Below, one piece after another: positions 1-51,369 of a stretch of DNA of 51,369 nucleotides (position 1 is the first letter of the stretch; each line of letters begins with the position of its first letter). The DNA is taken from positions 1-51,369 of the forward strand of contig SCQH01000034.1 in NCBI GenBank assembly GCA_004321925.1, given 5' to 3'. The notes beneath the pieces were generated by a model, which saw nothing but the letters and a program-made list of their open reading frames with translations, was not told the DNA's origin and searched no databases. This DNA comes from Nitrospirota bacterium. Lineage in GTDB: Bacteria > Nitrospirota > Thermodesulfovibrionia > Thermodesulfovibrionales > UBA6898. The translations under genes and the position numbers were made by a program.

Positions 1-30
1 ATCCCCGGGCTTAAAGCCCCTACTGTTGGC

Positions 31-126
31 TTGTCGGGGATCTTTCTTTGTTTTCGGAGAGATTCCGGATACCCAAACATCGGGCACAAGCAAGCCGGAA
101 TGACAAAGTTAAACTATTTGATTGCC
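31..126 (-). repeat. Dispersed repeat, copy 1 (inverted partner at 50223-50316)
   Basis: The reverse complement of this stretch matches 50223-50316 with one substitution and a 2-base indel over 96 bases, so the two copies are in opposite orientation about 50 kb apart. Inside it, ATTCCGG at 62-68 can pair with CCGGAAT at 95-101, with a further CCC/GGG inside, giving an imperfect hairpin. It holds no ORF and lies downstream of the OmpA-family gene, beyond its terminator. Size and structure suggest a REP- or MITE-like element; no transposase is nearby. Confidence 0.85.
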
Positions 127-153
127 AGGTGAATAGTTTAAAAGAGACATAAT

Positions 154-194
154 AAAAAAGAGACCGGCTGAAGAATACAGCCGGTCTCTTTTTT
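154..194. terminator. Bidirectional rho-independent terminator
   Basis: A perfect 17-base inverted repeat (154-170 against 178-194) with a 7-base loop; the stem core is GAGACCGGCTG and each outer end is an A/T run, so a U tract follows the stem on either strand. It lies 17 bases past the stop codon of the OmpA-family gene on the minus strand and most likely ends that transcript. Confidence 0.9.
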
Positions 195-211
195 ATTACA
201 TGACCTGTGTA

Positions 212-1195
212 TTACTTTATCAATATCTCAAAGTGGACCCGCCTGTTCGTCTTGGCGGCCGGTGATTCCTTCTTCGGTTTCTTCTCCGTGACTTCAGGCA
301 TTGCTTCGCCGTAACCTTTTGCCGTAAGCCGGTTTTCCGCGATGCCTTCCTTTATCAGATAATCCTTGACCATGTTCGCCCTCTTAACGCTGAGCTTCAT
401 GTTATGCCCTTCCGTGCCGATGGCCGACGTATGTCCCTGTATCTCGACCACGATGCCGGGATTGTCTTTGAGCTTCTTGATGTCCCTCTTCAGGATGTCC
501 TTTGCCTCGGCAGTCAGCGCGGAGCTGTCATGGGCAAAATGAACATCTTCAAGGATGATCGTGACCGTTTCGGGCTTCTGTATAGGCGCTGGTTCAGGCT
601 TCGGCTCTGCCTTTGGCGCGGGGACCGGGGTGACCGCAGGCTTTGGCTCAGGCTTTGGCTCCGGTGTCACAACCGGTGCCGGTGCAGCAACCGGTGCAGC
701 CTTTGGTGTCTTGCCGCCGAGGGTGATGACAAGGCCTGCGGACACGATGACATTGTTCGAATGGGTAACCACATCCCTTACCTCGGACCTGAATGCATAC
801 GTATCATTGAAGGAATATTTGAATCCTGCCCCGAAATCTCCCATAAGGGTCTGGTAGGTCGGTTTGCCTTCAGGCCGTATCCGGGCATTGCCCATACCGG
901 CGAGGATGAAGGGGGTCAGCCTTTTTTCCGGAGTGAAGTGGTACAGGATATCAAGGCCGACGAGATCGGCGCGTGAAGCGATCTTGCTGTAGCCGCCTTC
1001 AAGCTCCCAGTGATCGGTTATGTTGTATCCGACCCGGATCCCGAATTCCTTCTTGTGACAGAAGACCGGGGAATTGGCCGTGGTGCAATAACCAACAAAG
1101 GGGTTGATCTCAAAAGTTCCCTCGCGGATCTCGGCGGAGACGAGCACCGGCAGGGAAATGAAAAACAGCAAAGCAAAAAGCGCATTTTTTTTCAT
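212..1195 (-). CDS. OmpA-family outer membrane protein
   Basis: A 327-residue envelope protein. A signal peptide (MKKNALFALLFFISLPVLVSA) is followed by a roughly 150-residue beta-rich domain typical of an OmpA-like eight-stranded barrel, a long proline/alanine/lysine linker (about residues 165-215), and a C-terminal OmpA/MotB peptidoglycan-binding domain with the signature region VEIQGHTSAIGTEGHN and RANMVKDYL. It should anchor the outer membrane to peptidoglycan. The start at 1195 is chosen because GGAGG lies a few bases upstream, a consensus promoter sits at 1220-1248, and the signal peptide begins there; an in-frame upstream ATG at 1243 lies within that promoter. Family assignment is firm; the barrel is inferred from position and composition. 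Confidence 0.9.
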   Translation of the reverse strand: MKKNALFALLFFISLPVLVSAEIREGTFEINPFVGYCTTANSPVFCHKKEFGIRVGYNITDHWELEGGYSKIASRADLVGLDILYHFTPEKRLTPFILAGMGNARIRPEGKPTYQTLMGDFGAGFKYSFNDTYAFRSEVRDVVTHSNNVIVSAGLVITLGGKTPKAAPVAAPAPVVTPEPKPEPKPAVTPVPAPKAEPKPEPAPIQKPETVTIILEDVHFAHDSSALTAEAKDILKRDIKKLKDNPGIVVEIQGHTSAIGTEGHNMKLSVKRANMVKDYLIKEGIAENRLTAKGYGEAMPEVTEKKPKKESPAAKTNRRVHFEILIK

Positions 1196-1219
1196 ATGGC
1201 CTCCAGAAAAATTTCTACT

Positions 1220-1248
1220 ATAATATCTGCAGGACAAGATCATGTCAA
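1220..1248 (-). promoter_or_regulatory. Sigma70-type promoter for the OmpA-family gene
   Basis: On the minus strand, TTGACA (1248-1243), a 17-base spacer, and TATTAT (1225-1220). The predicted transcription start is near 1212, about 17 bases before the ATG at 1195. Confidence 0.8.
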
Positions 1249-1277
1249 CAGGTTACAGCAGCACGACCGAAAAACCA

Positions 1278-1306
1278 TTGACTCAGGGGACCTTGTTGAT
1301 TATTAT
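1278..1306 (+). promoter_or_regulatory. Sigma70-type promoter for the Big2 lipoprotein gene
   Basis: TTGACT (1278-1283), a 17-base spacer, TATTAT (1301-1306). The predicted start near 1313 lies after the in-frame upstream codon at 1309, supporting initiation at 1366. It is back to back with the OmpA promoter, the two -35 boxes being 29 bases apart. Confidence 0.75.
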
Positions 1307-1365
1307 AGGTGACGAACTACTCTGACATTGAGAAAATATTGAAAAGGGACAAGGAGGACAACAGC

Positions 1366-2259
1366 ATGAAAATACACTATCGCGCGATCATCGTCGCCAT
1401 GCTCATGGCGATTTTTCTGGCCGGCTGCGGTTGCGGAGGTGATAACCGGGACCTGGTTTCGATAGCGGTCAGCCCGGCTGACCCGAGCATACTTCAGGGG
1501 GCAGTGCAGCAGTTTGCCGCGACCGGGACGTTCTCCGACGGCACGTCCGAGGATATCACGACTCTTGTCACCTGGACCTCCTCTGCTGCATCTGTTGCGG
1601 TGATCAGCAATGATACCGGCTCTCAGGGCCGCGCAACATCGGTGCAGTCAGGCATAACGACCATCACGGCGACCCAGGGAAGCATATCCGGGGGAACGAC
1701 CCTGACGGTCGTCCCGGTGCTCGTCTCGATCTCGGTCACCCCTGCCAATCCGACCGTCACCGTCGGCGACACGAAACAGTTCACGGCAACGGGCACCTTT
1801 TCGGACGGTTCGACCAGCAACATCACGACGACGGTAACCTGGAGCTCCTCGGTGACTGCCGCAGCAAGCGTCAGCAATACAGCCGGGGTGCAGGGTCTGG
1901 CGACCGGCCTTGCGGCCGGCACGACAACGATCACGGCAACCTCAGGAGCGCTCAGCGGATCAACCGGCCTGACCGTCATCAACCCGGTATTCCTGGTCTC
2001 GATAACGGTGACCCCGGTAAATCCTTACGCAACGTTTGCCTCGACCGTGCAATTCACGGCCACCGGGACATACTCCGACGGCTCTACACAGAATATAACT
2101 CAGGTCGTGACCTGGACCTCCTCAGACCTCACCATCGCCACCATCAGCAATGATGCCGGTTCTAAGGGCCTTGCCACGACAGACCACAAGGTCGGGGTCA
2201 CGACGATCACGGCGACCCTGGGCAGCATCTCCGGTTCGACCAAGCTCTTCGACCCATAG
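1366..2259 (+). CDS. Lipoprotein with three Big2 (bacterial Ig-like) repeats
   Basis: A 297-residue secreted protein. The N-terminus is a lipoprotein signal with lipobox FLAGC around residue 20, so the mature protein should be lipid-anchored. The rest is three tandem Big2-like repeats of about 85-90 residues, each opening with LVSI.V.P..P (or LVSIAVSP), passing through QF.ATGT(F/Y)SDG(S/T)..(D/N)IT, and closing with TTITA..G.(I/L)SG. Such domains serve adhesion or surface display; no catalytic domain is seen. AGGAGG lies about 8 bases before the ATG at 1366. The gene stands alone between its own promoter and a hairpin at 2273-2309. Function beyond surface or adhesive role is unknown. Confidence 0.85.
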   Translation: MKIHYRAIIVAMLMAIFLAGCGCGGDNRDLVSIAVSPADPSILQGAVQQFAATGTFSDGTSEDITTLVTWTSSAASVAVISNDTGSQGRATSVQSGITTITATQGSISGGTTLTVVPVLVSISVTPANPTVTVGDTKQFTATGTFSDGSTSNITTTVTWSSSVTAAASVSNTAGVQGLATGLAAGTTTITATSGALSGSTGLTVINPVFLVSITVTPVNPYATFASTVQFTATGTYSDGSTQNITQVVTWTSSDLTIATISNDAGSKGLATTDHKVGVTTITATLGSISGSTKLFDP

Positions 2260-2272
2260 AGCATGACGGGAA

Positions 2273-2309
2273 ACAGCAGCCCCTTGACCAGAGGGTGAGG
2301 GGCTGCTGT
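2273..2309 (+). terminator. Stem-loop between the lipoprotein and PHP genes
   Basis: ACAGCAGCCCCT (2273-2284) pairs perfectly with AGGGGCTGCTGT (2298-2309), followed by CCTTTG, a poor U tract. It ends 7 bases before the ATG of the PHP gene, so it may be a terminator, a block on the downstream ribosome site, or both. Confidence 0.6.
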
Positions 2310-2316
2310 CCTTTGT

Positions 2317-2946
2317 ATGAGTTTCAGGGTTGATCTCCACGTCCATTCCCGGTTCAGCAGCGACAACGATGCCGACCCCGAGGAATCCGTCCTTCAGGCT
2401 ATCTCACGTCAGCTCCATGGTATTGTCTTTACCGAACATTATTCCTATGAAGCCTCGGCCCCCGTCGAAAAGCTCAGGGAAAAATACAGGGGGAGCATCA
2501 TCATCTTCAGGGGGGTCGAGTTCTCGTCTGCCGACGGCCACTGTCTCGTCTTCGGCGTGAACACCGACAGGCTCGGGATGAAGGGGATGCCCGCCGGGGA
2601 GATCGTCAGGATCGTGAACCAGGCGGGCGGCGTGGTCATCCCGTCGCATCCCTACAGAACGGTCAACAGCCTCGGCGATCTCGTGAGGAACCTCCCGGGC
2701 ATATGCGCACTCGAAGGCTATAACGGCTGCAACATGCAGCCCTTCAATGCCCGGGCAGTGGAAGTGGCCAGGGCCCTGAACCTGCCCTTTACCGGCGGCT
2801 CGGACGCCCATAACCCTGAAGACGTCGGCTCCTGCTTTACCGAATTCGAAGAGCCGGTGACCGAAGAGAACCTCGTCAGCCTGCTTAAGTCCGGACGATA
2901 CCGCGGTGTCGATACCAGAAAGATATCAAAAGGCTTCTGGGGATAA
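2317..2946 (+). CDS. PHP-domain metal-dependent phosphoesterase
   Basis: A 209-residue protein of the PHP (polymerase and histidinol phosphatase) fold, related to the small YciV/TrpH-type phosphoesterases. The metal-binding signatures are present: HVHS at residues 8-11, FTEHYS, the PSHPYR segment in the middle and GGSDAHNP near the C-terminus. These residues normally bind two or three divalent metals and hydrolyse phosphodiesters or phosphomonoesters; the substrate here is not known. No good Shine-Dalgarno precedes the ATG; the only G-rich stretch lies in the preceding stem-loop. Next comes, after about 100 bases, the MoxR operon. Confidence 0.85.
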   Translation: MSFRVDLHVHSRFSSDNDADPEESVLQAISRQLHGIVFTEHYSYEASAPVEKLREKYRGSIIIFRGVEFSSADGHCLVFGVNTDRLGMKGMPAGEIVRIVNQAGGVVIPSHPYRTVNSLGDLVRNLPGICALEGYNGCNMQPFNARAVEVARALNLPFTGGSDAHNPEDVGSCFTEFEEPVTEENLVSLLKSGRYRGVDTRKISKGFWG

Positions 2947-3051
2947 CATCCGGCCCGGCTGATAATAAGCCCGCGCAGGGTGTGCTACTATTATACGAAG
3001 CACAGGCCTGAGTGCAGCTGCATAACGCTCATTAAATCACTGGGGGGGAAC

Positions 3052-3996
3052 ATGACTGATTTTCAAAAAGGGCTGTCTGCTCTTATCGGAAACATCGAAA
3101 AGGTGATAGTCGGCAAAAGGGATGCGGTCGAACTCGCTGTTGCATCACTTCTTTCCCGCGGCCATCTGTTGATAGAGGACGTACCGGGTCTTGGAAAAAC
3201 CATGCTGGCACGGGCGATCGCCGGGTCTCTTGACCTGCGCTTCAAACGTATCCAGTTTACGCCTGACCTCCTGCCCTCTGACGTGACCGGTGTTTCGATC
3301 TACAGTCAGAAGTCCGGGGAGTTTGAATTCAGGTCCGGCCCGGTCTTTACGAACATCCTGCTCGCTGACGAGATTAACAGGGCCACCCCCAGGACCCAGT
3401 CGAGCCTGCTTGAGTGCATGGAGGAGGCCCAGGTCACGGTGGACGGGATGACCTATCCTCTCCCGGCCGTCTTTATGGTCGTCGCAACGCAGAACCCGAT
3501 AGAACTGCAGGGTACGTATCCGCTTCCTGAGGCCCAGCTTGACCGGTTCTTCATGAAGATCGCCATCGGCTATCCTTCTGCCGCGGAGGAGGTCAGGGTC
3601 ATGGAGATGCAGATCAGGGAGCATCCTATCAATTCCATTTCTGCGGTCCTTTCAGATCAGGAGTTAAGGAAGATGCAGGAGGCTGTCTGTAATGTCCATA
3701 TAGACAACGCAGTGAAGGGCTACATTGTTAAAATCGTGAATGCCACCAGAAAGCATGAACACCTTCAACTCGGAGCGAGCCCGAGGGGATCGATAAGCCT
3801 GATGAGGGCTGCGCAGGCCATGGCGCTTATGCGGGGGAAGGATTATGTGGAACCCACCGTGGTCAAGTTGATGGCGGTTCCGGTGCTTGCCCACCGGCTT
3901 ATCGTAAAGCCGCAGTCCCGGCTGCGTGAGATAACCGAGAGGATCGTCCTGGAGGAGATACTGGGCCGCGTCCCTGTCCCGATACAGGGGCAGTAA
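3052..3996 (+). CDS. MoxR-family AAA+ ATPase
   Basis: A 314-residue AAA+ ATPase of the MoxR type, thought to act as a chaperone for maturation of protein complexes together with DUF58/VWA proteins. Walker A is EDVPGLGKT (residues 42-50), Walker B is LLADEINRA, and sensor 1 lies in VVATQNPIE; the C-terminal lid domain carries GASPRGS. The ATG at 3052 follows a TGGGGGGAA ribosome site; an upstream in-frame ATG at 2980 has none and would add 24 residues unlike the family. The gene ends 2 bases before the DUF58 gene, and the MoxR-DUF58-transglutaminase order is a common conserved operon. Confidence 0.93.
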   Translation: MTDFQKGLSALIGNIEKVIVGKRDAVELAVASLLSRGHLLIEDVPGLGKTMLARAIAGSLDLRFKRIQFTPDLLPSDVTGVSIYSQKSGEFEFRSGPVFTNILLADEINRATPRTQSSLLECMEEAQVTVDGMTYPLPAVFMVVATQNPIELQGTYPLPEAQLDRFFMKIAIGYPSAAEEVRVMEMQIREHPINSISAVLSDQELRKMQEAVCNVHIDNAVKGYIVKIVNATRKHEHLQLGASPRGSISLMRAAQAMALMRGKDYVEPTVVKLMAVPVLAHRLIVKPQSRLREITERIVLEEILGRVPVPIQGQ

Positions 3997-3998
3997 GC

Positions 3999-5231
3999 AT
4001 GGAAAGGTTTCTCACCAAGAGAAACGCCCTGATCTTTCTGTCCGGTCTCTTTCTGCTGATCGCATGGAACAGAGAGATCAACCTTCTGTATGGGATGTTC
4101 TCTCTTATTTCAGCCACCCTTATCATAGCCCTCATCCTGCCCCGGTATTCGGTCAGGCACCTGAGCGGCCAGCGGGAGATCCCATCGGTGGCTGTCGAAG
4201 GGGATGAACTGCCGGTCAAAGTGCAGATCGACAACCGGGCCGGCAGAAGCCGCTATATGCTTGAGGTGAAAGACCTCTTCCCTGCGGCTGAAAAGGGGCT
4301 ACGGAGCCCCATGACCTTTATCGGGAGACTGCGCAGCAAAGAGAGGAAGACATATTCCTATACCGTCTCCTGTTATAAACGGGGTGAATATTCCGTCGGT
4401 CCTCTCAAGATCTCCTCTGCCTACCCGCTCGGGATCGCATCTTCAGAAATGGTCCTTCAGGCAGAGCCTGTCCCTCTCCTTGTCTATCCAAAGGTCTTTG
4501 AGATCGCCCGGCTCCCTTTTCTGCGGGGAAGCTCTGCATACTCCTCCATGGCTGATTCGGCAGTGCGGACCGGCGGCAGTGAAGATTTTTTTGGGACCCG
4601 GGAGTACCGCGAGGGGGACAGCCTCAGATATATCCACTGGCCATCGAGCGCGAGACACGGGCATCTGATCGTGAAGGAATTCGAAACGCGGGCCACGGCA
4701 ATGGTGACGGCCATACTCGATCTTCAGAAGGGTTCCGAAGCCGGGGAGGGTAGAGAGACGACGCTCGAATACAGTGTCACGATCGCAGCATCGCTGGCCC
4801 GGTATATCCTCGGAAAGGGCCACAGTTTTCAGCTCGCCGGCTATGGAAAAGAAAAGCAACTGATCCCCTATGGCAGGGGTCCGGCCCAGCTTGCAAAGGC
4901 CCTCGGGGCGCTTGCGCGGGCGAAGGCCGACGGGGGGCTGCCTTACAGGTCGGCCATTGAGAGGGCTGCTGAAATGCTTAGGGATGGAGACATGGTAGTG
5001 CTCTTTTTCTGCCATGGCGACGAAACACCGGATAATTACGCATATTGTCTGGGGCTTCTTAAGGCCAGGAGGATCAGGCCTGTTGCAGTCTTTATGGACA
5101 GAACGAGCTTCACGGATACGGCTGGAACGCTGGTGCGGCACAGCAGGCTGGAGGAAGAGTTCCGGGCCATGAATGCCATCGTCTATAATGTTTCACGAGG
5201 TTGCGATCTCGAAGCGGTGTTCGGCGTATGA
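3999..5231 (+). CDS. DUF58 (VWA-like) membrane protein
   Basis: A 410-residue protein with two N-terminal membrane segments (about residues 10-45), a beta-rich middle, and the DUF58 core signature [19 protein letters not shown] around residue 200, followed by a von Willebrand A-like fold (VTAILDLQ, and a late MVVLFF strand). Members of this family are usual partners of MoxR ATPases; the exact job is not established. It starts 2 bases after moxR and its stop overlaps the next start in an ATGA, so the three genes should be translationally coupled. Confidence 0.92.
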
Positions 5232-7570
5232 ACAGGATCTCGTATTCTCCGGTCTACGTGGGGACTTTCTTTCTACTTCTGATATCGGTCCTGTCCGTTG
5301 TGAATTACGAGGCCCTGTCATATGAGGTTTTGTTCAATAGTTTCTTTTACCCGCTGCTTTTCGGGGCAGGGTTGTCCGCCGGAGCGGGTTACAGGAAAAG
5401 CGGGAACGCGTCGATCAAGACCATCGGGACAATGGTCATCGTTCTGGCCATCCCGGTCTTTTTTGTCATGAACTATTTTCATGGACTCGAAAAGGCGGCG
5501 GTCATCCTTCTGGTCTGGCTGCAGGCAGGCAGGAACTTTACGCTTGCTTCCAGGAGAGAGCTGCTTTATGCTTATGTGGTTTCACTTATTCTGATCCTCT
5601 ACGGGGCAAGTGTGAGCAAGGAGACCTCGTTTCTCCTGTACATCATTGCCTATGCCGTTGCAGGAATGCTCACCCTGATGGCAGACCACATAGACGAACG
5701 GCTGCAGTCTGCCAGGGGCGGAGACAGGGACCTCCTTCTGAAGGGGCTGAAACTGCCCTCAAAAGGCATCGGCCTGGCGCTTCTCAGCCTTGCTCTGGCA
5801 TCTGTCATCTACCTTTTCTTTCCACGCTTCTCCTCTCCCCACCTCCAGGGGCTTCCGTTTGGCGGAGGCTGGTTCTATGAAAGCGAAAAATGGGACCACG
5901 AGGCCAAGGGGCTAAGGACTTCGGAAAGGGGGCAGAAGGACCCTGCCGACTCAGCCACCGGTGAACCGGGGCAGGGAGAACAGAGGCCATCAGAAACAGG
6001 AGAGGATAAGATCCCGGGCGACGGCAGAGCGCCTGACAGAGTGGCAGAGGGGCAAGGGGCCGGAGCAGGGGCTGCAGAGGACAAGAGCCCTTCCGAAGGA
6101 GGCTCGTCGTCTGACATTGTGTCAGAGGCTCCGGGGGCCGGAAAGAGCCTCGATATCCGAAGGGGGATAAAGAAAGTACGTTCACGGGCGCTGCTCTTCT
6201 ATCTTCAGGCTGACAGACCTCTCTATGTAAGAGGAAAGGTCTTCGAGGATTTCGACGGCCGGATCTGGCGCGAGGGTGGCGATAACGGTGAACTTATCTC
6301 CTCCGAGTATTCCGAATTCCTGCTGGAGAAGGACCATCAGGGGCAGGGCATTAACCAGATATATACGATCAAGAAGGAGATGCCCCCGCTTCTTCTCACC
6401 GCCTACCGGCCGGTGGTTGTGCGGTTCCCCTCCCGGTTGCTCAGGAGGACGGATTCGCTCACCCTTTTTGCCCCTGATTACCTCAGGAGGGAGACGCGAT
6501 ATTCGGTCCTTTCCTCTGCAGTCCAGGTGGAAGGCCGGGAGACCTGCGGCCGGGAAGCATACCGTGGCGGCTATCTTCAGGTCCCGCAGGTCCTGTCAGA
6601 GAGGGTGCGGCGGCTCTCATTATCTCTGATCGGAGAGAGCGGCGACGATTTCGAGAGGGCGAAGGTGATCGAGGGCTATCTCAGGCAGAACTTCCGCCCC
6701 ACCATGGAAACCATCTTCAGGGAAAAACCTGATGACCTCGTTGACAACTTTCTCTTCGGGCTGAAGGAAGGCCATTGTGAATATTTCGCCTCTGCCATGG
6801 TCGTCATGCTGAGGTCGGCCGGTATCCCGGCACGGCTTGTGACCGGTTATTGCGCCTTCAGCAAAAACCCGTTCACCGGATATTACGAGGTGCGCGCCTC
6901 AGACGCCCATGCCTGGGCTGAGGCTTACTCAACCCGATACGGATGGGTCAGGTTCGAACCCACTCCGACCATCAGCCAGCCCGAAAGAAAGCGTGAGCTC
7001 TTTGCGGTCACCAGTTATGTCAAATACCTGGAGGAGCAGATCGACTCGGCCGTGAAGGCAAACAAGGACACCTGGTGGAGTTCTCTCCTGAACGACCTTA
7101 ATCAGCTGCTGCTGCGGGCACGCCTCTGCTTTTCGATCATGATCGCGTACGGGTTGCGGTATCTCAGTTGGGTGCTGAAGCGGCTGGTCTATATTCTCCC
7201 TGTTGTTTTATGCATCCCTGCCGGATTCCTTCTTCGGCGCCTTCTCGCGCCGGTGCTTCGAAATATCAGGCTCGAGAGGCTGAAGGAGAAAGACCCCCGT
7301 CAGTTCATCATTGCCTGCTACGCCGAGATTGGTCGCTTCTTCTCCGGAAAGGGCTCTCCCCGACCCGACTCCATGTCTCATGCCGAATACAGAACGGTGC
7401 TTTCCCGGAGGTTCCGGGATCTTTCGAAAGAGCTTGGTCTTGTTACAGACCTTTTCGAGATCGCCTGCTACAGCACACTACCTGTCAGCAAAAAGGACTC
7501 TGAAAAGGTCTACCGCATATACCGGGACATCCTGAAAGCAGACCTCCCGACGTTCAAACCCCGTAAGTAA
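5228..7570 (+). CDS. TgpA-like transmembrane transglutaminase/protease
   Basis: A 780-residue membrane protein. The first roughly 210 residues contain several hydrophobic helices (DUF3488/TgpA N-terminal type). They are followed by an 80-90 residue low-complexity stretch rich in G, E, S, P and A (encoded about 5880-6160), an extracytoplasmic transglutaminase-like core, another helix near nt 7190-7240, and a DUF4129-like cytosolic tail. The catalytic triad candidates are Cys in [12 protein letters not shown], His in [10 protein letters not shown], and the acidic residue in WVRFEPTPT, where many relatives have Asp and this one has Glu. Start at 5228 is set by the ATGA overlap with DUF58; an upstream ATG at 5201 is less likely. 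It may cleave or crosslink envelope proteins or peptidoglycan-linked peptides. Confidence 0.9.
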
Positions 7571-7596
7571 ACTGTGCCCTGCGTACAAAAACCAGT

Positions 7597-7625
7597 TTGA
7601 CACAAGCTATAATCATTGCTATGCT
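7597..7625 (+). promoter_or_regulatory. Promoter of the toxin-antitoxin pair
   Basis: TTGACA (7597-7602), 17-base spacer, TATGCT (7620-7625). The A/T-rich stretch around it (GCTATAATC...GCTATGC) is a plausible binding site for the antitoxin, since BrnTA operons are autorepressed; that part is inference. Confidence 0.55.
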
Positions 7626-7653
7626 ATAAATAGAATACAATAGGCATACACTC

Positions 7654-7932
7654 ATGAAATATTTTGACTGGAATGATGGGAAGAATGAAGTGCTGAAGAA
7701 GACACGGGGTGTGTCCTTCGAACAGGTTGAATTGGCAATTGCTTTGGGAGATCTGATCGATCGGGTACGACATCCGAATGCGGCCAAATATCCGAACCAG
7801 AAGATCTTTCTTATCAAGATCGACGATTATATATATTCAGTGCCGTATGTTGAGGATGATGAAAAGATATTTCTGAAAAAGATAATACCGAACAGCACCG
7901 CAACAAAAAGGTACTTTGGAGGTTCAAAATGA
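7654..7932 (+). CDS. brnT: BrnT-like type II toxin
   Basis: A 92-residue protein resembling BrnT, a RelE-fold ribonuclease toxin that cleaves RNA and arrests translation. The N-terminus follows the family pattern, with FDW(N) then a Lys-rich helix and GVSFEQVELA; a central basic strand and a YVEDDEK...IIPNSTATKRY segment complete the fold. Identity to the better-known members appears limited, for example in the middle region (HPNAAKYPNQK). It overlaps the next gene by 4 bases (ATGA), the usual toxin-first layout for BrnT/BrnA. The surrounding sequence is AT-richer than the neighbours, consistent with horizontal acquisition. Confidence 0.72.
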   Translation: MKYFDWNDGKNEVLKKTRGVSFEQVELAIALGDLIDRVRHPNAAKYPNQKIFLIKIDDYIYSVPYVEDDEKIFLKKIIPNSTATKRYFGGSK

Positions 7933-8207
7933 AAAAAGCAGTGTCCCTGGATAAGGACGAGATGGAACTGGCGAGATCCCTTGAAAATGGAGAGTGGGTT
8001 TCCGACCTTACTCAGAAGGAAAGGAAGCACTACGAGGAATATGCGCGCTACAGCCTCAATAAACAGAAGAGGATCAACATCCGGATGAGCGAGCGGGACC
8101 TCAATAAGATCAGGGCAAAGGCGATCGAGGAGGGCATTCCGTACCAATCACTTATCTCGATGCTTATCCATAAATACAACGAAGGCAAAATATCAATTAA
8201 CCGGTAA
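7929..8207 (+). CDS. brnA: BrnA/CopG-like antitoxin
   Basis: A 92-residue protein that should neutralise the BrnT-like toxin. The N-terminal half (residues 1-50) is charged and helical and likely wraps the toxin; the C-terminal half carries a ribbon-helix-helix signature, KRINIRMSERDLNKIRAKA followed by EGIPYQSLISMLIHKY, for binding the operon promoter. Some relatives are annotated as CopG-family antitoxins. GGAGG lies just upstream of the ATG at 7929, which overlaps the toxin stop codon. A stem-loop follows at 8223-8255, closing a two-gene operon. Confidence 0.78.
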   Translation: MKKAVSLDKDEMELARSLENGEWVSDLTQKERKHYEEYARYSLNKQKRINIRMSERDLNKIRAKAIEEGIPYQSLISMLIHKYNEGKISINR

Positions 8208-8222
8208 CCAGCCCTGCAAAAT

Positions 8223-8259
8223 AACAGCGGGCGCGGTATGCCCGAATCCGCTGTTTATT
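8223..8259 (+). terminator. Terminator after the toxin-antitoxin pair
   Basis: AACAGCGG (8223-8230) pairs with CCGCTGTT (8248-8255), with an inner GGGC/GCCC helix, followed by TATTGTTG. Confidence 0.65.
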
Positions 8260-8320
8260 GTTGTCGCTATAATACAATGAGGACATAGATTTTCTCTGTT
8301 CAAGACCTGTCGGCTATGCT

Positions 8321-9976
8321 ATGATGATAGCCATGTCGGGGAAAATACTCATTTTAATTATCTCTCTCATGCTGCAGCTTTTGCCGGTTGCCGAAACCGT
8401 GTGGGCCGATGGGTTTTACATTCCCGACCGTGCATACAGAAAACTTCCTGAAATCCCCACGCAACGCGCCATTCTCAGCTATAAAGACGGAATTGAGACG
8501 TTAATTATCGAATCGGCGTTGAGCGCCGAAGGTCAGAGTTTTGGCTGGATAGTTCCTCTGCCTGCCGAGCCGATCGACATCAAGCAGGCACCTACTGAAC
8601 TTCTCAATGTCTTTTCAACCAATACGGAACCGGAAATTATTCATACGGATATGAAAAGACCTTTCTTTTTTGTCTTGTTAGTAACATTGTTTTTTGTGGT
8701 GCATATGTTTTTTTCTGTCAGACTCTTTTATTTGGTTGTCATATCAATATTAATCAGTGTTTTTGCTATTCCGTATTCTCTGGGCCTCGGGACCAGAGGG
8801 GCAGCAGGCACAAGTCAAAATGCAACTCGTATAGAAAAAGTAGACGTCAGAAAACATGTTGATGTCGGGAGTTATGAAGTATCAATCTTGAAAGCCTCAC
8901 GTGTTGACGACCTGAATGAATGGCTGAAAAATAATGCATTTGCAATACTACCACCCAAGGGGGTTTCAATCGTCGAAGACTACATTAAGAAAAAATGGGT
9001 CTTTGCTGTGGCAAGGCTCAAGCGGCAAAGCGGGGGCTTGAGCATACCGCATCCTTTGTTTGTTAGGTTTCCTGTAGGAAGGCCGGTTTATCCAATGCGC
9101 TTGACCTCACTATCAGGAGGCGATGTTTTCCTCCGGCTTTTTGTTGTGGGGCATCGAACAGCGTCGCTACGAGAAGGCCTGACCGACAGGCGCGGCGTCA
9201 GACTGAAACCCGAGTTCGCGGATAGCTATCGCCTTCTTGATCGCAATAAAGTGCGCAGTATTTACGATGTGTTTAGCGGCAAGTTATTTCCTGGCGTTCT
9301 CTCCCATCCAGATGCAAAAGATATTCTCTGGCCTGATTGTTTTGTATCTTCATTTGCCGCTACCGTGTCACCAAAGAATATGACAGAAGACTACGTCATT
9401 GAATTGTCGGATTATGCCATGTATCGGCAAAAATTTTACAGTTCACAGGGAGCTATCGCCAAAGTCTTTCCATATCTTTTTATTATCTGGCTTGCAGCTT
9501 TAAGTGTTTCATCCCTGCTTATAACAAAAAAGGGGAAGATGTTCGTTTTTTCGCGTTTAATGGTGCCTGCTTTATGTATCTGCATCATAGGGATGTGGTT
9601 GGCTTGTCTCTATCTCCCTGTTGTTAATAGTACCACTGTCAGCGGTGATCTGCCTTCACATGATAGGCGCTTCCCCTATCAAATAGGAGTAGCGCTTGAC
9701 CAGTATAAGAAAGATACGGGGCATTATCCCACGACGACGCAGGGCCTCAACGCGCTGATTGAAAACCCAAGCATAAATGGCTGGAGTGGCCCTTATCTCA
9801 AAGATGCAAATTTGAGAGATCCCTGGAATAAGCCATATCATTACGAATCCCCTCGCCGTCACGTCGGGCGGTTCTATAATTCTCGATACTATAAGGACTA
9901 TGATCTTTATTCTTACGGTGAAGATAATGCGCCGGGGGGATTAGGGCCGAGTGCTGATATTCACCGTCGGCAATGA
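8321..9976 (+). CDS. DUF2330-like membrane protein fused to a GspG-type pseudopilin domain
   Basis: A 551-residue protein of composite build. After a signal peptide ending near VWA comes DGFYIPDRAYRKLPEIPTQRA with downstream FGWIVPLPAEP, a pattern of DUF2330-type periplasmic proteins. Two hydrophobic helices interrupt it (about residues 112-157), then more of the DUF2330-like part, then two further helices (about 385-435). The last 105 residues match the globular half of the major pseudopilin GspG: LDQYKKDTGHYPTTTQGL, GPYLK, DPWNKPYHY and DYDLYSYGED, including the acidic calcium-site region. The usual prepilin N-terminus is absent, so it cannot be processed as a pilin. An alternative ATG at 8333 fits the signal peptide equally well. 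Base composition is low in GC: 18 of 60 bases at 8641-8700. Function unknown. Confidence 0.75.
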   Translation: MMIAMSGKILILIISLMLQLLPVAETVWADGFYIPDRAYRKLPEIPTQRAILSYKDGIETLIIESALSAEGQSFGWIVPLPAEPIDIKQAPTELLNVFSTNTEPEIIHTDMKRPFFFVLLVTLFFVVHMFFSVRLFYLVVISILISVFAIPYSLGLGTRGAAGTSQNATRIEKVDVRKHVDVGSYEVSILKASRVDDLNEWLKNNAFAILPPKGVSIVEDYIKKKWVFAVARLKRQSGGLSIPHPLFVRFPVGRPVYPMRLTSLSGGDVFLRLFVVGHRTASLREGLTDRRGVRLKPEFADSYRLLDRNKVRSIYDVFSGKLFPGVLSHPDAKDILWPDCFVSSFAATVSPKNMTEDYVIELSDYAMYRQKFYSSQGAIAKVFPYLFIIWLAALSVSSLLITKKGKMFVFSRLMVPALCICIIGMWLACLYLPVVNSTTVSGDLPSHDRRFPYQIGVALDQYKKDTGHYPTTTQGLNALIENPSINGWSGPYLKDANLRDPWNKPYHYESPRRHVGRFYNSRYYKDYDLYSYGEDNAPGGLGPSADIHRRQ

Positions 9977-10033
9977 TGTGCCTGAGAACGTCAAAAGAAA
10001 CTTCATAGCAAATATCATATTTTCACTTTTTCA

Positions 10034-10062
10034 TTGACATCAGTCCCGGGGAGAGCTATAAA
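10034..10062 (+). promoter_or_regulatory. Consensus sigma70 promoter with a long leader
   Basis: TTGACA (10034-10039), 17-base spacer, TATAAA (10057-10062). The nearest supported gene starts at 10234, leaving a leader of about 165 bases. I see no known riboswitch in it; it contains a 57-codon open frame from 10092 whose coding nature is doubtful. Confidence 0.75.
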
Positions 10063-10233
10063 ATAATTGTGTTGTTGCAGGGCAGGGGATTATGAGGGAG
10101 GGACTTCATGCTGTTCCATGTATCACCCGGGGTGCCTTCTGTTATCGATCACAGAGGAATGTACCGGGGACAAAGAATAATGCCGGGGGTCCTTTTAAAG
10201 CAGTAACGGAACTATGGGGAGGGTCGGCTGCAG

Positions 10234-10665
10234 ATGATGCATGTACAAAGGCATTTACAGAATGACCAATTAGGGGAAGTATTCAAGGTCTTTGTTTTAG
10301 TGGCACGATGCGTCTGCATCCTCTATGGGATCACTATTGTCACCCTCGGCATGTTCTTCCTTCTCCTCGGCGGTTTTGACTCAGGGAGCTGGTTCAAATT
10401 TGTTGCCGGCGCCTGCGCGTTGGCTGTGGGTCTTATCCCCATGACAAAGGCCGGCCGGAAAAGCGAAGGGTCGGGCATTATTATTGTGCTGGCCCTGACC
10501 GGTTTGGGATTTCAGGGGTTGGACGTTATACACTATTACCTGTTCCACAGCAATCCGGGAAATTATTACGGCTGGCAGATCCAGCTTCCGGTCATTGCCG
10601 CGCTCGCTTTTATGGCAGTCCGCGGCTACACAACGCTTCCCGAGAGCACCGAAACTGCGGGCTGA
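10234..10665 (+). CDS. Small membrane protein of unknown function
   Basis: A 143-residue protein with about four hydrophobic segments (around residues 20-45, 52-70, 82-100 and 115-132) and short polar loops, including an aromatic loop HYYLFHSNPGNYYGW. I do not recognise the family. GGGGAGGG lies 12-15 bases before the ATG; ATG at 10237 is an alternative. It is monocistronic, driven by the promoter at 10034-10062, and ends 11 bases from the convergent lipoprotein gene. Confidence 0.6.
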   Translation: MMHVQRHLQNDQLGEVFKVFVLVARCVCILYGITIVTLGMFFLLLGGFDSGSWFKFVAGACALAVGLIPMTKAGRKSEGSGIIIVLALTGLGFQGLDVIHYYLFHSNPGNYYGWQIQLPVIAALAFMAVRGYTTLPESTETAG

Positions 10666-10676
10666 TAAAATTCTGC

Positions 10677-11066
10677 CTACTTTGTCCTGATATATTTTCG
10701 GTAGGCGGTCATGAAATCGTTGATAACAGATTCGCCGTTCTGGCTCGACTTTGCTACCAGGTCCATTTTAAGACCGGCCTCATCCCTGACGATCCGTATC
10801 TCCATGTTCGTATATTCAGAATAGCCATAGCCGCGAGACAGGAAAAAGGTCCCTTTCTCCCTGTTCTCCGTGGTGATACTGTATCCCAGGTCCTTCGCAG
10901 CAACAGTTACCTTCGAAAAGGCGGTGTCATAATCTGCCGTGTCGAGCTGAAAGGTCTTTGCTGCGGAGCTCCGCAACAGGGCCACATTGCTTGCGCATGC
11001 CGCCAGTGACAACATGACGAGCAAGGCGGTCAACACTACCATGATATTGATTCCGGGTCTCTTCAT
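10677..11066 (-). CDS. Small lipoprotein of unknown function
   Basis: A 129-residue protein with a lipoprotein signal and lipobox LAAC (LSLAACAS) near residue 24. The mature part is a short alpha/beta domain: DTAFSKVTVAAKDLGYSI, then ENREKGTFFLSRG and a strand-rich MEIRIVRDEAGLKMDLVAKS, ending in a helix. The pattern resembles small periplasmic lipoproteins that carry one ferredoxin-like domain, but I cannot name the family. The ATG follows AAGGAGAGC. It is convergent with the membrane protein gene. Confidence 0.65.
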   Translation of the reverse strand: MKRPGINIMVVLTALLVMLSLAACASNVALLRSSAAKTFQLDTADYDTAFSKVTVAAKDLGYSITTENREKGTFFLSRGYGYSEYTNMEIRIVRDEAGLKMDLVAKSSQNGESVINDFMTAYRKYIRTK

Positions 11067-11121
11067 ATCTGCTCTCCTTTTTTCGTGATCTGTGGAAGGT
11101 CAGGTTTGAACTGAATCGTTT

Positions 11122-11904
11122 CTAAAAATGTCGCTGCTGGACCCTTTCTATGGCAACGGCCCTGCCGGTCTCCTCGTTGATCTCGACCACCACGCCGCAG
11201 AGTATCGCTTCCCCGGGGGCTGTTTCGAACTTTGCCGGCATGCTGGTGAGGAACCTCTGGATGATCTGGGCCACGTCCATCCCGATCACGGAGTTCGCCG
11301 GGCCGGTCATGCCGGCATCGGTGATATAGGCGGTCCCCTTTTCGAGTATCTTTTCGTCAGCTGTCTGGACATGCGTATGCGTGCCGATCACGGCGCTGAC
11401 CCTGCCGTCGAGATAGTACCCGAGGGCTATCTTTTCCGAGGTGGCCTCGGCATGCATGTCGACGATGATGATGTTCGTCTCCTGTGAGATCCTCTCGATC
11501 TCCGGGATGATCGTCCTGAAGGGGCAGTCCATGCCCATCATATAGACCCGTCCGGAGATATTGATCACGCCGACCTTGACCCCTCCGGCCGTATTCAGGA
11601 TGATGCTCCCGAAGCCGGGCACCCCGGGGGGATAGTTGATCGGCCGGATCACGCGGTTGTCCTTCGAGATGTAATGGATGAAATCCTTCTTGTCCCAGAC
11701 ATGATTGCCGGTGGTAATGACATGGACCCCCATGCGGAAGAGCTCGGCCACCAGCGGTTCGGTCAGACCGAAGCCGCCGGCAATGTTCTCGGCATTGGCG
11801 ATGACCAGATCGGTCCTGTATGTGTCCGTAAGCCCGGGCAGCAATGCCCTGACGACATTCCTGCCCGTCTTACCGACTATGTCACCGATAAAAAGGATCT
11901 TCAT
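11122..11904 (-). CDS. ymdB: YmdB-type metallophosphoesterase
   Basis: A 260-residue member of the YmdB (TIGR00282-type) metallophosphoesterase family, known in Firmicutes as a 2',3'-cyclic nucleotide phosphodiesterase affecting RNA turnover and biofilm choice. Metal-binding motifs are intact: FIGDIVGK at the N-terminus, NAENIAGG, TTGNHVWD, DMHAEATSEK and GTHTHVQTAD. Length is normal. It begins 3 bases after the stop of rny in the same direction; the rny-ymdB pair is a known conserved arrangement, so both likely work on RNA decay. Confidence 0.95.
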   Translation of the reverse strand: MKILFIGDIVGKTGRNVVRALLPGLTDTYRTDLVIANAENIAGGFGLTEPLVAELFRMGVHVITTGNHVWDKKDFIHYISKDNRVIRPINYPPGVPGFGSIILNTAGGVKVGVINISGRVYMMGMDCPFRTIIPEIERISQETNIIIVDMHAEATSEKIALGYYLDGRVSAVIGTHTHVQTADEKILEKGTAYITDAGMTGPANSVIGMDVAQIIQRFLTSMPAKFETAPGEAILCGVVVEINEETGRAVAIERVQQRHF

Positions 11905-11907
11905 CAG

Positions 11908-13470
11908 TTACTTGGCGTACTCGACATACCGGGATTCCCGGATGACCGTCACCTTGATCTGGCCGGGATACGACATCTCGGCCTCGATCTTCTTCGACAG
12001 GTCCCGGGCGATCAGGGACGACATTTCGTCGTTGACCTCCTCGGGCTTGACGATGATCCTGATCTCCCTGCCTGCCTGTATCGCGTAGCACTTCTCGACG
12101 CCCTTGAAGGAGAGGGCCATCTTTTCGAGGTTCTCAAGGCGTTTGAGATAGTGCTCGATGCTCTCACGTCTGACGCCTGGACGTGCTGCCGAAAGGGCGT
12201 CTCCGGCGGCGACCAGCGCTGCCTCGACCGTGATCGGGTCCCCTTCGCCGTGGTGCACCATGATCGCATTGACGACCTTGTTGTTCTCGCCGAACTTCTT
12301 TGCGAGGTTCGCGCCGATCTCCTGGTGCGTGCCCTCGATCTCATGGTCCACGGCCTTCCCGATGTCATGGAGCAGGCCGGCCCGCTTGGCGAGCTTCGGG
12401 TCGACGCCCAGCTCGCTTGCCATCATCCCGGCGAAGTACGCGACCTCGCGCGAATGCTGCAGCACGTTCTGGCCGTATGAGGTCCTGTATTTAAGCCTGC
12501 CGAGGATCTTTATCAGTTCAGGGTGGATGCCGGAGAGGCCGAGGTCGAAGACCGATTTTTCGCCTTCCTCCCTGATATTGATGTCGACCTCCTTCTTCAC
12601 CTTCTCGACGATCTCCTCGATCCGGGTGGGGTGGATCCTGCCGTCGGTGATCAGCCGTTCCAGGGAAAGCCGGGCCACCTCGCGCCTCACCGGGTCGAAC
12701 CCTGAGAGCGTTACCATTTCGGGTGTGTCATCGACGATCAGGTCAACGCCGGTGGCGGCCTCGAGGGCCCTGATGTTCCTTCCCTCCCTGCCGATGATCC
12801 TGCCTTTCATCTCGTCGTTCGGCAGGCTGACCGCCGTGACCGTGGCGTCCGCAACGTAATCGCTCGCATAGCGCTGGATCGCGGAACCGATCACCTCTTT
12901 GGCCTTCTTCTCGGCCGTTTCCTTGGCCTCGTCCTCTACCCTTTTTATGATCTTGGCTACTTCAAAACGCGCCTCTTCTTCGGTGCGCCTGAGCAGTTCC
13001 TGCTTCGCCTCCTCAGCCGTGATGCCGGAGATCCTTTCGAGGACCTCGGCCTGCTCCCTGATGAGCTGTGCATAACGCGCTTCCTTCTCCTGCAGGCCCT
13101 TTTCCTTTGCCGAGTTCTCCTTTTCCTTCCGGGAAAGTTCGTGGTCCCGCTTGTCGATCTGGTCAAACTTCCGCTCGATCGATTCCTCTTTCTGCCTGAG
13201 CCTTTTTTCGAGGTGGTTCAGTTCGGAACGCCTCTCCCTGAGCTCCTTCTCGGCATCGGTCTTTGCCTGGTAGATGATGTCCTTTGCCTCGAGCGCCGCT
13301 TCCTTGCGGAGTGAGTCGGCCTCTTTGAGAGCCCCTTCAGTGATCTTTTTCTTTTCGGTTTCAATAGTACTTTTCTGGCTTTTTAATGCGCTCTTATAAA
13401 CAAGACTTAAGATAAGGCCGGTGATGACACCGGCAGCAACAGCAATCAGTACGTATGTCATATCAAACAT
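11908..13470 (-). CDS. rny: Ribonuclease Y
   Basis: A 520-residue endoribonuclease that initiates mRNA decay at the membrane. It has one N-terminal membrane helix ([19 protein letters not shown]), a long coiled coil of E/K/R-rich repeats (about residues 30-200), a KH domain with [15 protein letters not shown], and an HD domain with [10 protein letters not shown] as the metal-binding catalytic motif. AGGAGGT lies 9 bases before the ATG at 13470. The start lies inside the end of rarA (8-base overlap), and ymdB follows at once. Confidence 0.97.
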
Positions 13471-14740
13471 CTGTTGTGGACCTCCTTTTGTGCAGTCTTG
13501 ATTTTATTATCCGTTCGTATCCTTCTGAGGAAGGGGTGTAAAACGACTTGGGGGTGTTCAGATACTCCTGTTTTACATAGTGATGTTCGAAGTCGTGCGG
13601 GTACTGATATCCGGCGCCTGCCCCGAGCCTTTTTGCTCCTGAATAATGCGCGTCCCTGAGATGCGGGGGCACCTGCTGGAGCGGCTCGGTCCTGATCGCC
13701 CCGAGCGCGTTGTCGATCGCCGCATACGCGGCATTGCTCTTCGGGGCTGCAGCGACATAGAGCGCGGCCTGAGAGAGGGGGATGCGGCCTTCGGGCATGC
13801 CGATCCGCTCGACGGCCATCATTGCCGAGGTGGCAAGCGTAAGCGCCTGGGGGTCGGCATTGCCGACGTCCTCCGACGCGCAGATGACGATCCTCCGTGC
13901 AATGAACAGGGGGTCTTCACCGGATTCGATCATGCGGGCCAGCCAGTAGACCGTTGCATCCGGGTCAGAGCCCCGCATGCTCTTGATGAAGGCGGATATG
14001 GTGTCATAATGGTCGTCCTCATCGTAGTACAGGGACTTGTTCTGCAGGACGTCCTTGATGTGTGCAAGGGTGATCGCATATTTTCCTGAGGCGCTGTCCT
14101 GTGAGGACAGAAAGGCGAGTTCGAGGGTGTTGAGGGCCTTCCGCGCGTCGCCTTCACTGATCGCCGCGATAAAGTCGGCCGCCTCGTCATCCAGGGCCAC
14201 GGCATATTCACCCAGGCCCCGCTTCTCCTGAAGCGCCCTGCGGATGATCGCCTTAAGGCCCTCAGGCGGGATCTTCTGGAACTGAAAGATGAGGGACCGT
14301 GACGAAAGTGCCGGGACGAGGGCAAAGAAGGGGTTTTGTGTGGATGCCCCGATCAGGATCAGTTCGCCTTTTTCGATGTGGGGGAGGAGGGCGTCCTGCT
14401 GGATCTTGTTGAACCGGTGGATCTCATCGATGAAGAGGATGGTCTTTTCGCCCCTGATCGACGAGACAGCATCCCGGATGTCCTTGATGCCGGCGGTCAC
14501 CGCATTTATCGATATGAAATCCGCCCGGGTCTTCCGGGCAATGATATGCGCCAGCGCGGTCTTGCCGGTCCCCGGGGGGCCATAGAAGATGACAGAGACC
14601 ATCTTGTCCTCTTCTATGAGGCGTCTCAGCGGTTTGTGCTGTCCGAGCAGATGCTCCTGGCCGAGGAAATCAGAGAAGTCCTCCGGCTGCATGCGCCAGG
14701 CGAGCGGTGGTGTCCCTTTTTGAACCCTGAATAATTCCAA
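13463..14740 (-). CDS. rarA: Replication-associated recombination protein A (RarA/MgsA), AAA+ ATPase
   Basis: A 425-residue clamp-loader-like AAA+ ATPase acting at stalled replication forks. Motifs: the conserved [18 protein letters not shown] start region, Walker [11 protein letters not shown], Walker [10 protein letters not shown], sensor 1 [10 protein letters not shown], and the C-terminal tetramerisation domain with [13 protein letters not shown]. The start is a TTG at 14740, chosen because relatives have about 17 residues before the RM.P motif; an ATG at 14692 would begin exactly at that motif. No clear ribosome site is seen for either. The gene lies just downstream of the 6S RNA candidate on the same strand. 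Confidence 0.94.
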
Positions 14741-14759
14741 TCAATAGTCCCGGGCCGGA

Positions 14760-15104
14760 CTATGGTCTTTGTGCGGCTTTTGGAAAGGAGAAAACTCGAA
14801 AATTATGAACAGGGTCTTTATATGAATCTATAAAAAGGGCTGCAACGACAGACCTGAATGCACAATGTTCTTCGAACATGATAATTTTCTTTTCCAAAAG
14901 GGCGGGGACCATAGAGACCAGCTTCAAAAAAAATGTTATTAATGAGTTCCCGCCCTGTCGTGTACATGAAAAATCAGATCCGCCTATTTTGATATAGGTG
15001 GGTGCCATAATGCTGCCTTCAGGCTTTTGCCAAAAAGGCAACATGCACACCAGCAGCATACACTGGCTCCCGAAAGATCTAATTTGCCGGATCAACTTTT
15101 TCAT
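14760..15104 (-). CDS. Doubtful 114-codon ORF overlapping the 6S RNA candidate
   Basis: An open frame of 114 codons with an AGGTGAT ribosome-like site before its ATG. I do not recognise the product and see no domain. Its start region and first 50 codons coincide with a well-paired RNA structure (14949-15123), and both the ATG and the ribosome-like site would be buried in the closing stem. I think it is more likely a chance ORF than a gene. Confidence 0.15.
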   Translation of the reverse strand: MKKLIRQIRSFGSQCMLLVCMLPFWQKPEGSIMAPTYIKIGGSDFSCTRQGGNSLITFFLKLVSMVPALLEKKIIMFEEHCAFRSVVAALFIDSYKDPVHNFRVFSFPKAAQRP

Positions 15105-15149
15105 ATATCACCTACAGGGCAGGTAATGAACCTATGACCTGTACTCACT
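14927..15149 (-). ncRNA. ssrS: Candidate 6S RNA
   Basis: The minus-strand RNA can form the three-part 6S architecture. The closing stem pairs 15123-15114 with 14958-14949 (10 pairs, one G-U), 15111-15109 with 14962-14960, 15104-15097 with 14973-14966 (8 pairs) and 15093-15088 with 14982-14977 (6 pairs). A large central bubble follows (15087-15052 on the 5' side) with a small 5-bp hairpin on the 3' side (14998-14983). The terminal stem-loop runs 15051-15001 with a 9-bp helix and an inner GGC-AAAA-GCC loop. The closed part is about 175 nt, the usual 6S size. An extended -10 promoter precedes it (15156-15185) and a U8 tract follows at 14933-14926. 6S RNA binds RNA polymerase and mimics an open promoter. 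Identification rests on hand folding only. Confidence 0.65.
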
Positions 15150-15155
15150 ATATTA

Positions 15156-15185
15156 TTTATACCAGAAGTCCGCAGGTTTGGGCAA
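15156..15185 (-). promoter_or_regulatory. Promoter of the 6S RNA candidate
   Basis: On the minus strand TTGCCC (15185-15180), an 18-base spacer ending in TGG (extended -10), and TATAAA (15161-15156). Predicted start near 15149. Confidence 0.55.
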
Positions 15186-15351
15186 GAGAAAAATCTTTAT
15201 CTCCAGGAGGTTTTAGCTTGTATTGAAAGCAATTATTTAATAAACTAATAAGATATGTCGGGATAAGAACAATTCCAGGACCGGAAGGGCCGGGCGGTAT
15301 ACGATTTCTTAGCAAAATCATAGAGCGTCCTCAGGACGCGGGAGGTATGCA

Positions 15352-15570
15352 ATGTTTGGGTTGGGAATGCCGGAGCTAATAATTATCCTTGTTATCATTA
15401 TGGTCCTTTTCGGGGCGAGCAGGCTGCCGGAGATGGGCAAGGGCATCGGACAGGCCATCAAGAATTTCAAAAAGGCGACATCAGAACCTGATGAGATCGA
15501 TGTAACTCCCAAAAAAGGGGTGACCGGCGAGGAGCCCAAGGGAGACGCCGAAAAACCCAAAGGTGAATAG
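15352..15570 (+). CDS. tatA: TatA/E-family twin-arginine translocase subunit
   Basis: A 72-residue protein of the Tat export pathway, which moves folded proteins across the inner membrane. It has the family plan: a very short N-terminus (FGLGMPEL), one membrane helix ([13 protein letters not shown]), the hinge/amphipathic helix [19 protein letters not shown], and a charged, Lys/Glu-rich tail. GGGAGG lies 7 bases before the ATG. tatB and tatC are not in this window. The gene overlaps alr by 8 bases. Confidence 0.93.
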
Positions 15571-16660
15571 AGGTCCCTCAGCCGAGATAGACCTCAGTGC
15601 CCTTCATCATAACCTCGGAATCCTCCGGAACCTCACTCAAGACAGATCCGTTATCGCCGTTGTCAAGGCCGATGCTTATGGACACGGGGCTGTTGAGGTG
15701 TCGCGGAGGCTGCTGGAAGAAGGGGTATCAACACTTGCCGTAGCATTTACCGGCGAGGCGCGGCAGCTCAGAGAGGCCGGCATCACTGCTCCCATGCTGG
15801 TGCTCTTCGACCATGACGACAGGGACAGCTTTTTTGACCTCGGCCTTACCCCCGTTATCCATGACCTTCATACCGCTGAAGAGTTTTCCCGCGCAGCGCA
15901 GAAAAAAGGGAAGGTCCTCCCGGTTCACCTGAAGATAGACACGGGCATGGGCAGACTGGGTTTTGGCCCTGATCGGGCGCTGACCGAGGCTGTCAGGATC
16001 GCTGTCCTGCCGGGGCTCTCGCTCGAAGGGCTGATGAGCCATTTTTCCGAGGCGGACCTCTCGGACAGGTCGTATGTCAGGCAGCAGGTAGCGGCGTTCA
16101 GCAGCGTCCGGCAGGGCATCGCGGAGAGGCTGAGAAGACCGCTTGTCTGTCACATGGCAAATAGCGCCGCCTCCCTGTCCCTGCTGGAGGCTGTCTTTGA
16201 TGCGGTGAGGCCCGGCCTTCTGTTATACGGGTATTCTCCGTTCGAGGAACAATTCGGGCTGAAACCGCTTATGAGCCTCAAGGCCAGGATACTTGCCGTC
16301 AGGGATCTGCCGGCCGGTTCGCCGGTGAGTTACGGCAGGACCTTTATCTGCAAAAGACCAAGCAGGATCGCGGTCATAGCCACAGGGTATGCCGACGGCT
16401 ACAGCAGGCTGTTTTCGAACAATGCCGATGTCCTGGTGCGGGGGACGCGCGTGCCGGTGGCCGGCCGCGTCTGCATGGACCTGACGATGGCCGATGTTAC
16501 CTGTGTTGACGGGGTTGCCGAGGGCGACGAGGTGGTCCTTCTCGGGAGACAGGGTGATGAGGTGATCAGCGCCCGGGAACTGGCCTCACGGATCGGCACG
16601 ATCCCGTATGAGGTCCTGACGTCGCTCGGCAGCAGGGCCCGGAGGACATATCTGAATTGA
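15563..16660 (+). CDS. alr: Alanine racemase
   Basis: A 365-residue PLP enzyme interconverting L- and D-alanine for peptidoglycan. The PLP lysine lies in [11 protein letters not shown] (about residue 35), and the second catalytic tyrosine in VSYGRTF. Other family blocks are [29 protein letters not shown] and RVCMDLTM. The start is a GTG at 15563 inside the 3' end of tatA, preceded by AAAGG; this gives the normal N-terminus leading into [12 protein letters not shown]. Confidence 0.96.
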
Positions 16661-16691
16661 TACACATGATCGAACAACTGGGGAGGTGCTC

Positions 16692-16784
16692 ATGCGTTTC
16701 TCTGAGGAGTCCGGGAGGATCGTCCTGCTGCTCTTTGCAACCGACGGTGGCAGCGGTTCGGTCAAGAGTGTTATCGTAAAATAA
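16692..16784 (+). CDS. Possible 30-residue small protein before gspE
   Basis: A short open frame with a strong ribosome site (GGGGAGGTGCTC before the ATG) encoding 30 residues with a hydrophobic centre (RIVLLLFATDGG). It ends 17 bases before gspE. It could be a real small protein, a coupling leader for gspE, or the remnant of a lost gene. No homology is apparent. Confidence 0.3.
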   Translation: MRFSEESGRIVLLLFATDGGSGSVKSVIVK

Positions 16785-16801
16785 ATATCGGACGGCAGGA
16801 G

Positions 16802-18478
16802 ATGGATAAAAAGATCGGCGAGATACTTCTGGAGATGGGCGTTATGACCGCGGCCGATGTCGGCGCGGTCCTGGAAGTCCAGCGCTCCGGAGGAGGCAGC
16901 GTAAAATTCGGCGAGATAGCTGCCGGCAGAGGTGTTCCTGAGGACAAGGTTCTGGAGGCCCTCTCCAGGCAGTTCGGGCTTCCGGTGGTGCAGGTGCAGG
17001 ATTTCCCTGATGCGGTCCCGCTTGATAAGATATCCTTCAGCTTCCTTGAGAACAACCTCCTGCTCCCGCTCAGGCTCACGGACAACCACCTGGCCATCGC
17101 CATCGGAGACCCGACCAACACCGACGGGATAGAATCGTTGCAGTCGTCGTTCGGGTTCGAGCTGGAGCTGTTCCTGGCGAAGAAGACGGACATCCTGGAG
17201 CATCTGCATATCATCCGGGGGTCCCGAAGCGCGGTGATGCAGCGCCTGATCGAGGATACCGAAGAGGACGCCCTCCCGGAGACGGATACGACCGGCGAGA
17301 TAAGCCACCTGAGGGACCTGGCGCAGGAAAAAGGGATCATCCAGCTGGTCAACCTGATCATCGAGAACGCGGTCAAGGACCGCGCAAGCGATATTCATGT
17401 TGAGCCGGGAGAGCATAATGTCCGGGTGCGGTACCGCGTTGACGGGGTGCTGTACGAAAAAGAGGTGCTGCCTGCGCGGACCTATTCGGCCCTGTCCTCG
17501 CGGATAAAGCTGCTCTCCCAGATGAACATAGCCGAAAGAAGGCTCCCCCAGGACGGCAGGATCAATGCCGCGTTCGGGAGCAGGGCCGTCGACATCAGGG
17601 TCTCGACCCTCCCGACGATCTACGGCGAGAGCATCGTCATGAGGCTGCTCGACAAGGAAACGTCGTTCGTGACCCTCGAAGAGATCGGCTTCGACCGGGT
17701 GATCCTCGACATTTACGAGGGCATGATCAGGAAGCCCTATGGCATGATACTCATCACCGGGCCGACCGGCAGCGGCAAGTCCACGACCCTCTATGCCTCT
17801 CTCGACAAGATAAACTCCCCTGAAAAAAAGATCATCACGGTCGAGGAGCCGGTAGAATACCTGATGACCGGCATCAACCAGATCCAGGTCAGGCCCAAGA
17901 TAGGGCTGACCTTTGCCAGCGGGCTGCGGCATATCGTCAGGCAGGACCCTGATGTCATCATGGTCGGAGAGATCCGGGACATGGAGACGGCGACGATCTC
18001 CATACATGCGGCCCTCACCGGCCATCTGCTCTTCAGCACCCTGCATACCAACGACGCCGCCGGTGCCATAACCCGGCTTATGGACATGGGGATCGAGAAT
18101 TACCTCGTTTCCTCGACGCTCATCTGTGTCATAGCCCAGCGGCTGGTCCGGCGCATCTGCCAGCACTGCCGGGAGCCTCAGCCGGTCTCCCCGGATATGA
18201 TGCAGCGGTTCGGCCAGACGGTCAGGGAGACCTGGACCGGCAGGGGCTGCGAACACTGCTCAGGCACCGGATACCGCGGCAGGATCGGCATCTTTGAGGT
18301 GCTGCCGGTCGGCGATGAGATCAGGGACATGATCATGAAGCAGGCAACGGTCAGGGAGATAAAGGACAAGGCGATCGGTCTCGGCATGAGGACACTCAGC
18401 CAGGACGGCATACAGAAGGTCATCAACGGGATCACGACCCTGGATGAGGTCCTGCGCGTGACCCAGGTGGAACTGTGA
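16802..18478 (+). CDS. gspE: Type II secretion ATPase GspE
   Basis: A 558-residue hexameric assembly ATPase powering pseudopilus assembly at the inner membrane. The N-terminal domain is MshEN-like: KIGEILLEMG...Q then KFGEIAAGRG...Q, though the spacing and leading residues depart from the c-di-GMP-binding consensus. The core has Walker A GPTGSGKST (about residues 320-328), the Asp box IITVEEPVEY, Walker B VGEIRD and the His box LLFSTLHTNDA. Four cysteines (CQHC and CEHC, about 452-485) form the zinc site. The ATG follows GGCAGGAG. Its stop overlaps gspK. Confidence 0.95.
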   Translation: MDKKIGEILLEMGVMTAADVGAVLEVQRSGGGSVKFGEIAAGRGVPEDKVLEALSRQFGLPVVQVQDFPDAVPLDKISFSFLENNLLLPLRLTDNHLAIAIGDPTNTDGIESLQSSFGFELELFLAKKTDILEHLHIIRGSRSAVMQRLIEDTEEDALPETDTTGEISHLRDLAQEKGIIQLVNLIIENAVKDRASDIHVEPGEHNVRVRYRVDGVLYEKEVLPARTYSALSSRIKLLSQMNIAERRLPQDGRINAAFGSRAVDIRVSTLPTIYGESIVMRLLDKETSFVTLEEIGFDRVILDIYEGMIRKPYGMILITGPTGSGKSTTLYASLDKINSPEKKIITVEEPVEYLMTGINQIQVRPKIGLTFASGLRHIVRQDPDVIMVGEIRDMETATISIHAALTGHLLFSTLHTNDAAGAITRLMDMGIENYLVSSTLICVIAQRLVRRICQHCREPQPVSPDMMQRFGQTVRETWTGRGCEHCSGTGYRGRIGIFEVLPVGDEIRDMIMKQATVREIKDKAIGLGMRTLSQDGIQKVINGITTLDEVLRVTQVEL

Positions 18479-19437
18479 AGACCGTCAGGAGTTGCAGGCC
18501 TTCTGACGAGCGCGGGATAGCCCTGATGATGGTCCTCTGGATTCTGGTACTGCTGAGCATCATTGCGCTGAACCATCTGCGTTCGACCCGGTTGAACACT
18601 GCGGCCACGAGCGCCATGAAGGAAGAGGCCATTGCCTATTACCTTGCCGTTTCAGGGTATCACGAGGCCCTGCAGTACCTCATGTCCGACAAGGACCCTG
18701 TCTATAACTTTCACGACAATGCCGACAATTACCATATCGACAAGGAGATCCCCCCGGTGACCGGCCTGAGAAAAAAGGCCGAGGGCGAGGTGGACATCAG
18801 GATATCGGACGAGGACGCGAAGATCAACATCAATGCAGCCTCTCCTGAAGACCTGCGCAGGCTCTTCACCTATGCCGGACTGAAAGAGGATGCCCTGGCA
18901 GAGGTGATCGAATCGATCCTTGACTGGAAGGACCCTGATACGGTACATCATCTCTCGGGGGCTGAAGACGAATATTACGAGCGGCTTGAGGAGCCGTACA
19001 AGACGAAGAACAGCTCCTTTGATCTGCCGGAGGAACTGCTGCTGGTCAAAGGCTTCAGGCCGGAGTATCTTTACGGCGGAAAGGACCTCAGGGGGGTGCT
19101 GCCCCTGATCACGACCTTCGGCAACGGCGCCATCAATATCAATACGGCATCGAAGGGCGTCATGGACTTTTTGGGTTTAAATGAATTCGAGGTCGAGGCA
19201 GTGCTCAAACAAAGGAGTGCAGAGGCCGGCGGCTTCAGGTTCGTGCCCCCGCAGTTCGCCTCCCGGGGGTTCAGCGCTCTGGCCTCCAACACCCTGCGGG
19301 TCGAGGTGACCGGGAGGGCGAACAACAGCCAGGTGCTCTCGAGGATCGTGGCGGTCCTGAACCGCAAGAGCACCGGCGCCGGGTATACGATCCAGACGAT
19401 CTATTGGAGAGAGAGTGTCGAAAACGGCCGGGGTTAA
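18475..19437 (+). CDS. gspK: Type II secretion minor pseudopilin GspK
   Basis: A 320-residue large minor pseudopilin, the tip component of the type II pseudopilus. The N-terminus has a prepilin-type site (DERGIALMMVLWILVLLS), with cleavage expected after the Gly, then a long soluble domain with two helix-hairpin-helix-like parts (ININAASPEDLRRLF and ININTASKGVMDFLG), characteristic of GspK. The start is GTG at 18475, in a 4-base overlap with gspE. Its presence identifies the cluster as type II secretion rather than type IV pilus. Confidence 0.9.
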   Translation: MKTVRSCRPSDERGIALMMVLWILVLLSIIALNHLRSTRLNTAATSAMKEEAIAYYLAVSGYHEALQYLMSDKDPVYNFHDNADNYHIDKEIPPVTGLRKKAEGEVDIRISDEDAKININAASPEDLRRLFTYAGLKEDALAEVIESILDWKDPDTVHHLSGAEDEYYERLEEPYKTKNSSFDLPEELLLVKGFRPEYLYGGKDLRGVLPLITTFGNGAININTASKGVMDFLGLNEFEVEAVLKQRSAEAGGFRFVPPQFASRGFSALASNTLRVEVTGRANNSQVLSRIVAVLNRKSTGAGYTIQTIYWRESVENGRG

Positions 19438-20692
19438 CATACGCGCTGACCTGATCAGCGGCTTCATGGCCGAGCGGCGGTTCCGGACCCTCAGGCCTCT
19501 GAAATATGAGGACCTTGAACTTCCCGGCGACGGGGCCCAGCGCAGCGCCTTCATTGCCGCGACCTTCCTGAGGTGGAAGAAGGAATATGGTCCGGACGAC
19601 GCGGTCATCGGGCTTCCGCTTCAGCAGTTCTCGCACCATTTCCTGGATATGCCTGCCATGAACAGGCAGGACCTGCGCAATGCGCTTGCCTTTGAACTTG
19701 AAAAATATCTCCCGCTCCCCGTGGAAGAGTATATCGTTGATTTCATCGCCATGCCTTCTGAGCCGGGCAGGTCAACAGTGCTGGTCCTTGCGATAAAGAA
19801 GGGGACCGTCACTGACCTCGGCCAGGCAGCGCAGGAGGCGGGCCTCCCCCTGCGCTCGGTGCGCTGTTCGTTCCTGACGGCCCTGGGCGGTCTGGCCGCT
19901 GTCTCCGGAGAAAAACGTTTAAGCGGCATTGTCCTCAATATGACCGGAGGCGTGTGCGAAGTGGCCGTGCTGAAGCATGCCCTGCCGCTCTATCTGAAGT
20001 CCTTCGCAAAGGGGACGGACCTGGAGGAGGAGGTCAGGAGGCTGCTGGTCAGATACCCGGGACGGGTCTACATCATCGGGAACGCCGAGTCTGCCCTGAT
20101 CGAAAAATTCAGCGCTGCACGGTTCCACCTGCAGGCCCCGCAGCTCCTGGCCGCGTCAGCTTTTCGCAGCGGTCCCCTTGACCTCGAATTCCTGGCGTCA
20201 GGGCCGCAGGAAAAAGAGATGGCGTACTACCCCCAGGCGATCGCCGGTCTTGCCGCAGCCAGCCTGCTCCTCTACCTGCTGACCGGCCTGACGGTCTATT
20301 ACCGGGACAACGCCGCCCTCAAGGGGCTTGAGGCCCGGCGCGCGGCCCTCAGGGCCACGGCCTCCGGGGTGCTCGAGGCAAAGAAAAAGATTGAGCTGCT
20401 GAAAAGCGACCGCAATACGGTCCTCGATTTCCTGGGAAGGAGCAATACGGCCACAAAGGTCCTCAGCGATGTCAGCGGCATTATCCCGGCCGACGCTTGG
20501 CTGATCAGCCTGTCTGCCGACGACAGGGGCAAGGTCGAGATGGAGGGCTTCACCGGCAAGACCTCCTCACTGGTCATGGCGCTTGAAAGGTCCGGTCTCT
20601 TCAGGGAGATCTCCTACACGGCCCCGATCCTCGCGAAGGACGGTGAAGAGCGTTTTGCCCTGAAGATGGAGGTCAGGGGAAATGATAAATAA
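19415..20692 (+). CDS. gspL: Type II secretion protein GspL (PilM/PilN-like)
   Basis: A 425-residue inner membrane platform protein that holds GspE at the membrane. The first 260 residues form an actin-like cytoplasmic domain similar to PilM (NALAFELEKYLPLPVEEY is typical), followed by one membrane helix (AIAGLAAASLLLYLLTGL) and a periplasmic coiled-coil/ferredoxin-like part similar to PilN. The start is a GTG at 19415, 23 bases inside gspK. It overlaps the next gene by 11 bases. Confidence 0.87.
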   Translation: MSKTAGVNIRADLISGFMAERRFRTLRPLKYEDLELPGDGAQRSAFIAATFLRWKKEYGPDDAVIGLPLQQFSHHFLDMPAMNRQDLRNALAFELEKYLPLPVEEYIVDFIAMPSEPGRSTVLVLAIKKGTVTDLGQAAQEAGLPLRSVRCSFLTALGGLAAVSGEKRLSGIVLNMTGGVCEVAVLKHALPLYLKSFAKGTDLEEEVRRLLVRYPGRVYIIGNAESALIEKFSAARFHLQAPQLLAASAFRSGPLDLEFLASGPQEKEMAYYPQAIAGLAAASLLLYLLTGLTVYYRDNAALKGLEARRAALRATASGVLEAKKKIELLKSDRNTVLDFLGRSNTATKVLSDVSGIIPADAWLISLSADDRGKVEMEGFTGKTSSLVMALERSGLFREISYTAPILAKDGEERFALKMEVRGNDK

Positions 20693-21212
20693 AAGATATC
20701 TGCTGATCGCGGTGGCCCTCATGCTTTCCCTTGCCGGGTTTGAGAAATTTGCGCTGGCGCCGAGGACAGAGGAGCTGCGGGAGAGGCTGGAGACCGCATA
20801 TAAAGCGCTCAACAAAGATGAACAGTTCATACAGAACGCCGGGGCGACAGAAAAGAATGCTGCCGGAGCGGCTGATGAGCTTAAGAAGCTCGAAGAGAGG
20901 CTGATCAGGGAGAAGACCGAGTTCCTTGCGACGGCGCGGCTTCAGGATGAGGTCTCAGGCCTGGCAGAGAGGGCGGGGTTGAGGATGCTGACGATACGGC
21001 CGCTGCCGGCAGTTAAGACCGGTGACTTCAATGCGGTATCGGTATACTACGAAGGGAACGGCACGATCAAACAGCTGAGCGATTTTCTCAGCCGTCTTGA
21101 AACCGCCAGCCTGCTGGTCAAGATAGACAAACTCGGCCTGACGATCACGAGCATGCAGAACCACCGGGAGCTGAAATTCAAGATCCAGGTGTCGGGATTG
21201 GCACGGTCATGA
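20682..21212 (+). CDS. gspM: Type II secretion protein GspM (PilO-like)
   Basis: A 176-residue bitopic membrane protein: one helix near the N-terminus (YLLIAVALMLSLAGFEKFAL), a coiled coil (about residues 30-85) and a ferredoxin-like periplasmic domain ending in LKFKIQVSGL. Its position between gspL and gspC, with overlaps on both sides, and its architecture identify it as the GspM/PilO partner that dimerises with GspL. Sequence conservation in this family is low, so the name rests on context as much as on sequence. Confidence 0.8.
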   Translation: MINKRYLLIAVALMLSLAGFEKFALAPRTEELRERLETAYKALNKDEQFIQNAGATEKNAAGAADELKKLEERLIREKTEFLATARLQDEVSGLAERAGLRMLTIRPLPAVKTGDFNAVSVYYEGNGTIKQLSDFLSRLETASLLVKIDKLGLTITSMQNHRELKFKIQVSGLARS

Positions 21213-21715
21213 TACGCCAGGTCTGCATCGTATGCGTGGCCGGACTGCTTTTCCTGGCAGCTTCAGGGAATTTTTATTATAAGGCCCTGCAGCACGACCC
21301 GCTTGCCGAGGTGTCGGTCAAAAAGGCGAGGCTGAGCGTGCCTGAAAAGTCCCTGCCTGCAGCATACAAGCCTGCCTGGAGCCCGGTCATCCATGAAAAG
21401 AACCTCTTCAGTCCGAACCGGACGTATAAAGAGCCGAAGCCGGTCCTGACTGCAGAGCAGCTGAAGGCCATTGAACCGCCGAAAAGACCGGAACTGGCCC
21501 TGAAGGGCGTTGTGCAGGACTCGTTCAATGAATACGTCGCCTATATAGAGATAGGCAAGGCAAAGGCCCTGCCCATGAGAAAAGGTGACAAGACAGAAAA
21601 TCTTGAATTAATTGATATATCAGGACGGAAGGCTGTGTTAAAATGGAATGACGAAATGATAACCCTGAACCTTGATAAGATCAAAACGATCGATAACCCG
21701 AAGGGGCCGAAATGA
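21209..21715 (+). CDS. gspC: Type II secretion protein GspC (PilP-like)
   Basis: A 168-residue bitopic protein linking the inner membrane platform with the secretin. An N-terminal helix (VCIVCVAGLLFLAASG) is followed by a proline-rich linker and an HR/PilP-like beta domain starting at ELALKGVVQDSFNEYVAYI and ending in the gene. No PDZ domain is present, so it is the short form. It overlaps gspM and gspD by 4 bases each. Confidence 0.82.
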   Translation: MIRQVCIVCVAGLLFLAASGNFYYKALQHDPLAEVSVKKARLSVPEKSLPAAYKPAWSPVIHEKNLFSPNRTYKEPKPVLTAEQLKAIEPPKRPELALKGVVQDSFNEYVAYIEIGKAKALPMRKGDKTENLELIDISGRKAVLKWNDEMITLNLDKIKTIDNPKGPK

Positions 21716-23727
21716 GAGGCCTGGCCCTTTGGATGCTCCTGTTCTCTGTCCTTCTGTCGGGCTGTGCAGCCCAAAAGGTCGTTCAGCCTGAAGAACCTGC
21801 CGCGAAGCCGATGGCTGAGGAATTGAAGCTGCCCGACATTACGCAGAAGACCACCCCGCCTGAGGAAAAGAAGGCTGAACCGGCGAAGACGGACAAAAAG
21901 GCCGAAGAGCAGTATATCATGCTGAACTTCGAAAATGCCGATATCGAAACGGTCATCTCGACGATCGGGGAGATGCTGCGCATAAACTACATCGTTGCGC
22001 CGGGAGTATCCGGGAAGATCACGATCCAGTCCCACAACAGGATCCCGATGAGCGAGCTTTTTTCGACCTTCCAGACCATACTCGAATTTAACGGGTATAC
22101 CGCGGTCAAGTACGGCAGTTTCTACCGGATCGTCCCGATAGACCAGGCAAAGCAGCAGCCGGTCCCGATAGAGGCGGGGAAGGGCGCTGTCGTCTCAAAG
22201 GATTCCGGTTTTGTGACCCAGCAGATCCCCCTTGAGTATGTCAAGGCGAACGATATTGCCAATATTGTCAGGAACCTGATGCCCCGGGGGACGGACATTG
22301 TCGTCTACGAGCCGTCGAACATGCTGATCGTGACGACCCAGCCATCCGGCATCATGAAATTCCTGAAGCTGCTGGAGGCCATAGACATCCCGGCTACCGA
22401 CAGGGATGCGGTCAAGACCTTTGTCTATAACGTCGAAAACGGAGAGGCAAAGAAGCTCGCGGATATTCTCAGGAATATCTATGCGGCCAAGAAGACTGCA
22501 GGGGGTCCGCCCGTGCGGTCCGTCTCCCCTGCCCCTTCTGCGTCGTCTCTCCCGGTGGCACCTGCCATGCAGCGCACCCAGAGGACTACAAGCCCGCAAA
22601 GCAGCACAACGGTGCAGGAGGGACTGGCCGGAGAGCTTGAGGGGGAGATCCTTATAGAGGCCTACGACGATATCAACGCGATCATCATCAAGGCGACCCC
22701 GCGCGCCTATCTCTCCCTTCTTGAGACGATCAGGAAGCTCGATGTGCAGCCCAAGCAGGTCCTGATCGAGGTGCTTATAGCCGAGATCAGCCTTGACAAC
22801 GATACGCAGTTCGGGATCGAATGGCTCATGAAGCAGAGCGTGAAGACCAAGAACCGGGACTATGATTTTGATGTCATCGGCGGGTATACCACAGCAGACC
22901 ATGCCAACCTGCTGCCGTATGATACCTCCCGGAATGCTTTCTCTCTGGCAGGCGCAGCAGCGACCGCAGCGGCAGCTGCAGCCACAGGAGGCGCAGCGCC
23001 GGCGGCAGGCGCTGTCTTGTCGCATCCGGCAAATGTCTTTGCGAGCATCATTTCACCGAGAAAGTTCGATATCCTCCTGACCGCGGCAGCATCGACCGGC
23101 AAGCTGAACGTCCTGGCGAGTCCGCACGTGCTTGCTCTCGACAACAAAGAAGCGAAGATAGAGATCGCTGATGAGGTGCCGGTAGCGACCTCCATCACCC
23201 AGCCGACGACCGGCGGCATCGGCACGACCGTCACCGCCACGTCCCAGGTGCAGTTCAAGTCGGCCGGCACGATCCTGACGGTGACCCCTCATATAAATGA
23301 GAAAAAGCAGGTGACGCTGAAGATCATGCAGGAGGTGAGCGAGCTCGGGGCATCCGTGCCGATCGGCGGCCAGGACTACCAGGGGTTCAAGACCAGGAAG
23401 GCCAATACGACCGCGATCGTCCAGGACGGACATACCCTGGTGCTGGGCGGCATCATCACCGAGAGGAAGGGTATGTCGAGGTCGGGCCTGCCGTTCCTCA
23501 GCGATCTTCCGCTTATCGGCTATCTCTTCGGCACCACGTCTGACACGATAAGGAGAAAGGAACTGATCCTTATGGTCACCCCGCATGTCATCAGCAATTA
23601 CGAGGAGGCCGATGAGCTGACCAGGGAACTGAAGGACCGGGTGCAGTCGATCAAGCAGAACATCGAGCAGCGCCAGAAGAAGATCGAAAAGACCATACGT
23701 AATATGGAAGAAGAGAAGAAGGACTGA
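21712..23727 (+). CDS. gspD: Type II secretion secretin GspD
   Basis: A 671-residue outer membrane secretin. It begins with a lipoprotein signal (lipobox LLSGC near residue 19), which would allow pilotin-independent targeting. N0 starts at IMLNFENADIETVISTIGE; N1-N3 modules follow (LEYVKANDIANIVRNLMP; VYNVENGEAKKLADILRN; LIEAYDDINAIIIKATP). The C-terminal secretin domain has VLASPHVLALDN, the IADEVP segment, and GLPFLSDLPLIGYLFG. There is an alanine-rich insert around 22950-23030. Last gene of the secretion operon; gspF and the pseudopilins G-J are not here. Confidence 0.94.
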   Translation: MRGLALWMLLFSVLLSGCAAQKVVQPEEPAAKPMAEELKLPDITQKTTPPEEKKAEPAKTDKKAEEQYIMLNFENADIETVISTIGEMLRINYIVAPGVSGKITIQSHNRIPMSELFSTFQTILEFNGYTAVKYGSFYRIVPIDQAKQQPVPIEAGKGAVVSKDSGFVTQQIPLEYVKANDIANIVRNLMPRGTDIVVYEPSNMLIVTTQPSGIMKFLKLLEAIDIPATDRDAVKTFVYNVENGEAKKLADILRNIYAAKKTAGGPPVRSVSPAPSASSLPVAPAMQRTQRTTSPQSSTTVQEGLAGELEGEILIEAYDDINAIIIKATPRAYLSLLETIRKLDVQPKQVLIEVLIAEISLDNDTQFGIEWLMKQSVKTKNRDYDFDVIGGYTTADHANLLPYDTSRNAFSLAGAAATAAAAAATGGAAPAAGAVLSHPANVFASIISPRKFDILLTAAASTGKLNVLASPHVLALDNKEAKIEIADEVPVATSITQPTTGGIGTTVTATSQVQFKSAGTILTVTPHINEKKQVTLKIMQEVSELGASVPIGGQDYQGFKTRKANTTAIVQDGHTLVLGGIITERKGMSRSGLPFLSDLPLIGYLFGTTSDTIRRKELILMVTPHVISNYEEADELTRELKDRVQSIKQNIEQRQKKIEKTIRNMEEEKKD

Positions 23728-23748
23728 TAAAAACATAAGGAGAAGCAT

Positions 23749-24084
23749 ATGCCAAGGCTGCCCAACCAGTATGTCAGTATACGCAAGCGGTTCAAGAAGT
23801 ATTTCACTGCACTCAACAATCTCGGCAAGACAGCACGGGAAGCGGGCCCCCTCAATGAAAAGACCGCCCAGCTCATCCAGCTTGCAGGTGCTGCAGCCAT
23901 CAAGTCGGAGGGTTCCGTGCATTCTCATGCGCGGCGGGCCCTTGAGGCGGGGGCAAAACCTGATGAGCTGTACCATGCCCTGCTGCTGCTGACGAGCACC
24001 ATCGGGTTCCCGGCAGTCTCTGCGGCGCTGTCCTGGATCGAGGACATTGTTGCGATGGACAGTGATTCCAAAAAAGTGCGATAA
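23749..24084 (+). CDS. Carboxymuconolactone decarboxylase/AhpD-like protein without the CxxC
   Basis: A 111-residue all-helical protein of the CMD/AhpD-like fold: NEKTAQLIQLAGAAAIKSEG, then HSHARRALEAGAKPDELYHALL, then the closing helix. The position where AhpD-type peroxidase partners carry CxxC reads SEGSVHSH here, so no redox-active cysteine pair exists; it is more like the non-thiol CMD proteins. AAGGAG lies upstream of the ATG. It follows gspD by 21 bases and overlaps the start of the heptosyltransferase gene. Function is not known. Confidence 0.8.
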   Translation: MPRLPNQYVSIRKRFKKYFTALNNLGKTAREAGPLNEKTAQLIQLAGAAAIKSEGSVHSHARRALEAGAKPDELYHALLLLTSTIGFPAVSAALSWIEDIVAMDSDSKKVR

Positions 24085-25612
24085 GATACTCGTCAGGGGG
24101 GTCAACTGGCTCGGCGATGCCGTGATGACCATGCCGGCCTTAAGGGCGCTCAGGAAGGCCAGTCCCGGCTCAAAGATCAGCATCCTCCTGAAGCCGTCCG
24201 TCTCCCCCCTGTTCGAGCATGACCCTGTTGTTGACGAGGTCATTCCCTACACCGAAGAATACCGCGGCGTTTCAGGCAGGCTGAAGCTCGCCTCGCTGCT
24301 GCGCAGCCGTAACTTCTGCCGGGCCTTTCTTTTCCAGAATGCCCTGGATGCTGCGGTCATAACCTTCCTCGCCGGCATACCTGAAAGGATAGGCTACAGC
24401 AGGGATGGCAGAAGGCTGCTGCTGTCGGATGCCGTCCCCTTTGATCAGCAGGCACGGGACCTTCATCATATCGACTATTATCTGAACCTTCTTGCAAAGG
24501 CAGGTGTTGCTGCCGAAAGCTCCCGGCCATGGATCACCCTTCAGCCCGAAGAACGGGTGGCGGCGCGTGAGAGGCTGAAGGGTCTGAAGCGGCCGGTCAT
24601 TGCCCTGAATCCGGGAGCTGCCTATGGTTCTTCCAAGCGCTGGCCGCCTGAACGTTTCGCCGCGCTGGCAGACAGGGTCCTGCAGGAGACCGGGGGGAGC
24701 ATTGTCATCTTCGGAGGGCCATCGGAGCGGTCGATCGCCGATGAGATCGAAGGGAAGATACTACTGCCAGGCGCTGACACGGCGGTTCATTTCCACGATG
24801 ACGGCAGGCTGCTGAACCTGGCCGGCAGGACGACCGTGAGGGAACTTGCAGCACTGATAGCCGAGTCTGATCTTCTTGTCACGAACGATTCGGGTCCGAT
24901 GCATATCGGGTATGCCGTCAGAACCCCTCTGGTGGCGATCTTCGGTTCGACCTCGGCCCGTCATACCGGTCCAGTCGGAAAAGGGAACATGGTGATCAGC
25001 AGCCAGGTCGACTGCGCCCCCTGTCTTGAGCGGACCTGCAGACGGGGGGACCTCAAATGCATGGACCTGATCTCTGCGGAAGAGGTCTTTGCAGCAGTCC
25101 GGAAACTCCTGAACAGGGAGCGGGCTGTTTTTTTTGACCGGGACGGGACGCTCTGCCGGGATGCGCATTACCTCTCTCGGATGGAGGATTTTGAGATATT
25201 TCCGGAGATCGGGGCGTTGCATGCCCTGAAGGAAAAGGGGTTTAAACTGATCGGCGTCACCAACCAGTCGGGCATCGCACGCGGCCGCGTTGATGAGAAC
25301 TTTGTCAGAACGGTGAACGATATCTTCCTGACGAGGTACGGCTTTGACGGTTTTTATTACTGCCCGCATCACCCTGACGAGCATTGCTCATGCAGGAAGC
25401 CTGAACCGGGTATGCTCCTGGATGCGCGCGTTGATCATCACATCGACCTCAAGAGATCGTTCGTTGTGGGGGACAAGGAGGTTGACATGCTCCTGGCACA
25501 GGCGGTCGGGGCCACCGGCATCCACGTCAGCACCGGCCAGGAGGACCATGCGCCGAGTGCCGGGCTGACCGCTTCCGGGTTGGCAGAGGTGGCGAGGGTC
25601 ATCAATGGCTGA
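24047..25612 (+). CDS. waaF: Heptosyltransferase II fused to GmhB-type heptose bisphosphate phosphatase
   Basis: A 521-residue two-domain protein of LPS inner-core synthesis. Residues about 10-345 are a GT9 heptosyltransferase (ILVRGVNWLGDAVMTMPAL, LNPGAAYGSSKRWP, and TNDSGPMHIGYA), adding the second heptose. Residues about 355-521 are a HAD phosphatase like GmhB: FFDRDGTLCRD, VTNQSGIARG, zinc ligands in CPHHPDEHCSC, KPEPGMLLDA and VVGDKEVDM, which would dephosphorylate heptose 1,7-bisphosphate. The start is uncertain: TTG at 24047 or 24050, or GTG at 24062, which gives the most family-like N-terminus. It overlaps the upstream CMD-like gene and the downstream waaC. Confidence 0.92.
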   Translation: MLRWTVIPKKCDKILVRGVNWLGDAVMTMPALRALRKASPGSKISILLKPSVSPLFEHDPVVDEVIPYTEEYRGVSGRLKLASLLRSRNFCRAFLFQNALDAAVITFLAGIPERIGYSRDGRRLLLSDAVPFDQQARDLHHIDYYLNLLAKAGVAAESSRPWITLQPEERVAARERLKGLKRPVIALNPGAAYGSSKRWPPERFAALADRVLQETGGSIVIFGGPSERSIADEIEGKILLPGADTAVHFHDDGRLLNLAGRTTVRELAALIAESDLLVTNDSGPMHIGYAVRTPLVAIFGSTSARHTGPVGKGNMVISSQVDCAPCLERTCRRGDLKCMDLISAEEVFAAVRKLLNRERAVFFDRDGTLCRDAHYLSRMEDFEIFPEIGALHALKEKGFKLIGVTNQSGIARGRVDENFVRTVNDIFLTRYGFDGFYYCPHHPDEHCSCRKPEPGMLLDARVDHHIDLKRSFVVGDKEVDMLLAQAVGATGIHVSTGQEDHAPSAGLTASGLAEVARVING

Positions 25613-26666
25613 ACCAATGATCGAACTTCCCTTCACGCCCCGGCGGATCCTTATCGTCAAGCCGAGTTCACTCGGGGATGTCGTGCATAGTCTTGCGATC
25701 CTGAATGTTCTGCGCTCCTGTTTCCCTGCGGCCGGGATCGATTGGGTGATCGCAAAGGGTCTGGAGGGTCTGCTCGAAGGACATCCGATGATCCGCAGGC
25801 TTATCGTGATAGACAAGGACCGGTGGCGGGACCTCTCGAGGGCCTTCGGGACGATGAAGGAACTCAGGGAGCTGTCTGCTGCCCTGAAGGAAGGCAAATA
25901 TGACCTGGTCGTCGACCTCCAGGGCCTTTTAAGGAGCGGGATCATGACGAGGCTGACCAATGCCCCTGTCCGGGTCGGTTTTGCCGACGCCCGGGAGGGA
26001 AGCAGCAACTTTTATACGCATAAGGTGATGGGCGGAAGGCATATCCATGCGGTGGACCGATACCTGAAGATCGCCTCCTCCCTGGGCTGCGTGACCGGCC
26101 GCGTTACGTTCCCTTTCCCTGACCTTAAGGACGACCGGCAGATGGCGGATGAACTGAAGGAGAGATACGGAGCTTATGCCGTGCTCGTGCCCGGGGCCAG
26201 AAAGCCTGCAAACAGATGGCCGGCGCGCTGCTTTGGAGAACTCTCCTCCCGTCTCCCGGTGCAGACCCTGGTGGTCGGAAGCCCCGGCGACAGGGAGCTG
26301 GCAGAAGAAGTGGTCGGCCATTCCGGGGGCACGGCCCTTTCGATCGCCGGAAAGACCGACCTGAGGGGGCTGATCTCTGTGGTGAAAGAGGCCCTCTTCA
26401 TGGTGAGCAACGATACCGGACCGATGCATATAGCCGCCGCCTTCGGGGTCCCTGTCTTCGCCCTCTTTGGCCCTGCAGACCCTGTCAGGACTGGTCCTTA
26501 CGGCGCAGGGCACCATGTAATAAGGTCCGGGGCCGCGTGCGCTCCCTGCTTTAAGAGGAACTGCGAGAACCCTCATTGCATGACGGACATCCCGGTGGAC
26601 GCCGTCTATGAGCAGATCACTGAATTCATCAGATCCCGGCGGGACAGTGAAGACCGGCGTCCCTGA
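25605..26666 (+). CDS. waaC: Heptosyltransferase I (GT9)
   Basis: A 353-residue glycosyltransferase of family 9 that adds the first heptose to Kdo2-lipid A. Signature blocks: ILIVKPSSLGDVVHSLAIL at the N-terminus, the acidic DLVVDLQGLLRSG, FADAREGSSNFYTHKV with HAVDRYL, VPGARKPANRWP, and VSNDTGPMHIAAAFG with FGPADPVRTGPYG. It starts inside the last codons of the preceding fusion gene, so the two heptosyltransferases are coupled. Assignment to WaaC rather than another GT9 member rests on the SLGDVVH motif and pairing with the waaF-type gene. Confidence 0.9.
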   Translation: MAEPMIELPFTPRRILIVKPSSLGDVVHSLAILNVLRSCFPAAGIDWVIAKGLEGLLEGHPMIRRLIVIDKDRWRDLSRAFGTMKELRELSAALKEGKYDLVVDLQGLLRSGIMTRLTNAPVRVGFADAREGSSNFYTHKVMGGRHIHAVDRYLKIASSLGCVTGRVTFPFPDLKDDRQMADELKERYGAYAVLVPGARKPANRWPARCFGELSSRLPVQTLVVGSPGDRELAEEVVGHSGGTALSIAGKTDLRGLISVVKEALFMVSNDTGPMHIAAAFGVPVFALFGPADPVRTGPYGAGHHVIRSGAACAPCFKRNCENPHCMTDIPVDAVYEQITEFIRSRRDSEDRRP

Positions 26667-26705
26667 TACTCTCTTCAGGATCATCCGCAGGCAGGGGCGG
26701 GCAGC

Positions 26706-27008
26706 ATGAAACTGGGCATTCTGATCAATACGGACAGGCATCTGCAGCATGTCGTCGGGATCACAGAGGCTGCGCTTGCCAGGGGACATGAGGTGCAGAT
26801 CTTCACGATGGATGCAGGAACCAGACTCCTGAATTCACCGGAATATTCGGCCTTATGCAGGATGCAGGGTGTGACCATGAACTTCTGCTCCCTCAACGCA
26901 AAACAGGGCGGGATGCCGCTTGAAGCACTCTCTGAAGAGATCAACAGCGGGAGCCAGTATGATAATGCGGTCATGAACCATAGCGCCGACAGGGTCATTG
27001 TCCTTTGA
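26706..27008 (+). CDS. DsrE-like sulfur-relay protein
   Basis: A 100-residue protein of the DsrE/TusD fold. The N-terminus LGILINTDRHLQHVVGI and the EVQIFTMDAGTRLL strand-helix unit fit the family, and the segment VTMNFCSLNAKQGGM places a cysteine where DsrE proteins carry their persulfide-carrying Cys. It may bind or relay sulfane sulfur, together with the DsrH-like gene that follows and the YeeE/YedE and TusA-like genes 2-3 kb downstream. It sits 39 bases after waaC. Confidence 0.72.
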   Translation: MKLGILINTDRHLQHVVGITEAALARGHEVQIFTMDAGTRLLNSPEYSALCRMQGVTMNFCSLNAKQGGMPLEALSEEINSGSQYDNAVMNHSADRVIVL

Positions 27009-27027
27009 GCCCCGGGGACTGCAGACG

Positions 27028-27198
27028 GTGAAGATACTTCATATCCTCAACGACGGGCCTTCCGGGCTCTCTGACCGGATGATCCCTGTGCAGGCGCTGT
27101 CTCATGAGGTCAGGGTCATTGACCTGACGAAGATGGACTGCACCTATGACGAGCTTGTCGACCAGATCTTTGCGTCTGACCGGGTCGTCTCCTGGTGA
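27028..27198 (+). CDS. Compact DsrH/TusB-like protein
   Basis: A 56-residue protein starting at GTG 27028, 19 bases after the DsrE-like stop. Its first residues (VKILHILNDGPSG) and its last (YDELVDQIFASDRVVSW) match the two ends of DsrH/TusB proteins, which usually run to about 95 residues; the middle 35-40 residues appear to be missing. A TTG at 26998 would extend it by ten unconvincing residues. It probably pairs with the DsrE-like protein. The stop codon overlaps the start of the glycosyltransferase gene. Confidence 0.6.
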   Translation: MKILHILNDGPSGLSDRMIPVQALSHEVRVIDLTKMDCTYDELVDQIFASDRVVSW

Positions 27199-28913
27199 GC
27201 CTGCTCCCGTCCCCGGGGTCTGAACTGAAGCGGCGCCATATCCTTGTTGTCTTTGCCTGTTTTATCCTGATCTCCTGTCTGCAGTATTCATTGCGCAGCT
27301 ATGATGACAACCGGCTTACCGGCTGGGAGTCGGTCTTCAGGGCAGCCGATCCGCTCATCGTCCTGTTCCTTCTCATCCCGGGGAGCCTGGCTGCCTGGCT
27401 TTTCTCCCGGCTCCCGTGGCCCGGCAGGCATCCTGCTTTAGTCCTGTTCTGCATCTCCTATGCCGTTTCCGTCCTTTTCTGGAACGAACCGGAACTCATT
27501 CTTGATGCCTCACGGTACTTTGTCCAGGCAAAATATATGGAACTCCACGGCCCGGGATACTTCTTCAGGGAATGGGGGAGAGGGATCTTTGCCTGGACCG
27601 ACATGCCGGTCATGCCGTTCCTCTACGGGCTGCTGTTCCGCTTGTTCGGTGAAAGCAGGCTGGTCATCCAGCTGCTTACGACCTTCTTCTTCTCAATGAC
27701 CCCGGTGCTGACCTTTCTGGTCGGGAAGCGATTATGGGACAAAGAGACGGGGTTCATAGGGGGACTGCTTCTGCTGGGGATCCCCTATCTTTTTCCGCAG
27801 GTCCCCCTGATGCTTGTCGATATACCGCTGATGTTCTTTTTCCTGCTCTCTGTCTATATCTTTATTGTGGCGGTGGAGCAGGGGGGCATCATGATCGGCC
27901 TTGCATCGGTGCCGATATGCCTCACGTTCTTTGTCAAGTATTCATCAGCGCTCCTGCTGACGGAATTGCCGGTGATAGCGGGTGTTTACTTCATGCAGTC
28001 ACTCGGCAGGGAGAAAAACGCGACGATCCCCTCTCAAGCGGTCCTGATACGGGGCGCCGCAGTTATTGTGATATCCGGTCTTCTCATCGGGTTCGTTTTT
28101 ATGGCGAAGACCGATGTATTTCTGGCGCAGATAAAACTCCTGCTCGACTATCAGAAACCCGGCCTGAGCAGATGGGGCGAAAGCTTTTTTTCAACATTTC
28201 TGTTCCAGGTGCATCCTGTGCTGAGCCTTGCCGGTATTATTTCATTATGGGCGGCTTTCAGGAAACGCGACCTTAAATATATTATTGTTCTTTGGCTTCC
28301 CCTTCTTATCGCAGTTCTGCAGATCAGGCGGACACGGTACCTCATCGCCATCTTTCCTATGGTTAGTCTCATGGCTGCCTATGGACTGATGCAGATAAAG
28401 CGTGTTGACCTGAGGAGATCTATAGCGGCAGGAGTTGTAGCCTCGTCCGTCGTGCTCGCTTTCTTCGCCTATCGGCCGTTTCTGAACACCGTCAGCGTGG
28501 TTAACCTTAAAGATGCCGGGCAGTTCATCGATACCCTACGGGGAGACGCTCTCGAGGTCATTACTGCGTATGAGGGAAATCCTGAAACCAGTCCTGCCGT
28601 AGCCGTCCCGATGCTCGACCTTTTTACGGACAGGCAGATCACTTACCGGGACCTCAAGGGACCTGCATCGATCCCGCGGGATGTCGCTGTGTCGTCAATG
28701 CGGTTTACCTGGGAATACCGGAATCCCCCCTATTATGAGGCCCCCCGGAGGAGCGGTCTCCCGGGTACTGTTGTCGTGGTGATCACGGACATCAGGGGTG
28801 AACTGCCCGGGACTGTCCGTGATGCGACCAGGGGATATGCCTCGGTCCGGCTCTTTGAGGCCGACGAGCAGGAGTTTGCCTTTAAGACCTATGTCAGGGT
28901 CTATTTTAACTGA
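27195..28913 (+). CDS. GT39/ArnT-like polyprenyl-phosphate-dependent glycosyltransferase
   Basis: A 572-residue integral membrane protein with about ten to twelve helices, of the dolichyl/undecaprenyl-phosphate sugar transferase (PMT/ArnT, GT39-GT83) type. The first luminal loop has the acidic signature ELILDASRYFVQAKYM, equivalent to the catalytic Asp loop, with a conserved AWTDMPVMPFLYGL following. The soluble C-terminal part begins about residue 430. The start is GTG 27195, in a 4-base overlap with the DsrH-like gene. Given the heptosyltransferases upstream it probably modifies a surface glycan or lipid; the donor and acceptor are unknown. Confidence 0.82.
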   Translation: MSLLPSPGSELKRRHILVVFACFILISCLQYSLRSYDDNRLTGWESVFRAADPLIVLFLLIPGSLAAWLFSRLPWPGRHPALVLFCISYAVSVLFWNEPELILDASRYFVQAKYMELHGPGYFFREWGRGIFAWTDMPVMPFLYGLLFRLFGESRLVIQLLTTFFFSMTPVLTFLVGKRLWDKETGFIGGLLLLGIPYLFPQVPLMLVDIPLMFFFLLSVYIFIVAVEQGGIMIGLASVPICLTFFVKYSSALLLTELPVIAGVYFMQSLGREKNATIPSQAVLIRGAAVIVISGLLIGFVFMAKTDVFLAQIKLLLDYQKPGLSRWGESFFSTFLFQVHPVLSLAGIISLWAAFRKRDLKYIIVLWLPLLIAVLQIRRTRYLIAIFPMVSLMAAYGLMQIKRVDLRRSIAAGVVASSVVLAFFAYRPFLNTVSVVNLKDAGQFIDTLRGDALEVITAYEGNPETSPAVAVPMLDLFTDRQITYRDLKGPASIPRDVAVSSMRFTWEYRNPPYYEAPRRSGLPGTVVVVITDIRGELPGTVRDATRGYASVRLFEADEQEFAFKTYVRVYFN

Positions 28914-29005
28914 GTTGTGCTGCCGCCCTTTTAAAGCTCAATACTGGTTCTTATGATAAGGAGAACTCTCATATAAGTTTATAAACAAAATTAATAGATT
29001 CAGCG

Positions 29006-29034
29006 TTGACAAATGAAAACTCCTGTGCTAATTT
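29006..29034 (+). promoter_or_regulatory. Promoter of the YeeE/YedE gene
   Basis: TTGACA (29006-29011), 17-base spacer ending in TGC (extended -10), TAATTT (29029-29034). Predicted start near 29041, 21 bases before the ATG. The A/T-rich stretch upstream (28960-29005) could be an UP-like element. Confidence 0.65.
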
Positions 29035-29061
29035 AAACAAATTTTCCCCGGGAGGTAATGG

Positions 29062-30144
29062 ATGGAAACAGAAGCACTGCAAAGCGTATCACTGGCATTT
29101 ATTGTGTCCGGCCTGTTATGCGGAGGGCTCATGGGCCTCGTTCTTCAGCGGGGCAGATTCTGCATGAACAGCGCATTTCGGGACATCATATTCATCAAGG
29201 AGTATAATCTCTTTCAGGCCTACCTGATCGCCCTGATCGTTATGCTCATCGGTTCAAATGCCCTTGCAGACATGGGGATCATCCATCTGAAGGCTCAGAC
29301 CTTCTACCCCCTGGCGAATATTATCGGCGGATACCTTTTCGGCGTCGGCATGGTCCTTGCGGGCGGCTGCGGAAGTGGCATCGTCTATCGTGTGGGTGAG
29401 GGACAGATGGCGTCAGTTGTTGCCGTATTCGGGTTCTTCTTCGGTATCGGAGCAACAACGAACGGCATGCTGAAGCCGGCGTATGACCTGCTCAGGAGCG
29501 TCAAGGTCGCCGGCGCTGAAGGCGAGGCGTATACCCTGTATGGTTTTTTTGGTACCACACCGATGATCAAATGGGTCGTGATCGCAATTGTCTGCGCAGG
29601 ATGCTTTGCCTATGTGCTCACCGGAAAACCCTTTGCTTTCGGCAAGCAGAAGGGCTTTTTCTGGTCCGTGGCAGGTCTTCTCGTCGGCCTCACGGGTGTG
29701 CTCACCTTCTGGGCCTCGGAACACTGGGGTTCCCCCGGCTTTGCGCGGGGCATGAACTTCACAACCCCGACCGGCGAGGCCTTCTTCACCTTTCTGACCG
29801 GCGACGCGCGGTCGAAGTTCTTTCCTATGTTTGCGCTGGGGAACTACAAGGTGACGTGGGGTGAGTTCTTCATTGTCGGGGTGCCGCTTGGTGCTTATAT
29901 CAGCGCGAAGATCCTGAAGGAGTTCAAGTGGAAGATACCGCCTGCAGAGGAGATGCTGACGGTTCTGGTGGGAAGCTTCCTTATGGGTTTCAGTGCATCG
30001 GTCGCGGGAGGCTGCAACGTCGGTCAGGCCCTGACCGGCTTTACGACGCTGTCGATCGGCAGTATTGTCGCAACCATAGCCATCATACTCGGCAACTGGA
30101 CCATGGTCTACTATAAATTCATCAAACCAATGGAAGATATGTAA
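29062..30144 (+). CDS. YeeE/YedE-family thiosulfate/sulfur transporter
   Basis: A 360-residue membrane protein of the YeeE/YedE (TsuA) family, with about nine to ten helices. The three family cysteine motifs that guide thiosulfate across the membrane are visible: GRFCMNSAFRD near the N-terminus, VLAGGCGSGIVYRVGEG around residue 100, and VAGGCNVGQALTGF around residue 316. Family knowledge supports uptake of thiosulfate or a related sulfur compound. GGGAGG precedes the ATG at 29062. A strong promoter precedes it and a terminator follows at 30164. The usual TusA partner may be the unusual small protein just after that terminator. Confidence 0.93.
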   Translation: METEALQSVSLAFIVSGLLCGGLMGLVLQRGRFCMNSAFRDIIFIKEYNLFQAYLIALIVMLIGSNALADMGIIHLKAQTFYPLANIIGGYLFGVGMVLAGGCGSGIVYRVGEGQMASVVAVFGFFFGIGATTNGMLKPAYDLLRSVKVAGAEGEAYTLYGFFGTTPMIKWVVIAIVCAGCFAYVLTGKPFAFGKQKGFFWSVAGLLVGLTGVLTFWASEHWGSPGFARGMNFTTPTGEAFFTFLTGDARSKFFPMFALGNYKVTWGEFFIVGVPLGAYISAKILKEFKWKIPPAEEMLTVLVGSFLMGFSASVAGGCNVGQALTGFTTLSIGSIVATIAIILGNWTMVYYKFIKPMEDM

Positions 30145-30163
30145 GGACCTCTGTCGCACCATG

Positions 30164-30205
30164 AAAAACCTGAGGGGACGGGTGAATGTCCCCTCAGGTT
30201 TTTTT
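30164..30205 (+). terminator. Rho-independent terminator after the YeeE/YedE gene
   Basis: AACCTGAGGGGAC (30167-30179) pairs perfectly with GTCCCCTCAGGTT (30188-30200), followed by a run of T; an A run precedes the stem, so it could also work in reverse. Confidence 0.92.
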
Positions 30206-30273
30206 ATGGGTCAAGGCAGTGGATGAGTCTCCTGCCGCTGGAAAAACAGGCGGCATTATTTCTAATATAGTAC

Positions 30274-30507
30274 ATGGAACTGGATGCCCGGAACATGGAG
30301 CAGCTCGAGATCTACCGGCTGCTCAGAGAGGCCATGTCATCATGCCGCCTGCATGATGAATGTATCGATATCCTTGTCAGCGATAAGCGCCTGATGAACA
30401 GGCTCAAGTCCTTTGCTGCCATGTCCGGCTATCAGGCAGCTCATGAAGAAAAGGAGGGGTACCAGCTCCTGCATCTGACCGGCGGGTCATGCGGCTGCGG
30501 AGGGTAG
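30274..30507 (+). CDS. TusA-like small protein lacking the CPxP motif, with a C-terminal CGCGG tail
   Basis: A 77-residue protein whose predicted order (strand ELDARN, helix EIYRLLREAMS, strand CIDILVSDKRL, helix LMNRLKSFAAMSGYQ, strand YQLLHLTG) follows the TusA/SirA sulfur carrier fold. Where TusA has the active CPxP, this protein has NMEQLE, so the canonical persulfide cysteine is missing. Instead it ends in SCGCGG with two cysteines (residues 73 and 75). Position next to the YeeE/YedE transporter supports a sulfur-handling role. No ribosome site precedes the ATG; a TATAGT box lies directly upstream. Similarity is by pattern only. Confidence 0.6.
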   Translation: MELDARNMEQLEIYRLLREAMSSCRLHDECIDILVSDKRLMNRLKSFAAMSGYQAAHEEKEGYQLLHLTGGSCGCGG

Positions 30508-30547
30508 CATCCTTCGATGCAGTATATGATAGGCTAACGGACTGATC

Positions 30548-31981
30548 ATGATGAATATATCTGACGATAAAACAGCGACCATAATAATCGGCGGCGGGCT
30601 GACCGGCTTGTCCGCGGGCTGCCTGCTTTCATCTGCAGGACATCCCGTAAAGGTATTTGAGAGCGATGCTGAGGTGGGAGGTCTTTCAAAGACCATAGAC
30701 CGCGACGGCTTCCGCTTCGATCTGGGGGGCCACCGGTTCTTTTCGAAGGACGAGAGGGTCAACCGGTTCGTCCAGGACCTTTTGGGGGATGAACTCATCC
30801 CGGTCCACCGTTCCAGCAAGATTTTTATGCGCAACAGGTTCTTTGATTATCCGCTGAAACCCCTGAACGCCCTCTTCGGACTAGGGCTGATGACGACCCT
30901 CAGGGCGGTCGCCGATTACGGCGCTGAGAAGGCAAAGGGGCTGCTGCGTCAGCCATCGCAGGTCTCTCTTGAGGACTGGGTGGTCAGCAATTTCGGACGC
31001 ACCATGTTCGATATATATTTTAAGGAGTACAGCGAAAAGGTATGGGGTATAGACTGCAGCAGGATCAGCGCAGATTGGGTCGCCCAGAGGATCAGGGGAT
31101 TGTCCCTGTCGAGTGCGATTAGAAATGCCTTTTTTTCGTTCAGCGGCAGGGACCTCCCTACGCTGGCCGACCATTTTCTGTATCCGGAGACCGGCATCGG
31201 GCGGATCGCGGAAAGGCTCAGGGAAGAGATAGAAAAGAAGAGCACGGTTTCCACCGGCACTGCGGTCGAGCAGATAAACCATAACGGCCGTGAGGTCGAA
31301 AGCGTCGCCGTTGCGAACCACCTCTGGTCGGGTATCGTACAGGGGAAGGAGTTCATTTCGAGCATGCCGCTGCCGCGCCTGGTCCAGTTGCTGAACCCCC
31401 TGCCTCCGGACGACATCCTGGAGGCGGCATCGCGCCTCTCGTTCAGGGACCTTGTTGTCGTGACGATCATGGTCGACCGGCCGAGGGTGACCGACCAGAC
31501 CTGGATCTACATACCTGAAAAGAAGATACCGTTTGGCAGGATCCACGAACCGACCAACTGGAGCCGGAAGATGGCGCCTGAGGGTAAATCCCTGCTGGTC
31601 ACGGAGTTCTTCAGTTTCAAGGGAGACCGCACCTGGAACGAGACGGACGAAAGGCTCGTGGAGACGACCGTCGATCACCTTCAGAGGCTGGGCTTCATCA
31701 CGAGAAAAGACGTCCTTGACAGCGCCGTCATCCGTGCCCCGAAGGCCTATCCGCTCTTTGAGGTGGGGTACGAAGAGACCTGCAGCAGGATCTCCGGGTA
31801 CCTCTCCCGGTTCCGCAACCTCCATATCGCCGGCAGGGTGGGGATGTTCCGGTACTACAACATGGACCATGCCATCCATTCAGGTCTTTCGACGGCAGAT
31901 AGTATCCTTGCCCGCGGATCTGCCGGTGACACGGCCCGGGAGGATGAAAGGGCCCTGGCCCTTGCAGGCAATGCGCGGTGA
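30548..31981 (+). CDS. FAD-dependent NAD(P)-binding oxidoreductase (amine oxidase/UGM-like fold)
   Basis: A 477-residue flavoprotein with an N-terminal dinucleotide-binding site (TIIIGGGLTGLSAGCLL, then VFESDAEVGGLSKT) and the conserved DLGGHRFFSKDE, as seen in protoporphyrinogen-oxidase-like and UDP-galactopyranose-mutase-like proteins found in polysaccharide gene clusters. The C-terminal FAD segment reads LHIAGRVGMFRYYNMDHAI. No membrane helix. ATG ATG start; no clear ribosome site. It overlaps the radical SAM gene by 4 bases. Substrate unknown; a sugar or glycolipid is a guess from its relatives. Confidence 0.83.
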   Translation: MMNISDDKTATIIIGGGLTGLSAGCLLSSAGHPVKVFESDAEVGGLSKTIDRDGFRFDLGGHRFFSKDERVNRFVQDLLGDELIPVHRSSKIFMRNRFFDYPLKPLNALFGLGLMTTLRAVADYGAEKAKGLLRQPSQVSLEDWVVSNFGRTMFDIYFKEYSEKVWGIDCSRISADWVAQRIRGLSLSSAIRNAFFSFSGRDLPTLADHFLYPETGIGRIAERLREEIEKKSTVSTGTAVEQINHNGREVESVAVANHLWSGIVQGKEFISSMPLPRLVQLLNPLPPDDILEAASRLSFRDLVVVTIMVDRPRVTDQTWIYIPEKKIPFGRIHEPTNWSRKMAPEGKSLLVTEFFSFKGDRTWNETDERLVETTVDHLQRLGFITRKDVLDSAVIRAPKAYPLFEVGYEETCSRISGYLSRFRNLHIAGRVGMFRYYNMDHAIHSGLSTADSILARGSAGDTAREDERALALAGNAR

Positions 31982-33432
31982 GGTGCGCACTCGTCATCCC
32001 CTCGTGGGTACCTGAAGACATATTTTCGTCGAAGACCGCGGCCTCGCAGATAAACTACTGGCAACCCCTCGGCACCCTCTATGTGGCTGCGGTGCTCCAG
32101 AAGGAAGGCCATGACGTGCGGTTCATCAATGGGGCGTTTACTAGGCATCAGGACCTGCTGGAGCAGATAAAGGCCTTTCATCCGTCCTTTGTCGGGATAT
32201 ACTCGACGACCTTCGGCTGGCAGAAGGCGAAGAAGACGGCCGCAGATATACGGGCCACGATGGGCAGGGATGTTTTCATCTGTGCCGGCGGCCCGTACCC
32301 GACCGCGGTGAAGGAACGCTGCCTGCAGGACTCAGGGACAGAGTTTGACGCCGTTGTCTATGGCGAGGGGGAGTATACCACGCGCGAGATCCTCCAGCGG
32401 CTTGAAGCAGGCAGCGGTCTTGCGGGTCTGCAGGGTGTTGTCTTCAGGGACGGCGGCAGCATCGTCACCAACCCTGAAAGACCTCTCATCAATGATCTTG
32501 ACTCGCTCCCCTTTCCTGCGCGCGAACTCCTTGGCGATTCAAACCTCTACATCCCGCCCCCGGCAACATACCGGCGGAAGCCGGTTGCCGTGCTCATGAC
32601 CTCCCGGGGCTGCAACAGGCGGTGCATCTATTGCTTTCAGCTCGACAAGGAAAGAAAGAGCGGCATCAGGTTCCGGGGCGTCGACAGCGTTCTGGATGAG
32701 ATAGAGCACTGTCTCAGGCAGGGGTATCGCGAGATAAAGTTCATTGACGATACCCTGGCCGGGGATTATGACCGTGCCATGCAGATAGCCAGGGGCATTA
32801 AGGACCGCGGTCTTGATTTCAGCTGGTTTGCCTCTGCCTGCGTCAACCAGGTTGACAGGCCGCTGCTGCAGGCCTTCAGGGATGCCGGCTGCTGGGCAAT
32901 TCTATTCGGCGCTGAAAGCGGCGTGCAGAAAAATCTCAATGCCATACGAAAAGGGACCACCCTGGAGCAGATCCGCAGCGCTGTCAGGGCAGCACAGGAG
33001 GTCGGGCTCAGGGTCAGCACGCCCTTCATGTTCGGCATCCCCGGCGAGACCTATGAAGAGGGGCTCGAGACGATCAGGTTCGCCCTTGACCTGAATCCTG
33101 ATATTGCAAATTTCCATGCCATAACCCCGTTCCCCGGCACCTATCTCTATGACAACCTCGATAAATTCGGTACGGTCACCGATGAACTTTCCGACTATAC
33201 TTACCAGGGGGCGGCCTTTGTTCCGTTTACCATGACCAGGGACGAGATCCTGAAGCTTCGCCAGCTGGCCTTTAAGAGGTTCTACGGCCGGCCCTCCTTT
33301 ATCCTCAGGAGGGTCCTCGAGCTCAGGAGCCTGAACGACCTGAGGTCGGCGGCTAAAAGCGCCCGCAGCCTTCTGTGGCTCTTTGCGAAAGATAATCTCT
33401 TCAGCCGCATGAAGCAGGGACCTGTTTCCTGA
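31978..33432 (+). CDS. B12-binding-domain radical SAM protein
   Basis: A 484-residue enzyme. The N-terminal half is a cobalamin-binding-type Rossmann domain (QPLGTLYVAAVLQKEGHDV, FVGIYSTTFGW, VICAGGP...), although the usual DxHxxG lower-ligand motif is not evident. The radical SAM core carries the [4Fe-4S] motif CNRRCIYC (about residues 211-218), with SRGCN preceding, and FIDDTLAGD and GAESG downstream. Such proteins methylate or rearrange unactivated carbon in lipids, cofactors and natural products. The start is GTG 31978 overlapping the FAD enzyme, so the two should act together. Confidence 0.88.
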   Translation: MRCALVIPSWVPEDIFSSKTAASQINYWQPLGTLYVAAVLQKEGHDVRFINGAFTRHQDLLEQIKAFHPSFVGIYSTTFGWQKAKKTAADIRATMGRDVFICAGGPYPTAVKERCLQDSGTEFDAVVYGEGEYTTREILQRLEAGSGLAGLQGVVFRDGGSIVTNPERPLINDLDSLPFPARELLGDSNLYIPPPATYRRKPVAVLMTSRGCNRRCIYCFQLDKERKSGIRFRGVDSVLDEIEHCLRQGYREIKFIDDTLAGDYDRAMQIARGIKDRGLDFSWFASACVNQVDRPLLQAFRDAGCWAILFGAESGVQKNLNAIRKGTTLEQIRSAVRAAQEVGLRVSTPFMFGIPGETYEEGLETIRFALDLNPDIANFHAITPFPGTYLYDNLDKFGTVTDELSDYTYQGAAFVPFTMTRDEILKLRQLAFKRFYGRPSFILRRVLELRSLNDLRSAAKSARSLLWLFAKDNLFSRMKQGPVS

Positions 33433-33433
33433 T

Positions 33434-34561
33434 ATGGTCCGCGAAGATCTCATCAGCAGACAGCGCCTGCAGAAGGTTTTTCTTGAACTGGTCAATATCA
33501 ACTCACCCTCCTTTGAAGAGACGGTTCTTGGAGAGTTCCTGATAAAAGCGCTGGAGAGGTGCGGGTGCACGGTCCTTCTGCAGGAATACGACCGGTCGTT
33601 CAATCTTATCGGCAGGATGAAAGGGAACGCCCCCGGCTTTCCGCCGCTCCTCCTGAGCGCGCATATGGACACCATAGAACCGACAGAGGGGATCAGGATC
33701 AGTATCGACGACGAAAAGATCCGCTCCGCAGGCGAGACTGTCCTGGGCGCTGACGACAAGAGCGCCATCGCCCAGATTCTCGAGGCGCTTGCGGTCATCG
33801 CCGGGCATGATCTGCCGCACGGAGACCTGGAGGTCGTCTTTACCTCGGCAGAGGAGAGGGGCCTGATCGGCGCCAGGAGCCTGGACTTCAGCGCTCTGGC
33901 CAGCAGGCACGCGGTTGTACTGGATTCGGCCGGGAGCGTCGGGAATATCATCATCGGCGCTCCGACCCATCTCACCTATGAGATGACGGTGGTCGGCAGG
34001 GCTGCCCATGCCGGCATAGAGCCTGAGAAGGGCATCAGTGCGATCCGGGCGGCGGCGCAGATCATTGCGTCGGTCCCCGACGGGAGATTGAACAGCGGGA
34101 CAACGGCAAATATCGGGATGATCAGGGGCGGGACAGCGACGAATGTGGTCCCGAAAGAGGTCGTCATCCGGGGAGAGATCCGCAGTCATGACCAGGAGAT
34201 GCTGCTGAAGGTCAGGGATGAGATCCGCGGCAGGGCAGAGCAGGCCGCATCAGAGCATCAGGTCGAGGTAAAGATCTCCGAACATGAGGAATACCGGACG
34301 TTCCGCCTTGACCCCGGGGAGCCTTTTGTGCGGTATATGGCCGGGACACTCGCCAGGTGCGGGATCGAGCCGGTCCTGACCCTCACCGGAGGAGGCTCCG
34401 ATGCCAGTGTCTTCAATGAAATGGGGATACGGGCCGTGAACATATCAAACGGGATGCAGAAGGTCCATAGCAATGAAGAGTTCATCCTGCAGAAAGATCT
34501 TTTTGACGGCTGCCGGGTACTGCTTGAGTGTATATCCGGCATGGCATCTTTCGAACAATGA
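33434..34561 (+). CDS. M20-family metallopeptidase (peptidase T-like)
   Basis: A 375-residue zinc aminopeptidase/deacylase-type hydrolase. Metal ligands and catalytic residues are visible: LLSAHMDTIEP, VLGADDKSAIA, the catalytic glutamate pair in TSAEERGLIG, and VLDSAGSVGN; the late His is in NGMQKVHSNEEF. A dimerisation domain occupies about residues 185-295. It starts 1 base after the radical SAM stop. Substrate unknown; it could trim a peptide or an amide in the product of the two upstream enzymes, or be a plain peptidase. Confidence 0.88.
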   Translation: MVREDLISRQRLQKVFLELVNINSPSFEETVLGEFLIKALERCGCTVLLQEYDRSFNLIGRMKGNAPGFPPLLLSAHMDTIEPTEGIRISIDDEKIRSAGETVLGADDKSAIAQILEALAVIAGHDLPHGDLEVVFTSAEERGLIGARSLDFSALASRHAVVLDSAGSVGNIIIGAPTHLTYEMTVVGRAAHAGIEPEKGISAIRAAAQIIASVPDGRLNSGTTANIGMIRGGTATNVVPKEVVIRGEIRSHDQEMLLKVRDEIRGRAEQAASEHQVEVKISEHEEYRTFRLDPGEPFVRYMAGTLARCGIEPVLTLTGGGSDASVFNEMGIRAVNISNGMQKVHSNEEFILQKDLFDGCRVLLECISGMASFEQ

Positions 34562-34575
34562 TCCTCCCGGACAGG

Positions 34576-35169
34576 TTACAGCCAGATGTCCGGTTCTGCC
34601 TCTGATCTTTCCTGCCGTTCGATGCTGGTCTCCCAGAACTGATGTTCCCGCTGCATGAGCTGAGGGTAGACGGTGTTTTTGATCTTCCTGACATAGACGG
34701 CATAATCCTCAGAATTGAAATGGATGACCCTGCCCCGGTCTCCGCCGAGATCGGCCTTTACCAGGGGGATACCCTCGGTCTTCAGATACTCGATGATAAA
34801 GCGTTTATTCACCTCTCCCACGCAGAAAAAGCTGCCAGTGCCTTCTGCGAGCTGGAGCACTGACCCTCCGCCAAAGGCCTTGGCCCGAAGGTTGGCCCGC
34901 TCTGCACCGAGGTTCATCATCTCGTTGATGAGCAGTTCCATGGCATTCATGCCGTACCGTCCGGCCTCCGTGATCGTGAAGGGCATGTCCTTGGCATAGC
35001 GCTTGTTGCTGAGGAGAAAGTGGTTCATCCCGACGATCCGCCTGACCGGGTCGTAAAGACAGGCCGAGACGCAGGAGCCCAGCAGAGTGGTGATCAGGGC
35101 AGGCCCGGCAGAGACATAAAATTCCCCGGGTCTGATGGTAATGCGCTCAAGTCTTTCGTCAACGTGCAC
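34576..35169 (-). CDS. cheD: Chemoreceptor glutamine deamidase CheD
   Basis: A 197-residue protein with the CheD core: FYVSAGPALITTLLGSCVS containing the catalytic Cys, GMNHFLL with the catalytic His, and the ANLRAKAFGGG motif. It deamidates glutamines on chemoreceptors and can bind CheC. No other chemotaxis gene lies in this window. It overlaps the preceding thioredoxin-CcdA gene by 11 bases. The C-terminal 30 residues, rich in Glu and Arg, extend past the core. Confidence 0.92.
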   Translation of the reverse strand: MHVDERLERITIRPGEFYVSAGPALITTLLGSCVSACLYDPVRRIVGMNHFLLSNKRYAKDMPFTITEAGRYGMNAMELLINEMMNLGAERANLRAKAFGGGSVLQLAEGTGSFFCVGEVNKRFIIEYLKTEGIPLVKADLGGDRGRVIHFNSEDYAVYVRKIKNTVYPQLMQREHQFWETSIERQERSEAEPDIWL

Positions 35170-36541
35170 GATACTTTGCCGTATAGATGATGACTGCCGA
35201 CACGCTGAGGGCCGCCGCGAGCAGCCCTGTCGTGACGGCTATATTGTTCAGGAGGGAGGGTCTGATCAGGAGCAGCAGCCCCAGGCAGAGCATCATCATC
35301 CCTGAGATCAGTTTGAGACCCTGTCCCTGGGCCTCGGTCAGTTTTCTCGCCCCGAGGGTTATGGCAAAGAAGACCACGACCAGGGTGAGCGGGATGACGT
35401 AGATGACGTTATAGAGCAGCAGATAGAGATAGTACGAGGTCCTGCTCAGGTTATGCAGGGTAAGTATCCTGGTATAGACCATGGGAAACCCGGCAGTACA
35501 GAAGAGCTCATAGGCGTTCGCGGCAACGGCAAGGACCACGGTCCCGGTGATGATCGCAGGAAAGGAATTGGCCTTCATCAGCTGCCGCATGCGGTCGAAG
35601 AGCTTCGGTTTGGCGCTGTCGGGTATGCTCAGGGAAACCCCCTGCTTGAAGAAGAAAAAATCTTTGATGTTAATGGCCGCAATGACAAGGGCTATTGCGC
35701 CTGCAACGGCAGTGACTGCAGCTATCTGGCCGGTCAGCAGAAAGATGTTCAGCCAGGCCGCCATGAAGATGAAATAGATGAACCCGGAGAAGAAGACGAA
35801 GATGCCCCCCACGAAAAGCAGGCGGCGCCTGGACTGGACATGGATCAGGAGTCCCAGGAGGGTAAAGAGAACGAAAAAGGCACAGGGGTTGAAGCTGTCG
35901 AGCCCTGCAATAATAACGGTCTGATACGCCAGCGCTGTTCTCCCGGAATCGATCGTGCCGATCACGGGCAGGGTTATGAGCGTCTCCTCCGGTGCCGGGA
36001 CCTTTTCTTCCGGACATTCCTCATCCTGCCTGCAGAGGCCCTCTGCCGGGGCGTGATCCTGACTGCCGAGGAGGTCGGTGACAGAGCCCTGGAGCCTGCT
36101 CATCGGGTCATTGCAGGGGTTGTCCCTGCAGTACCGTATCTTTTCTTCTATCTCCCTGCCGGATATGTCATCTCCCCGGTACCCGATCACGGGGGAGAGC
36201 CCCCCGACGAACGTAGCCGGCACCCCCTGGATGGTCATGTCGTATATCCCAGCGATCTGGGTGAACAAAGCCGCGTTGTCGCGGTCCTTCTTCACCTCGT
36301 ATGCCTGTATCTCAAGCCCCGGATATTTCTTCTTCATCTTCTCCAGGAATATCTTCTCATCCGCACAGTGCGGACATCCCTCAGACCAGAAGAAATAGGT
36401 GATGATCCGGCCGGCGGCAATACCGGGCTGCGGCGACAGGGCAGGGGAGAGCAGGATGACCGCCCATGCTGTCATGAGGATCGCCCTGATCATGCTGCCT
36501 GATTTATCCATTACGTTATGGCTCATATCAAAGTATATCAT
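35159..36541 (-). CDS. Thioredoxin-like domain fused to a CcdA/DsbD-like membrane domain
   Basis: A 460-residue protein. After a signal segment (AILMTAWAVILLSPAL) comes a thioredoxin-like periplasmic domain with WSEGCPHCADEK (CPHC). About residue 210 begins a six- to eight-helix membrane domain of the CcdA/DsbD beta type with a conserved cysteine in DSFNPCAFFVLF and another in ELFCTAGFPMV. This should carry electrons from cytoplasmic thioredoxin to the periplasmic CPHC. In classical DsbD the thioredoxin domain is C-terminal; here it is N-terminal. Start uncertain: ATGs at 36541, 36526, 36511 and 36493 are in frame, the last fitting the signal peptide best. Confidence 0.83.
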   Translation of the reverse strand: MIYFDMSHNVMDKSGSMIRAILMTAWAVILLSPALSPQPGIAAGRIITYFFWSEGCPHCADEKIFLEKMKKKYPGLEIQAYEVKKDRDNAALFTQIAGIYDMTIQGVPATFVGGLSPVIGYRGDDISGREIEEKIRYCRDNPCNDPMSRLQGSVTDLLGSQDHAPAEGLCRQDEECPEEKVPAPEETLITLPVIGTIDSGRTALAYQTVIIAGLDSFNPCAFFVLFTLLGLLIHVQSRRRLLFVGGIFVFFSGFIYFIFMAAWLNIFLLTGQIAAVTAVAGAIALVIAAINIKDFFFFKQGVSLSIPDSAKPKLFDRMRQLMKANSFPAIITGTVVLAVAANAYELFCTAGFPMVYTRILTLHNLSRTSYYLYLLLYNVIYVIPLTLVVVFFAITLGARKLTEAQGQGLKLISGMMMLCLGLLLLIRPSLLNNIAVTTGLLAAALSVSAVIIYTAKYRAR

Positions 36542-36602
36542 CCCCTGGTGGTGCTGCAGCTCATGAGGTCCCGGGAAAGCCGCCCTGACAGGGTTTGCCG
36601 GC

Positions 36603-38864
36603 CTAGGCCTTGAGCGCCTCCCTGATGGTCCTGCTCAGATTAACGAGGCTGTACGGCTTTGTTATCACGCTGCTGAACCCGTGTGCTGCATAGTCCGACA
36701 TGACCGGATCATTTGAGTAGCCGCTCGATACGATCACCCGGGCGTGAGGATCGAGGGCCAGGAGCAGCTTTATCGCTTCGCCACCGCCCATACCTCCCGG
36801 TATGGTGAGGTCCATGATAACGGCATCGAAGGGCTCCTTTTCCTCCATGGCCTGCCGGTACCGTGCTATCGCTTCTTCGCCGTCCCTGGCAAAAGCGCAC
36901 TGATAACCCATGGAATGCAGCATCTCCCCGGCTATGTCCCTCACCATGTTATCGTCGTCCATGATCAGGATCCTTTCATGGCCGGTGTTGATGCCCCGCT
37001 CCTCCAGGGACTGGACTGCGGCGGTGCTGAACGATGCCGGCAGATGGATCGTAAAGGTCACCCCCTTGCCGGCATTCGCTTCCACAGCGATATGTCCGTC
37101 ATGTCTGCTGATGATAGAGTAGACCGACGTGAGCCCGAGACCGCTCCCCTTCTGCTTGGTCGTAAAATACGGGTCAAAGATCCTCTTCAGATAATCATCG
37201 GGTATGCCGGTCCCTGAATCTTTCACCCTGATCACCACATAGGCCCCCTCGTCGAGGGTCGGGACCTCCTGGCCGCCGATAAGGGCATTGCCGACCGTAA
37301 AGACGATGGTCCCGCCGTCAGGCATTGCATGGACGGCATTGATGATGAGATTATTGAAGACCTGGCTCATCTGGCCGGAGTCGACGTCAACAGGCCGGAC
37401 ATCATCGGCGATATTAAATTCCGGGGCCACGTTCGTACCGCAGAGGGTAAGACTGGCTGATTCGCGTATGATCTCTTCGATCGAGACCGTTTTTTTGACC
37501 GGGGCGCCTCCTTTGGAAAAAGTGAGCAGCTGGCGGGTCAGGTCGGTCGCGCGCTGAGAGGCGGTCTCAGCCTCTGAGAGTCTTTCATAGGCCTTGCTGT
37601 TCTCTGCGATATATCTCTTGGCAAGACTGATATTTCCCATGATCGAGGTGAGCAGGTTGTTGAAGTCATGGGCCAGTCCCCCTGCCAGCAGGCCGACAGA
37701 CTGCAGCTTCTCGACCTTCAGCAGTTCCTCTTCCATCTTATGCTTTGCCGTCACATCCCGGAACACGAGGACCACTCCCATGATCTTGCTGGCCCGGTCG
37801 CGTATCGGGGCGGCGCTGTCCTCAATGACGATCTCTGAACCGTCCCTCCTGATGAGGGCGGTATGATTGGCAAGCCCGATGATGATCCCTGACCTGACGA
37901 CCTTGTCGACCGGGTTCTCGGAGCGCTCCCGCGTCTTTTCATTGATGATATGAAAGACCTCGGTCAGCTGCCTGCCGACGGCCTCCTGCATGGTCCAGCC
38001 TGTATGCTCCTCGGCAACCTTATTTAATAGAGTTACCTCTCCCTTGATATCGGTGACGATGACCGCGTCCCCGATGCTGCGAAGCGTGACCGCAAGCCGC
38101 TCTTTTTCCTCTGCAAGACGATCTTCCCGTTCCCTGAGGGCAAGGCTCATGGCATTGAATTCCGCTGACAGGCGTCCTATCTCATCGTCTGACGTGACCG
38201 GAACCGTCTCGGGGAATTTACCCACCTGGTGGCGTGAAACAGAGCTGTAGAGCCTCATCAGCGGGTTGAGCACGTTCCTGCCGATAAAAGTATGCAGTGC
38301 CGCTATAGCGAGCAGGACGATGATAAGAGAGACCAGGGAATTAATGACGATGATCCGTATCATGCCCTGTCGCACCTCGACCGTCGAAAGTTTGAGCCTG
38401 ACATAACCGATCAACAGGCCCGTATCCTTTGAGGTCCTGGCTGAAGGCGCGTAATAGACCGGGGCATAGAAATCGAACCAGCTGCCCTGCTGCCGGTAAT
38501 AATGATCACCGCCTGCCCTTTCTGTTTTGTAAAATTCAACAGCAGCGGGGTCAGGCGGCTCATTCTGTCTGTCGGCAGGGTAGGCATCGACCGCATGCCA
38601 GAGAGAGGTATAGACCTGGGCCAGGTCAACATCCCTGGTATGGACGATATCTTCAACCTCCTTTATGAAGTCGAGGTCTTCGGCGGCGAGTCCGGTGTCA
38701 ATCGCCTTTGAAAGGGATTCGGCCATGGTAAGGCCGCGAGCAATGATCTCTTTTTCGACGCTTTTTCGGTGGAAGTAGATGAAGATCCCGGTACTCACCG
38801 AGCTCAGGATGATCAGCACAAGGGCAATAAAGACCGTGACCCGCTTCTGGAGCGAATACCTCAT
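36603..38864 (-). CDS. Hybrid sensor histidine kinase (HAMP-PAS-HisKA-HATPase-REC)
   Basis: A 753-residue membrane kinase. Two helices (about residues 8-30 and 172-195) flank a periplasmic sensor region of some 140 residues. Then come HAMP, a PAS domain (LRSIGDAVIVTDIKGEVTLL), HisKA with the phospho-acceptor GLAHDFNNLLTSIMG, HATPase with NLIINAVHAMP and GTGIPDDYLKRIFDPYF, and a C-terminal receiver with IMDDDNMVRD and phospho-Asp in AVIMDLTIPGG. The start overlaps the stop of the PstS-like gene in an ATGA. The pair looks like a binding-protein-assisted sensor. The downstream gene is 62 bases away. Confidence 0.93.
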   Translation of the reverse strand: MRYSLQKRVTVFIALVLIILSSVSTGIFIYFHRKSVEKEIIARGLTMAESLSKAIDTGLAAEDLDFIKEVEDIVHTRDVDLAQVYTSLWHAVDAYPADRQNEPPDPAAVEFYKTERAGGDHYYRQQGSWFDFYAPVYYAPSARTSKDTGLLIGYVRLKLSTVEVRQGMIRIIVINSLVSLIIVLLAIAALHTFIGRNVLNPLMRLYSSVSRHQVGKFPETVPVTSDDEIGRLSAEFNAMSLALREREDRLAEEKERLAVTLRSIGDAVIVTDIKGEVTLLNKVAEEHTGWTMQEAVGRQLTEVFHIINEKTRERSENPVDKVVRSGIIIGLANHTALIRRDGSEIVIEDSAAPIRDRASKIMGVVLVFRDVTAKHKMEEELLKVEKLQSVGLLAGGLAHDFNNLLTSIMGNISLAKRYIAENSKAYERLSEAETASQRATDLTRQLLTFSKGGAPVKKTVSIEEIIRESASLTLCGTNVAPEFNIADDVRPVDVDSGQMSQVFNNLIINAVHAMPDGGTIVFTVGNALIGGQEVPTLDEGAYVVIRVKDSGTGIPDDYLKRIFDPYFTTKQKGSGLGLTSVYSIISRHDGHIAVEANAGKGVTFTIHLPASFSTAAVQSLEERGINTGHERILIMDDDNMVRDIAGEMLHSMGYQCAFARDGEEAIARYRQAMEEKEPFDAVIMDLTIPGGMGGGEAIKLLLALDPHARVIVSSGYSNDPVMSDYAAHGFSSVITKPYSLVNLSRTIREALKA

Positions 38865-39685
38865 TTAACCTCAGAGAGCGAGACCATGCCGTAGGAGGCT
38901 ATCAGGCCCTGGCCTTTTTTGCTCAGGACATAATCAACGAATTTCCTCACCTCGGGAGATGCATTTTTATCGATGACAAGATGGAGGGGCCTTCTGAGCG
39001 GGTATTTGCCGGATATGATATTTTCCTTGGTGGGGCTTGCTCCCCTGACCTTCAGCATCTTGACGTTCCGTTTTTTTGCGCTTGAAAAGCCGCTCGTCGA
39101 AAAGCCCTCCGGGGTCTTTTCGACCAACTGCTCCAATATAGCGGTCGAGGAGGCTTGGATGGAGGTGTTGGCCACCGCGGTTGGCGGTCTTCCGTTAAGG
39201 ACCATATTGGTCAGCGACTGCCCGACGCCTCCCATGCCCTTTGGCGTGGGAAGAAATGAGGTGAGCTTCATGTCCTTTCCGCCGAGCTGGTTCCAGTTCG
39301 TTATATATCCTGCATAAATGTCCCGTACCTTTTCGAGGGTTATATCATTGACCGGATTTGACTTATGGACGATGAATACCAGTGCGTCCCAGGCAACGCG
39401 GATAAAGGTCCAGTTGGGCGGGTCCTGCGGTGTCGGCCCCTTGCAGGAAGCGGCAAAATCGACCTTGTTGGCGCTCAGGTCGGCGAGTCCCCGGAGGCTG
39501 CCGCCGCCGATGATATGCATCCTGACGCCGGTCTCTTTTTCATACTCCTTTGACAGGTCGATCAGATACCCGACCGTGCTGACAGAGCAGCCGCTTCCGG
39601 TGAGCATCGGTGCAGCCTCTGTCCTTTCCGGAGCAGCAAGAAGACAGGAGACCATGAAAAGCAGGACGCAGTAAAATCTGTGCAT
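38861..39685 (-). CDS. PstS-like periplasmic phosphate-type binding protein
   Basis: A 274-residue extracytoplasmic binding protein of the PstS-like class: signal peptide (FYCVLLFMVSCLLAA), then LTGSGCSVSTVGYLIDL, IGGGSLRGLADLSANKVDFA, and the later TLEKVRDIYAGYITNWNQLGG, typical of phosphate ABC binding proteins. The ATG at 39685 follows GGGAGGAAAT; an upstream ATG at 39703 is less well placed. No pst permease or ATPase genes are nearby. It is translationally coupled to the hybrid histidine kinase, suggesting it delivers ligand to a sensor rather than a transporter. Ligand is uncertain. Confidence 0.85.
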   Translation of the reverse strand: MHRFYCVLLFMVSCLLAAPERTEAAPMLTGSGCSVSTVGYLIDLSKEYEKETGVRMHIIGGGSLRGLADLSANKVDFAASCKGPTPQDPPNWTFIRVAWDALVFIVHKSNPVNDITLEKVRDIYAGYITNWNQLGGKDMKLTSFLPTPKGMGGVGQSLTNMVLNGRPPTAVANTSIQASSTAILEQLVEKTPEGFSTSGFSSAKKRNVKMLKVRGASPTKENIISGKYPLRRPLHLVIDKNASPEVRKFVDYVLSKKGQGLIASYGMVSLSEVK

Positions 39686-39841
39686 ATTTCCTCCCGGGTG
39701 CATTGATAACGGATGAAATATAATATATCAGGAAGCAGGATGCTGCATCTGCCTTTGTATTAATTTTAGCATAACGGAAAGCCCGGCAGCAGCAAATCCC
39801 CTCCCGCTTCCGGGTTAAGCCAGCCCGGGAGAAGAGGTTTC

Positions 39842-39850
39842 TGGTATAGT
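39842..39850 (+). promoter_or_regulatory. Extended -10 element immediately upstream of mnmA
   Basis: TGG followed by TATAGT (39845-39850), 5 bases before the ATG at 39856, with no convincing -35. Transcription would start at or very near the start codon, giving a leaderless message. Confidence 0.45.
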
Positions 39851-39855
39851 AAACC

Positions 39856-40923
39856 ATGCGGAAAGTTGTCCTTGGCATGAGCGGCGGGGTCGATTCCAGT
39901 GTCACTGCGTATCTACTGAAAGAGCAGGGGTACCAGGTCGAGGGCATCAGCTTCATCCTCTGGGAGTCAAGGGGCAGGACCGATCTCAGCGGATGCTGTT
40001 CCCTCAGCTCCACACAGAGTGCGGCCAGGACGGCCGGCCGTCTCGGCATCCTGCACGAGTCGGTCGATGTCAGGGACGAATTCATCGAAAAAGTGATCGA
40101 ACCGTTTGCCGAAGCGTATGCTCAGGGCATGACCCCCAACCCCTGCATCCTCTGCAACCAACATATTAAATTCCCCTTTCTCCTGAGAGAGGCCGAAAAA
40201 AGGGGGGCCGCCTACATTGCGACCGGGCATTACGCGCGCACCTGCAGGGATGCAGCCGCTGATGGCCGTGTGCTGCTTAAGAAGGGCATCGACGAAAAGA
40301 AGGACCAGTCCTATGTACTGTATGTCCTGAGCGGCAGCGAACTGAAGAGCCTGATACTGCCGCTGGGCGAATACAGAAAACCGGCGGTCAGAGAGATCGC
40401 CCGCGGCCTTGGCCTTGAAGCTGCAGACCGTCCGGAAAGTCAGGAGATCTGTTTTATTGAGGACAACGACTACGCCGGTTTCCTTGAAAAACTGTCGCCT
40501 GAGCTGACCGTCCCCGGCCCCATTGCCGATACCACGGGCAGGCAGATCGGTCAGCACCAGGGCATTCACCGCTATACGATCGGTCAGCGCAAAGGACTGG
40601 GGGTCCCGTCCCTTGTCCCGCAGTATGTGACCCGTGTCGATGCCGCTGCCAACACTGTTTATATCGGTTCCCGGGATGAGGCCTTCTCCCGGGAGCTGAG
40701 CGTCCGGCAGCTCAGCTGGCTTGTACCTTCCCGGTCCGGGTCCTTCAGGGCAGAGGTGAAGGTCCGCTCAACGATGCAGGCAGTACCCGCGCGCATAGAG
40801 ATTGCCGGGGACACGGGGAAGGTCATCTTTGACGAACCGCAATGGGCGCCGGCGCCCGGCCAGAGCGCGGTCTTTTATGAAGCTGAGACCGTGTTGGGCG
40901 GCGGGATAATCCAGCCTCAGTAG
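39856..40923 (+). CDS. mnmA: tRNA-specific 2-thiouridylase MnmA
   Basis: A 355-residue enzyme that thiolates the wobble uridine of tRNA-Lys, -Glu and -Gln using ATP and relayed sulfur. The PP-loop is GMSGGVDSSVTA (residues 7-18); the first catalytic cysteine lies in PNPCILCNQHIKF and the second in SQEICFIED; the tRNA-binding segment IHRYTIGQRKGLG is intact. Length is family-typical. Its start has no ribosome site but a -10 box directly upstream. It converges with the lipid kinase gene (7-base overlap of ends). Confidence 0.96.
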   Translation: MRKVVLGMSGGVDSSVTAYLLKEQGYQVEGISFILWESRGRTDLSGCCSLSSTQSAARTAGRLGILHESVDVRDEFIEKVIEPFAEAYAQGMTPNPCILCNQHIKFPFLLREAEKRGAAYIATGHYARTCRDAAADGRVLLKKGIDEKKDQSYVLYVLSGSELKSLILPLGEYRKPAVREIARGLGLEAADRPESQEICFIEDNDYAGFLEKLSPELTVPGPIADTTGRQIGQHQGIHRYTIGQRKGLGVPSLVPQYVTRVDAAANTVYIGSRDEAFSRELSVRQLSWLVPSRSGSFRAEVKVRSTMQAVPARIEIAGDTGKVIFDEPQWAPAPGQSAVFYEAETVLGGGIIQPQ

Positions 40924-41801
40924 ATGAGCCTGAGCGGGTCCGGTGAGACCGTGATCACTGCCGGAGACGAACCGAGATAGTCCCCGTCGATCTGCATGGG
41001 GGCGGACCCGCGGACGACGATCTCTTTTGCCCTGACATACGTGACGTCAGGCGCTTTGATATGCCTGCCAAAGGGCAGCATGAGGACATATCTGAGCAGG
41101 TCCAGCCTCCTTTTTCCCCTGAAGACGCAGGCATAGAGCTGCGGGTCATCGATCCGGGCGTCCGGGGTCACCCTGAAGTCGCCGCCGTAGCGGGATATGT
41201 TCCCGATTATCGCCGCATACCCGGATATCTCCTGCCCGTCAACCCTGAGAACGATCTCTGGCGGCGCATAACGGGCCAGGGTCTTCAGTCCGCTGAGGAC
41301 ATATGCCCCCGGACCCGTATAACCCTTCAGCCTCAGGTTGACATCACGAACAGCCTGTCCGTCAAAGCCTATGCCTGCCATGAGACAGAAAAGACGTGAC
41401 TCCTGCCTCTCCCCGGATCGATGCTCTATCCTGCCGAGTGAGACATTCCGGGGTCTGCCGCCTGCTATGACCTCGAGTACCTCGCTGAAGGTCCGGTGCG
41501 GGAAGATCTCCCGTGCAAGTACATTCGTCGTACCCAGAGGGATGATGGCAAGGGGCACCCCTGACCCGGCCAGACCATTGACCACCTCATTGATCGTCCC
41601 GTCGCCCCCGGCAGAGATGAGCATATCAGGATGCCGGGCAGCAGCCTGCCGCGCAAACTCCTCGGCATCCCCTCGTTTGCGTGTGATGAGGAGTTCTGTC
41701 GAGTGGCCTTTGCCCTCAAAAAAAGAGGTCACCGCCCTGAACTTCTCAGGGGAGGCCTGCCGCGAGACCGGATTACCGATTATAACGATCGAGGAGCTCA
41801 T
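40917..41801 (-). CDS. Diacylglycerol kinase-like lipid kinase (YegS/DgkB family)
   Basis: A 294-residue soluble lipid kinase. The nucleotide site motif GGDGTINEVVNGL and the following IPLGTTNVLARE are clear, and the C-terminal domain ends with MQIDGDYLG and VSPDPLRLIY, as in YegS/DgkB and sphingosine-kinase-like proteins. It would phosphorylate diacylglycerol or a related lipid. It is the last gene of the minus-strand run and overlaps bioW by 29 bases. Confidence 0.9.
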   Translation of the reverse strand: MSSSIVIIGNPVSRQASPEKFRAVTSFFEGKGHSTELLITRKRGDAEEFARQAAARHPDMLISAGGDGTINEVVNGLAGSGVPLAIIPLGTTNVLAREIFPHRTFSEVLEVIAGGRPRNVSLGRIEHRSGERQESRLFCLMAGIGFDGQAVRDVNLRLKGYTGPGAYVLSGLKTLARYAPPEIVLRVDGQEISGYAAIIGNISRYGGDFRVTPDARIDDPQLYACVFRGKRRLDLLRYVLMLPFGRHIKAPDVTYVRAKEIVVRGSAPMQIDGDYLGSSPAVITVSPDPLRLIY

Positions 41802-42603
41802 CGGCTGACGATGTCCCGCTACAGGGAGAGGTCCTTGTTACGATCACCGGGGTCTTTTCAAGGTAGGCCACGATCGCGCTGATGTCCGCATCTTCCCGGA
41901 CAAAAAAGACCCGTCCGCCTTTGCCGGACCGGCCTGCCTTGATATTCGGGATCCTGACATATCCGAGATCGCGGGATGACAGATACCCTGTTGTATAACC
42001 CGGGTCGTCGGAGATGCAGACCTCGGCAAGGACCCCGTTGCAGGCAGAGACCTTAGAGGCGAGGACCAGGGCCTCTTTGACCGTTTCGGTGTCCAGACCA
42101 TGTTTGGTGAGTCCGGCGGACAGCGCCCGGTCAGCCTGCCTGCTGATGCCGATCCTCGATGCGCGGACCCCCCGGTCCCTGTCCGGTTCGACCCTCTTTC
42201 CTGAAACCGAGCAGACGAGAGAGGCCCCTCTCTTCGGCTCTGCGGCATACAGGAGCTTCAGGGCCTTCCGCACTGCATCCGGCGAAATGCCGCATACGGC
42301 GAGGAGGTCCTTCATGAGCTTCCTGGCTGTTGCCGGAGAGTCGCAGAGGAGCGTTCTGACCGGAAGTGAGCGGAGGGGGTTCGGCCGGTCAGAGACCTTT
42401 TCGACAGTAATGACGATCCGGTCCGGTTTCCCCCGTGAATGCCGCATTGCCCGATCAAGATAGCTGCCGGCAGCATCTGAGACCTCAGTCCCGGGATAGA
42501 GCCCTTCAGCACCCGAGATATGGACCTCAGGCTGTTTGGCGGCTTTCCCCTGCCCTGTCTTTCGGGATGCCCTCATCCTCACGCTGAACAGGTTCTGCTT
42601 CAT
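41773..42603 (-). CDS. bioW: 6-carboxyhexanoate-CoA ligase (pimeloyl-CoA synthase) BioW
   Basis: A 276-residue ATP-dependent ligase making pimeloyl-CoA, the first biotin precursor in organisms using free pimelate. Family motifs: FSVRMRAS at the N-terminus, VHISGAEGL, the RGVRASRIGIS equivalent around residue 145, and YVRIPNIKAGRSGKGGRVFF near the C-terminus. It follows bioB by 9 bases, which supports the assignment. bioF, bioA and bioD are not in the window. Confidence 0.9.
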   Translation of the reverse strand: MKQNLFSVRMRASRKTGQGKAAKQPEVHISGAEGLYPGTEVSDAAGSYLDRAMRHSRGKPDRIVITVEKVSDRPNPLRSLPVRTLLCDSPATARKLMKDLLAVCGISPDAVRKALKLLYAAEPKRGASLVCSVSGKRVEPDRDRGVRASRIGISRQADRALSAGLTKHGLDTETVKEALVLASKVSACNGVLAEVCISDDPGYTTGYLSSRDLGYVRIPNIKAGRSGKGGRVFFVREDADISAIVAYLEKTPVIVTRTSPCSGTSSADELLDRYNR

Positions 42604-42612
42604 CGGCCTGCT

Positions 42613-43599
42613 TCAGGCGGTCCTCAGGCCGAATTCGCTGATCATCCTGAGGTCATCAGCAAAGCTTCTTCCGAGGGTGGTCAGGTAATCACCGGTCAAA
42701 AGTCCGTCAGCCCCTGCAAAAAAGATGAGCGGGTGCAGATCACCGAGGGTCTGCATCCTGCCGCCGCAGACCCTGATCTCCTTTGCGGGCAGGATAAAGC
42801 GGTAGAGACTGACGATCTTCAGGGCCTCAAGCGGGGGCAGAGGGGGCCGGGACTGGAGTCTTGTGCCCCTGACCGGTGTCAGGAAATTGATCGGCACTGA
42901 ATCGGGAGACAGCTCTTTCAGGGCAAAGGCCATATCGATCCTGTCTGCCCAGTCCTCGCCCAGTCCGAAGATCCCCCCGGAACAGACAGAGAGACCGGCG
43001 GCCTGCGCTGCACTGATCGTCCTTTGTTTGTCCTGGTAGGTATGTGTCGTACATATCTCAGGAAAGAAACGTTCGGATGTTTCGAGGTTGTTGTGGTATC
43101 TCTCAAGTCCGGCGCGTTTGAGTGCGGCAAGCTCGTTTTCCTGCAGGAGCCCGAGCGTCGCGCAGGGGAGCAGACCGGCCGCCCGGACGGCTGAGACGGT
43201 CTCAGCTATGACGGCGAGTTCTTTGTCCGTGGGCTTTCGGCCCCCCGTGACGATGCAGAACCTTTTTGTGCCGGCCTCTTTGGCCTTCAGTGCTGCCTCG
43301 AGCATCCGGTCCCTGTCCAGCAGCGGGAACCGTGAGATCTCGGAGCTGCTCCTGACCGATTGGGCGCAATATGCACAGTCTTCCGGGCAGCCGCCCGACT
43401 TGGCGTTGATGATCGAGCAGAGATCAATGGTCTCACCCCGGAAACGGTCCCGGATCCGGTTGGCCGACGCAAACAGATCAGCGGTCTGAGTGCCTGAGAC
43501 CGAAGCGATCAGGCAGGCCTCGTCCCGGGTGATCTCCCGTCCCGAAAGGACCTGTTCTTCTAATCTTCTTACCGTGCTGTTATTTCCCGGAGATGGCAT
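42613..43599 (-). CDS. bioB: Biotin synthase BioB
   Basis: A 328-residue radical SAM sulfur-insertion enzyme converting dethiobiotin to biotin. The [4Fe-4S] motif is CPEDCAYCAQS; the [2Fe-2S] site residues are within FCIVTGGRKP, NNLETS and the late ICGGRMQ segment. Length is normal. It starts 7 bases after the MshEN gene and ends 9 bases before bioW. Confidence 0.96.
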   Translation of the reverse strand: MPSPGNNSTVRRLEEQVLSGREITRDEACLIASVSGTQTADLFASANRIRDRFRGETIDLCSIINAKSGGCPEDCAYCAQSVRSSSEISRFPLLDRDRMLEAALKAKEAGTKRFCIVTGGRKPTDKELAVIAETVSAVRAAGLLPCATLGLLQENELAALKRAGLERYHNNLETSERFFPEICTTHTYQDKQRTISAAQAAGLSVCSGGIFGLGEDWADRIDMAFALKELSPDSVPINFLTPVRGTRLQSRPPLPPLEALKIVSLYRFILPAKEIRVCGGRMQTLGDLHPLIFFAGADGLLTGDYLTTLGRSFADDLRMISEFGLRTA

Positions 43600-43606
43600 A
43601 CGTCGA

Positions 43607-44299
43607 TCACTGATGCGGAGTGCGGGTTCCCTTGAGGGCCAACTTGTTGAGCAGGTCTTCTTTGGAGATGACCCCTTTTTCGGTCAGAAGGTTTATAAGA
43701 CCTTCGAGGACCTCACGCTGTGTGTACTCTGAATGCGAGGTCAGGACGAAACCGGTTGGTTTTAATTTCCCTTTTGGCTGGCCGTCTGCCGGAGGGGTCT
43801 CTGTCTTTTTGAGATGCGTGTCTCTGAGGTTCGCCGCAGCATGTTCCCGCTCACTGCTGTTCCATCCTTCGTAATGCACCTTGATGGCACGCAGGATCTC
43901 TGATTCAAGGGCAAGGACCGGTTTTATCCTGACCCCGATCATGAAACTCAGGTCATCGAGGATCTTCAGGTCCGTCGGGTCGGCGATAGCAATGAGGAGG
44001 GTCTTGCCGTCAAACTCCACCGGGAAGATGCCGAACTTCTTTGCGATATCGATCCGCACCAGTTTCAGGACCGCATCTGTGGGAGGTTGGATGCTCTCCA
44101 GGGATATGGTGTTGATGCCGTATTGCCGGACAATGACCCCGAGCATGTCCTTTTCCGTAACAAAGCCTTTCTTGATGAGTACGGACCCAAGCCTCCCACC
44201 CCATTCGCTCTGGTAGGAGAGCGCCGATCTCAGCTGCAGTTCGTCTATCAGCCCGGCCTCCAGCAGGATCTCTCCCAGTTTCTTTTTTTGTTTTTTCAT
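43607..44299 (-). CDS. Stand-alone MshEN-domain protein, probable c-di-GMP binder
   Basis: A 230-residue protein that has the GspE/MshE N-terminal domain but no ATPase. Two 24-residue motifs are seen exactly 5 residues apart: KLGEILLEAG...LSYQ (residues 7-30) and RLGSVLIKKG...VRQ (36-59), matching the published MshEN consensus RLGxx(L)(L)xxGxxxxxx(L)xxxLxxQ for c-di-GMP. The second half of the domain follows (residues 60-155), then a Lys/Thr/Pro-rich linker and a helical C-terminal unit (LINLLTEKGVISKEDLLNKL). It probably acts as a c-di-GMP adaptor. Its place between acylphosphatase and bioB gives no clue to the target. Confidence 0.85.
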   Translation of the reverse strand: MKKQKKKLGEILLEAGLIDELQLRSALSYQSEWGGRLGSVLIKKGFVTEKDMLGVIVRQYGINTISLESIQPPTDAVLKLVRIDIAKKFGIFPVEFDGKTLLIAIADPTDLKILDDLSFMIGVRIKPVLALESEILRAIKVHYEGWNSSEREHAAANLRDTHLKKTETPPADGQPKGKLKPTGFVLTSHSEYTQREVLEGLINLLTEKGVISKEDLLNKLALKGTRTPHQ

Positions 44300-44332
44300 A
44301 TCGTATCTCTCCGGGTCATCTGCGGGTCAGCA

Positions 44333-44611
44333 TCAGTACCTGACCTCAAAGCCGTCGGGCAGTTCCGGGAGGTATTCCCATTTTAGCTCTATATGGGTGA
44401 CGCTGGAGCCGAAAGGCCCCTGCCTGCATTCCGAGACCGCCTGTTCGATCAGGCTCCGGTCTCCCGAAAATACTGCCTCGACGCGTCCGTCAGGAAGGTT
44501 CCTGACCCAGCCGCGCAGTCCGAGCTTTACGGCAACATTCCTGGTGAAGGCGCGGTAGAAGACACCCTGCACCCGGCCCTCAATGAACAGGTGAGCCCTG
44601 GTTGGCGGCAT
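44333..44611 (-). CDS. acyP: Acylphosphatase
   Basis: A 92-residue enzyme hydrolysing acyl phosphates. The catalytic arginine lies in GRVQGVFYRAFT and the asparagine in GWVRNLPDGRVEAVF, both family hallmarks; the ferredoxin-like fold and length are standard. It lies 45 bases after nadC and 33 before the MshEN gene in the same direction. Confidence 0.95.
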   Translation of the reverse strand: MPPTRAHLFIEGRVQGVFYRAFTRNVAVKLGLRGWVRNLPDGRVEAVFSGDRSLIEQAVSECRQGPFGSSVTHIELKWEYLPELPDGFEVRY

Positions 44612-44656
44612 GATGCCTAGTATATCAGATCAATGATCCGGCCGCAGAGGAGCCGG

Positions 44657-45496
44657 TCATTTAACGATCTTCATGCTGATGTCGGCGGCAACGGCAGAAT
44701 GGGTCAGCGCGCCGACAGAAATAAGGTCCACCCCGGTGTCAGCCACTGACCGCACATTCTCAAGGCTCATGTTGCCGGAGGCCTCGATCGTGACCCTGCC
44801 GGCTGCCTGGCGGACCGCCTCGGTCATATCAGGGACGGACATATTATCAAGCATGATGATATCCGCGCCTGCCCTGATCGCCTCTTCGAGTTCCTTGAGG
44901 TTCTCGACCTCGACCTCGATCTTGGCAAGGTGATGGCCTGCTTTTGCGCGCGCTATTGCCTCGGTTATGCTGCCGACCTCTTCGATATGGTTGTCCTTGA
45001 TCAAAATGCCGTCGAAGAGCCCGAAGCGGTGGTTGATCCCCCCGCCTTTTTTGACCGCATATTTTTCCATGAACCGGAGTCCCGGGGTGGTCTTTCTTGT
45101 GTCGACGATCCTGGCCCTGGTCCCCCGGACCTGGTCCACAAACTCACTGGTCAGGGTTGCGATGCCGGAGAGCCTCTGAAGTATATTGAGACTTGTGCGT
45201 TCTCCGGCAAGCAGTATCCTGGTCTTGCCTGCCACCTCGGCGAGAACATCTCCCCGGGAGACCTTTGCCCCTTCGTTGAAGAAGGTCTTGAAGGTGGTCT
45301 CCGGGTCGAGAAGGCTGAAGACCTCGCGGGCGAACGGGAAGCCGGCGAGTACGAAATTTCCTTTTGCGACGAACAGGGCGCTCGAAACATTTTCCGAAGG
45401 GACGATCAGGGAGGTGGTGATATCCCCATGACCGATATCTTCCTCAAGCGCATGCCTGAGCAGTTCGGTCACGCTGGCAGGGACGTCCACGGTCAT
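44657..45496 (-). CDS. nadC: Nicotinate-nucleotide pyrophosphorylase (carboxylating)
   Basis: A 279-residue quinolinate phosphoribosyltransferase of de novo NAD synthesis. Motifs: EEDIGHGDIT at the N-terminus, RTSLNILQRLSGIAT, VDTRKTTPGLR, and KKGGGINHRFGLFDGILIKD, which line the quinolinate/PRPP site. The C-terminus has IMLDNMSV and VTIEASGNMSLENV. The start overlaps the stop of the beta-helix gene by 4 bases. Confidence 0.96.
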   Translation of the reverse strand: MTVDVPASVTELLRHALEEDIGHGDITTSLIVPSENVSSALFVAKGNFVLAGFPFAREVFSLLDPETTFKTFFNEGAKVSRGDVLAEVAGKTRILLAGERTSLNILQRLSGIATLTSEFVDQVRGTRARIVDTRKTTPGLRFMEKYAVKKGGGINHRFGLFDGILIKDNHIEEVGSITEAIARAKAGHHLAKIEVEVENLKELEEAIRAGADIIMLDNMSVPDMTEAVRQAAGRVTIEASGNMSLENVRSVADTGVDLISVGALTHSAVAADISMKIVK

Positions 45497-45975
45497 CTCC
45501 TCCTGAACAGCGAAAGGAGGCCGAAGACCCCGCCAAGGACAGCCCCGGCAGCGAGGGTCGATTTCCAGTCAAAGACGGCGGTCATATTCCCCTCGACCTT
45601 GCCGGCGATGACAAAGAGGGAGGCACTGTTTTCGACCTTGACCGTGCGGCCGGCAACCACCCCGGCTGCGCACCTGCTGAGCTCGGTCCCTTCCTTCGAA
45701 AAGGAGAGGGGCGTGCAGGAATAATTGAAGGTCGCATTGTTGCTGACCGCCAGTGTGGCAGCGCTCTGCTGAAGGGTGACGTTGTCGCCCCTGAACATGA
45801 GGGCAGCGCACTGGGTGGCCTCGATCCTTTCGGCGTCGACACTGACGGCGGCCACCTGCTGCATCTCTATCTGAGAGCCCTCAACATTGCGCACTCTGCT
45901 CTGGCCGATCCTGATGAACTCACCCTCGATGATATCCAGGTCTTTTTCCTGCAATTCGGTCTCAGCTTTTTCCAT
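45493..45975 (-). CDS. Tail-anchored solenoid (beta-helix-like) protein, unknown function
   Basis: A 160-residue protein of unknown family. After a charged N-terminus (about 30 residues) it consists of six or seven imperfect 15-16 residue units such as RIEATQCAALMFRGDN, VTLQQSAATLAVSNN and VKVENSASLFVIAGK, with alternating hydrophobic residues and a Ser/Cys-Ala pair at a fixed place, a pattern expected for a small parallel beta-helix. The last 20 residues are a membrane helix and RRR, suggesting a tail anchor facing the cytoplasm. The ATG at 45975 follows GGGGGGAAAA and overlaps valS by 14 bases. Confidence 0.72.
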   Translation of the reverse strand: MEKAETELQEKDLDIIEGEFIRIGQSRVRNVEGSQIEMQQVAAVSVDAERIEATQCAALMFRGDNVTLQQSAATLAVSNNATFNYSCTPLSFSKEGTELSRCAAGVVAGRTVKVENSASLFVIAGKVEGNMTAVFDWKSTLAAGAVLGGVFGLLSLFRRR

Positions 45976-48658
45976 GGTCTTTTCCCCCCGCTTCATAGAG
46001 TTTTTTCATATTCTCCCTGAGCCTTTCCTTCTTTCTCTGGCTCTCCTCGTACTTCTCTTTTTCCTTTGCGATGATCTCCTTTGGCGCCCTCTTGAGGAAA
46101 TCCTCATTCATCAGTTTCTTATTTACGAAGGACATTGCCTCGTCGAGCTTGTCCTCCTCTTTCCTGAGCCGCTCGATCTCGAGGTCCAGGTCCAGCAGGC
46201 CTTCAAGGGGGATATAGACCTCGACAAAGTCCCTGACCGCTGCCGCAGACCCTCGCGGTTTTTCAACGGCAGTGCCGATCTCGGTGATCTCCGCCCGCGC
46301 AAGCTTTCTGACATAGGTCATATTGCGCGTCAGGATATCCCGGGCCTCGTCTGAACGGGTCTTGATGGAGGCCGTGAGTTCGCGCGCAGGTGAGAGGTTC
46401 AGTTCTCCCCTGATGGTGCGGATCCCCATGACCGTTTCCATGATAACGGACATCTCTTCCTCAGCGCGGACGTTCCGTGCAAGAGATGAGGGATAGGATG
46501 CGATGACAATGCTCTCGATGTCCTGGCCCTTCACCCCGGCCCTGCTGCCGTGGCCGGGTATGTTCTGCCAGATCTCCTCGGTCACATACGGCATGAAGGG
46601 ATGCAGGAGCCTCAGGGTCTTTTCGAGCAGGTAGAGCAGGCAGGCCCTGACCTTTTCCCTGTCGGCAGATTCTTCGCTGAGGACCGGCTTCACCATCTCG
46701 ATATACCAGTCGCAGAGCTCATGCCAGACAAAATGGTACAGGCTGCCGGCAGCGTCATTAAAGCGGTATTCTGCCAGCGACCGGTTGATCTCCTCTGTTG
46801 CGGCTGCGAGCCTGCTGAGGATCCAGGTGCTGCCGATGTCCAGTGCGGCGCTGTCGATCGTCCCGGGGACCGGGGTATCGCCGGCATGTGTCAGGATGAA
46901 CCTCGAGGCGTTCCAGAGCTTGTTGACGAAATGACGGTAGCCCTCAACGCGCTCCTCCGAGAACTTCACATCGCGCCCCTGGGCCGCAAAGACGGTCAGG
47001 GTGAAGCGGAAGGCGTCGGTCCCGTATTTCTCCATCATGATCAGGGGGTCGATCACGTTCCCTTTTGACTTGGACATCTTCTGGCCGCTTGCGTCGCGGA
47101 CAAGGGCATGGATATAGATATCCCTGAACGGGACCTCGCCCATGAACTTCAGGCCCATCATGATCATGCGGGCGACCCAGAAAAAGATGATGTCAAACCC
47201 GGTGACCAGCACCGAGGTCGGATAATACTTTTTCAGTTCGGCCGTGGACCCGGGCCATCCGAGGGTGGAGAAGGGCCATAAGGCCGACGAGAACCAGGTG
47301 TCCAGGACGTCCTCGTCCTGCCTCAGGGAACTGCCCTGACATTTTGTGCATGCGGCAGGGGCCTCACGCGATACGATCACCTCGCCGCAGGCATCGCAGT
47401 ACCAGGCGGGGATACGGTGGCCCCACCAGATCTGACGCGAGATGCACCAGTCGTTGATATTTTCCATCCAGGCGAAATAGGTGTTGTCCCAGGATCTCGG
47501 GACGAAGGTTATCCGGTTGTCCCTGACCGCGCTGACCGCTTCGGCGGCGAGGGGTTTGACCTTCACATACCACTGCAGGGTCGAGAGCGGCTCGATGACC
47601 GTCTTGCACCGGTAGCACTGGCTGATGGAGTGGCTGTATTTTTCCTGTTTTGCGATCAGGTCGAGGTTCTTGAGGTCCCTGATGACCGCCTTTCTGCATT
47701 CGTAGCGGTCCAGGCCTGCATAGGCGGTGCCCGCCTGCTCCGTCATCCGGCCGTCCTTGCCGATCACGGTTATGAATTCAAGGACAGGGTCCTGCCGCTT
47801 GGCTATCGCCTCATCACTGAAGTCATGGGCAGGGGTAACCTTCACTGCCCCGCTCCCGAACTCCGGGTCGACGGAACTGTCGCCGACGACCGGGATCTTT
47901 CTTCCGGTCAGGGGCAGGAGGAGCTGTTTTCCTATAAAGTCACGGTACCGCTTGTCCTCAGGGTTGACCGCAACGGCAGTATCGCCGAGCATCGTCTCCG
48001 GCCTGGTCGTGGCAACCACCATATAGCCGCTTCCGTCTTCGAACGGATACCTCAGGTGGGTCAGCCTGCCGTCAAAATCCTCATGTTCGACCTCGATGTC
48101 GGAGAGGGCGGTATGGCATCTCGGGCACCAGTTGATGAGCCGGTTGTCCCGGTAGATCAGACCCTGCTCATAGAGTCCGACAAAGACCTCGAGGACGGCC
48201 TTCGAGAGACCTTCGTCAAGCGTAAAGCGTTCCCGTGACCAGTCGCAGGAGGCCCCCAGCCGCCTGAGCTGATGTATGATCCTGCCGCCGTATTCGGCCT
48301 TCCATTTCCAGACGCGCTCAATGAAGGCATCCCTGCCGAGCCAGTGCCTGTCGATGTTCTCGGCTGCCAGCTGCCGCTCGACCACGTTCTGGGTCGCGAT
48401 GCCGGCATGATCGGTGCCCGGCACCCAGAGGACGCTGTAACCGGACATCCTCTTCCACCTGACCAGGATGTCCTGAAGCGTCGTGTTCAGGGCATGGCCC
48501 ATATGCAGGGAGCCGGTGACGTTCGGAGGAGGGATGACTATCGTGAACGGTGCAGCGTCAGATCCCGGATCGGCCTTGAAAAGATCACCGGCCGTCCAGT
48601 ACTCATACCATTTTTCTTCAACACCTTTTGGATTGTAGCCTTTTTGTATCTCTGTCAT
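45962..48658 (-). CDS. valS: Valyl-tRNA synthetase
   Basis: An 898-residue class I synthetase charging tRNA-Val. HIGH motif region PPNVTGSLHMGHALN, the WCPRCHTAL zinc-like site, the editing domain (TTRPETMLGDTAVAV), KMSKS motif QKMSKSKGNVIDP, and the C-terminal coiled coil (about residues 835-890) that binds the tRNA are all present. Length is normal. No clear ribosome site precedes the ATG. A terminator-like hairpin separates it from the upstream response regulator gene; it heads the probable eight-gene run down to the lipid kinase. Confidence 0.97.
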   Translation of the reverse strand: MTEIQKGYNPKGVEEKWYEYWTAGDLFKADPGSDAAPFTIVIPPPNVTGSLHMGHALNTTLQDILVRWKRMSGYSVLWVPGTDHAGIATQNVVERQLAAENIDRHWLGRDAFIERVWKWKAEYGGRIIHQLRRLGASCDWSRERFTLDEGLSKAVLEVFVGLYEQGLIYRDNRLINWCPRCHTALSDIEVEHEDFDGRLTHLRYPFEDGSGYMVVATTRPETMLGDTAVAVNPEDKRYRDFIGKQLLLPLTGRKIPVVGDSSVDPEFGSGAVKVTPAHDFSDEAIAKRQDPVLEFITVIGKDGRMTEQAGTAYAGLDRYECRKAVIRDLKNLDLIAKQEKYSHSISQCYRCKTVIEPLSTLQWYVKVKPLAAEAVSAVRDNRITFVPRSWDNTYFAWMENINDWCISRQIWWGHRIPAWYCDACGEVIVSREAPAACTKCQGSSLRQDEDVLDTWFSSALWPFSTLGWPGSTAELKKYYPTSVLVTGFDIIFFWVARMIMMGLKFMGEVPFRDIYIHALVRDASGQKMSKSKGNVIDPLIMMEKYGTDAFRFTLTVFAAQGRDVKFSEERVEGYRHFVNKLWNASRFILTHAGDTPVPGTIDSAALDIGSTWILSRLAAATEEINRSLAEYRFNDAAGSLYHFVWHELCDWYIEMVKPVLSEESADREKVRACLLYLLEKTLRLLHPFMPYVTEEIWQNIPGHGSRAGVKGQDIESIVIASYPSSLARNVRAEEEMSVIMETVMGIRTIRGELNLSPARELTASIKTRSDEARDILTRNMTYVRKLARAEITEIGTAVEKPRGSAAAVRDFVEVYIPLEGLLDLDLEIERLRKEEDKLDEAMSFVNKKLMNEDFLKRAPKEIIAKEKEKYEESQRKKERLRENMKKLYEAGGKDHGKS

Positions 48659-48670
48659 AACAAATAAAGA

Positions 48671-48697
48671 CGGGGAACTGGCACAGCCCTTTCCCCG
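48671..48697 (-). terminator. Terminator between the response regulator gene and valS
   Basis: CGGGGAA (48671-48677) pairs with TTCCCCG (48691-48697); read on the minus strand the stem is followed by TCTTTATTTG. It should end the response regulator transcript just before valS. A long T-rich run on the plus strand (48701-48721) flanks it. Confidence 0.55.
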
Positions 48698-48722
48698 CCG
48701 TTTTTCTCTCTTTCTTTTTTTA

Positions 48723-49769
48723 TTAGAATTCTGCTTTTATCTTCTCGATCTCTTTTGTGATCAACGAACTCGCAAGCTCAGGGACCGTCTCCCAGAGGAC
48801 CTTCTCAACCTCTTTGGAGATAGATCCGAAGGCGCCTTTCATGGCCTCTTTGGTGACCCTCTCCACAAGTTCAGGCGCCACTTCCCATAGTATCTTTTCT
48901 ATCGTGTCTTTCATCACAGGGGCGGCCGCGGCAACAAGGGCCTCTTTCAGGTCAAGGGAGGCGAAAAGGCCGGCGATCTTCTCGTCCACCTTTTTGTTGA
49001 TGAGGGCCAGGACCTCTTCCTTTGAGGGTGCCTCAATGTCCTGCAGCGCAACCGTCTTCCTTTCGGCCGCCGGCGCGGCAGGCCGGGCAGCGAAGACCGG
49101 TGCAGGCTTCGGCTCCTCAACGACCATCTCAGGCCGGGCCTCCGGAATTACCTCGGGGATCATCTCTGCAGCAGGCACCTCCTCTTCAAGGGCCTCGACA
49201 GCGAACTCATCAGCGATCTCGGAGGCGTCCTCCATTGCCCAGAGGTCCTCCTCAGCCGCTTCCTCCATCGGTTCCGCAGAGACCTCTGCCAGTTCAGCCT
49301 CTTCAGCTTCAGGCTGGATGGCCGTCTCGATGTCCTCGGCTATTTCCATCTCCTCTTCAGCCATTTCCTCGACCGCAATGGCTTCGGCCTCGTCGGAAGA
49401 CCTCATGGTAAGGATGGAATTTATCTTGCTGATCAGTTCCTGGGATTCGAACGGCTTGATGACGGAATCATCTGCGCCGACCTTTTGGGCAAGCTCCGCA
49501 TCGATCGGTTCGAAGGCCCCGGCAAGCAGGATGACCGGGATGGAGGCGGTTGCGGGGTTCTGCCGGATCTTGTCGCACAGCTGATACCCGTTGAGCTTCG
49601 GCATCTCGATGTCGGCAAGTACGATATCAGGGACAAAGGAAGAGAGAAGGTTCAGTGCATCTTCCCCGTTACTTACAGATTTGATCTCAAAGTCCTCTTC
49701 AGCAAGTACCAGCTCAACGACCTTCTGTATAGTTATGCTGTCATCTGCAAGTAAGAGCTTCCAGGCCAT
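48723..49769 (-). CDS. Response regulator with acidic linker and PopZ-like C-terminal helices
   Basis: A 348-residue protein. Residues 1-123 form a receiver domain: LLLADDSITIQKVVELVL, phospho-Asp in IVLADIEMPKLNGYQL, and the conserved Lys in SVIKPFES. Then a very acidic, Glu/Ala-rich linker (about 124-225), and a C-terminal part (235-348) with two copies of a helix pattern, IEKILWEVAPELVERVTKE and VEKVLWETVPELASSLITKE, resembling the conserved C-terminal block of PopZ-type (DUF2497) scaffold proteins. No DNA-binding or enzyme output domain is seen, so the output may be protein localisation. GAGGTGAAGG precedes the ATG. Confidence 0.88.
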   Translation of the reverse strand: MAWKLLLADDSITIQKVVELVLAEEDFEIKSVSNGEDALNLLSSFVPDIVLADIEMPKLNGYQLCDKIRQNPATASIPVILLAGAFEPIDAELAQKVGADDSVIKPFESQELISKINSILTMRSSDEAEAIAVEEMAEEEMEIAEDIETAIQPEAEEAELAEVSAEPMEEAAEEDLWAMEDASEIADEFAVEALEEEVPAAEMIPEVIPEARPEMVVEEPKPAPVFAARPAAPAAERKTVALQDIEAPSKEEVLALINKKVDEKIAGLFASLDLKEALVAAAAPVMKDTIEKILWEVAPELVERVTKEAMKGAFGSISKEVEKVLWETVPELASSLITKEIEKIKAEF

Positions 49770-49798
49770 CCTTCACCTCAATTAAAGTAGTTTGCCAA

Positions 49799-49827
49799 AT
49801 TTTATTGCTAACTCATGAAAAAGTCAA
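49799..49827 (-). promoter_or_regulatory. Promoter of the response regulator gene
   Basis: On the minus strand TTGACT (49827-49822), 17-base spacer, TAAAAT (49804-49799); predicted start near 49792. The -35 lies at the centre of a perfect 26-base palindrome. Confidence 0.7.
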
Positions 49828-49839
49828 GACTTTTTCATG
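49814..49839. promoter_or_regulatory. Perfect palindrome overlapping the -35 box (possible operator or terminator)
   Basis: CATGAAAAAGTC (49814-49825) and its perfect complement GACTTTTTCATG (49828-49839) around a 2-base centre. It could be a repressor or activator site controlling the response regulator, or the end of the zinc-ribbon transcript. Confidence 0.55.
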
Positions 49840-49845
49840 CAGCGG

Positions 49846-49864
49846 GCTGAACCGACGGTTCAGC
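49846..49864 (-). terminator. Hairpin after the zinc-ribbon gene
   Basis: GCTGAACC (49846-49853) pairs perfectly with GGTTCAGC (49857-49864) around a 3-base loop. It sits 14 bases past the zinc-ribbon stop codon; no T tract follows directly, so termination is not certain. Confidence 0.45.
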
Positions 49865-49877
49865 AGCCTGAGACGCC

Positions 49878-50078
49878 TCAGCCGCCGCCACCGCCATGAG
49901 AATGGCCGGACGATGCAAAACCGCTGTCACCACCCGAGCAGCAGAAAGAAGACATGACCTTTTTTGTGTTTATTGAGGAGCAGCGAGGACATTCTGCGGC
50001 TTTTTCTGATTCGCTCATGCTCCGTAACTGGGAAAACTTTTCGCTGCAGGCGTTGCAGATATATTCATAAATAGGCAT
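49878..50078 (-). CDS. FmdB-family zinc-ribbon protein
   Basis: A 66-residue regulatory-type zinc ribbon: MPIYEYICNACSEKF with CNAC, then ECPRCSS with CPRC, spaced as in FmdB-type putative regulators. After the ribbon come a pair of cysteines (FCCSGG) and a Ser/His/Gly-rich tail. AGGAGG lies 8 bases before the ATG. It has its own consensus promoter. Function of the family is poorly known. Confidence 0.88.
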   Translation of the reverse strand: MPIYEYICNACSEKFSQLRSMSESEKAAECPRCSSINTKKVMSSFCCSGGDSGFASSGHSHGGGGG

Positions 50079-50115
50079 GGCATGAACCTCCTAACCATAT
50101 AATTATTATATATAA

Positions 50116-50144
50116 ATAATAAACCATACGACAGGGCAAGTCAA
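50116..50144 (-). promoter_or_regulatory. Promoter of the zinc-ribbon gene
   Basis: On the minus strand TTGACT (50144-50139), 17-base spacer, TATTAT (50121-50116), with an A/T-rich region downstream; predicted start near 50109. Confidence 0.75.
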
Positions 50145-50222
50145 TTTTTATCGCCGCTGATCCCCCCCCGGCGCAGTGAAAAATATCCGGCGCAGCCGTG
50201 TTATTATATCTACTATTAAACC

Positions 50223-50316
50223 GGCAATCAAATAGTTTAACGTTGTCATTCCGGCTTGCTTGTGCCCGATGTTTGGGTATCCGGAATCTCTCCGAACAAA
50301 GAAAGATCCCCGACAA
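50223..50316 (+). repeat. Dispersed repeat, copy 2 (inverted partner at 31-126)
   Basis: Matches the reverse complement of 31-126 apart from one substitution (AACGTTG for AACTTTG) and a missing AA. Here it lies between the divergent zinc-ribbon and nucleotidase genes. The trailing ATCCCC...GGGGAT adds a small hairpin at its right edge. Confidence 0.85.
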
Positions 50317-50382
50317 GCGGGGATGACAGCTTGGGATGTTTTGTTGCCGGGTTTCTAAATACGTCAGTAACGAGGAGCCCCC

Positions 50383-51369
50383 ATGAAGCGCCATCGCCTG
50401 ATCATTGCATCGCTCATCCTTCTGCTCTGCATGCTGCAGCCTGCGTCTGCCGAACGTTCCGTCGTCCGTATACTGCATGTCAACGATTTTCATGGTTTCG
50501 CCGAACCCTATAAACCCTTCGGTTCCGACGAGCTGCTCGGAGGAGTGGCCTCTCTTGCCGCCGAGGTCGAAAGGCTGAGGGCCGGACAACCGACGCTCCT
50601 GCTTGCGGCAGGCGACATGATCCAGGGCAATAACTGGGCGAACCTCTCCCTGGGCGCCTCGGTCATCGAACTGATGAACGCCATGCGGTTCGATGCCATG
50701 GCCCTGGGCAATCATGAGTTTGATTTTGGAAGCGAGGTCCTGAAAAAAAGGATCGCCCGGGCAGTCTTCCCTGTGCTCGGCGCCAACGTAGAGGGACTAT
50801 ATTCCGTGGCCCCTTACATCATCAGGGAATTAGGCGGGGTGAGGATCGCCATCATCGGCGTGGTAACCGAGGATGTCCCGGTCTCGACCCACCCCAGGAA
50901 TGTCATCGGCCTGAAGTTCAATCCGGTCGCCGACGTGGTGCGCAAGCAGGTCGATCTGCTGAAGGGGGAGGCCGACCTTATCATCGTCCTGTCGCATATA
51001 GGCCATGCTGCCGACAGGGACCTTGCGCAGAGTGTCCCGGGGCTGGCGGTCATCATCGGCGGCCATTCCCATACGAAGCTGACCGGGCCGGTCCTGATCA
51101 ACGGCGCGGCGATCGTCCAGGCCTGGGAGCATGGAAAGGCCCTCGGTCTGCTTGACCTGACCATCGAGGACGGACGTCTCATCAAGGCAGAGGGCAGGCT
51201 TCTTGACATCCGGCCGACCGGGGCAACTGACCGGACGGCGGCCGCGATCGTCGAAAAGTACCGTCTGCAGGTGGATGCGGTCATGGATGAGACCATCGGC
51301 GAGGCCCTGGTCGACCTTGACGGCGAGCATGTCAGGCAGCAGGAGACTAACCTGGGGGACCTCATCGCC
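50383..51369 (+). CDS. UshA-type 5'-nucleotidase/metallophosphatase (cut by window end)
   Basis: The first 329 codons of a secreted metallophosphatase; the gene continues past the window. A signal peptide (LIIASLILLLCMLQPASA) precedes a calcineurin-like domain with all motifs: LHVNDFHGF, AAGDMIQGN, ALGNHEFDFG, VLSHIGHAAD and IIGGHSHTKL. The last bases reach the start of the C-terminal 5'-nucleotidase domain (ETNLGDLIA). Enzymes of this class hydrolyse periplasmic nucleotides or UDP-sugars. GAGGAG lies 7-8 bases before the ATG at 50383. Confidence 0.92.
   Translation, partial: MKRHRLIIASLILLLCMLQPASAERSVVRILHVNDFHGFAEPYKPFGSDELLGGVASLAAEVERLRAGQPTLLLAAGDMIQGNNWANLSLGASVIELMNAMRFDAMALGNHEFDFGSEVLKKRIARAVFPVLGANVEGLYSVAPYIIRELGGVRIAIIGVVTEDVPVSTHPRNVIGLKFNPVADVVRKQVDLLKGEADLIIVLSHIGHAADRDLAQSVPGLAVIIGGHSHTKLTGPVLINGAAIVQAWEHGKALGLLDLTIEDGRLIKAEGRLLDIRPTGATDRTAAAIVEKYRLQVDAVMDETIGEALVDLDGEHVRQQETNLGDLIA

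Follow-up and report, generated by a model that had tools for sequence, protein, structure and literature searches.

A 6S RNA gene upstream of rarA in a Nitrospirota bacterium and the open reading frame that overlaps it

Introduction

Upstream of the rarA start, the minus strand of a Nitrospirota contig (SCQH01000034.1, 51,369 nucleotides, here called the window) carries a stretch that folds into a long hairpin and is also crossed by a reading frame of 114 codons. Is this stretch a regulatory RNA, a leader of rarA or a protein gene, and could it be more than one of these? An earlier note, made by inspection of the bases, had proposed 6S RNA and had suggested a search with the Rfam model RF00013 and a comparison of related genomes for compensating changes. 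The 6S RNA mimics a promoter and so holds back RNA polymerase. Among open-licence papers searched by title and abstract, none was on point for 6S RNA in Nitrospira or Thermodesulfovibrio, nor for a 6S RNA that overlaps an ORF or forms part of an rRNA leader. As a gene, 6S RNA is expected here; the one described below adds a member to a known family and is now located in a little-studied phylum.

Results and Discussion

Identity and fold of the 6S RNA

In the present study, the RF00013 covariance model matched 15128-14943 of the minus strand with 90 bits (E 1.3e-16) against a gathering score of 46.4, and the match covered model positions 1-187, which is the full length of the model. It was the sole Rfam match above threshold in the whole 51 kb window and the only RF00013 match over the cut-off in this genome. 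In addition, RF00013 matches were present in 60 of 61 relatives and in 159 of the 176 genomes of the order Thermodesulfovibrionales. The earlier note had given a closed length of about 175 nt; the limits set by the covariance model are slightly wider, at 186 nt.

14943-15128, minus strand: predicted 6S RNA (ssrS); RF00013, fold z-score and covariation in 50 orthologues
14983-14998, minus strand: hairpin on the 3' side of the central bubble, CCUAUAUCAAAAUAGG; fold, with flanking CC/GG pairs in the consensus
15001-15051, minus strand: terminal stem-loop; model alignment, fold and strong covariation

The minimum-energy fold of this segment reached -82.2 kcal/mol, against -50.9 +/- 3.9 kcal/mol for shuffled sequences (z -7.9), and none of the 200 shuffles folded as well. 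From its base, the closing stem is built of ten pairs, then three, then the helix AUGAAAAA/UUUUUCAU, and then the helix GAUCCG/CGGAUC; beyond it come a bubble, whose 3' side carries a small hairpin, and the terminal stem-loop. The closing-stem helices that had been drawn by hand were all present in the bases, and the minimum-energy fold contained them together with the proposed bubble hairpin (14998-14983) and the proposed terminal stem-loop (15051-15001), the latter with strong covariation. Furthermore, an alignment of 50 orthologues from 12 families gave a consensus structure of 37 pairs, 22 of them with compensating changes on both sides, and these changes were located in the closing stem, the GGGAGCC/GGCACCC stem and the terminal hairpin. 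Fold and consensus together present the 6S architecture, with a long closing stem, an asymmetric bubble and a terminal stem-loop within 186 nt. A chance fold of the region was ruled out by the RF00013 match, the shuffles and the covariation.

The same evidence bears on the view that the region is solely a protein-coding gene with an incidental fold. The overlapping frame is indeed kept open, but three results speak against this view: 22 of the 37 pairs show compensating base changes, the 6S model is matched in full, and 6S orthologues are found in many families in which the frame is closed. We regard this view as refuted by the covariation and as having next to no chance of being correct.

The RNA resembles the ssrS of E. 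coli and the 6S-1 of B. subtilis, both of RF00013, in its closing stem, its terminal stem-loop and its size, and it shares with the family the large 5' central bubble with a 3'-side hairpin, the conserved GGGAGCC/GGCACCC core and the start rule of the product RNA (pRNA). It differs from these two in that the host phylum is Nitrospirota, in that rarA or rny follows immediately downstream, and in that it is overlapped by a frame that is open in relatives.

Predicted pRNA

In the 6S alignment, C39 and C43 were invariant and A44 nearly so, and most positions of GATCC.GCAAATTAGATC were nearly invariant. The pRNA start is predicted opposite C43 (15086), which would give 5'-GCCGGAUCAAC... In other 6S RNAs, the pRNA carries GG at positions 4/5 or 5/6 and an A stands just upstream (PMC8414754); the predicted pRNA has GG at 4/5 with an A just upstream and fits this rule.

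15086-15105, minus strand: predicted pRNA template; conserved C39, C43 and A44 with the published start rule

Gene neighbourhood and proposed role

13463-14740, minus strand: rarA (mgsA), AAA+ replication-associated recombination protein with a TTG start; Pfam MgsA_C, E 2.5e-69
13470-11908, minus strand: rny, after rarA; Pfam RNase_Y_N
11904-11122, minus strand: ymdB, after rny; YmdB match

The genes tatA and alr also lie near the 6S locus, on the strand opposite to rarA-rny-ymdB. The best matches of RarA were from Nitrospirota, with 81% to a groundwater MAG, followed by Thermodesulfovibrio-type and Nitrospirae records. Same-strand rarA and/or rny was found downstream of 6S in 49 of the 50 orthologous loci, the other one being cut by a contig end, and throughout the order Thermodesulfovibrionales the 6S orthologues stand upstream of rarA or rny. 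In lactic acid bacteria and B. subtilis, 6S loci likewise adjoin rarA, so that the neighbourhood is shared with the Nitrospirota locus; in lactic acid bacteria, however, rarA is upstream of 6S, whereas here 6S comes first and rarA follows on the same strand (PMC8414754).

On the basis of the full-length RF00013 match, the fold z-score, the covariation, the kept gene neighbourhood and the fit of the pRNA start, we identify 15128-14943 of the minus strand as ssrS, the 6S RNA gene of a Nitrospirota (Thermodesulfovibrionales) bacterium, with a probability of about 97% as judged from sequence. Two checks suggested in the earlier note, the RF00013 search and the comparison of relatives, came out in favour of the identity that it had proposed.

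15156-15164, minus strand: extended -10 TGGTATAAA, presumed ssrS promoter; read from the sequence

The extended -10 had already been pointed out upstream of the RNA and is indeed there, and a similar TATAA-type motif precedes 6S in most family members of the alignment. A weak -35-like TTGCCC is located at 15185-15180, 18 nt upstream of the -10. A generic promoter scan did not list the extended -10 at 15164-15156. At the other end, the U8 tract that had been described just downstream exists as a T8 run at 14933-14926, but the aligned relatives do not share it. A conserved terminator was ruled out on this ground; the T8 run is weak evidence for a terminator and does not fix the 3' end.

By homology, the 6S RNA would be transcribed from its own promoter upstream of rarA-rny-ymdB, and its long hairpin with the open central bubble would imitate an open promoter. 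It would bind the RNA polymerase that carries the housekeeping sigma factor and hold it back as growth slows. During outgrowth, the polymerase would copy a short pRNA from the bubble, starting opposite position 43, and would then be released. We infer the polymerase binding, the pRNA synthesis and the 3' end of the 6S RNA, next to a family identity and a structure that were established here.

A structured RNA between 6S and rarA

The gap between 6S and rarA is filled by a second conserved RNA structure.

14758-14918, minus strand: conserved four-helix RNA in the 6S-rarA gap, absent from Rfam; alignment and covariation
14916-14907/14767-14758, minus strand: P1 of the gap element
14900-14894/14783-14777, minus strand: P2 of the gap element
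14873-14865/14795-14787, minus strand: inner helix of the gap element
14854-14850/14841-14837, minus strand: hairpin of the gap element
14744-14763, minus strand: hairpin AUAGUCC-GGACUAU directly ahead of the rarA start; detected on the opposite strand, and in the alignment

Both-side changes were present in 13 of the 31 pairs of the gap element, with 37 such cells, and none of 500 shuffles scored as high; the covariation signal was destroyed when helix partners were slid against each other. A model of the element found one locus in each genome of family f1, adjoining 6S wherever 6S was present, and gave a weaker match in f12; outside f1 and f12 the element is lost. It was also found in the f1 genomes G016 and G010, though no primary 6S was found in them, and the G016 copy begins 116 bases from a contig end. 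A multi-site riboswitch class was ruled out by the occurrence of one copy per genome, always after 6S, the exceptions being an echo on the reverse strand and two copies close to the ends of contigs. The element had no Rfam match, and a known Rfam family was rejected as its identity: the search gave only a weak RF01988 match (20.6 bits vs a cut-off of 70, E 0.1), which sits at 14680-14716, outside the element. The hairpin before rarA and P1 could be alternative structures, because the 5' arm of the hairpin overlaps P1 and the stop codon of the ORF.

Such an arrangement raises the alternative that the 6S structure is itself a cis-acting leader of rarA and not a free 6S RNA, as it stands directly upstream of rarA with further structured RNA in the gap. 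However, the 6S sequence is equally well kept where rny, not rarA, comes next, and it carries the invariant bubble and terminal stem of its family, while the leader element is separate from it and is lost outside families f1 and f12. We consider a leader in place of 6S RNA very improbable and retain the identification as ssrS.

The overlapping reading frame

14760-15104, minus strand: 114-codon ORF over 6S, ending 19 nt before the rarA start; ORF list, open in relatives, start codon uncertain

The earlier note had pointed out that this ORF would hide the RNA from gene callers. The ORF exists, but it is not a mere decoy, as it is open past 6S in three families: beyond the 6S end, 57 codons were free of stops in 21 of 22, 13 of 16 and 7 of 7 genomes of these families, vs a chance expectation of 1-7% per genome. 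The frame was also open in the single f12 genome and closed in most others. The distance from the 6S end to the shared TAG or TAA was a multiple of three in all 22 family members tested, over seven lengths. The spacers from 6S to the next helix, P1, measured 19, 25, 28, 31, 34, 40 and 52 nt, all of them 1 modulo 3, and with one exceptional spacer of 29 nt the frame was restored by a second change downstream. In every f1, f5 and f12 genome, and in 11 of 16 f2 genomes, the 6S part had a length that is a multiple of three.

Column-shuffled alignments contained 22 +/- 3.6 in-frame stops vs 3 observed, and the other two frames contained 89 and 51. Since the codon-made alignment behind this shuffle favours the frame, a separate simulation of neutral evolution on the family tree was run. 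Started from the observed sequences, keeping site rates and ignoring base pairing, it gave 46 +/- 10.7 stops, with a minimum of 18 in 1000 runs, vs the 3 seen. A frame open by chance was ruled out by this simulation and by the modulo-3 indels.

At the level of codons, the pN/pS of the ORF was 0.69 vs 0.83 +/- 0.08 in shuffled columns (14/1000), with 0.68-1.08 in the other frames. Its product had no match in Pfam or NCBIfam and gave no confident predicted fold (mean pLDDT 48, pTM 0.21), and the second half of the frame showed no clear protein similarity between families. A known protein and a folded protein were rejected as its product on the first and second of these results. With weak codon-level selection, no protein family and no confident fold, the ORF may be a translated leader rather than the gene of a working protein.

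The open frame does not refute the 6S identity, because these bases have independent support for RNA structure and show weak selection at the level of codons. Nevertheless, a reading of the locus as 6S alone is incomplete, because these bases lie in a frame that is kept open. An addition to the 6S identity, not a replacement of it, would be that the locus also serves as mRNA. Transcription from the 6S promoter would then also yield a longer RNA, translated through 6S and about 60 further codons to a stop close ahead of rarA. The peptide could be of minor importance; the translating ribosome would unfold the structured leader and then pass on to rarA, which is poorly started (TTG, weak ribosome site), and the cut-out or free 6S would still do its usual work. 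The stop-free frame in three families, the excess of simulated stops, the modulo-3 spacers, the common stop kept in frame in 22 of 22 members, and an AGGUGA motif like a ribosome site with ATG/GTG in the 5' strand of the closing stem all speak for such translation. On the other hand, pN/pS is weakly low and similar in other frames, protein family, confident fold and clear similarity between families are lacking, one family member has an early stop in the frame, and f2 and f5 keep the frame open where the next aligned gene is rny, not rarA, with f5 needing TTG as its start codon. We hold this addition to be a serious but rather unlikely one. Slightly more doubtful still is its extension to several families of Thermodesulfovibrionales, in which 6S would also be the 5' half of a translated leader whose ribosomes cross both 6S and the structured RNA after it and stop just before rarA, tying the production or unfolding of 6S to the next gene.

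SgrS/SgrT and RNAIII are small RNAs with two functions, one of them to encode a peptide, and the regulatory RNA described here may likewise be translated. Unlike in those cases, translation is putative here, the frame spans most of 6S and continues beyond it, and its peptide is weakly conserved. If the frame is translated, it would be unusual to have an RNA that regulates transcription globally within an mRNA, with two constraints on one sequence. With the open frame and the gap element, the locus is of greater interest than a simple case of missed annotation.

Other 6S-like RNAs

In the same genome, contig 77 (L112:3913-4101) carries a second, divergent 6S-like RNA with a partial RF00013 match of 42.1 bits, below the cut-off, and a TATAAT-type promoter just upstream. 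Similar copies were found in nearly all genomes of the family; aligned relatives in most of them have in common the GGGAG-core and both a closing and a terminal stem, and some compensating changes were seen. Five other families have a corresponding RNA ahead of 16S rRNA: in eight of their genomes (L114, L116, L117, L121, L122, L128, L133 and L148; f4, f5, f7, f8 and f13) it is located 45-128 nt upstream of the 16S rRNA 5' end, one of these loci being in a single-contig genome. Through such a position, an RNA that inhibits polymerase would be coupled to the output of ribosomal RNA.

Directly after the second 6S-like RNA stands a conserved CTGGAGCCATA... stretch (L112:4090-4200, and at the same place in L115-L150), which in L112 can pair with TGGCTC before a T-rich tail. 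Longer 6S matches, of 235-249 nt, were observed in G043, G089, G099, G100, G102 and G137; in these and in L131 the 6S RNA is about 50-65 nt above the usual length, and the extra sequence of the L131 6S (3015-3263) is located in the terminal stem-loop. A third 6S-like type, in which GGATGC or GGAAGC replaces GGGAGC, was seen in L134, L138, L147 and L149; it is possibly carried on mobile elements, and in L138 and L147 it is near tRNA genes.
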